Source of the DNA: Actinomycetota bacterium
GTDB lineage: Bacteria > Actinomycetota > Actinomycetes > Actinomycetales > Microbacteriaceae
Direction of reading: 5' to 3'
NCBI GenBank assembly: GCA_020161315.1
Contig: JAIUOH010000037.1
Span: 1-32,080 of the forward strand
Length of the DNA stretch: 32,080 nt
The notes beneath the pieces were generated by a model. It was given only the letters and a program-made list of their open reading frames with translations. It had not been told where the DNA came from and searched no databases. Below are positions 1 to 32,080 of this stretch, piece after piece. The number at the start of each line of letters is the position of its first letter. Position 1 is the stretch's first letter. The translations under genes and the position numbers were made by a program.

Positions 1-398
1 ATCAAGGGTCAAGTGGCGGTAGTGTGCAGGCAAGGAAGCGCAACCCTCCGGGTCAAGGTGTGAACAACCACAACCTACGAGGTGTTGCGCTTCCGTTTAG
101 AATCCGGGCCGATTGAGGTGGGATTGCTGTGGGCAACAGTGTCCCTCGGCCGCACCCACTCGACCGTTCAATGTGCTGGAAGGGGTGAATCAAATTCGCC
201 AAACGGGAGAAGCGTCTCACTTCTACCTGGATCGAATGGCATCAGGCTCGCTTGCGTAGCTCCGAAAGGTAGCGCACGCTCACAATGTCGAACACAATGC
301 GGATTGGACCGAACTTTTCCAAAAAAGGAAGCCGTCTGCACGTGAGCCACAATGCGTGGAGAATTAGGGCAGCGGCGGCTGCGGGAGAGGTTCGACTG
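1..398. other. Left-edge non-coding stretch, no gene recognised
   Basis: This stretch lies 3' of the DUF262 gene. Short open frames exist on both strands, but none has a credible ribosome site, domain or codon pattern. The contents I can support are an 11-bp inverted repeat (34-94) and an imperfect GTGAATC-A-AATTCGC dyad at 185-199 that resembles the operator near 11993. It may continue the island's cargo to the left or hold a decayed gene. There is no copy of the tRNA-Pro 3' end here, so the island boundary is not in view. Confidence 0.5.
34..94. repeat. 11-bp perfect inverted repeat enclosing smaller stems
   Basis: GGAAGCGCAAC at 34-44 is the exact reverse complement of GTTGCGCTTCC at 84-94. 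Inside the 39-nt loop are a short ACCC/GGGT stem (43-53, overlapping the outer arm by two bases) and an AGGT/ACCT pairing (56-59 with 73-76). The layout suggests a branched fold or a protein-binding structure. There is no U-tract, so it is not a standard terminator, and its role is unknown. Confidence 0.5.
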
Positions 399-2222
399 TC
401 AATCGATCGACCAAACGTTGTCAACCGCCAAATCAGCTAGAACCTCTGCCCTTGAAGTGATATCGCTTGCAAGAACTTCGTGCTTCGCGCTGTCACCGAT
501 CCACTTTGAAAGTTCAGAGTCTATCCAAGGGACGAAAGATCTCAACCCTGGGCGCTTCGCAGCGAGGTCGCCGTCGCGCAATTCACCGTTCGCTTCGCTC
601 GTCAAAAGTGCCAGGTTTCCAATCGAGTATTCTGGACTTTCAATCTCGCGAGAGGACTTACTCTGAGGTCTAATGTGCTCGATGGTCCAAGCGGTCAGAT
701 CCTGCCCTAATGTCATCGAATTGTGATGTTGCGCGAAGCGCAGAAGTACATACGCGACAAATTGCTTTCGCGAACGGCGCTTCTGTGCGTTGGTCAGCCG
801 CGCCTTGGGCGCATAGAACAGCTGTGCGAACGCTTTCTTAGTTGCCGTGGGGCTTGGAAGGCTCCCCTTGAGTCGCAGTCGGAAAGCATCTACGGTCGCC
901 TGCACGGCTGCCCTTGAGGCCGCCGCCTCAAGTTCGACTGCAAATCTGTTGTATCGACCGCGGGTACCCCCGGTGGAACCACTGTTTGTGAGGGCAGTGA
1001 ACTGAAAGTGGAAGTTCTCAATAGCGCGACAGGCAGCGATTAGGTCCTTCTTGCGCATCAAGGCCGTCTTTTCAAATTTTCGGACGACCGCAAGTAATGC
1101 GGAGTTCGCGACTGAGACGTTGAACAACGCAAGGGCCCGAATTGTTTCTGCAACTTCGGGAACCGCGAGAGCGCTCTTTGACCCCAAGAGCGACTTGTCA
1201 ATTACCAGGCCAACATCATCAAGGAACTGATACGCAATCGAATCGAACTCAAGTTCCTCAAGATACCTCAGGTGAGCTTCCGTCGACCCGGTTACAAGCT
1301 CAAGAATCTTCTTGTACAACTCTGCTTCGGTAGTCGCAGGACGACGTGAGTTCCATGACTGCCAAATAAACTGATCGACACTGGTCATTGACCCGGCCTC
1401 AGTCTGAACGCGATCAACCAATCGTTCCCAGCGTTCGGAAATGGTCTCTCTGTCTTCCACTTCCGTTGCACCACCTCGTACGAGTAAGTTTTTCACGAGG
1501 TCGGCGAGCCGGAGATCTGCACCTCGCGTATTGAGGGTCTCAAAAACAAGAAAGCCATCTTCTTCGGAGGTCAGTTCGACTTGAATGAGGCGCGCTTTAA
1601 GGACGTTATTGCGAAGTGATTTGAGTGTCTCAACAGTCTCGGACAAAGATTTGCCTTCGACCACTTTCTGGATCATTGCTTCGAAGTACTCGCGAGCGAC
1701 GCCGATCTGACGAGCGCTCCCGTTCCACTTTCTGCCTGACGGGATCGCATGCGGGTTTTGCACAACCTCCTTAAAATTTGGTTCATTCCGATCGATAACG
1801 GGATATTTCTTACCATCGTCGTCTTCAGCCACGAGGTACCGTTGTGTGTTGTTCACCTGTGTCTTGGCTTGCGATCTAAGTTCGTCCAGATCAGCACCTC
1901 CGCCGCTCTCACTCGCGAGCAGAAAGGCATCTCTGATGACCGACAGAATGATTGCACTAGTCGTCAGGCGTTGTTGGCCGTCGATAATCGAGTATGAGTT
2001 ATTAAACAGTTCTCGGGATTCACTCTCCCAGGTGACTGTCGAACCGAAAAAGAAATCACCCTGGGCCAAAACCACGTCACTCCAGTAGTCATCCAACTCG
2101 TCAATATCCCAGCTATAAGGTCGTTGGAAGTTGGGAACCACATAAAGACACGAGCGGAAGCAATCCTGGATTGTACGCGTCGTTGACTTGATTGGGATGA
2201 GATCCGAGGTCACTGAGGACAC
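399..2222 (-). CDS. Single-chain DUF262-DUF1524 (GmrSD/BrxU-like) nuclease
   Basis: A 607-residue protein with an N-terminal DUF262 domain: QRPYSWD at 33-39 and IIDGQQRLTT at 79-88, the nucleotide-binding/hydrolysis signature of GmrS. At the C-terminus is a DUF1524 HNH-like nuclease module: EHIRPQ at 515-520, then IGNLALL from 534 and a following Asn. Proteins of this architecture and length (GmrSD, BrxU) are type IV restriction enzymes that cut phage DNA with modified bases; the substrate here is unknown. The start is GTG at 2222, supported by AAAAGGAG (2229-2236) six bases upstream. It lies 145 nt downstream of hsdR on the same strand and could be read through or have its own promoter. Its base composition is far lower than the neighbours' (27/60 G+C at 1621-1680), which suggests separate acquisition. 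It would complement the type I system by attacking DNA that escapes it through modification (inference). Confidence 0.9.
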   Translation of the reverse strand: MSSVTSDLIPIKSTTRTIQDCFRSCLYVVPNFQRPYSWDIDELDDYWSDVVLAQGDFFFGSTVTWESESRELFNNSYSIIDGQQRLTTSAIILSVIRDAFLLASESGGGADLDELRSQAKTQVNNTQRYLVAEDDDGKKYPVIDRNEPNFKEVVQNPHAIPSGRKWNGSARQIGVAREYFEAMIQKVVEGKSLSETVETLKSLRNNVLKARLIQVELTSEEDGFLVFETLNTRGADLRLADLVKNLLVRGGATEVEDRETISERWERLVDRVQTEAGSMTSVDQFIWQSWNSRRPATTEAELYKKILELVTGSTEAHLRYLEELEFDSIAYQFLDDVGLVIDKSLLGSKSALAVPEVAETIRALALFNVSVANSALLAVVRKFEKTALMRKKDLIAACRAIENFHFQFTALTNSGSTGGTRGRYNRFAVELEAAASRAAVQATVDAFRLRLKGSLPSPTATKKAFAQLFYAPKARLTNAQKRRSRKQFVAYVLLRFAQHHNSMTLGQDLTAWTIEHIRPQSKSSREIESPEYSIGNLALLTSEANGELRDGDLAAKRPGLRSFVPWIDSELSKWIGDSAKHEVLASDITSRAEVLADLAVDNVWSID

Positions 2223-2367
2223 ACTGTGCTCCTTTTCAAGGGAATCTTTCGATCATGTTTCTTGACTGCTCTTAGAGAGCGAACGGCTGAGGACTTTCTC
2301 CGGCGACCAAGCTCGTTGCATGAATGAGCGAACGCCATCTCGGAGTTCCTTCGTATGGGCAATCAAC

Positions 2368-5304
2368 TCAGTAGTATTCCCGCACATAGCGCAGCGCCTT
2401 CTCGAACACGTCGTTGTCGCGGATCTTGAATTGCACATAGAGCGTCTGTCTTAGTGCCTTGCGCACTTCTTGGTCGCCCGCAATCGTGGACTGCCAACCG
2501 TCGAACCGCACTGCACGCACTACCTCGTCGATGCGATCGACAACGTTGGAGACGATGATCGGCGTCTCATCCCCCTTGAGCGCTTCGAACAGCTCGGTGA
2601 GCGCAGCTTTGCCCTGCTCTTCGCGAGGAATCTCCTGCTCAGCCTTTTCCGCAGCAACAGTGTCCCTCGCGAGCTCGAGCAGCTCACGCAGAAACTCGAG
2701 GCTGGACTGCTGAATATCCGCGTACTTCTCCCGCAATGTGTTCAGACGCTGTCCGAGCTCAATGAACACCGGGTTGCCCAAGTGCCGGGCGATACGTGCG
2801 GTGATCTGTTTCTCGATCTGCTCCGTCGACACGTCGGTGCGACGCCCAGTCATGAGGTCTTCGATAGTTTGGGCGTCGAGCACGATCGTCTCTTCGCCCT
2901 GCGGGATCTCGACGTGGATGTTCTCGTTGATCAGCTCGATCGTCTTCGCACCGAGCGCGTGCCACACGAGGCGGCCGGTGATGTCGGCGGGCCGCACCGA
3001 CTCGTACACTTCGGTGAGCCAGCGGTAGTCGTCGCGATAGGCCCGAAGCATCGGGTCTGGGCTGAGCGCCTCCCACAGCTGCGACACCACGCTGTACGCG
3101 AGGCCGAACGCGTCTTTGGTGGCGTCGTCGGCGATTGCCGCCTGCGCTTGAATCAACCCCTCATATCCACCGACCGAGCGATCGACGCCAGGGAAGAAGG
3201 CGAGCGCCGTTGCCATCGCCGGCGCCAGCTCTGCCTTCAGCTCTTCAATGTTTGTGATCACCTGCTGCACGGCGGCTTCGTCGAACGCGAGCGACTTGGC
3301 GACGTCGTCGAAGATACCGAGGTAGTCAACGATCAGCCCGTGCGTCTTGCGCGGCGGGTACACACGGTTTGTGCGGGTAATCGCCTGCAGCAGCGTGTGC
3401 TCTTTCAGCGGCTTATCGAGGTACTGCGTCTGCAGGATCGGGGCATCGAACCCGGTGAGCAGCTTCGCCGTCACGATGATGATCTTCAACGGGTCGGCAG
3501 GGTCGTTGAACCTGGCGAGCACCTGTTCGAGCTCGTCAGCGCCCGGCGTCCATTCCGCCCAGCTGGAAGTATCGGTGCGCGACTTCGACATCACAATCGT
3601 GGATGCCTCGGGCGGCAGCATCGTGTCGAGCGCTTCCTTGTACGCAACACAGGATGCCTTGTCGTAAGCGACCAACTGCGCTTTGAACCCTTCGGGCTCC
3701 ACCTTCGTGGTGAAGTGCTCGACGACATCGGCGGCGATCTGGCGGATGCGCTCCGGTGCCTTGATGAGCACCTCGATGGACGCCGCCTTCTTCGATAGCG
3801 TGGTCTTCTCGCCCTCGCTCAGGCCCCGCTCGGCGGCGAGCTCTTCGAACGCGGTGTCGATCTTCTCCTGATCGAGGTGGATCGCGCTCAATCTTGGCTC
3901 GAAATGCAAAGGCAAGGTCGCCCCATCACGGATGGAGTCCTGGAACGAGTACCGCGACAGGTATCCGCCCTCGTCTTCGGGTGACCCGAACCACATGAAG
4001 GTGTTGCGGTCACGCTTGTTGATCGGGGTGCCAGTCAGTCCGAACAGGAACGCGTTCGGCAGCGCCTCACGCATCCGCTGCCCGTAGTCGCCCTCTTGCG
4101 AGCGGTGTGCCTCGTCGACCATGGCGATGATGTTCTGCCGGTCGTTGAGTACCCCGGATGCCTCACCGAACTTGTGAATCGTCGTGATGATGATCCGCCG
4201 CGCCCCCTGACTCAGCATCGTTTGCAGCTCGAGGCGGGAGCTTGCGGAAACGAGCCCAGGAACATCGGTTGCGTTGAAGGTCCCGGTGATCTGAGTGTCG
4301 AGGTCAATCCGGTCGACCACGATGAGGATCGTCGGGTTCGTCAACTCTGCCATCGCACGCAGCTTCAGCGCGGTGAACACCATTAGCAACGACTTGCCCG
4401 ACCCCTGGAAATGCCAGATGAGGCCCTGCTTGATGCGCCCGTGCAGCACGCGCTCAACGATCAGGTTCGTCGCCTGGAACTGTTGGAACCGGGCGATGAT
4501 CTTGATCTTGCGGTGCTTCGCATCGGTCGCGTACACGGTGAAGAACCGGAGGAAGTCGAGGATGGATGCCGGCTTCAGCACGCCGTTCACGGCGTCCTTG
4601 ACGACCTCGAGCCCGACCTTCGTCGGGGCGTCGGGATCAGTCTCTTCCTCACGCCACGGCCCCCACTTCTCGACGGGCATCCCGACCGTGCCATATCGGA
4701 AGTCTTTGCCCTCGGTAGCGAACGAAAACACGTTCGGCACGAAGAACTGCGGCACGCTGGCTTCGTAGTCGTCGTGGATCTGCGCCGCACCGTCAATCCA
4801 CGAGGACGCCGCCCGGATCGGCGTCTTCGCCTCACCGACCACCAGCGGGAACCCGTTGCACCACAGCACGAGATCGAACCGCTTGCCCAACCGACCAATC
4901 TGGAACGATACCTCAGTGGAGACGACCCACTGATTCGATGAATCGTCTTCGGGGTGGTCGAAGTCGATCAGCCGCACCGTGGTGTGTTCGCCGTTCGGGC
5001 CGAACGGCATCGACTTCGCACCCGTCAGCCACGCCATGAACTCCTCGTTCGCGACCACTGGGTGCGGGCTGTTGCGTGCCGAGATCAGAATCGCCCGCAA
5101 CGTGTAGATGACCTCGTCGGCCTTCGCCGGTTCTGCCGCGATCTCGGGGTTCAGCCGGACCAGAGCATCTTTGACCAGACCCTCCAACAGCACCTCATCC
5201 GGACGGCGAGGAAGCTCGGTGCCCGGGATGAACTGCACGTCAGCGGATGCCACCAGATCGCGTACGAAGTCACGCACCGTGTTTGCCTCATTGAACTGCG
5301 CCAT
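2368..5304 (-). CDS. hsdR: Type I restriction endonuclease subunit R
   Basis: A 978-residue motor/nuclease subunit, normal length for HsdR. The N-terminal PD-(D/E)xK nuclease is visible as D144 ... E158-A-K160 (GEAK). The SF2 translocase follows: Walker A QGSGKS at about 300-305, DEAH at 397-400, TGTP at 424-427, and a C-terminal RecA lobe with KLLTGFDAP and the QAITRTNR arginine-finger region. The C-terminal helical part, which usually docks on the methyltransferase, is present. With HsdM2S it translocates unmethylated DNA and cuts it at a distance. The ATG start at 5304 overlaps the hsdS stop by one base (TGATG), so translation is coupled. No frameshift or lost catalytic residue was seen; the gene appears functional. 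Confidence 0.97.
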   Translation of the reverse strand: MAQFNEANTVRDFVRDLVASADVQFIPGTELPRRPDEVLLEGLVKDALVRLNPEIAAEPAKADEVIYTLRAILISARNSPHPVVANEEFMAWLTGAKSMPFGPNGEHTTVRLIDFDHPEDDSSNQWVVSTEVSFQIGRLGKRFDLVLWCNGFPLVVGEAKTPIRAASSWIDGAAQIHDDYEASVPQFFVPNVFSFATEGKDFRYGTVGMPVEKWGPWREEETDPDAPTKVGLEVVKDAVNGVLKPASILDFLRFFTVYATDAKHRKIKIIARFQQFQATNLIVERVLHGRIKQGLIWHFQGSGKSLLMVFTALKLRAMAELTNPTILIVVDRIDLDTQITGTFNATDVPGLVSASSRLELQTMLSQGARRIIITTIHKFGEASGVLNDRQNIIAMVDEAHRSQEGDYGQRMREALPNAFLFGLTGTPINKRDRNTFMWFGSPEDEGGYLSRYSFQDSIRDGATLPLHFEPRLSAIHLDQEKIDTAFEELAAERGLSEGEKTTLSKKAASIEVLIKAPERIRQIAADVVEHFTTKVEPEGFKAQLVAYDKASCVAYKEALDTMLPPEASTIVMSKSRTDTSSWAEWTPGADELEQVLARFNDPADPLKIIIVTAKLLTGFDAPILQTQYLDKPLKEHTLLQAITRTNRVYPPRKTHGLIVDYLGIFDDVAKSLAFDEAAVQQVITNIEELKAELAPAMATALAFFPGVDRSVGGYEGLIQAQAAIADDATKDAFGLAYSVVSQLWEALSPDPMLRAYRDDYRWLTEVYESVRPADITGRLVWHALGAKTIELINENIHVEIPQGEETIVLDAQTIEDLMTGRRTDVSTEQIEKQITARIARHLGNPVFIELGQRLNTLREKYADIQQSSLEFLRELLELARDTVAAEKAEQEIPREEQGKAALTELFEALKGDETPIIVSNVVDRIDEVVRAVRFDGWQSTIAGDQEVRKALRQTLYVQFKIRDNDVFEKALRYVREYY

Positions 5305-6479
5305 CAGTTACCTCCGAAGATCTCGGTCAGCACAGACTTCCGCACGACCGAAGTGGCATCCATCTCACTCCGCAGCACATCGAGGACCCCTTCGAGCTTG
5401 TCCAGATGATCGACGATCGTCTGCCGTTCGTTCGGGTCCGCTGACCACGGAATGAGTTGCTCATTGAGCCAGCGAACAGCGAGGTTCCCGAGGCCAACGG
5501 TGCCCGAAGCGCCCTCACTCATGCGCGCTTGCATTCCGTCCTCGTTGAGAACACGGAACAGGAACTTCCTGTCCGCCGGATTCTTCACCTGCATCAGGAA
5601 CTGGAACGCGGAGACCGCGTAACCGTGTGCTTCCTCAGGAGGGATGTAGACGTTGCCAATCCGTTGCCGGTTGCCGTTCGTGCGGATCAGAATCAGGCTG
5701 CTGTCGTCAATGCGACCAACGCTGTCAGGTAAACCGCTGACGTAACCGAGGCCATCTAAGTCAATGGTTCCATCGGGCTTCGTATTCGGGATACCCAAGA
5801 CTGGAACAGATCCCGGGATGCTCGTCTCATGGACGTCGGATGCTGCGAACGATGGCCCTGACCGGGTAGTTGCGATGTCTCCGAGTTTTGACCTGGTCGT
5901 CAGTGAGGCCAGCCGAGCTGCAGTTGCATGGGCCAGCGACGTGCGAGAAGCGGAGATCGTACCGCTGAGCGCGAGCTTGTGGCGCTCGATGGCCCAGAGG
6001 AGGTCGGCGATGCGCTTCTGCTCGTCGAGGGGTGGGAGGTCAAACTCGAAATTGGCCAGGTCGCGCCAGTTGGTCCGAGGCGAGAGAGAGCCCGCGGAAG
6101 TGTCGAGAGCATGATCGAAGAAGCGGTCAGACTGCACAAGGAAGGGCAGGAACTCACCCATCAGGTGCGACTCGTCGGCCTCGAAGGTGTAAACATCTCC
6201 GGAGCAGATGGCGTCGAACTCGGCGAAAGCGACCTTGCGTTGGTAGGCGCGGCGCTTGCCGAACAGCGTTTGGCCAGGCTGCACCCGGCGAGTGAACGTC
6301 GTCCCGTCCGCCGCTGACCCCCAGCGCTCGATCTTGAGTTCGCCCGGGTCCATGTGTTCCATCGCGATGACGCGATCGATGCCAGCGGCATCCGCATCCT
6401 TCACGGTCTGGTTCACGTTGCGAACGACATCACCGAAGGTGACGCGCTTCCACGAGGACTTATCGAGAGCGAGGCTCAT
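5304..6479 (-). CDS. hsdS: Type I RM specificity subunit S
   Basis: A 391-residue HsdS with the usual two target-recognition domains. TRD1 spans about residues 8-150 and ends in PPLDEQKRIADLL (149-161), the classic start of the first conserved coiled-coil spacer. TRD2 runs from about 195 to 350 and is followed by a second helix region (NERQTIVDHLDKLEGVLDVL, about 352-371). It determines the bipartite sequence methylated or cut by the complex; the target cannot be read from sequence. The start ATG (6479) overlaps the upstream hsdM stop by four bases (ATGA) and its own stop overlaps hsdR by one. TRDs in such genes recombine often, so specificity is probably strain-specific. The second HsdS-like domain of the operon is fused to the methyltransferase at 9462-11426. 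Confidence 0.95.
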   Translation of the reverse strand: MSLALDKSSWKRVTFGDVVRNVNQTVKDADAAGIDRVIAMEHMDPGELKIERWGSAADGTTFTRRVQPGQTLFGKRRAYQRKVAFAEFDAICSGDVYTFEADESHLMGEFLPFLVQSDRFFDHALDTSAGSLSPRTNWRDLANFEFDLPPLDEQKRIADLLWAIERHKLALSGTISASRTSLAHATAARLASLTTRSKLGDIATTRSGPSFAASDVHETSIPGSVPVLGIPNTKPDGTIDLDGLGYVSGLPDSVGRIDDSSLILIRTNGNRQRIGNVYIPPEEAHGYAVSAFQFLMQVKNPADRKFLFRVLNEDGMQARMSEGASGTVGLGNLAVRWLNEQLIPWSADPNERQTIVDHLDKLEGVLDVLRSEMDATSVVRKSVLTEIFGGN

Positions 6480-7969
6480 GCGGTCACCTCCCCTCGCAGC
6501 AGCGACAGCACGTTGGCGATCGCGTCGTCCGAGGCATCCGCCGCTTCACGCCAGCTCGTCAGTGCGTCGGCAACATCGACTTCCGCGCCTGCACCTGCTG
6601 CCTTCGCGCCGGACACATACAGCGGGATGGCCAGGCTGTAGCCCTTGTCCGCGATCTGGTCGAGCGTGGCGACCGACGCGAACCCGTCGACCTGGACGAA
6701 CCCGCGGTACGCGTCGAGGATCTTCGCCTGATGCGTCTCGCGCAGGAACGACTGCGCTTGCTCGCGGGCTACTTCGTCGACGGCGTTGATGAACTGCACC
6801 TTGCCCCGCCGTCCGGCGGGCTTGGTGGTGCGGAGGGTGATGACGACGGCCTCCATCGGCGAGTTGTAGAACAGCCCCGCCCCCAGGCCGAGCACGCACT
6901 CAAGCAGGTCTGACTTCACCAGTGCTTCACGGAGCGCAGCCTCTTCTCGGCGGAACAGCACCCCGTGTGGAAAGAGGATCGCTGCGCGCCCGGTCTTGGG
7001 GTCGAGGCTCTTGGCGATGTGCTGGAAGAACGCGTAGTCGGCGCGGCCCTGCGGGGGAACACCCCAAATGTTGCGTCCGTAGGGGTCAGTGGCGAAGGCA
7101 TCCCTATTCCAGGCTTTGATCGAGTACGGCGGGTTGGCGAGCACCACGTCGAACGTCTGCAACGCGCCTTTGCGGTCGAGGAACGCGGGTTTGGTGAGGG
7201 TGTCGCCGTGGGCGATCTGGCCGTCGGTGATGCCGTGCAGGAACAGGTTCATGCGGGCAATGGCGGAGGTTCCGTAGTTGAGTTCCTGCCCGTAGAGCTT
7301 CAGGCCTCGCCACTCCTTGCCCTGGCGTTTCACCTCAGCGGCGGTGGAGATAAGCATGCCGCCCGTGCCGCACGTGGGGTCGTATACCGACTCGCCCGGC
7401 TGGGGTTCGAGCATGAGGGTCATCAGGTGCACGAGGGTGCGGTTCGTGTAGAACTCCTGCGCGGTGTGGCCCGAGTCATCGGCGAACTTCTTGATCAGGT
7501 ACTCGTAGCCATTGCCGAGTTCGTCTTCGGGCAGGTTTGCGATCGACAGTGTCTGGGTAGAGAAATGCTCGATGAGGTCGGCGAGCGTGGAGTCGGGCAG
7601 CAGGTTCTTGTTGCCCCAGTCACCATCGCCGAACACGCCCGGGAGGGTGTCGGGGTTGGCGGACTCGATGGCGCGCATCGCTTTCAGTACCGTGGCGCCG
7701 ATGTTCTCGGTGACCGCGCGGACGTCGCGCCAGTGGCATCCGTCCGGGATCGCGAAGCGGTGATTCTCTGGAAGGTCGGCGAGTTCGTCGTCGCCGTAGG
7801 TGTCGAGTGCTGCGGCGTGTTCTTCGTCGTAGACGTCGGAGATGCGCTTGAGGAACACCAGCGGGAAGATGTACTGCTTGTAGTCGCCGGCGTCGATGAG
7901 GCCGCGCAACACGACCGCGGCGCCCCACAGGTAGTTCTCCAGTTCGCGCTGGGTGATCCGGGTGCTCAT
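6476..7969 (-). CDS. hsdM: Type I RM methyltransferase subunit M (second copy)
   Basis: A 497-residue HsdM with the N-terminal helical domain (residues 1-150) and an N6-adenine methyltransferase domain carrying motif I DPTCGTGGM (197-205) and motif IV NPPY (279-282). The start is the ATG at 7969, which overlaps the stop of the preceding hsdM by four bases (ATGA); the frame stays open further upstream, but only antisense to codon use of that gene. It is clearly paralogous to that neighbour, but the usual G-x-F/Y-Y-T-P element just before motif I reads AQEFYTNR (170-177), whereas the neighbour keeps AGEYYTPR. I recall such HsdMs in other actinobacteria, so it is probably active. Having two distinct HsdM genes beside one hsdS is the oddity: they may form a heterodimer on HsdS, or serve HsdS and the TRD-bearing fusion respectively. 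Confidence 0.95.
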   Translation of the reverse strand: MSTRITQRELENYLWGAAVVLRGLIDAGDYKQYIFPLVFLKRISDVYDEEHAAALDTYGDDELADLPENHRFAIPDGCHWRDVRAVTENIGATVLKAMRAIESANPDTLPGVFGDGDWGNKNLLPDSTLADLIEHFSTQTLSIANLPEDELGNGYEYLIKKFADDSGHTAQEFYTNRTLVHLMTLMLEPQPGESVYDPTCGTGGMLISTAAEVKRQGKEWRGLKLYGQELNYGTSAIARMNLFLHGITDGQIAHGDTLTKPAFLDRKGALQTFDVVLANPPYSIKAWNRDAFATDPYGRNIWGVPPQGRADYAFFQHIAKSLDPKTGRAAILFPHGVLFRREEAALREALVKSDLLECVLGLGAGLFYNSPMEAVVITLRTTKPAGRRGKVQFINAVDEVAREQAQSFLRETHQAKILDAYRGFVQVDGFASVATLDQIADKGYSLAIPLYVSGAKAAGAGAEVDVADALTSWREAADASDDAIANVLSLLRGEVTA

Positions 7970-9465
7970 GCGCTCAGGCCCCACTTCGACAGTTCGGCTT
8001 CGAGCGCCGCGCGGGTCTCTTGCGACCGGGCGTGTGCGGCTTCGAGGTTGTCGAAGGCTTCGGCGAGCGTGAGTTTCTCGCCGGTGTCGGCGGGTGCAAC
8101 ATAGAGCGGGATGTTGAGGTTGAACGCGTTCGACTCGATCTCGGCGAGGTCTGCGACATGGGCGAGTCCGTCGGCGTCGGCGAACGCCTCGTATGCGTCG
8201 AAGATCGCATCGGCGTGCTCGGGTTCGAGGGTGTTCTGGTTGCGGCCCTTCTTCATGTGCTGCTCCGCATTGATGAAAAGCACCCTGCCGCGCCGCTCGG
8301 GGCGCTTCCGCTGACGAAGGATCAACACGCAAGCAGCCAGTCCCGTGCCGTAGAACAGGTTCGGCGCGAGCCCGATGACCGCTTCGATCTTGTCGGCCTG
8401 GAGGACATGCGTGCGGATGCGTGCCTCGGCGCCCTGCCGGAACAACGCGCCCTGCGGCAGCACGACGGCGACGCGGCCGCTGGTCGGGTCGGCGGAGGTG
8501 AGCATGTGCTGCACCCATGCCCAGTCGGCGTATCCCTTGGGGGGCACTCCGCCGAGCTGATTGCGGCCCCACCGGTCGCTCGCCCACTCCACCTCGCCCC
8601 AGGCTTTGAGCGAGAACGGTGGGTTCGCGACCACGCAGTCGAATCGGGCGAGGTGGTTGCCGGTGTAGAACGCGGGGTTGCGGAGGGTGTCTTCGCGGAC
8701 GATCTTGAAGTCCTCGACCCCGTGCAGCAGCAGGTTCATCCGTGCGATCGCCGAGGTCGCGAGCACCCTCTCCTGCCCATAGAGCTTGCCCCACAGTGTC
8801 TTCGGGTTGCCCGCGGCATCCTTCACATGCTCGATCACCTCGATGAGCATGCCGCCGGTGCCGCACGCGGGGTCGTACACACTCTCACCCTCTTGCGGGT
8901 CGAGGATGTTGATCAGCAGCCGCACGACCGGGCGCGGAGTGTAATACTCGCCGGCCTTCTTGTTGGACTGATCGGCGAACCGTTTGATGAGGTACTCATA
9001 CGCGTTGCCGAAGACGTCCGGCGCGACCGTCGCGTTGCTCAGCGTCTGCGTCGAGAAGTGCTCGATCAAATCGGCGAGCTTGCGGTCAGGCAGCTTGTCC
9101 TTGTTCGTCCAGTTCGCGTTGCCGAAGATGCCGTACAGCGTCTCGGGATTCGCCTTCTCGATCTCACGGAACGCGGTATGCAGCGCCGTGCCGATGTTTT
9201 CAGTCTTCGCCCGCACATCCAACCACAGGTTGCCCTCGGGGATCGCGAATCGGTGGTTCTCCGCGAACGAAGCAAACTCGTGGTCGCCGCCCGACTCGTC
9301 GAGGGCCTGCGCGTACTCCTCGACGTAGACGTCGCTGATCCGCTTGAAGAACATCAGCGGAAAAATGTACGCCTTGAAATCGGCCTGATCGATGCTGCCG
9401 CGCAGCAGGTCTGCGGCGCCAGCAAGGTAGTGTTCGAGCTCGCTTAGCGTGAGTCGTTCCGTCAT
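7966..9465 (-). CDS. hsdM: Type I RM methyltransferase subunit M (first copy)
   Basis: A 499-residue HsdM. It has the N-terminal HsdM domain, AGEYYTPR at 171-178, motif I DPACGTGGM at 198-206 and motif IV NPPF at 281-284, all intact for S-adenosylmethionine binding and adenine N6 methylation. The start ATG (9465) overlaps the stop of the HTH-methyltransferase fusion by four bases, and its stop overlaps the second hsdM by four. Alignment by eye with the second copy runs end to end (for example SDVYxEE, ADLIEHFSTQTLS, SAIARMN), so they are paralogues, but with many substitutions. This is either an old duplication or two systems merged into one operon. Confidence 0.95.
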   Translation of the reverse strand: MTERLTLSELEHYLAGAADLLRGSIDQADFKAYIFPLMFFKRISDVYVEEYAQALDESGGDHEFASFAENHRFAIPEGNLWLDVRAKTENIGTALHTAFREIEKANPETLYGIFGNANWTNKDKLPDRKLADLIEHFSTQTLSNATVAPDVFGNAYEYLIKRFADQSNKKAGEYYTPRPVVRLLINILDPQEGESVYDPACGTGGMLIEVIEHVKDAAGNPKTLWGKLYGQERVLATSAIARMNLLLHGVEDFKIVREDTLRNPAFYTGNHLARFDCVVANPPFSLKAWGEVEWASDRWGRNQLGGVPPKGYADWAWVQHMLTSADPTSGRVAVVLPQGALFRQGAEARIRTHVLQADKIEAVIGLAPNLFYGTGLAACVLILRQRKRPERRGRVLFINAEQHMKKGRNQNTLEPEHADAIFDAYEAFADADGLAHVADLAEIESNAFNLNIPLYVAPADTGEKLTLAEAFDNLEAAHARSQETRAALEAELSKWGLSA

Positions 9466-11426
9466 TGAGTTCTTTCGTCGAGGTGATCGTTGAGGTGGGC
9501 GCCAAAGCGGACGGCGTTGAGAACTGCTGTCGCCAGGCTATCTGCAGCCTCGGACGCTTGCTTCGCAAGCTGCTTCGCCTTGCGCGCGCCACTGATGGTG
9601 GCGTGGATGGCCTGTTGAACATCGATTGGAGGAATAGGAACCTCGATGTCTGGCAATGGGATCCGCTGAAGGGCGGTCCCGACGGCAAAACGAAGGTTCC
9701 ATTCACCAGCGAGCACATCTGCCAAGTAGAAGGGATCAAGGTTCGCGCGATCGACGATCCTGATGCGAAAAATGCTATGCCCCACGGGAAACCTGCCACC
9801 CGACTCATCGACGACTGCTCGGACGCCCTGCACCGTCGTTACGAGAATGTCTTCGGGCTGCGTGAGCAGTTTCGAGTTTTCTGCAGGTGAAAGATCCTGG
9901 ACCTGTGGGAGAACTCCACTTCGCACATCGCTGATTGACACATGCCGGTCTTCGAACTGGGGGTCGCCATCGGTCCTTGGCGGTCCGGCTATGGCGATCT
10001 CGATCGCCCCTGCCTCGACAAGTTTGCCGACTGTGAGTAGCGGCTGTGGCACCGTGACACTGGGTGGGACGATGCTTTCGACAGATTTCGGAAGTGCGGT
10101 TGCCGCATGATGCAGTTGGGTTCTTGACTGCTCAAAGTCCTCGACAATCTGTGCTTCGTCAATCCCTTCGGCCAGTATCCATCGGGCCGGGCTCAGGTCC
10201 GCGTTGCCGCTAGCCAACTCATCGCGTGAAACTCGCGCGTGAGGGACTTCTGCGAGTAGCCGCGATTCGGTGAGCCAACCAGCGACATCTTCCTCTGGCT
10301 TTCTGACCGAAGTTCCGTCGATAAGCAAGACGTCGTCATGGGTAGCAGAGGTCGGTTCTGTGAGCACCCACAGAGCTAGCGGAATCGGCGTCTGCGGGAG
10401 CATCCTGCCTGGTAATGCTATGACAGCGCGCACATATCCACTGAGCAGAAGATTACGCCGAATCTCGGCCTCGGCCCCACCGCGTGACAATAGCGCCGGC
10501 GAAGTGAGAATATAACCGACACCTCCGGGGGCAAGGTGCGCACACACGTGCTGGATCCAGAACGCATCGCCGCTGGCGCGCGAGGGGATGCCGAAGCGAA
10601 GCCTCGGATCCAGCATTGTGGTCTGGGTGTCGAGACGCAATCCGAACGGTGGCTCCGCGATGATCACATCTGCACGCAAGTCGGGGTCCGGGTCGTGGTC
10701 AAGCACGTCAGCGACACGGAGCTGCAGTTCGACGCCGCGCAACAATGCGCGACCTCTGGCAATTTCGACGGCAGTCGAGTTAATCTCATGGCCGACTATG
10801 TGGTTTGGGGTCCCCCCCAAGTCAAGCGACTGCAGAAGGGCTACGCCGACTCCGCACGCAGGGTCATACAGAGTCCCGCCATCAAGACCTGCGGCTAGCG
10901 ATGCCAGCAGTGCGCTAGTACGCGATCCGACGAATCCGATATCGCCAGCAGATTTCCCGTGAGCTCGAGACGTTCGTTCCAGCAGACCGTCGATGGCCCC
11001 TGCAAGTTCGTCGCGTGGGACAGCTTTGAGTGCGTGCCTCAACTCGCTGACATCCTGTGGCCGAAAATCATGCCTGGTAGATGGCGGCCGTCCGTTAAGA
11101 TGTTCGACCGCAGTCTGGACGAAGAGCTCGCCGAGCATCTGGCTCGATCCCTGCCCCCGAAATAGATTTGCCACGCCCCACAGTCGAGACTCCCATGCGC
11201 GATCGTCGGGACGATCAGACGTGTCGGACTTTCGCTTTTCCGGGTGAGCTGCAAGCCAGCGGTCGATGTCCGAAGCAGCGAACAGTGGCTTGCTGGCGGT
11301 CCCTCCAGTGGGCTTGGGGAAGTCGGAGTTGCGCTTTCGCCAGTTGCTCACCGCGGCGCGAGAGACACCAGCAAGGTCTGCAATGTCGCTGGGTGCGAGG
11401 AGCCCCTCATTCGGCGGATTGGTCAT
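9462..11426 (-). CDS. HTH + degenerate N6-methyltransferase + HsdS-like TRD fusion
   Basis: A 654-residue multidomain protein. Residues about 8-60 form a helix-turn-helix (IADLAGVSRAAVSNWRKR, with the downstream DIDRWLAAH segment typical of phage/MerR-like HTHs). Residues about 80-360 are an HsdM-type N6-methyltransferase fold with motif I DPACGVG (188-194), but motif IV reads EPPF (258-261) instead of N/DPPF. Residues about 465-645 look like a single HsdS half: a TRD followed by IPPIDVQQAIHATISGARKAKQLAKQA, the usual post-TRD helix. One chain could thus bind its own promoter, bind SAM and read a DNA target. The Glu in motif IV makes catalysis doubtful. Start ATG 11426 overlaps the NYN gene stop; its stop overlaps hsdM. 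I do not know a characterised protein with this layout. It may be a regulator or methylation sensor, or an alternative specificity/methylase arm. Confidence 0.85.
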   Translation of the reverse strand: MTNPPNEGLLAPSDIADLAGVSRAAVSNWRKRNSDFPKPTGGTASKPLFAASDIDRWLAAHPEKRKSDTSDRPDDRAWESRLWGVANLFRGQGSSQMLGELFVQTAVEHLNGRPPSTRHDFRPQDVSELRHALKAVPRDELAGAIDGLLERTSRAHGKSAGDIGFVGSRTSALLASLAAGLDGGTLYDPACGVGVALLQSLDLGGTPNHIVGHEINSTAVEIARGRALLRGVELQLRVADVLDHDPDPDLRADVIIAEPPFGLRLDTQTTMLDPRLRFGIPSRASGDAFWIQHVCAHLAPGGVGYILTSPALLSRGGAEAEIRRNLLLSGYVRAVIALPGRMLPQTPIPLALWVLTEPTSATHDDVLLIDGTSVRKPEEDVAGWLTESRLLAEVPHARVSRDELASGNADLSPARWILAEGIDEAQIVEDFEQSRTQLHHAATALPKSVESIVPPSVTVPQPLLTVGKLVEAGAIEIAIAGPPRTDGDPQFEDRHVSISDVRSGVLPQVQDLSPAENSKLLTQPEDILVTTVQGVRAVVDESGGRFPVGHSIFRIRIVDRANLDPFYLADVLAGEWNLRFAVGTALQRIPLPDIEVPIPPIDVQQAIHATISGARKAKQLAKQASEAADSLATAVLNAVRFGAHLNDHLDERTQ

Positions 11427-11905
11427 GCGGCCTCCAGAATGCCGTAGTTGTCATACTCGAGTTCAATTACTTGGGAAGCGGCCATACGCAAACGGCGAGA
11501 CAATGCGCGCGGGCGGGACGCTACCGTCACGTTGACTCCCTGAGCGCCGAGCGATGCTACTGCGTCAGTGAAGATGGCGTCCCCTGAGATCAGGAGTACA
11601 TCGGTGAATCGATCAGCGATGCGTTCCGTCTCGAGGATTGCAAGCAGCTCGAGGTCTGCGCCATCAACCCCGGGACGAAAAACGAAGCGACGGTTGCCGC
11701 TCCACGCAAAGCCAGCGATTCTGGCGCTTTCCCGGCCGCAAGCAAGAACAATGTGGTCGTTGTCAAAATCAAGGGAAGTCGCGTCAGCAAGAGCATCCCG
11801 AACATCACGCACCTGTTGAGCCACCTGGATTCCACCTCCCGACACATTCTCAATATCAATTAGGACAAGACGGCGACGAATCGCTACCTTAGTTGTGAAC
11901 ATCAT
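11423..11905 (-). CDS. NYN-domain (PIN-like) putative nuclease
   Basis: About 160 residues, almost entirely a NYN domain (PIN-fold, LabA-like). LVLIDIENV (13-21) gives D17 and N20, GADLELLAI (82-90) gives D84, and LLISGDAIFTDA (104-115) gives D109 and D114; this is the acidic set expected for a metal-dependent RNase. It heads the restriction operon: its stop overlaps the next ATG by four bases. The start is uncertain. I take ATG 11905, just before the fold; an in-frame ATG at 11956 would add 17 residues, and neither has a clear ribosome site. The frame stays open further upstream to 12175, but that part overlaps the promoter and operator. NYN proteins process RNA or act as toxins; a role in protecting or signalling within this restriction operon is inference only. 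Confidence 0.8.
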   Translation of the reverse strand: MMFTTKVAIRRRLVLIDIENVSGGGIQVAQQVRDVRDALADATSLDFDNDHIVLACGRESARIAGFAWSGNRRFVFRPGVDGADLELLAILETERIADRFTDVLLISGDAIFTDAVASLGAQGVNVTVASRPRALSRRLRMAASQVIELEYDNYGILEAA

Positions 11906-11920
11906 ATCATCCAAATCTGT

Positions 11921-12020
11921 TGTGAATCCGATCCCCATCGGATGGATTGATCTCATCGTGGCACAGAATTCGAATGAGCGCAAGTGTGAATCTGATTCAC
12001 ATAGTAAATGCGTGTGAATC
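11921..12020. promoter_or_regulatory. Operator: 17-bp perfect palindrome plus two half-sites
   Basis: TGTGAATC-T-GATTCACA (11985-12001) is a perfect palindrome with 8-bp arms, covering the predicted transcription start. Extra TGTGAATC copies lie at 12013-12020 (between -35 and -10) and at 11921-11928 (before the NYN start), with a weaker TGTGAAC at 11894-11900. Placement over and beside the promoter is the classic geometry for repression. The likely ligand is the HTH domain of the fusion protein, giving autoregulation of the operon (inference). Confidence 0.7.
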
Positions 12021-12029
12021 AATAGACAA
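12001..12029 (-). promoter_or_regulatory. Promoter of the NYN/restriction operon
   Basis: On the minus strand TTGTCT (12024-12029) and TACTAT (12001-12006) are separated by exactly 17 bases; each matches the sigma-70-type consensus at four of six positions. The predicted transcript starts near 11994, in front of the NYN gene. It is the only convincing promoter before the six overlapping genes. The surroundings are AT-rich compared with the rest of the window. Confidence 0.6.
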
Positions 12030-12134
12030 ACATGCCTTGATGGCTTTGCCGACATAATTCGGGCCCAGCATTTGCAGCAGGAGGGCTGGCGCACATGACA
12101 ACGACCACTGCCGCCTCCACGACCGAATTGAGAT

Positions 12135-12200
12135 GGCCCACGCCTCTGGCAGATCGCGGTATAGCGGGCCGTCAACCGTGATCTGCCAGACGCGTGGGCC
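12135..12200. repeat. 21-bp inverted repeat (one mismatch), 24-nt loop
   Basis: Positions 12135-12155 and 12180-12200 are reverse complements at 20 of 21 positions, the single mismatch being the tenth base; the core is TCTGGCAGATC / GATCTGCCAGA. It lies upstream of the defence operon promoter and downstream of the integrase. A 28-codon frame (ATG 12096, AGGAGG upstream) runs through the first arm and stops inside the second, but shows no recognisable product. It may be a strong hairpin, a recombination or replication site, or the remnant ends of an insertion. Confidence 0.65.
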
Positions 12201-12463
12201 CGTGGGAGGGAGCGAGGGCGTCGTGTTCTAGCTGCCTCCTAGGCGCTTCAGTGCGTGACTGCGAGGTCAGATCAATCGCAGTGGATTGGCAGCTTTGGGA
12301 ACGGGTGCGCATCTACTTGCTAGAAAGAATGTCGCTGAGCGCGAAGGGGTGAGTGATGTGCAAGCCGAGTCTTTCAATCGCCGTCGTGCGTCACGGGCCC
12401 AAAGCGGAGTAGCCCATGACGCGCGCGAACACACCGCCGATGGTCATACACGCCGTCCCGTAC

Positions 12464-12486
12464 GGTCCCGCCGATTCGGCGGGACC
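12464..12486. terminator. 23-bp perfect palindrome 3' of the integrase
   Basis: GGTCCCGCCGA and TCGGCGGGACC (11-bp arms, one central base) form a very stable stem about 140 nt past the integrase stop. There is no U-tract, common for actinobacterial terminators. It could equally be a protein-binding site of the mobile element. Confidence 0.45.
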
Positions 12487-12513
12487 TGACATTCCGCGGA
12501 ACGGGAGACGGTG

Positions 12514-12528
12514 CCGCAAAATTTGCGG
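12514..12528. repeat. 15-bp perfect palindrome
   Basis: CCGCAAA-A-TTTGCGG has 7-bp arms with one central base. It lies between the integrase stop and the longer dyad at 12464-12486. It may be a second terminator stem or an operator/arm-type site. Confidence 0.4.
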
Positions 12529-12627
12529 GGCCGTCACGCTACCTGGAGCCCGCTCCTGTCACGTCACGGAAGAGACACCCGGGGTCGGCGTTCATGCTGC
12601 AACGGTACGCCGAGCACCCGCAAATGT

Positions 12628-13809
12628 CTACGCATTCTTGCCGAAGGCGCGTTCGAGCAGCTCGGCGGTCGCGGGGTTCACCATCTCGTTGCGGCGAATG
12701 TAGTGCTGCACCGTGATCGCCGGGTCCGTGTGTCCGAGTAGCTCCGCGGCAAGGTCGACGCCAGCCTCATTGCTGATTGCGGTGGCAACCGTGCGACGAA
12801 ACATGTGCGGGGTGACGCCCTCGATGCCCGCGAGGTCGAGCACGTGCCGAAGCTGCCTGCGCACGTTGTTCGTCGTCAGCGGGCCACCGTCACGATTACA
12901 GAACAGCAGCGCATCAAGCGAGGCATCATCACGGCGAGCAAGCCTGAGCCGCACCACCTCCGCAGCGAACGCGGGGAGCGCGACGGCGCGTCTGGACTTC
13001 GCAGTCTTGGGATGATCCTGCCGCTGGGTCGGTTCGCCGCGGTGCGCGACGATGGTGCCACTAATGCGAATCGACGGCGGGGCGCTCACGATGTCGATAT
13101 CGCGGCGCCGGATCGCGAGCACCTCACCGATGCGGGCCGACGTGCCAAGCATGACCTCGACGATCGCGCCGAGCTGCCCGTCCGGTTTCGGCCCGGAGGG
13201 TGAGAGCCCGGTCTCCCAGAACGCGATCGCGGTGCGGATGGCGTTCACCTCGGCGGGGGTGAGCGCGTTCGGTGTCGTCGGGGGTTTCCGGAGCCGTGAG
13301 ACGTGATCCATCGGGTTGCGCGGCAGCACCTCGTGCCGCACGGCGAGCCCGAGCGCGAGGCGCAATGCGACCCGTGCCTGTTTGGCGCGGTTGTAGCTTT
13401 GCTTCGCGAGCTGTTTCAAGAAGTGGTCGCAGCGGGCCACGCCGATCTCGCGCAGCGTGAGGTCTTTGAACGCGGGAAGTACGAGCGTGCGCATGTTGCG
13501 TTCGTACAGCTGACGAGTGGTGGTCGAGAGCCGGTCTTCAAGATCGAGATCTTCAAGCCAGTACGCCACCAGGTCGGGGAACGGACTGTCGGCAGTCAGC
13601 TCGATGCCTGCGGGCTGGTAGAGCGTGCGCTCGGCAAGCTTCGCTTTCAACCGTTGCTCGGCGGCGCGCTTCGTGTCGCCGGTGGCTTGCACGAGCCGGG
13701 ATTTTCCATCCCAGTCGCGATATCTCGCGCGGGCGGTCACGCGACCGGTCGATGCGGTCTGGAATCCGATCGTGCCGAAGGTGCCGATGGTGAGGCGTGG
13801 GCGGCTCAT
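12628..13809 (-). CDS. int: Tyrosine-type integrase of the island
   Basis: A 393-residue phage-type integrase. It has an N-terminal arm-binding region, a SAM-like core-binding domain (about 75-175) and a catalytic domain with R226 (ARIGE), K271, H335-x-x-R338 (HMFR), H360 (LLGH) and the nucleophile Y370 (VQHYIR); the whole R-K-H-R-H-Y set is present, so it should be active. The ATG at 13809 is chosen because GGGAGGTG lies just upstream and the domain starts there; the upstream extension overlaps the excisionase gene. It catalyses integration and excision, here presumably at the 3' end of the tRNA-Pro gene 420 bp away. Four bases separate it from the upstream HTH gene, so they form an operon. 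Confidence 0.93.
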   Translation of the reverse strand: MSRPRLTIGTFGTIGFQTASTGRVTARARYRDWDGKSRLVQATGDTKRAAEQRLKAKLAERTLYQPAGIELTADSPFPDLVAYWLEDLDLEDRLSTTTRQLYERNMRTLVLPAFKDLTLREIGVARCDHFLKQLAKQSYNRAKQARVALRLALGLAVRHEVLPRNPMDHVSRLRKPPTTPNALTPAEVNAIRTAIAFWETGLSPSGPKPDGQLGAIVEVMLGTSARIGEVLAIRRRDIDIVSAPPSIRISGTIVAHRGEPTQRQDHPKTAKSRRAVALPAFAAEVVRLRLARRDDASLDALLFCNRDGGPLTTNNVRRQLRHVLDLAGIEGVTPHMFRRTVATAISNEAGVDLAAELLGHTDPAITVQHYIRRNEMVNPATAELLERAFGKNA

Positions 13810-13813
13810 CGTG

Positions 13814-14053
13814 TCACCTCCCGTCGAACGGGGGCGTCTGGGCGCCGTCGCGTTGCTGCTCGATCCAGACACGTACGTCGGAGACGGCGAACTTCAGGTG
13901 CTTGCCGAAGCGGTACGCGCGCGGGCCGAGGCCGCGGGTGCGCCAGTCGTAGACCGTCGAGACCGGCACACCCAGGTAGGCGGCCAGCTCGCCGACGTCG
14001 AGCAGGGGCTCCAGGCCCCAAGGGTTGTCTGCGGTGCGGTGTTCGGTGCTCAT
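13814..14053 (-). CDS. Excisionase-like HTH DNA-binding protein
   Basis: About 79 residues from the ATG at 14053, mostly a MerR/excisionase-type winged helix: LLDVGELAAYLGVPVSTVYDWRTRGLGPRAYRFGKHLKFAVSDV, read here in pieces as LLDVGELAAYLGVPVSTVY then the RFGKHLKF wing. Its place directly between the tRNA and the integrase, four bases before the integrase start, is typical of a recombination directionality factor. The start is uncertain: the frame remains open to a TTG at 14155 and no site has a clear ribosome signal. It may also repress its own transcription. Confidence 0.8.
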   Translation of the reverse strand: MSTEHRTADNPWGLEPLLDVGELAAYLGVPVSTVYDWRTRGLGPRAYRFGKHLKFAVSDVRVWIEQQRDGAQTPPFDGR

Positions 14054-14197
14054 GTCGAACAGGTGCGGAGCACGCATCCGAGGCGACCGGAGCCGACCGG
14101 CACGGTCGCCAACCTGCCGGAGCACGGCTGCCCGAGAGTGCCGCAGAGGGGTCAAAAAGATGGGTTTGTGATGACCGGATCAAATCTCACCAACGAA

Positions 14198-14231
14198 AAA
14201 GTCGCGGAAACCCTTGAGTTTCCGCGACTTT
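14198..14231. terminator. Bidirectional intrinsic terminator after tRNA-Pro
   Basis: Perfect 14-bp arms AAAGTCGCGGAAAC (14198-14211) and GTTTCCGCGACTTT (14218-14231) enclose a 6-nt loop. Read from the tRNA strand it is followed by a run of T. It begins two bases after the encoded CCA end and ends tRNA transcription. It would also block readthrough from the tRNA into the island. Confidence 0.9.
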
Positions 14232-14232
14232 C

Positions 14233-14309
<77 letters not shown>

Positions 14310-14342
14310 TTGTCACCTGCGTACTGCCAGGGCAACCCCTCT

Positions 14343-14348
14343 ATATTA
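14343..14348 (-). promoter_or_regulatory. Probable -10 box of the tRNA-Pro promoter
   Basis: TAATAT on the minus strand, 33 bases upstream of the mature tRNA 5' end, in a locally AT-rich patch. The -35 is poor (TTCGTG at 18 bases). It would give a leader of roughly 27 nt for RNase P to remove. Confidence 0.4.
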
Positions 14349-14479
14349 GCGGTAAATTCTGCAGTGCACGAACCGAGGCAGAAACCGGCGCGTTGTGACC
14401 GATCGTCGGGCCAAAACTGGGCGCGTGCTGCCGAGAGAATGCGCGCGCAGAGGGTGGCTGATCCTCGTATGCTAATCGC

Positions 14480-14839
14480 ATGGCCGAACACCGCATTTAC
14501 AAGCTCGCGTTCTCTGATCTGTACCCGAATTACACGTTCAAAGCCGAACGCAAGGGTCGCACCAAAGAAGAGGTTGACCAGGTGATCACCTGGCTGACTG
14601 GCTACTCGCAGGCGCAGCTCGACGCCCTGATCGAGAAAGAAAACAAGACCACGCTCAAAGAGTTCTTCGGTGAGGCGCCAAAGCTCAACGAGGCCCGATC
14701 GCTCATCAAGGGCGTCATCTGTGGGGTGCGCCTAGAAGAAATCGAAGACCCGCTCATGCGCGAGATCCGCTACCTTGACAAGCTCATCGATGAGCTTGCG
14801 AAGGGGCGTCCGATGGAGAAAATTCTGCGCGTAGCGTGA
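14480..14839 (+). CDS. DUF2200 family protein
   Basis: A 119-residue protein matching the DUF2200 family along its length: an N-terminal [15 protein letters not shown], then [22 protein letters not shown], the central [18 protein letters not shown] and a C-terminal [20 protein letters not shown]. The family is small, soluble, conserved and of unknown biochemical function. The ATG at 14480 sits seven bases after a TATGCT -10 box (14468-14473) with no ribosome site, so the mRNA is probably leaderless. The next gene starts 13 nt downstream on the same strand and may be co-transcribed. Confidence 0.9.
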
Positions 14840-14852
14840 GAAAGGCATTGTG

Positions 14853-15506
14853 ATGCGCCTCGTTGCAACCGCGATAAGCAAGGGCAGCGGTGGATCGGCC
14901 CTGCCTGAGACCTCGCTTGAGATGGTGAGCGGGCGCGCCCTGCTCACTGAAATGGAGACCGAGCAGCGGCCCACCGTGCTCTCGTTGATCGTGTCTGGTC
15001 GCATGAAGCCGTCGACCGGCTCCGTGACGATTGACGGCTCAGCGAGCCGCCGCGAGCTGCGCCGCAACATCGCGATCGTCGATGCGCCAGATGTGAGCGA
15101 GCCGCACGGCGACGTGCGCTTCGCAGATGTGGTTGCCGAAGAGCTGATGTTTGCTGGGCGCATGCCATCGCCGTGGGCCGTGCGAAACTGGCTTGAAGAA
15201 CACCAGATGAGCGGTTACGCACGCGTGCCCATGGGTCAGCTCGCCCCAGAAATGCGCGTGCGTGCGCTCGCCGAGCTCGCGCTGTTGCGAGAGGGCGTCA
15301 CCGGCCTCATTTTGGTTTCGCCAGACAGGCACGGGGGCGATCCCTTTGGCTGGTGGCGCGTCGCAACCGAGCTTGCAGCGCGCGACGTGGCGGTGCTCGT
15401 GCTTGCGGGCGTCGCATCGGCAGCGCTGATTCGCGGTGCGGCGGCCAACGCCGAGCGCGGTGCGAACCCGGCCAGCGAAGCCAACAGCGAAGGGCCCACA
15501 AAGTGA
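14853..15506 (+). CDS. Pseudo-ABC ATPase partner of YhgE-like protein
   Basis: A 217-residue protein whose layout follows an ABC ATPase but without the catalytic motifs. Around residues 29-62 the sequence ends in [10 protein letters not shown], the usual segment after Walker A, yet the P-loop position reads [10 protein letters not shown]. The signature region is [19 protein letters not shown] (127-145) instead of LSGGQ, and the Walker B position is [13 protein letters not shown] (152-164) with no D-E pair. It should not hydrolyse ATP by the normal mechanism. ATG 14853 has GAGAAAGG eight bases upstream; GTG 14850 is an alternative. It overlaps the membrane protein gene by four bases (GTGA), implying a 1:1 partner. 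I infer a structural or regulatory subunit of an ABC-2-like complex. Confidence 0.7.
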
Positions 15507-17272
15507 AAATCTTTCAGATGGTTCGCTCAGAGTTCGCGAGGCTCTGGGCGACGGGCATGGCCAGAATCGCGCTTATTGCCCTTATGTGCGTGCCGCTGCT
15601 CTACGGTGGCCTCTACCTTTGGGCCAACCAAGACCCCTACGCGAGACTCAACCAGATTCCCGTCGCGCTCGTTGTCGAAGACGTGGGATCAGCAAATGCT
15701 GATGCCCCACGAAACCTTGGGGCGCAGGTAGCGAAATCACTCGTCGAAGATGGGAGTTTCGCGTGGGAACGGGTCAGCGCTGCCGATGCTGAGGCGGGCG
15801 TTGAGGCTGGCGACTTCGACTTTTCAGTGACGTTTCCGAAAGACTTCACCGCTTCCCTTGAGTCATCACAGGGTGGTGACCCACATCAGGCTGCCGTGCT
15901 GCTCAGAACGAACGACGCAAACAGCTATCTTGCCTCGACTATTGGCGACCAAGCAGTGAAGCGCATTCAGGCGAAGATCGTGCAGCAGGTCAACCGTGAG
16001 GCAGCCCAGCACATGCTCGACGGGCTCGCCGACATACGCGTGTCGCTGGTGAAGGCCCGCGACGGCGCCGAGCAGGCCGCTTCCGGTGCCACCGCGCTGC
16101 ACACGGGGCTGGGCACCCTGCGCGACGCGACCGCGGCTCTGCCCGAGCAAACCGCGCGGCTCGCGTCAGGGGCTGAGCAGGTGGCCGCGGCAGATGCGCG
16201 CATCGCACAGATCGGCCGCGAAGTTGCCGGGGCGAGCGCGAGTGTGACGGGCAAACTTGAGGCCGAGCGACAGGCCATCGCCGACCAGCTCGCCACCGCG
16301 GGCACCGACCCGGCGGTCATTGAGCAGATCCTCGCCTCGTACGACAGGGTGGCAGCTTCGGTGCGCGACGTGAACGACAGAGCGCAGACGGCAAGCGGGC
16401 AGCTCGATCAGCTCGAGGCCGGTTCGGGGCAGGTCGCGAGCGGTGCCCGCCAGCTCGCCAACGCAACCCCGGAGCTGACCGCCGGCATCGCCATCGCAAC
16501 CGACGGGGCAGACCAGCTTGCTGCCGGCGTCGAACAACTCGCGAGTGGCCTTGCGGGTGGTGTCGAGCGGATTCCCGATGCAAGCCCCGAACTGCGTGAG
16601 CATCAGGCCGCAAACATTGCCGATCCTGTGCAGGTCGAGACCTCGGCGGTGACCTCGGCGGGCACATACGGGGCGGGCCTCGCGCCGTTCTTCGTGAGCC
16701 TCGCCGCGTGGATCGGCATGTATGCGCTCTTCCTCATCCTGAAGCCTGTTTCGGCGCGCGCGATGACTGCGCTGCGAACCCCGGTCAAGGTCGCGGTGGC
16801 CGGCTGGCTTACGCCGACGCTGCTCGGCGCCGTGCAGATGCTTGCCCTGTTTGGCATCGTCGCGGGCACGCTCGGCTTCAGGGTCGCGCACCCGTGGGGC
16901 GCCTACGGCATCATGGTGCTCGCCTCGATGACGTTCGCGGCGATCATTTTGGCGCTGAACGTGTGGTTCGGCAGCGTGGGGCAGTTCATGGGCCTCATTT
17001 TGATGGTGCTGCAGCTCGTTGTCGCGGGCGGTACATTCCCGTGGCAGACCTTGCCTGAGCCGCTCACAAGTCTGCACCATTTGATGCCGATGTCGTACGC
17101 CGTCGACGGCCTGCGTCAGCTGATGTATGGGGGAGACCTCTCGAAGGCCGGCAGCGCCGCCATCGTGCTCGCCTGCGTGCTGCTCGGTGCGCTCGTGATG
17201 ACCGCGATCGGGGTGGGCCGCATGATGCGGTCGCGCACGCTGCGAGACCTGCAGCCGAGCCTGATCGGGTAG
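15503..17272 (+). CDS. YhgE/Pip-like ABC-2 family membrane protein
   Basis: A 589-residue membrane protein. A single N-terminal TM segment (about residues 21-41) precedes an extracytoplasmic domain, including an Ala/Gln/Gly-rich probable coiled-coil region (roughly 170-370) with repeated GA/ASGA heptad-like blocks. Five or so TM helices follow (about 395-575), in the ABC-2/YhgE arrangement. YhgE/Pip proteins include phage infection receptors of Gram-positives and type VII/ESX-associated exporters; the substrate is unknown. The GTG start (15503) overlaps the upstream stop by four bases; the frame is open further 5' but there lies inside the partner gene. No signal of disruption was seen. Confidence 0.85.
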   Translation: MKIFQMVRSEFARLWATGMARIALIALMCVPLLYGGLYLWANQDPYARLNQIPVALVVEDVGSANADAPRNLGAQVAKSLVEDGSFAWERVSAADAEAGVEAGDFDFSVTFPKDFTASLESSQGGDPHQAAVLLRTNDANSYLASTIGDQAVKRIQAKIVQQVNREAAQHMLDGLADIRVSLVKARDGAEQAASGATALHTGLGTLRDATAALPEQTARLASGAEQVAAADARIAQIGREVAGASASVTGKLEAERQAIADQLATAGTDPAVIEQILASYDRVAASVRDVNDRAQTASGQLDQLEAGSGQVASGARQLANATPELTAGIAIATDGADQLAAGVEQLASGLAGGVERIPDASPELREHQAANIADPVQVETSAVTSAGTYGAGLAPFFVSLAAWIGMYALFLILKPVSARAMTALRTPVKVAVAGWLTPTLLGAVQMLALFGIVAGTLGFRVAHPWGAYGIMVLASMTFAAIILALNVWFGSVGQFMGLILMVLQLVVAGGTFPWQTLPEPLTSLHHLMPMSYAVDGLRQLMYGGDLSKAGSAAIVLACVLLGALVMTAIGVGRMMRSRTLRDLQPSLIG

Positions 17273-17283
17273 GCGGTAGGCGC

Positions 17284-17943
17284 TCAGTGCGTGCCGCGCG
17301 CCGACTGCTCGTCGAAGAGAATTTGTGCACGTAGTTCGCGCTCGAGGGCGATCATTGCGTCGTTGCAGCGGCGCGTCTGATCGGCCAATCTCGTCATCGC
17401 AATGTCGCCGCCCTCGCTTTCGACCTCAAGCGTGACATCGCGCACGCGATGGAGCTGCAGGGCGACCTCAGCGATGTGCCTCATTACCTCTTCGTTATTG
17501 CCGCTCGACGCGAGAAACTGCGCCCACGTGCCGAGCGCGTCAGAGAGTAGCCCTCGTTCGAGCACAACCTGGTCGCGCAGCGCCTGCAGGTCGGCAGCCA
17601 GGGTAGTCGTATCCGGGTCGATCTGCGGCAGTGCGCGAGGAACGATGCGCCCGAGCGATATTTCGCTGCGCTCATCGTCTGCGATGGAGTAGAGAAACTC
17701 AGTGAGCGCGAGCCGGTTCACGGGTGCCCACCTTCGCGCGGTTGACCGGGCCAGTATTTTGTTCAGGATCAAGGCGGTCAGCAGAAACGTCACGAGACCG
17801 GCGGCTAGGCCTGAGAGAATCACCAGATCAGACCAGAGGCCGGTTGCCACGTCTATCCAGGTGATCACGGTGATCACGATTGTTGCGGCAACCCAAATGA
17901 TCACGTCTTTCGCGCGGCTCTTGCCCGAATGTTTCAGCATCAC
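17284..17943 (-). CDS. Two-TM membrane protein of unknown function
   Basis: About 219 residues: a basic N-terminus, two hydrophobic helices (about 14-33 and 37-60), then a mostly helical soluble C-terminal domain of roughly 150 residues rich in Arg/Glu/Leu. I recognise no family. The start is GTG 17943 or the adjacent ATG 17940, both within range of GGAGAAG upstream. It converges on the YhgE-like gene with only 11 nt between stops, so it is transcribed separately. It may be a sensor or scaffold, but there is no motif to support that. Confidence 0.75.
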   Translation of the reverse strand: MMLKHSGKSRAKDVIIWVAATIVITVITWIDVATGLWSDLVILSGLAAGLVTFLLTALILNKILARSTARRWAPVNRLALTEFLYSIADDERSEISLGRIVPRALPQIDPDTTTLAADLQALRDQVVLERGLLSDALGTWAQFLASSGNNEEVMRHIAEVALQLHRVRDVTLEVESEGGDIAMTRLADQTRRCNDAMIALERELRAQILFDEQSARGTH

Positions 17944-18162
17944 GATTCTTCTCCATCGACTTTCTGCCGCTCAGGCGGCAGTCTGACGCGGGGAGCCCCC
18001 ACTGATCACCCCACCATAGCCGGGAACGCTGCTCGCCGCGGGGCAGGTGTGGGCTTCGCGGTGCTGCCTGCACTCGGTGCCCGACTCGGCGACCCTGTCG
18101 GGGAGAAGCAACCCTGGGGAGACGCTGCTGCCCAGGGAGGCACGGCTGCTCAGTGAGCTCAG

Positions 18163-18573
18163 TTAGTTCGTTGCGAGCAGCGCCGGGAACACGTGCTCGG
18201 TGTTGAGCGGGGCCATGTCGCCGCGCGCCTCTGACGGGTCGACCCACTCGAGTTGCTCGATCTCGGCAAGCACGCGAACTCCCTCAACATAGGGGTGCTC
18301 GAACACGCTCGCAACCACGTCAAAGCCAGCTTCGTTCGCGGCAGCGGCCCGAAACACGCCGAGTTCTTTTAAGCGCGTGGGATCAAGCACAATCCCCAGC
18401 TCTTCTTCGATCTCGCGCGCAGCCGTCTGCGCGGCGGTCTCGCCCGGTTCGGGCTTGCCGCCCGGCAGCATCAGCGTGCTGGTGCCGCGCTTGCGCACGT
18501 TGAGCACTCGCCCCAGCGAGTCCCGCATCACGACGGCGCTGACGTGAATTTCTCGGGGTGCGTGCTCGTTCAT
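18163..18573 (-). CDS. Nudix hydrolase
   Basis: A 136-residue Nudix protein. The Nudix box G-x5-E-x7-REUxEExGU is complete at about residues 39-61 (GKPEPGET ... REIEEELGI), giving the Mg2+-binding glutamates. The remaining strands fit the compact MutT-like fold, and the substrate (nucleoside diphosphate derivative or damaged nucleotide) cannot be told. The ATG at 18573 follows a TAGGCT -10 box by seven bases with no ribosome site, so it is probably leaderless. It is divergent from the GNAT gene across a palindrome-bearing gap. Confidence 0.93.
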   Translation of the reverse strand: MNEHAPREIHVSAVVMRDSLGRVLNVRKRGTSTLMLPGGKPEPGETAAQTAAREIEEELGIVLDPTRLKELGVFRAAAANEAGFDVVASVFEHPYVEGVRVLAEIEQLEWVDPSEARGDMAPLNTEHVFPALLATN

Positions 18574-18653
18574 CGCTTCTAGCCTATTGCGGTGTGCTGT
18601 GCCGGGACTGGGTGATCCCGCGCCACAAAGAAACTTTCATCGAATGTATATGG

Positions 18654-18706
18654 GGCTAGCGAATGTGCTGATCACAAACGGTAATTATGGGGCACATTCG
18701 CTAGCC
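18654..18706. repeat. 15-bp perfect inverted repeat in a divergent promoter gap
   Basis: GGCTAGCGAATGTGC (18654-18668) pairs with GCACATTCGCTAGCC (18692-18706) across 23 bases. It lies between the divergent promoters of the Nudix and GNAT genes, so it is not at the end of any transcript and is unlikely to be a terminator. It may be a regulator site, an RNA structure or a repeat element. Confidence 0.6.
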
Positions 18707-18752
18707 GTATGCACAATCGAAGTGGCGGGGGTGGTGGTGCTCGAAAGAACTG

Positions 18753-18782
18753 TTGGGCGCAGCGCGCGCTGTTCGCTACGCT
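18753..18782 (+). promoter_or_regulatory. Promoter of the GNAT gene
   Basis: TTGGGC (18753-18758) and TACGCT (18777-18782) are 18 bases apart, and the ATG begins exactly seven bases after the -10, so the transcript would start on the initiator codon. Confidence 0.55.
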
Positions 18783-18788
18783 TGGCGC

Positions 18789-19325
18789 ATGGCTCTTCCG
18801 ATTCTTGAACCCCTTGTCGGCCCGCTGGTCACGTTGCGTGCGGTAACAGATGCTGACAGGGACCCACTGGTGAGCATTCTCGCCGAACCAGAAGTCTCGG
18901 TGTGGTGGGTCGGTTACACGCCCGAGCGAGTGCAGGCCGAGTTCGTCGAAGTCGAGTCGTCTCGCATCATCGAGGTCGAGGGGCAGTGTGTCGGCGCGAT
19001 GTTTGTGCTGCGCGGCGAAGACCCCGAGTACCCGACCACGGTGATGCACCTGTTTCTCGCCACCGAGTTCAGGGGTCGCCGCATCGGTGAAGAGGCGCTC
19101 GCGCTCGCGATTCGCGAAGAGTTCGCGGCCGGGGTGACGAGGGTCACTCTCGACCCGAACATTCATAATGACGGTGCCATTCGTAGTTACGAGCGTCTCG
19201 GCTTCAAGCGGATCGGCGTGCTGCGCGACTACCAAGTGCGCCCCGGCGGTCACCTCGAAGACGCACTGTTCATGGATCTCACGCGAAGCGACTTTCCCGA
19301 CGGCCCGCCGCTGCCGCCCCGTTAG
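18789..19325 (+). CDS. GNAT acetyltransferase, AAC(6')/RimJ-like
   Basis: A 178-residue GNAT protein. The acetyl-CoA-binding motif A is seen as EFRGRRIGEEAL (Q/R-x-x-G-x-G/A type), followed by VTLDPNIHNDGAIRSYERLGFKRIG, here noted by its parts DPNIHND and SYERLGFK, which resemble the AAC(6') and RimJ/L groups. The tryptophan-rich VWWVGYTPE near the N-terminus is also AAC(6')-like. The substrate may be an aminoglycoside, a peptide N-terminus or a small amine; sequence alone does not decide. The ATG 18789 is chosen from the leaderless promoter geometry; an in-frame codon 36 bases upstream lies inside that promoter. A single gene, followed by a REP-like repeat. Confidence 0.85.
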   Translation: MALPILEPLVGPLVTLRAVTDADRDPLVSILAEPEVSVWWVGYTPERVQAEFVEVESSRIIEVEGQCVGAMFVLRGEDPEYPTTVMHLFLATEFRGRRIGEEALALAIREEFAAGVTRVTLDPNIHNDGAIRSYERLGFKRIGVLRDYQVRPGGHLEDALFMDLTRSDFPDGPPLPPR

Positions 19326-19330
19326 GCATC

Positions 19331-19405
19331 GCTGGTCGAGCTTGTCGAGACCGAGGGCAGGTTTATCTCGACGGGGGTCCTGCCCTTGTCGAACGGCTCG
19401 AGGAA
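19331..19405. repeat. REP-like element, copy A
   Basis: It contains ATCTCGACGGGGGT (19365-19378) and TTGTCGAACGGCTCGA (19386-19401), both shared in order and spacing with copy B after hutG (30013-30026 and 30035-30050). A 7-bp stem GGGCAGG/CCTGCCC (19355-19361, 19379-19385) brackets the first block, and GGTCGAGCTTGTCGAGACC occurs at 19334-19352. Elements with this TCGACAAGCTCGA flavour are common intergenic repeats in actinobacteria. Confidence 0.6.
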
Positions 19406-19432
19406 CGTGCCGCTGGCCGATCGCCAGATATA

Positions 19433-19473
19433 CGAAAAGGATCGCCCTCGTGCGTGAGAGGCGATCCTTTTCG
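19433..19473. terminator. Bidirectional terminator between GNAT gene and mscL
   Basis: 14-bp arms CGAAAAGGATCGCC (19433-19446) and GGCGATCCTTTTCG (19460-19473) are separated by 13 bases. The A4/T4 blocks are inside the stem. It lies between two converging genes and can end both transcripts. Confidence 0.85.
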
Positions 19474-19491
19474 CTGTGAAACCGCGCGAAC

Positions 19492-19932
19492 TTATTCGCC
19501 GTGGGCGCCGTGCGAACCTTGCTGCGGCTTCGCTGCAGAGGCATCGCGGGCAGCGAGCAGGTCGCGGATCTCGGTGAGCAGGTCAGTTTCGGTGGCCGTT
19601 GCCTCTTCTTCCTCCTGCTTGTGGCCGTGCTTGCGTACGTACATCGCCTCGTTGAACTTGTTCATGGGCATGACGATCGCGAAGTAGACGACCGCTGCAA
19701 CGAGCAAGAAGTTAATGATGGCGCCGATGACGGCTCCGACGCCGAGGGCGACCGGTCCAACCTGCAGCACGGCCTTGTTGATCTCGTCGGCGTTGAAGAT
19801 CGCCGCGATGATCGGGTTGAAGATGCCTTCAACGAGCGAGTTGACGATCGCGGTAAACGCGGCGCCGATAATCACAGCAACGGCCAATTCGACCACGTTG
19901 CCGCGCATGATGAATTCTCTGAATCCCTTCAC
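19492..19932 (-). CDS. mscL: Large-conductance mechanosensitive channel MscL
   Basis: 146 residues, usual MscL length. The N-terminal amphipathic GFREFIMRGNVVELAVAV is the family hallmark; TM1 is about residues 12-45 (with NSLVEGIFNPII) and TM2 about 65-92 (GAVIGAIINFLLVAAVVYFAI), followed by a charged C-terminal helix rich in Glu and a short tail. It opens at high membrane tension and releases solutes during hypo-osmotic shock. The start is the GTG at 19932, because GAAAGGA stands eight bases upstream and the family begins here; an ATG seven codons later would cut the amphipathic helix. Confidence 0.96.
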   Translation of the reverse strand: MKGFREFIMRGNVVELAVAVIIGAAFTAIVNSLVEGIFNPIIAAIFNADEINKAVLQVGPVALGVGAVIGAIINFLLVAAVVYFAIVMPMNKFNEAMYVRKHGHKQEEEEATATETDLLTEIRDLLAARDASAAKPQQGSHGAHGE

Positions 19933-20007
19933 CGGGGGGTTCCTTTCGCCTGGCTTCGCGTGTTGCGAATGCTCTGGGTCGAGTTTAGCTGCACCCTCAT
20001 TGCATGC

Positions 20008-20023
20008 GTCTGGAATCCCAGAC
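20008..20023. promoter_or_regulatory. Putative HutR box upstream of hutU
   Basis: GTCTGGAATCCCAGAC is identical to the 16-bp site between hutH and hutG (28925-28940). Its right arm also pairs with GTCTGGG at 20032-20038, making a second, overlapping dyad. It fits the frame TCTGnnATnCCAGA that I recall for IclR-type HutR of Corynebacterium. It sits about 110 bases before the hutU start. Confidence 0.7.
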
Positions 20024-20131
20024 ATCGAGTGGTCTGGGTACGTTGAGGGGAGACCCAAAGCGCGGTGAAATGGGGGTATCGCTGATCCTCTTCAACGAGT
20101 GGGATCGCGGCCCAAGACGAAAGGCAACACC

Positions 20132-21859
<1,728 letters not shown>

Positions 21860-21866
21860 GACTCAC

Positions 21867-21980
21867 GGAACCCGAACACAGTTTTCAAATTACATCGCGA
21901 CGTTGCGAGTTGGAGGTATGCAAAATCGCATACCTCCAACTCGCAAAAGCGACATAATTTGAAAACTGAGTCCGGGTTCC
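21867..21980. repeat. 114-bp near-palindromic element between hutU and hutI
   Basis: Three nested pairs share one axis. GGAACCCG pairs with CGGGTTCC (21867-21874, 21973-21980). AGTTTTCAAATTA pairs with TAATTTGAAAACT (21880-21892, 21955-21967). TTGCGAGTTGGAGGTATGC pairs with its complement (21903-21921, 21928-21946) around a 6-nt loop. The AT-rich middle arm is unlike the surrounding coding DNA. It could be a MITE-like insertion or an oversized terminator after hutU. Confidence 0.75.
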
Positions 21981-22087
21981 TCTCGTTGGAGGCTAGCCCA
22001 GCCGGTGAACACGTGCATCTTGAGAGGCGCTTTCGCCATTGCTAAGCCGCCTCGGCATTCCGTGTACGACCATGAAAAGGTAGAGAC

Positions 22088-23323
22088 ATGAGTACACTGC
22101 TGATCGATAACATCGGTGAACTGACCACGAACGACGAGACGCTCGGCGAGGGTATCGGGGGGCGGCTGAAAGATGCCGCCGTCGTAGTCGAGGGTGGCGT
22201 GGTTGCGTGGGTTGGGTCGGCAAACGACGCACCCGCTGCCGACGAGCGCTTCGATGCGGCTGGGCGCGCGGTGCTGCCTGGGTGGGTTGACTCGCACACG
22301 CACATGGTGTTCGCCGGTGATCGCACCGCCGAGTTCGAGGCGCGCATGGCTGGGGAGTCGTATGCCGCTGGCGGCATCAATGTCACGGTGAACGCGACGC
22401 GCGAGGCGAGCGACGCGCAGCTCGCCGCCAATCTTGAGCGTCTCGTCGCCGAGGGGCGCCGCGGTGGCACCACCACCTTTGAGACCAAGACAGGTTACGG
22501 GCTCACCGTTGAAGACGAGGTGCGCAGCGCGCGCATCGCGTGTGAGAGCGCTGACGCAGTGACATTCCTCGGTGCGCATCTAGTGCCGGCGGGAGCTGAT
22601 GCGGCTGAGTATCTCGAACTCGTGGTCGGGCCGATGCTCGACGCGGTCGCGCCGTTTGTGAGCGCGGTCGATGTGTTTTGCGAGACCGGCGCATTTGACG
22701 GCGAGGCCTCCTCGCGCGTGCTTGAATCTGCCGCAGCAAAGGGCCTCGCGACCCGCGTGCACGGCAACCAGCTCGGGCACGGCCCCGGCGCGCAGCTCGC
22801 GGTCGCGCACGGCTCGCTCAGCGTTGACCATCTGGCATTTTTGACTGACGATGACGTCGAGGCGCTCGTCGGGTCGTGGGCCAGCTGGAACAGCGGCGCT
22901 GGCGCTCGTGGCACAGTGGCGACAGTGTTGCCCGCCTGCGACCTATCGACACGGATGCCTCTCGCTCCGGCGAAACGGCTTCTCGAGGCCGGCGCCACCA
23001 TCGCCATCGCCTCAAACTGCAATCCCGGCACGTCATACACGAACTCGATGAACTTCTGCGTCGCGACTGCGGTGCTGCAGATGGGTCTCACCGTGCAGCA
23101 GGCGGTGCGGGCCGCGACCCTTGGTGGTGCGATCGCGCTCGGCATGCACGAAGACGGTTGGGTCGATCCGCGAGGCAACGCGCAGGCGCGAGTCGGTGTG
23201 ATCGCACCGGGCGCGCGAGCCGACCTGCAGCTGCTTGAAGCGCCCTCGGTGACGCACCTTGCCTACCGCCCGGGCATGCCGCTCACGGACGCCGTCTGGC
23301 GTGCGGGTGCGCGGGTCGCATAG
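22088..23323 (+). CDS. hutI: Imidazolonepropionase
   Basis: A 411-residue amidohydrolase-superfamily enzyme, third step of histidine breakdown: it opens 4-imidazolone-5-propionate to N-formimino-L-glutamate. Metal-binding VDSHTH gives H70 and H72; the downstream KTGYGL, GAHLVP, VHGNQLGHG and SVDHL supply the remaining metal and substrate residues. The C-terminal NPGTSYTNSMNF and AATLGGAIALG blocks are typical of HutI. The ATG at 22088 follows AAAAGG by eight bases. It lies downstream of hutU on the same strand but with a 228-bp gap. Length and motifs are normal. Confidence 0.97.
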   Translation: MSTLLIDNIGELTTNDETLGEGIGGRLKDAAVVVEGGVVAWVGSANDAPAADERFDAAGRAVLPGWVDSHTHMVFAGDRTAEFEARMAGESYAAGGINVTVNATREASDAQLAANLERLVAEGRRGGTTTFETKTGYGLTVEDEVRSARIACESADAVTFLGAHLVPAGADAAEYLELVVGPMLDAVAPFVSAVDVFCETGAFDGEASSRVLESAAAKGLATRVHGNQLGHGPGAQLAVAHGSLSVDHLAFLTDDDVEALVGSWASWNSGAGARGTVATVLPACDLSTRMPLAPAKRLLEAGATIAIASNCNPGTSYTNSMNFCVATAVLQMGLTVQQAVRAATLGGAIALGMHEDGWVDPRGNAQARVGVIAPGARADLQLLEAPSVTHLAYRPGMPLTDAVWRAGARVA

Positions 23324-23332
23324 CGAGGAGCC

Positions 23333-23349
23333 AAGGCAAGCCTTGCCTT
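23333..23349. promoter_or_regulatory. 17-bp palindrome resembling a DtxR-family box
   Basis: AAGGCAAG-C-CTTGCCTT is a perfect dyad 10 bases after the hutI stop and 38 before the metal ATPase. Centred on the DtxR/IdeR consensus TTAGGTTAGGCTAACCTAA it matches 10 of 19 positions, including both AGG/CCT arms. A metal-dependent repressor of the ATPase is plausible; a simple hairpin after hutI is the alternative. Confidence 0.45.
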
Positions 23350-23386
23350 CGATGCGAGTGTCGGTGGTGCCCGCCAGAATGGAGGT

Positions 23387-25282
23387 ATGAGCGTTCTGAA
23401 GCGGGCTATCCGCGCCTACCCCCTCGTTGCCGCGACGCTGCTCGTCGCCGTGATCGGGCTGGTGCTGCTCGCCACACCCGTCCAGGGGGCTGCGCCATGG
23501 ATCGTTGGCGGCTACGCGCTCTGCATTGCGCTGTGGGAGGCCGTGCAGATGGTGCGCTCCATCATCCGCGGCAACTTTGGGCTCGATATTCTTGCGGTCA
23601 CTGCGATTACTGCCGCGGTGCTCGTGGGGGAGCCGTGGGCGGCTCTCGTCGTGGTGCTGATGCTGACTGGCGGTGAGGCCCTCGAACACTACGCCGAGAA
23701 CCGCTCGAAGCGTGAGCTCGTTGCGTTGCTCGACCGAGCGCCGAGAACCGCTACTCGAGTGCTGGGCGCGGGATCGGCCGAGCCGAGCGGTGACGGTCTC
23801 ACCGGGGGTGCAGCCACAGAACGGCTCGAAGAAGTGCCCGTCGACGAGATTCGCATCGGCGACACCCTGCTCGTGCGCGCGGGCGAGGTGGTGCCGGTAG
23901 ACGCAGTGTTGCTCGCGGCTACCGCCAGCTTCGACGAATCCTCGCTGACCGGCGAGAGTCTTCCAGTGGAGCGCAGCGAAGGTGAACTCGTCGCGAGTGG
24001 CGTTGTCAACGGGGCGAGTGCGATCTACTTGCGTGCAAGCGCACTTGCGGCTGAAAGCCAATACCAGCAGATCGTCACCCTTGTGCAGCGCGCGCAAGAG
24101 AGCAAAGCGCCAACCGTGCGCCTCGCCGATCGCTATGCCGTGCCATTCACTGCGCTGGCGCTCATCATCGCGGCCGTCGCCTGGATGGTGAGCGGCGATG
24201 CAACTCGCTTCGCCGAGGTGCTCGTGGTCGCGACTCCGTGCCCGCTGCTCATCGCAGCGCCCGTGGCGTTTTTAGGTGGCATGAGCAGGGCCGCAAAGAG
24301 GGGCCTCATTGTCAAGGGCGGCGGCACACTTGAGCAGCTAGCGCGAGTGCGCTCGGCGGCGTTCGACAAGACGGGCACCCTCACCGCGGGCCACCCCTTG
24401 CTTACCGAGGTGCGAGTCGCTCCGGGCTTCGACGAAGATCGGCTGCTGCAGCTCGCTGCGAGCGCCGAGGTCTACTCGTCACACGTGCTCGCCGCCTCCA
24501 TTGTGCAGACCGCGAGCGAACGGGGTGTGCAGATTCTCGCGATGGAGGACGCGCAGGAGCTTGCGACGAATGGCGTCGAAACTCGGCTTGAACAGGGTGC
24601 GGGCACGGTGCGGGTGGGCAAACCCGCCTGGGTGAGCAGATATGCGCCCGACCTTGAACGGGTTGACCTCGATGCTGGCGAGCTCGCAATCTATGTTGCA
24701 CTTGACGACCGTTTCGTTGGCGCGCTCGTCATGCGCGACGAGTTGCGTCCCGAGGCCGGTGCAACGGTGCAGCGGCTGCGCGAGCTCGGTATCGAGCGCA
24801 TGCTCATCGTGACGGGCGATGTCGAGGCGACCGCGCAATCGGTTGCTGGCGAGCTCGGCATCGCCGAGGTGCACGCCGAGTGCACGCCCGCGAGCAAAGT
24901 TGAGATCGTTGCGGGTGTGACGCCCAGGCCGCTCATCATGGCTGGTGACGGGCTCAACGATGCCCCGGTGCTCGCCGCCGCAAATGTCGGGTTTGCGATG
25001 GGCGCTCGCGGTGCAACCGCAGCGAGCGAGTCAGCTGACGTGGTAAACCGCTTCGACACGATCGCAGGCATCGCCGACGCGGTGCGCATTGGCCGCGACA
25101 CGGTGCGCATCGCGCTGCAGAGCATTTGGCTCGGCATTCTCTTGAGCGTTGCGCTCATGCTCGTTGCGGCCTTTGGGTTCTTGCCTGCCCTGCTGGGTGC
25201 CTGGATGCAGGAACTGGTCGACCTGGTCGCGATTCTCGGCGCGCTTCGTGCGATTGGTACGAGGGCAGACCGCAAACGGTAG
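23387..25282 (+). CDS. P1B-type heavy-metal translocating ATPase (TPC type)
   Basis: A 631-residue metal-pump P-type ATPase without an N-terminal metal-binding domain. About four N-terminal TM helices (11-98) come before the actuator loop TGES (188-191); the TM metal motif is TPCP (283-286); the phosphorylation site is DKTGTLT (D327); the hinge is GDGLNDAP (520-527). The usual nucleotide-binding SEHP is replaced by YSSHVLA (363-369), keeping His but losing Pro. TPC instead of CPC argues against Cu+ transport; divalent iron, cobalt, manganese or nickel is more likely, in line with the DtxR-like dyad upstream. The ATG at 23387 lies seven bases after CAGAAT (23375-23380) and too close to GGAGG for a ribosome site, so it may be leaderless. 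It is placed inside the hut region but has no obvious role in histidine breakdown. Confidence 0.9.
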   Translation: MSVLKRAIRAYPLVAATLLVAVIGLVLLATPVQGAAPWIVGGYALCIALWEAVQMVRSIIRGNFGLDILAVTAITAAVLVGEPWAALVVVLMLTGGEALEHYAENRSKRELVALLDRAPRTATRVLGAGSAEPSGDGLTGGAATERLEEVPVDEIRIGDTLLVRAGEVVPVDAVLLAATASFDESSLTGESLPVERSEGELVASGVVNGASAIYLRASALAAESQYQQIVTLVQRAQESKAPTVRLADRYAVPFTALALIIAAVAWMVSGDATRFAEVLVVATPCPLLIAAPVAFLGGMSRAAKRGLIVKGGGTLEQLARVRSAAFDKTGTLTAGHPLLTEVRVAPGFDEDRLLQLAASAEVYSSHVLAASIVQTASERGVQILAMEDAQELATNGVETRLEQGAGTVRVGKPAWVSRYAPDLERVDLDAGELAIYVALDDRFVGALVMRDELRPEAGATVQRLRELGIERMLIVTGDVEATAQSVAGELGIAEVHAECTPASKVEIVAGVTPRPLIMAGDGLNDAPVLAAANVGFAMGARGATAASESADVVNRFDTIAGIADAVRIGRDTVRIALQSIWLGILLSVALMLVAAFGFLPALLGAWMQELVDLVAILGALRAIGTRADRKR

Positions 25283-25335
25283 ATGCGGCTCGGCGGCCGA
25301 TGCGGGCGAGCGCAGCACCGCTTGCTCGGCGGGCG

Positions 25336-26136
25336 TTACGCCTGTTTCGCCCGCCCATGGATGCGTGACGACAGGGTGCTCGCAGCCCCGCGCACCTCGG
25401 TGGCGAGGTCGGCCAGGCGATCCTCGGCCACTTCATCGTCGCGAAACGTCACCGCGATTGCAGCAACCGGCCAGTCGCGGTGATCGAGCACAGGCACCGC
25501 GACCGACGAGAATCCGCTGGTCACCGAGCCGTGCTCGACAGCGAAACCGCGCGTGGTTGTCGCGTCGAGCACAGTGCGCAGCCGCGAGTAGCGGTCAATG
25601 ACCTCGCTCTCGGGCAGCGCCGCGGCTGCATCGCCGCGGTGCACGAACGCGTCGCGATCAGGAAACAGCGCGCGCAACTGGGCCTTCGGAAGCGCTGAAA
25701 GGATCGCCCGCCCGCTTGCCGTGAGGTGTGCTGGCAGGCGCACGTTTACGTCGGTGATGAGAGCCGGGGCCCCCTTCGCGCGCTCCTCGATGATGTAGAG
25801 CACATCGCGCCCGTGCTGCACCGCAAGGTGCCCGCTGAAGCCGAGCCGGTCGACGAGCGACACGATAAGGGGGCGGCCGATGCGGGCGAGCGGCTCCTGG
25901 CGCGTGTACGCCGAGCTCAGCTCGAAGGCGGCAAGGCCGAGTCCGTAGCGGCGCTCTTCGGGCAGATGCATCACGAAGCCGTGCTCTTGCAGTGCGGTGA
26001 GCAGGTGGTAGACGGTGGATCGCGGCAACTCGAGCTGCGCGGCGATCATGGTGGCCGGCATCGGCCCGCGGGCGGCTGCGAGCAGGCTCAGTATGCGCAG
26101 CGTCTGGTCTGCCGCCGGCACCTTCGGCTGGGTCAT
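25336..26136 (-). CDS. IclR-family regulator, probable HutR
   Basis: A 266-residue IclR protein: winged helix at about residues 10-60 (QTLRILSLLAA ... ELPRSTVYHLLTALQEHGF) and the C-terminal effector domain (LTASGRAILSALP, GFAVEHGSVTSGFSSVAVPV). By position, between hutUI and hutHG, it is the natural candidate for the histidine-utilisation regulator; IclR-type HutR is known for Corynebacterium hut clusters. It probably binds the two GTCTGGAATCCCAGAC sites and may sense urocanate or histidine (inference). The ATG 26136 is six bases after a TAGGCT box, suggesting a leaderless mRNA. A divergent SDR gene starts 71 nt away. The CDS shares a 21-bp segment (25872-25892) with the gap after the ATPase gene (25292-25312). 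Confidence 0.9.
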   Translation of the reverse strand: MTQPKVPAADQTLRILSLLAAARGPMPATMIAAQLELPRSTVYHLLTALQEHGFVMHLPEERRYGLGLAAFELSSAYTRQEPLARIGRPLIVSLVDRLGFSGHLAVQHGRDVLYIIEERAKGAPALITDVNVRLPAHLTASGRAILSALPKAQLRALFPDRDAFVHRGDAAAALPESEVIDRYSRLRTVLDATTTRGFAVEHGSVTSGFSSVAVPVLDHRDWPVAAIAVTFRDDEVAEDRLADLATEVRGAASTLSSRIHGRAKQA

Positions 26137-26142
26137 GCAACG

Positions 26143-26201
26143 AGCCTACTCGGCTCTGCTCACGCTCTCGCCCAGAAGTTCTGAGGGCTGGGGGTTAGGC
26201 T
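26143..26201. promoter_or_regulatory. Divergent leaderless promoters, IclR gene and SDR gene
   Basis: The same -10, TAGGCT, occurs on both strands: minus 26143-26148 for the IclR gene and plus 26196-26201 for the SDR gene. Each stands six bases from its ATG, so both mRNAs start on the initiator codon. Between them CAGAA-G-TTCTG (26173-26183) is a small palindrome that could serve regulation of both. Confidence 0.5.
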
Positions 26202-26207
26202 CGAACT

Positions 26208-27098
26208 ATGACGGCACCTCGCATTGCAATCACTGGCGGCACCGGCTTCGTCGGGCGGCACCTGGCCGAGCGCTTCGAGAACCCCGTGGTGATCTCACGC
26301 CGCACCGGCGTCGATGTCGACAACGTCAGCGCGCTCGCCGCAGCGTTTGCGGGGTGTGACGTGGTTGCGCACTGCGCAGGCATCAATCGCGAGATCGGCG
26401 ATCAGACCTATGATCGGGTGCACGTGAGGGGCACGCTCGCCGTGATCGAGGCGGCGAAGCGCGCTGGTGTCAAAAAGATCGTGATGCTGAGCTTTTTGCG
26501 GGCGCGTCCCGACTGCGGCTCACCGTACCACGAGTCAAAGTGGGCCGCGGAAGAGGCGATTCGGGCGTCGGGCCTTGACTACACAATCTTGAAGGCAGGC
26601 ATGATCTACGGTCTCGGAGACCATCTGATCGATCACACGACGCGCACGGTGAAGACGTTGCCACTGTTTGCCACGGTCGGTCTGCACGAGCGCACGTTGC
26701 GCCCGGTGCCGGTCGAGGAGCTCGTCGACGTGATGGTCGCCGCGCTTGGCGACAGGCTTGAGCGCAAGACTGTCGAGGTGGTTGGCGCCGAAGAGCTCAA
26801 GCTGAGTAAGGTGGTGCGACGTGTGGGCGACCTGCTCGAGCGGCCCATTGGCATTGTGCCTGCGCCGGTGTGGGCCCTGTACGCGCTCGGGCAACTCACC
26901 GAGTGGACGATGAAGGTGCCGCTCGTCGCGAAAGCCCAGGTGCGCATGCTTGCCGAGGGGGTTTCTCACGCGGTGCCCGGCACCGAACTGCTGCCCGAAG
27001 ACTTGCGCCCCAAGAAACTGCTGACCAAGGCGCAGATTCGTGCTGCGATGCCCGACGACGGCCCGTTCGGCTGGAACGACCTGCTCATCTCGGGTTGA
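26208..27098 (+). CDS. Atypical SDR, NAD(P)-binding epimerase-like (NDUFA9 type)
   Basis: A 296-residue Rossmann protein. TGGTGFVG (9-16) is the dinucleotide-binding TGxxGxxG; no Tyr-x3-Lys pair is at the usual SDR place, and instead YHESKWAAEEAI appears, as in NDUFA9-like atypical SDRs that bind NADPH without clear catalysis. The C-terminal third is a helical substrate-binding part (GQLTEWTMKVPLVAKAQVRML). The substrate is unknown, and nothing links it to histidine degradation other than position and a shared promoter gap with the IclR gene. It ends at a 31-bp palindrome. Confidence 0.8.
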   Translation: MTAPRIAITGGTGFVGRHLAERFENPVVISRRTGVDVDNVSALAAAFAGCDVVAHCAGINREIGDQTYDRVHVRGTLAVIEAAKRAGVKKIVMLSFLRARPDCGSPYHESKWAAEEAIRASGLDYTILKAGMIYGLGDHLIDHTTRTVKTLPLFATVGLHERTLRPVPVEELVDVMVAALGDRLERKTVEVVGAEELKLSKVVRRVGDLLERPIGIVPAPVWALYALGQLTEWTMKVPLVAKAQVRMLAEGVSHAVPGTELLPEDLRPKKLLTKAQIRAAMPDDGPFGWNDLLISG

Positions 27099-27104
27099 TC
27101 ACCC

Positions 27105-27135
27105 CTCTCGTTATTGGAAATTCCAATAACGAGAG
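27105..27135. terminator. 31-bp perfect palindrome after the SDR gene
   Basis: CTCTCGTTATTGGAA and TTCCAATAACGAGAG have 15-bp arms and one central base. It is six bases past the SDR stop, between converging genes. With a single-base loop an RNA hairpin would lose central pairs, but a terminator role is still likely. Confidence 0.6.
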
Positions 27136-27170
27136 TTCGAGGTGGGGTGCAGTGGTCAGGGTTGGTTTGT

Positions 27171-27268
27171 AAATACGGCTGACGCACGTAACAGCGGATG
27201 AATTTGCCGATTCGATCCGCTGTTACGTGCGTGATCCGCTGTTACGAGCACAGCGGGTGAACGTATTT
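27171..27268. repeat. Compound inverted/direct repeat before the hutH 3' end
   Basis: ACGCACGTAACAGCGGAT (27182-27199) pairs perfectly with 27215-27232. GATCCGCTGTTACG occurs twice in direct orientation (27214-27227 and 27233-27246). Outer AAATACG (27171-27177) and CGTATTT (27262-27268) close the structure. It lies in the 193-bp gap between converging SDR and hutH genes and may act as terminator for hutH. The design (AT-rich outer arm, GC-rich inner stem) resembles the element at 21867-21980. Confidence 0.65.
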
Positions 27269-27291
27269 CATTTGGCGATGCTCGAAAAGGA

Positions 27292-28869
27292 TCAGCCCAG
27301 CTGCGTGCCAAGCGCACCCTCTGCGGCGGCCACAACCTGGCCCGAGGCGACGAGCTCGTAGGCTGAGGTGATGTCGGGTGAGAGGAAGCCGTCGGTGTCG
27401 GGCGCCGCGATGCGGGTACGGAACAGCTCGTGCACTGCCGAGGTCGCGGGGGCAGGGGTGCCCGAGGCCGAGGCCGCGCGGAAGTCGAGCGCGCGGGTCG
27501 ACGCGAGCAGCTCGATCGAGAGCACCCGGGTGAGCCCGTCGAGCGCGCGGCGCAGCTTACGGCCGGCATGCCAGCCCATCGAGACGTGGTCTTCTTGCAT
27601 TGCAGACGACGGAATTGAGTCGACCGAGGCAGGGTTGGCGAGGCGTTTCAGCTCTGACACAATGCCGGCGGCGGTGTATTGCGCGATCATGAGGCCTGAG
27701 TCGAGGCCCGCATCGGCCGCCAGGAACGGTGGCAGGCCGTGGTTGCGCGCCACGTCGAGAAAACGGTCGGTGCGGCGCTCGCTGATCGACGCAAGGTCGG
27801 CGACGGCGATAGCCAAGAAGTCGAGCACGTAGGCGACGGGTGCGCCGTGAAAGTTGCCGTTCGACTCGACGCGGCCGTCGGGCAGCACGACCGGGTTGTC
27901 GACCGCTGAGCGCAGCTCGACGGCGGCGACGCGCGCCGCGTGGTCGGCGGTGTCGCGGGCTGCGCCGTGCACCTGCGGGGCGCAGCGCAGCGAGTAGGCG
28001 TCTTGCACGCGGGTGAACTCGCCCTCCTGCGGGCGCTGAATGAGCGTCGATGGGGCGAGGATCGCGGCCATGTTGGCGGCGGCAGCTGCCTGGCCCGGGT
28101 GCGGGCGCAGGGTGTGCAGCTCGGCGGCAAAGACCGCGTCGGTGCCGGTGAGCGCCTCGACGCTCGCAGCGGCGGCGAAGTCAGCGGTCTTGAAGAGCGA
28201 TGACAGGTCGTGCAGCGCGAGGCAGAGCATGCCGAGCATGCCGTCGGTGCCGTTGATGAGGGCGAGGCCCTCCTTCTCTGCCAGCACGAGGGGGTCGATG
28301 CCTGCGGCCGCCAGCGCCACCGAGGCGTCGACGGGTGCGGCGTGGCGATCCTCGGCTGAAGCCGAAGCGGCAACGCGAACGTGACCCTCGCCCATCAACG
28401 TGAGCGCGCAGTGGGCGAGCGGGCTAAGATCGCCCGAGCAGCCGAGCGAGCCGTACTCGTGCACGACGGGGCTGATGCCCGCGTTCAAGATTGCGGCGTA
28501 GGTCTCGGCGACGACAGGTCGCACGCCGGTGCGGCCGCTCGCGAGGGTGTTGAGGCGCAGCAGCATGAGCGCGCGCACGACCTCGCGCTCGACCTCGGGG
28601 CCGGTGCCGGCGGCGTGCGAGCGAATCAGGCTGCGCTGCAGCTGCTGGCGCTTCTCGACGGGAATCTGCACCTTTGCGAGCGCGCCAAAGCCTGTTGAGA
28701 CGCCGTAGTGCGGGCGTGTGTCGTTCGCGAGGTCTTCGATTGTCTGGCGGCTTGCGGCAATGCGTGCGAGTGCGTCTGCATCGATCTCAACGCGCGCGTC
28801 GAAACGGGCGACCGCGACGACGTCTGCGACGGTGAGTGGGGTTGCTCCGAGAATCACTGTGTTGCTCAT
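27292..28869 (-). CDS. hutH: Histidine ammonia-lyase
   Basis: A 525-residue lyase, first step of the pathway: L-histidine to trans-urocanate plus ammonia. The catalytic MIO prosthetic group forms from three residues, here Cys144-Ser145-Gly146 in GSLGCSGDLSPLAH; most HALs have Ala-Ser-Gly. Y55 in HYGVSTGFG, and the RPQEGEFTRVQDAYSLRCAPQ-type block (QDAYSLRCAPQV) and SSAMQEDHVSMGW segment, are also diagnostic. The start is ATG 28869. It is divergent from hutG with the HutR-like box in between (56 bases before its start), so the two are probably induced together. Confidence 0.98.
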   Translation of the reverse strand: MSNTVILGATPLTVADVVAVARFDARVEIDADALARIAASRQTIEDLANDTRPHYGVSTGFGALAKVQIPVEKRQQLQRSLIRSHAAGTGPEVEREVVRALMLLRLNTLASGRTGVRPVVAETYAAILNAGISPVVHEYGSLGCSGDLSPLAHCALTLMGEGHVRVAASASAEDRHAAPVDASVALAAAGIDPLVLAEKEGLALINGTDGMLGMLCLALHDLSSLFKTADFAAAASVEALTGTDAVFAAELHTLRPHPGQAAAAANMAAILAPSTLIQRPQEGEFTRVQDAYSLRCAPQVHGAARDTADHAARVAAVELRSAVDNPVVLPDGRVESNGNFHGAPVAYVLDFLAIAVADLASISERRTDRFLDVARNHGLPPFLAADAGLDSGLMIAQYTAAGIVSELKRLANPASVDSIPSSAMQEDHVSMGWHAGRKLRRALDGLTRVLSIELLASTRALDFRAASASGTPAPATSAVHELFRTRIAAPDTDGFLSPDITSAYELVASGQVVAAAEGALGTQLG

Positions 28870-28924
28870 GCATCGATTTCACCGCATGCGGGCGTTTCGC
28901 GGCACCCCTGGTGGCAAGGGTTTC

Positions 28925-28940
28925 GTCTGGAATCCCAGAC
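28925..28940. promoter_or_regulatory. Putative HutR box between hutH and hutG
   Basis: GTCTGGAATCCCAGAC, extended here to CGTCTGGAATCCCAGACG, is the same 16-bp sequence found before hutU (20008-20023). It lies in the 185-bp divergent gap and can serve both genes. Confidence 0.75.
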
Positions 28941-29054
28941 GCTACGCGCGAATGCTTTCGGCGTTTCGGAAGCAACTTCGGCTTTAATCGAAGCAAGTAG
29001 TGCGAGCCGAACGGATCTGCGCGCATCTGCTTCTTCAAACGAAGGGTAACTGGC

Positions 29055-29999
29055 ATGAGCACCACAAAGCTTTCGCACGACGAACTCTGGCCGCGTGCGG
29101 GCGGTTGGCAAGATCCCGCGGGGGAGCGCACCGACCTAACCATTGTCGGTGTGCCAACGAGCCGCACCTCGCTTTCGCCGACAAACGCACACGAGACGCC
29201 CGCGGCCATCCGTGATGCGCTGCGCCGCTACTCGACCCACATCGTGGCGGCGGGCGCACCCGGGCACCGCGGTGAAGAGACTGAGCTTGTGCTGCACGAA
29301 GCGCTGGGCGTTGCCGACGCTGGTGACGTTGCAGACCCAGACACGGAAGCGGGCGAACAAGAAGCAGCGACGAGGATCGCAGCGCTCTCTGCGCACGCGA
29401 ACCTCGTGGTGGCGCTCGGTGGCGACAACGCCTGCACCGTGCCCGCGGCGCTCGGCATCGCGATGGCCCACGGTGGCATCGAAAACGCTGGCCTCATTAC
29501 GCTCGACGCGCACCACGACCTGCGTGACGGTCGCAGCAACGGCTCTCCCGTGCGCAGGCTCATCGAGATGGGGCTGAACCCGCGCCGCGTCGTGCAGATC
29601 GGCATCGCAGACTTCGCCAACTCGCAGGCGTACCGGCAGCGCGCAAAAGATCTCGGCATCACCGTGATTCATCGCGACGAACTGCACGACCGCCCGCTGA
29701 AAGAGATCGTCGCTGAGGCGCTAGCGATCGCGGGCGGGGGTGGGGGTGCGATTCACGTTGACCTTGACGTCGACGTGTGCGACCGCAGCGTCGCGCCGGG
29801 CTGCCCGGCCTCGGTGCCTGGTGGGCTGCAAGCGCACGAGCTGCGTCGCATCGCGCGCCTGCTGGCAGCTGACTCGCGGGTGCGTGGCCTCGACATTGCC
29901 GAGGTCGACGCCACCGCAGACACGCCCGATGCCCGCACGGTGCGCCTCGCGGCGCTGCTCGTGCTCGAAGCCGCTGCGGGCGTCGCGCTGCGGGCGTAG
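29055..29999 (+). CDS. hutG: Formimidoylglutamase, arginase/ureohydrolase family
   Basis: A 314-residue ureohydrolase-fold protein; in this cluster it would hydrolyse N-formimino-L-glutamate to glutamate and formamide, completing a four-step pathway without hutF. Metal motifs: GGDN (122-125), DAHHD (151-155) and D238-V-D240-V-C-D243 followed by APG. The first motif normally reads GGDH in arginases and many FIGLU hydrolases; the Asn at residue 125 removes one Mn ligand. The ATG 29055 has GAAGGG twelve bases upstream. It is divergent from hutH with a common box. The family also holds agmatinase and arginase, but the gene context favours HutG. Confidence 0.93.
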   Translation: MSTTKLSHDELWPRAGGWQDPAGERTDLTIVGVPTSRTSLSPTNAHETPAAIRDALRRYSTHIVAAGAPGHRGEETELVLHEALGVADAGDVADPDTEAGEQEAATRIAALSAHANLVVALGGDNACTVPAALGIAMAHGGIENAGLITLDAHHDLRDGRSNGSPVRRLIEMGLNPRRVVQIGIADFANSQAYRQRAKDLGITVIHRDELHDRPLKEIVAEALAIAGGGGGAIHVDLDVDVCDRSVAPGCPASVPGGLQAHELRRIARLLAADSRVRGLDIAEVDATADTPDARTVRLAALLVLEAAAGVALRA

Positions 30000-30000
30000 T

Positions 30001-30063
30001 AGCTGGCAGGTCATCTCGACGGGGGTTCCCGAGCTTATCGAAGGACTCGATGACCGGCCAGCT
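30001..30063. repeat. REP-like element, copy B, forming a 15-bp stem
   Basis: The arms 30001-30015 and 30049-30063 are complementary at 14 of 15 positions (AGCTGGC-a-GGTCATC with GATGACC-g-GCCAGCT). It begins two bases after the hutG stop and so also works as a terminator candidate between hutG and the converging AHSA1 gene. Internal blocks ATCTCGACGGGGGT and TTATCGAAGGACTCGA match copy A at 19365-19401. Confidence 0.65.
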
Positions 30064-30080
30064 CGACGGTCGGCCAGCGG

Positions 30081-31073
30081 CTACGCCGCGAGCACCTCGT
30101 TCTCGAGCCGCACGAAGCTTGCCTCCATGCCGTCGGCCATTCCGGTTGCGAGCACCATCTCGCGCACCTCGGCATCGGGGTAGGTGATCAGGTACGAGGC
30201 AAGCGTGCCACCTTCGACGGGGGTGAGCGTGAGCTCGTTGAGCGTCTCGGCGCTCGAGGCGCCCTCTGGGTCGGCAGGCGAGACCATACGCTCGGTCGTC
30301 ACGAGTCGCTGTACCGGCGCTGCTTCGACGACCACGCCCATAAACCCGAAGCTCTCGCCCGACTCGAGGTTGCGCCACTCAGTGTGCATCTTCGCGCCGA
30401 CAACCGAGCCGACCTCGCAGACTGTCATCTCCCAGCCATCGGGGCCGAGCTGCCAACGGCGCAGCAGCGCCTCCTCGGTGAACGCCCGCCACAGCTCTGG
30501 CAGCGACCCTCGTACCACTCGTGAAACGCGAGCCTGGGTGTCGCCGATCAGCTGCACCTCGGTGCCCTGGCCGAGGGCGAATGAGGTGAGGTCTGCAAGC
30601 ACCTCGTCCATCTGACCCATGGCCTCGCTCATGCCCTCAACCTGGCCCATCGCGATGAGCTGTTCCATCTCTTCGAGAGTCTTGAAGTAGCTGATGGCTG
30701 CGACGCGCGAGCCGAGCGCGGTCTCGCTGAATTCGAGCACCATGCGGCCCTCGGGCATCTCCGTGCTCGGGGTGCCGTCGGCGTTTGCGAAGCCGTCGTG
30801 CACCTCGAACGAACGCCCCTCGTCGATTGCGGCCCACTTCCAGTAGCCGTAGTGGCGATCGCCCTCGGGGCCAGTCATGTAGTAGTTGCTGAGGCCACCG
30901 ACGTAACCGTCGTGGCGGGTGAAGGTTGCGGGGTAGGTGGGCGGCCCCCAGAATTTCTCGAGCTGGCGCGGGTCGAGGTAGGCGTCCCAGAGACGGCGCA
31001 CCGAGACGGTGAAATCGGCGACAACCGAGATGGTCAGTGCCTGGGCGTCGGTGTCGACTGAGGTGATGGGCAT
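30081..31073 (-). CDS. Tandem SRPBCC/AHSA1-domain protein
   Basis: 330 residues with two AHSA1-like START/SRPBCC domains: one about residues 12-165 (SVRRLWDAYLDPRQLEKFWGPP is its diagnostic N-terminal helix and WGP loop) and one about 178-325 (LPELWRAFTEEALLRRWQLGPDGW). These folds bind hydrophobic ligands or act as Hsp90-activator-like helpers; the ligand is not known. The ATG 31073 is chosen since GAAAGG stands upstream and the frame beyond it is antisense-like and overlaps the ArsR gene. It is 25 nt downstream of an ArsR gene, and ArsR-AHSA1 pairs are common two-gene operons. Confidence 0.88.
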   Translation of the reverse strand: MPITSVDTDAQALTISVVADFTVSVRRLWDAYLDPRQLEKFWGPPTYPATFTRHDGYVGGLSNYYMTGPEGDRHYGYWKWAAIDEGRSFEVHDGFANADGTPSTEMPEGRMVLEFSETALGSRVAAISYFKTLEEMEQLIAMGQVEGMSEAMGQMDEVLADLTSFALGQGTEVQLIGDTQARVSRVVRGSLPELWRAFTEEALLRRWQLGPDGWEMTVCEVGSVVGAKMHTEWRNLESGESFGFMGVVVEAAPVQRLVTTERMVSPADPEGASSAETLNELTLTPVEGGTLASYLITYPDAEVREMVLATGMADGMEASFVRLENEVLAA

Positions 31074-31098
31074 GAGCGTGGCCTTTCGTGTGGGTGGT

Positions 31099-31449
31099 CT
31101 AGGTGCCCGGGGTGGGCGAGTCTTCGGCGAAGAGTGCATCGAGCCTGTCGATGCGCCCCCGCCAGATGGTTTCGAGCTGGCCGAGCAACTGCTGGGCACG
31201 TTTAATGGCTTCGGGGTTTGCGAGAATGATGCGCTCCCTTCCGCGAGCGGTGCGGGCGACGAGATCCGCGGCCTCGAGCACGGCGACGTGCTTTTGTACC
31301 GCCGCAAACGACATGTCGTACTCTTTTGCGAGCTCAGAGATCGAGGCCTCGGCGGTCAGCGTGCGGCGTACGATATCGCGCCTCGTGCGATCTGCGAGTG
31401 CGCGAAAGAGGCGATCAACCTCGTCGTCTGAAAGAGTATATGCAACCAT
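31099..31449 (-). CDS. ArsR-family transcriptional regulator
   Basis: A 116-residue winged-helix protein of the ArsR/SdpR type: LFRALADRTRRDIVRRTL (14-31), recognition helix in SISELAKEYDMSFAAVQKHVAVLEAADLV, read as ISELAKEYDMS and VQKHVAVLEAADLV, then the wing RGRERIILAN. It lacks a metal-site Cys pair, in keeping with AHSA1-linked, non-metal ArsR members. It precedes the tandem AHSA1 gene, and the palindrome over its own start codon implies autorepression. Confidence 0.93.
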   Translation of the reverse strand: MVAYTLSDDEVDRLFRALADRTRRDIVRRTLTAEASISELAKEYDMSFAAVQKHVAVLEAADLVARTARGRERIILANPEAIKRAQQLLGQLETIWRGRIDRLDALFAEDSPTPGT

Positions 31450-31461
31450 TTGGTTTCATAT
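31438..31461. promoter_or_regulatory. Imperfect palindrome over the ArsR start codon
   Basis: ATATGCAACCA (31438-31448) and TGGTTTCATAT (31451-31461) are complementary at 10 of 11 positions around TT. The site covers the ArsR initiator codon and part of the probable -10 TAATAT (minus strand, 31458-31463). It is a likely self-operator. Confidence 0.6.
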
Positions 31462-31534
31462 TAGGGCGAGGATCGCCGTGCGTCAAGCATCTGTTCGCCC
31501 GATGGGCGGCTGAACGGCGGGGCACTGGACTGCA

Positions 31535-31569
31535 AACGTTCATTTTCGGTCATGTAGTATAGAACGTTC
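31535..31569 (+). promoter_or_regulatory. Probable typA promoter region
   Basis: A -10 of TAGTAT (31555-31560, overlapping TATAGA) is flanked by two direct copies of AACGTTC (31535-31541 and 31563-31569). No convincing -35 hexamer is seen. The leader would be about 35 nt with AGGA (31588-31591) as ribosome site. Confidence 0.4.
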
Positions 31570-31600
31570 GCTGTTTTCAAGTTCGTTAGGAACCACTTTT

Positions 31601-32080
31601 ATGGCTCTCGCCACACGCGAAGACCTTCGTAATGTCGCCATCGTCGCACACGTCGACCACGGCAAGACCACTCTCGTCGATGCCATGCTGCGTCAGACCA
31701 ACAGTTTCGACGCCCACGCAGACGTCGACGATCGCGTGATGGACTCGAACGATCTCGAGCGCGAAAAGGGCATCACGATCCTTGCGAAGAACACCGCGAT
31801 TACCTACGAGGGCGCACACGCGAAGAACGGCCCTATCGTCATCAACGTGGTCGACACCCCTGGTCACGCCGACTTTGGTGGCGAGGTCGAGCGCGCACTC
31901 TCGATGGTCGACGGCGTTGTGTTGCTCGTCGACGCGAGCGAGGGCCCGCTGCCGCAGACCCGCTTCGTGCTGCGCAAGGCGCTTGAGGCGCACCTGCCCG
32001 TGATTCTCGCGGTCAACAAGACTGACCGTCCCGACGCCCGCATCGAAGAGGTCGAGGGTGAGGCGCAAGATCTGCTGCTC
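31601..32080 (+). CDS. typA: Translational GTPase TypA/BipA, N-terminal part
   Basis: The gene runs off the right edge; 160 codons are present of a family about 600-640 long. The G domain is clear: HVDHGKTT (18-24, G1), EKGITI (55-60, switch I), DTPGHADF (85-92, G3) and NKTD (139-142, G4). The [21 protein letters not shown] stretch, in short [10 protein letters not shown], is specific to TypA/BipA rather than EF-G or LepA. It is a ribosome-associated GTPase for assembly and stress adaptation. The ATG at 31601 has AGGA about nine bases upstream. It is divergent from the ArsR gene. Confidence 0.96.

What the first reader, a model, noticed from the sequence alone, without database searches (positions are those of the whole stretch)
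399..12029. Six-gene translationally coupled operon joining NYN, HTH-MTase-TRD, two HsdM, HsdS and HsdR
All five junctions overlap (ATGA at 11423, 9462, 7966 and 6476; TGATG at 5304), and one operator-controlled promoter leads them. A standard type I system needs only M, S and R. Here a NYN nuclease and an HTH/methyltransferase/TRD fusion come first and are locked into the same translation chain, and a second HsdM is present. Such strict coupling implies fixed stoichiometry and a common function. I infer an extended type I system, perhaps with RNA cleavage or sensing added; I know of no characterised one with this layout.
Basis: partly seen in the sequence, partly recalled or inferred. Interest (0 to 1): 0.8.

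Follow-up and report, generated by a model that had tools for sequence, protein, structure and literature searches.

The report
Swappable two-gene header on defence operons
A pair of adjoining genes, one for a probable RNA-cutting enzyme and one for a DNA-binding protein built like a DNA methylase that lacks a key residue, sits at the front of several different bacterial anti-virus gene clusters and looks like a portable control-and-alarm module rather than a part of the restriction enzyme itself.

Summary
The six genes and five overlaps are real, but they are two things joined. hsdM1-hsdM2-hsdS-hsdR is a type I system of the known two-M (PacII) design. In front lies a two-gene cassette: a NYN nuclease and FUS, an HTH-methyltransferase-TRD fusion whose motif IV is EPPF. 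The cassette is a separate, movable unit. It is present in 10 of 58 M1+M2+R loci with enough upstream sequence and absent from a sister island with the same integrase. NYN and FUS co-diverge, largely independently of the restriction core. The cassette also heads canonical type I operons (9 loci) and DISARM (2 loci); of 18 co-directional cassettes found without hsd bait, 13 precede type I genes. A dyad beside the -35 box occurs in 11 of 14 cassette promoters and 0 of 62 cassette-less M1 upstream regions. I infer that FUS autoregulates as a pseudo-methyltransferase and restrains NYN, an RNase effector, rather as EcoprrI holds PrrC. Boldest reading not excluded: FUS is a decoy sensing phage anti-restriction proteins. 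My ten paper searches found no description of the cassette.

The parts
11423..11938 (-). NYN-domain nuclease gene (172 codons incl. stop; alternative starts 11905, 11902)
9462..11426 (-). FUS: HTH - HsdM-like methyltransferase domain (motif IV EPPF) - single TRD - long C-terminal helix, 654 aa
   Evidence: Pfam N6_Mtase, PADLOC MTase_I, weak Specificity_I and weak mad1, AF2 pLDDT 83.9, top Foldseek match 7eew then PacII M subunits
10644..10655 (-). FUS residues 258-261 EPPF in place of the NPPF/Y of HsdM motif IV
   Evidence: alignment of 14: EPP 12 of 14, DPP 2 of 14, NPP 0 of 14
11985..12001 (.). perfect 17-bp dyad (probable operator) beside the -35-like TTGCGC (11978-11983); extra half-sites 12013-12020 and 11921-11928
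   Evidence: dyad+TTG in 11 of 14 cassette promoters vs 0 of 62 cassette-less M1 upstream regions vs 47 of 4200 random windows
7966..9465 (-). hsdM1 (NPPF; M1-type subunit of the two-M type I design)
   Evidence: best PDB match PacII M1 7vru_A 526.9 bits against 455.2 for PacII M2
6476..7969 (-). hsdM2 (NPPY; M2-type subunit)
   Evidence: best PDB match PacII M2 7vru_B 563.4 bits against 401.6 for PacII M1
5304..6479 (-). hsdS specificity subunit
   Evidence: Pfam Methylase_S, PADLOC Specificity_I 312 bits
2368..5304 (-). hsdR restriction/translocase subunit
   Evidence: NCBIfam TIGR00348 hsdR 499.5 bits over cut-off; Pfam SWI2_SNF2, HSDR_N
399..2222 (-). GmrSD/DUF262-like gene behind hsdR; neighbour, not a conserved part
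   Evidence: Pfam GmrSD_N, GmrSD_C, PADLOC HEC-06/Orf5; 145-bp gap
12628..13872 (-). tyrosine integrase, between the operon and tRNA-Pro (14233-14309)
   Evidence: Pfam Phage_integrase, ARAGORN; inside a 90% nt identical stretch shared with L057

Best explanation
The locus is a type I restriction-modification operon of the two-M (PacII-like) design headed by a portable two-gene cassette, NYN-FUS, that is not part of the restriction enzyme. SHOWN by comparison: NYN and FUS are a unit (adjoining, co-diverging), optional for the core, and placed before two-M type I, canonical type I and DISARM operons; FUS keeps the methyltransferase fold and motif I but lacks the catalytic Asn; a dyad accompanies the cassette promoter. 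INFERRED: FUS, a probable dimer, binds the dyad with its N-terminal HTH and represses the operon that carries it; its methyltransferase/TRD half binds DNA (and probably SAM) without methylating, as a sensor of DNA or methylation state. NYN is a metal-dependent RNase kept inactive by its co-translated partner FUS. When FUS is drawn away (phage DNA, loss of methylation or an anti-restriction protein) the operon is derepressed and NYN attacks RNA to stop growth, a second line behind restriction, working like PrrC with EcoprrI.
For: Unit: NYN/FUS overlap possible in 14 of 14 M1M2SR-linked cassettes; NYN-FUS distance correlation 0.83 in 10 loci, against FUS-M1 0.33, FUS-M2 0.00, FUS-R 0.53, FUS-S -0.13 (M1-R 0.79). 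Optional: 10 of 58 M1+M2+R loci carry it; L057 has the same integrase and core without it. Portable: canonical type I, DISARM; AU tests on subsets of rows reject one FUS clade for the M1M2SR cassettes (17 rows, p 2.4e-4) and reject the L064+L069 FUS pairing on the core tree (18 rows, p 1.7e-81). Pseudo-methyltransferase: NPP in 0 of 28 co-directional cassettes; EPP 22, IPP 3, DPP 2, none 1. Operator: 11 of 14 vs 0 of 62. NYN fold and conserved acidic residues. Precedents: M.SsoII, a methyltransferase with an N-terminal HTH that represses its own promoter (passages of PMC3978073); PrrC silenced by EcoprrI and released by Stp (passages of PMC2610378).
Against: No experiment shows repression, RNase activity or toxicity. 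32 of the 52 examined NYN homologues have no FUS beside them (in one, L215, the contig ends about 350 bp behind NYN), so NYN is not obligatorily held by FUS. In 6 of 6 divergent pairs FUS has NPPF and may be active; DPP in L063/L066 could be active too. The dyad rule was set after seeing some promoters and fails in 3 of 14 (L033, L063, L066). On the core tree the cassette is clustered (7 changes, shuffled mean 10.4, 6 of 500 shuffles as low), so part of its spread is inheritance. The relatives found are mostly actinobacterial and related, so counts are not independent events; the AU groups were named after seeing the trees. The window FUS has no Pfam HTH match at E 1e-3.
Confidence: 0.58

Rival explanations
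1. Controller only: FUS is a methyltransferase-derived transcription regulator (like M.SsoII or a C protein) and NYN is a partner that trims the operon mRNA to set its level; there is no toxic alarm.
For: Dyad found at cassette promoters and not at cassette-less ones; HTH-methyltransferase regulators of R-M operons are known (PMC3978073 passages); RptR shows type I operons can have dedicated repressors (PMC12255303 abstract and passages).
Against: Does not explain why a nuclease gene goes with FUS and co-diverges with it, nor their wide divergence against a nearly fixed core.
Confidence: 0.2
2. NYN-FUS is a small modification-restriction pair of its own: FUS still methylates its own site (EPPF or DPPF tolerated) and NYN cuts nucleic acid lacking that mark.
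For: Motif I DPACG kept in 12 of 14; NPPF in the 6 divergent pairs; weak PADLOC REase_II hit of NYN, E 1.6e-5.
Against: EPP or IPP in 25 of 28 co-directional cassettes and no motif I by pattern in L164, L200 and L201; best fold matches of NYN are MARF1 NYN domains.
Confidence: 0.12
3. One reading: an extended type I enzyme in which NYN and FUS are fixed-stoichiometry subunits.
For: Five overlaps in the window; FUS shares the HsdM/HsdS folds.
Against: M1+M2+R without the cassette in 48 of 58 loci; FUS/hsdM1 overlap lost in 5 of 14; cassette also before DISARM; FUS TRD distance does not track HsdS distance (r -0.17, 10 loci).
Confidence: 0.06
4. Hitch-hiking: the pair has an unrelated function and only shares defence islands with hsd genes.
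For: Some pairs stand without a recognised defence operon (L157-L161, L201, L208, L226); many NYN homologues are solitary.
Against: 13 of 18 co-directional cassettes found without hsd bait lie directly before type I genes and 2 before DISARM, same strand.
Confidence: 0.04

Closest known systems
Non-canonical m6A/m4C type I R-M (PacII M1M2S; PMC9613975, passages read)
   Same: M1 (NPPF) and M2 (NPPY) as separate subunits with one HsdS and an HsdR; best PDB matches in the right order
   Different: The passages read mention no NYN or HTH-methyltransferase header; window M1 has AGEY and M2 AQEF where the paper describes AGEF and AAEF, so m6A/m4C chemistry is inferred
M.SsoII / M.Ecl18kI-type methyltransferases with an N-terminal HTH region that regulate their own R-M operon (PMC3978073, passages read)
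   Same: regulatory N-terminal domain fused to a methyltransferase, quasi-palindromic site at the promoter
   Different: active 5mC enzymes; the passages mention no HsdS-type TRD and no nuclease partner of NYN type
PrrC anticodon nuclease of EcoprrI (PMC2610378, passages read)
   Same: RNase encoded with a type I system as a second defence line
   Different: PrrC has ABC-ATPase motifs (and a HEPN-type nuclease, recalled) and is held by the R-M enzyme; here a NYN fold and a dedicated pseudo-methyltransferase partner
RptR repressor with DarTG2 inside a type I operon (PMC12255303, abstract and passages)
   Same: dedicated operon repressor with palindromic sites, toxin module embedded in a type I locus
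   Different: small transcription regulator, no methyltransferase domain mentioned; toxin unrelated
MADS (mad1, mad2, mad5 models)
   Same: weak similarity of the FUS N terminus to mad1 and of its methyltransferase to mad2; HsdM1, HsdM2 and HsdS touch NCBIfam MADS2/MADS5 far under the cut-offs
   Different: better matches to MTase_I; no NCBIfam MADS2 match at E 1e-3 for FUS
V. vulnificus intact methyltransferase 7eew (title: complex with Ocr)
   Same: best Foldseek match to the FUS model over 608 alignment columns
   Different: domains placed differently (TM-score about 0.4); I did not read its paper; no N-terminal HTH known to me
METTL14 (recalled, no call)
   Same: pseudo-methyltransferase with EPPL instead of the catalytic motif
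   Different: eukaryotic RNA methylation complex

Membership tests
Type I restriction-modification (core) | HsdM, HsdS, HsdR subunits together | tested here: met
   Pfam, PADLOC, NCBIfam
Non-canonical m6A/m4C type I | two different M subunits, M1 with NPPF and M2 with NPPY | tested here: met
   sequences; PacII matches in order
Non-canonical m6A/m4C type I | pocket motifs AGEF (M1) and AAEF (M2) as described in PMC9613975 | tested here: not met
   AGEY in M1, AQEF in M2: one residue off in each. I therefore file the core as a type I system of the two-M design, not firmly as an m6A/m4C enzyme
Non-canonical m6A/m4C type I | m6A on one strand and m4C on the other | not testable with these tools
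   needs methylome
NYN/PIN-like nuclease | NYN fold with conserved acidic residues | tested here: met
NYN/PIN-like nuclease | RNase activity | not testable with these tools
   needs enzyme assay
Active amino-methyltransferase (FUS) | motif IV (D/N/S)PP(Y/F/W) (motif recalled) | tested here: not met
   EPPF in the window; of 28 co-directional cassettes NPP 0, DPP 2
Active amino-methyltransferase (FUS) | SAM motif I | tested here: met
   DPACGVG in the window; DPACG in 12 of 14
Self-regulating R-M controller (M.SsoII/C-protein like) | HTH DNA-binding domain | tested here: inconclusive
   weak mad1 match E 3.8e-5, helices 12-19 and 23-32 in the model; no Pfam HTH at E 1e-3 for the window FUS
Self-regulating R-M controller (M.SsoII/C-protein like) | palindromic operator at its own promoter | tested here: met
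   dyad in the window; rule met in 11 of 14 vs 0 of 62
Self-regulating R-M controller (M.SsoII/C-protein like) | binding and regulation shown | not testable with these tools
   needs EMSA/reporter
Toxin-antitoxin module | adjoining toxin/antitoxin pair with autoregulation and neutralisation | tested here: inconclusive
   overlap and dyad present, but 32 of 52 examined NYN homologues lack FUS and toxicity is untested
MADS | mad1-mad8 gene set (recalled) | tested here: not met
   eight window proteins scanned: only partial mad1/mad2/mad5-type similarity, under NCBIfam cut-offs
DISARM | DrmA, DrmB, DrmC core (recalled) | tested here: not met
   no Drm match shown for the eight window proteins; present behind the cassette in L164/L205

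The most novel reading that the evidence does not exclude
FUS is a decoy-sensor: a dead copy of the methyltransferase clamp that phage anti-restriction DNA mimics (Ocr/ArdA type) are made to bind. When such a protein captures FUS, the operator is freed and the partner NYN RNase is released, turning the phage's counter-defence into the trigger of growth arrest. The cassette is then a general guard that any clamp-type, methylation-based defence operon can acquire. This would explain the loss of catalysis with the fold kept, the wide divergence of FUS against a nearly fixed restriction core, the lack of tracking with HsdS, and the move between type I families and DISARM. Supporting hints only: the best fold match of FUS is an Ocr-bound methyltransferase (7eew), and PacII, the design of this core, is inhibited by Ocr and ArdA (PMC9613975 passages).
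Probability: 0.17. Interest if true: 0.88.

Novelty: new variant of a known kind. Interest (0 to 1): 0.62.

Why it matters
Type I systems and DISARM are usually treated as self-contained. A portable nuclease plus pseudo-methyltransferase header shared by different methylation-based systems would be a common control or alarm layer, and would make 'how do restriction operons respond when phages disarm them' testable in a two-gene module. It also points to a bacterial family of methyltransferase folds without the catalytic Asn (NPP in 0 of 19 further family members looked at) as candidate regulators, and offers a natural plus/minus pair of islands (window and L057) for experiments.

Tried and rejected
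Extended type I enzyme with fixed stoichiometry: rejected as a general property, because M1+M2+R lack the cassette in 48 of 58 loci and the FUS/hsdM1 overlap is lost in 5 of 14.

FUS as an extra specificity subunit that reads the HsdS site: TRD distances do not follow HsdS distances (r -0.17, 10 loci).

MADS membership: only partial similarity. BREX: no BREX model listed for FUS; HsdM2 touches BREX PglX models far under their cut-offs.

Second HsdM as a novelty: explained by the PacII design.

FUS as just another member of the general actinobacterial HTH-methyltransferase family: 141 of 394 class genomes have some match, but of 20 neighbourhoods fetched only those of G266 and G303 had a NYN match; two others (L041, L047) head type I operons without NYN.

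att site: the tRNA-Pro 3' end is not repeated elsewhere in the window (exact matches of 14-25 bases), so island ends stay undefined. Single-locus palindrome scans were weak (60 shuffles each; full 8/8 arms, P about 0.03, in WIN, L033 and L127 only); the comparative test carries the claim. The first genome-contig scan with FUS found nothing. Literature: (10 searches, listings of titles and abstract starts) showed no paper describing NYN with an HTH-methyltransferase before hsd or drm genes; subscription journals and preprints are mostly not in that library, so absence is weak. The original m4C type I paper (10.1093/nar/gkw743) is not held and is known here only through PMC9613975. In PMC10853773 the only NYN mention found is a reference. 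A plain Foldseek listing against the PDB for the NYN model was not obtained; VIA-align over Foldseek's candidates and BFVD were used instead.
Full report
OBSERVATION. The window is contig 26 of a 3.01-Mb assembly. On the - strand lie, in order, an integrase, then NYN, FUS, hsdM1, hsdM2, hsdS, hsdR and a GmrSD-like gene. All five junctions within the six-gene run overlap as reported. A perfect 17-bp dyad (11985-12001) stands next to a -35-like TTG, with two further half-sites.

THE CORE IS OF A KNOWN DESIGN. HsdM1 matches PacII M1 best (526.9 bits; PacII M2 455.2) and HsdM2 matches PacII M2 best (563.4; PacII M1 401.6). M1 has NPPF and M2 NPPY, as described for non-canonical type I enzymes that make m6A on one strand and m4C on the other (passages of PMC9613975). 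Two departures: the pocket motifs are AGEY and AQEF where the paper gives AGEF and AAEF, and window M1 as well as M2 has an arginine at the column of PacII M2 R29. So the two-M design is met and the m6A/m4C chemistry is inferred. A scan of one genome per species with an M1 alignment gave 78 loci, mostly actinobacterial with a few from other bacterial phyla and archaea; 64 have M1, M2 and R together.

THE CASSETTE IS SEPARATE. NYN-FUS precedes M1 in 12 of the 78 loci, plus the window and G303: 14 distinct cases. Of the 58 M1+M2+R loci with more than 3 kb upstream, 10 carry it (the 58 include a few with broken core genes, such as L120). On the M1+M2+R tree its presence needs 7 changes over 63 rows (6 forced by well supported branches; shuffled mean 10.4, 6 of 500 shuffles as low, so it is clustered as well as patchy), or 6 over 57 rows when rows with little upstream sequence are left out. 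L057 (Microbacterium sp. MPKO10) shares a 1.86-kb stretch with the integrase (90% nt) and two long core stretches (80% and 82% nt; part of hsdS does not align) but has no NYN or FUS match. Relative to the window, M1, M2 and R are 76-90% identical in the cassette-bearing loci, while NYN is 32-57% and the FUS methyltransferase domain 30-78%. Within 10 loci, NYN and FUS distances correlate (0.83), M1 and R correlate (0.79), and FUS correlates less with R (0.53), M1 (0.33), M2 (0.00) and S (-0.13); over 30 pairs NYN-FUS gives 0.95, which includes shared descent. L064 and L069 are sisters on the FUS tree but not on the core tree (p-AU 1.7e-81, 18 rows), and a single FUS clade for the M1M2SR cassettes is rejected (p-AU 2.4e-4, 17 rows); the groups were named after seeing the trees. 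A 4-base NYN/FUS overlap is possible in 14 of 14 (ATGA 8, GTGA 3, TTGA 3; starts unproven); FUS and M1 overlap in 9 of 14.

THE CASSETTE IS PORTABLE. I searched with NYN in three genome sets: class, 394 genomes, 24 with a match; genus of G240, 297 genomes, 11 with; order, 396 genomes, 22 with; a few genomes are in more than one set. Of 52 distinct NYN hits whose surroundings I mapped (6 weak hits, three each, were not fetched), 20 have a FUS gene next to them: 14 in the same direction and 6 divergent; 32 have none (in L215 the contig ends about 350 bp behind NYN). A protein search of plasmids with FUS gave 7 records; I opened 5 and all 5 have NYN in front, one being the replicon already found as G410. 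That makes 18 distinct co-directional cassettes found without hsd bait. Behind them: 4 two-M type I (window, G303, G641=L069, and G266, where M1 is cut short and R, S and M2 lie further along the contig); 9 canonical single-HsdM type I (L196-L199, L206, L207, L224, L227, L228; the HsdR of L197 is in shorter frames); 2 DISARM (L164/L205: DrmE by Pfam only, DrmA, DrmB, DrmC and a methylase; L200: DrmA after an 819-aa gene without a PADLOC match); 3 with no recognised system in what I scanned (L201, L208, L226). One divergent pair (L162) is followed by HsdM and HsdS. PADLOC and Pfam support these labels; for L197-L199 the label rests on similarity to L196, and for the plasmids on record annotation.

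FUS LOOKS LIKE A PSEUDO-METHYLTRANSFERASE. In 28 co-directional cassettes (the 14 two-M ones, 9 canonical, 2 DISARM, 3 others) motif IV reads EPP in 22, IPP in 3 (L164, L200, L201), DPP in 2 (L063, L066), no match in 1 (L208); NPP in 0. The 6 divergent pairs have NPPF. In 19 further members of the wider actinobacterial family: HPP 7, SPP 5, DPP 1, VPP 1, none by pattern 5, NPP 0; SPP and DPP can be active motifs in other enzymes (recalled). Motif I is kept in 12 of 14 two-M cassettes. The AF2 model (pLDDT 83.9) has an N-terminal helical domain, a methyltransferase-like middle, a TRD part and a long C-terminal helix; the best PDB match is 7eew, a methyltransferase bound to Ocr, then PacII M subunits (TM-scores to the whole model are only about 0.4). 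That EPPL marks the inactive METTL14 is recalled, not looked up.

OPERATOR. A rule (TGT start, 7-bp arms with at least 5 matches, spacer 1-3, TTG close behind) finds a dyad in 11 of 14 cassette promoters (260 bp each), in 0 of 62 M1 upstream regions without the cassette (330 bp each), and in 47 of 4200 random 260-bp windows from the same cassette loci. Two variants change in both arms together (TGTTTAT...ATAAACA in L064, TGTTAAT...ATTAACG in L069). The rule was written after seeing some of these promoters. L033, L063 and L066 fail it. The four canonical cassettes L196-L199 have a TTCAC-type dyad at the same distance (-132 to -136), none of them significant alone.

MECHANISM AND LIMITS. The comparison shows a co-diverging, adjoining, optional, transferable pair with its own dyad. 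That FUS represses, senses DNA state and restrains NYN, and that NYN arrests growth, are inferences by analogy with M.SsoII and PrrC/EcoprrI. Against them stand the 32 of 52 examined NYN homologues without FUS, the NPPF of the divergent pairs, and the lack of any experiment. The decoy reading is an extension with only structural hints. The result is a new accessory module on known systems; the type I core itself is ordinary for its kind.

Noticed in passing
L111:8033-9898 and L112:5087-6958 (Romboutsia, Faecalimicrobium): A 621-623 aa HsdM-like protein with a TRD-like C terminus by eye precedes the M1M2SR core (in L112 with one gene between), with DIPF/NIPF at motif IV: perhaps an independent pseudo-methyltransferase header in Firmicutes (only the L111 protein was scanned with Pfam).
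   Followed up: partly
L104:8053-9944 (Pacearchaeota MAG): A half-length HsdS and a 438-aa HsdM-like protein with SDPPL at motif IV lie directly before hsdM1: a split arrangement resembling FUS.
   Followed up: partly
L108:17062-17586 and L110:17460-17972 (Bifidobacterium MAGs): A NYN gene of the same subfamily follows hsdR instead of leading the operon; in L108 an AAA_15 ATPase gene precedes hsdM1, and L110 has a similar gene there.
   Followed up: partly
   Followed up: partly
window 12135-12204: A large inverted repeat (about 21-bp arms, GGCCCACGCGTCTGGCAGATC) between integrase and operon; a 33-bp piece (12172-12204) also occurs in L057 in the other orientation.
   Followed up: no
window 399-2222: GmrSD/DUF262-like gene behind hsdR, matching PADLOC HEC-06 and Orf5; a GmrSD_N gene directly precedes hsdM1 in the sister locus L056.
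   Followed up: partly
L163:9482-12997: A NYN gene of the subfamily is followed by a 931-aa NERD-domain protein, with no FUS match.
   Followed up: no
L101:7088-9205: A FUS-like gene (ADPPY at motif IV) stands divergent upstream of the two-M core in Micromonospora veneta, without a NYN match.
   Followed up: no
L034-L051: A large actinobacterial family of HTH-methyltransferase proteins without NPP at motif IV, mostly with no hsd match nearby; L041 and L047 head type I operons without NYN.
   Followed up: partly
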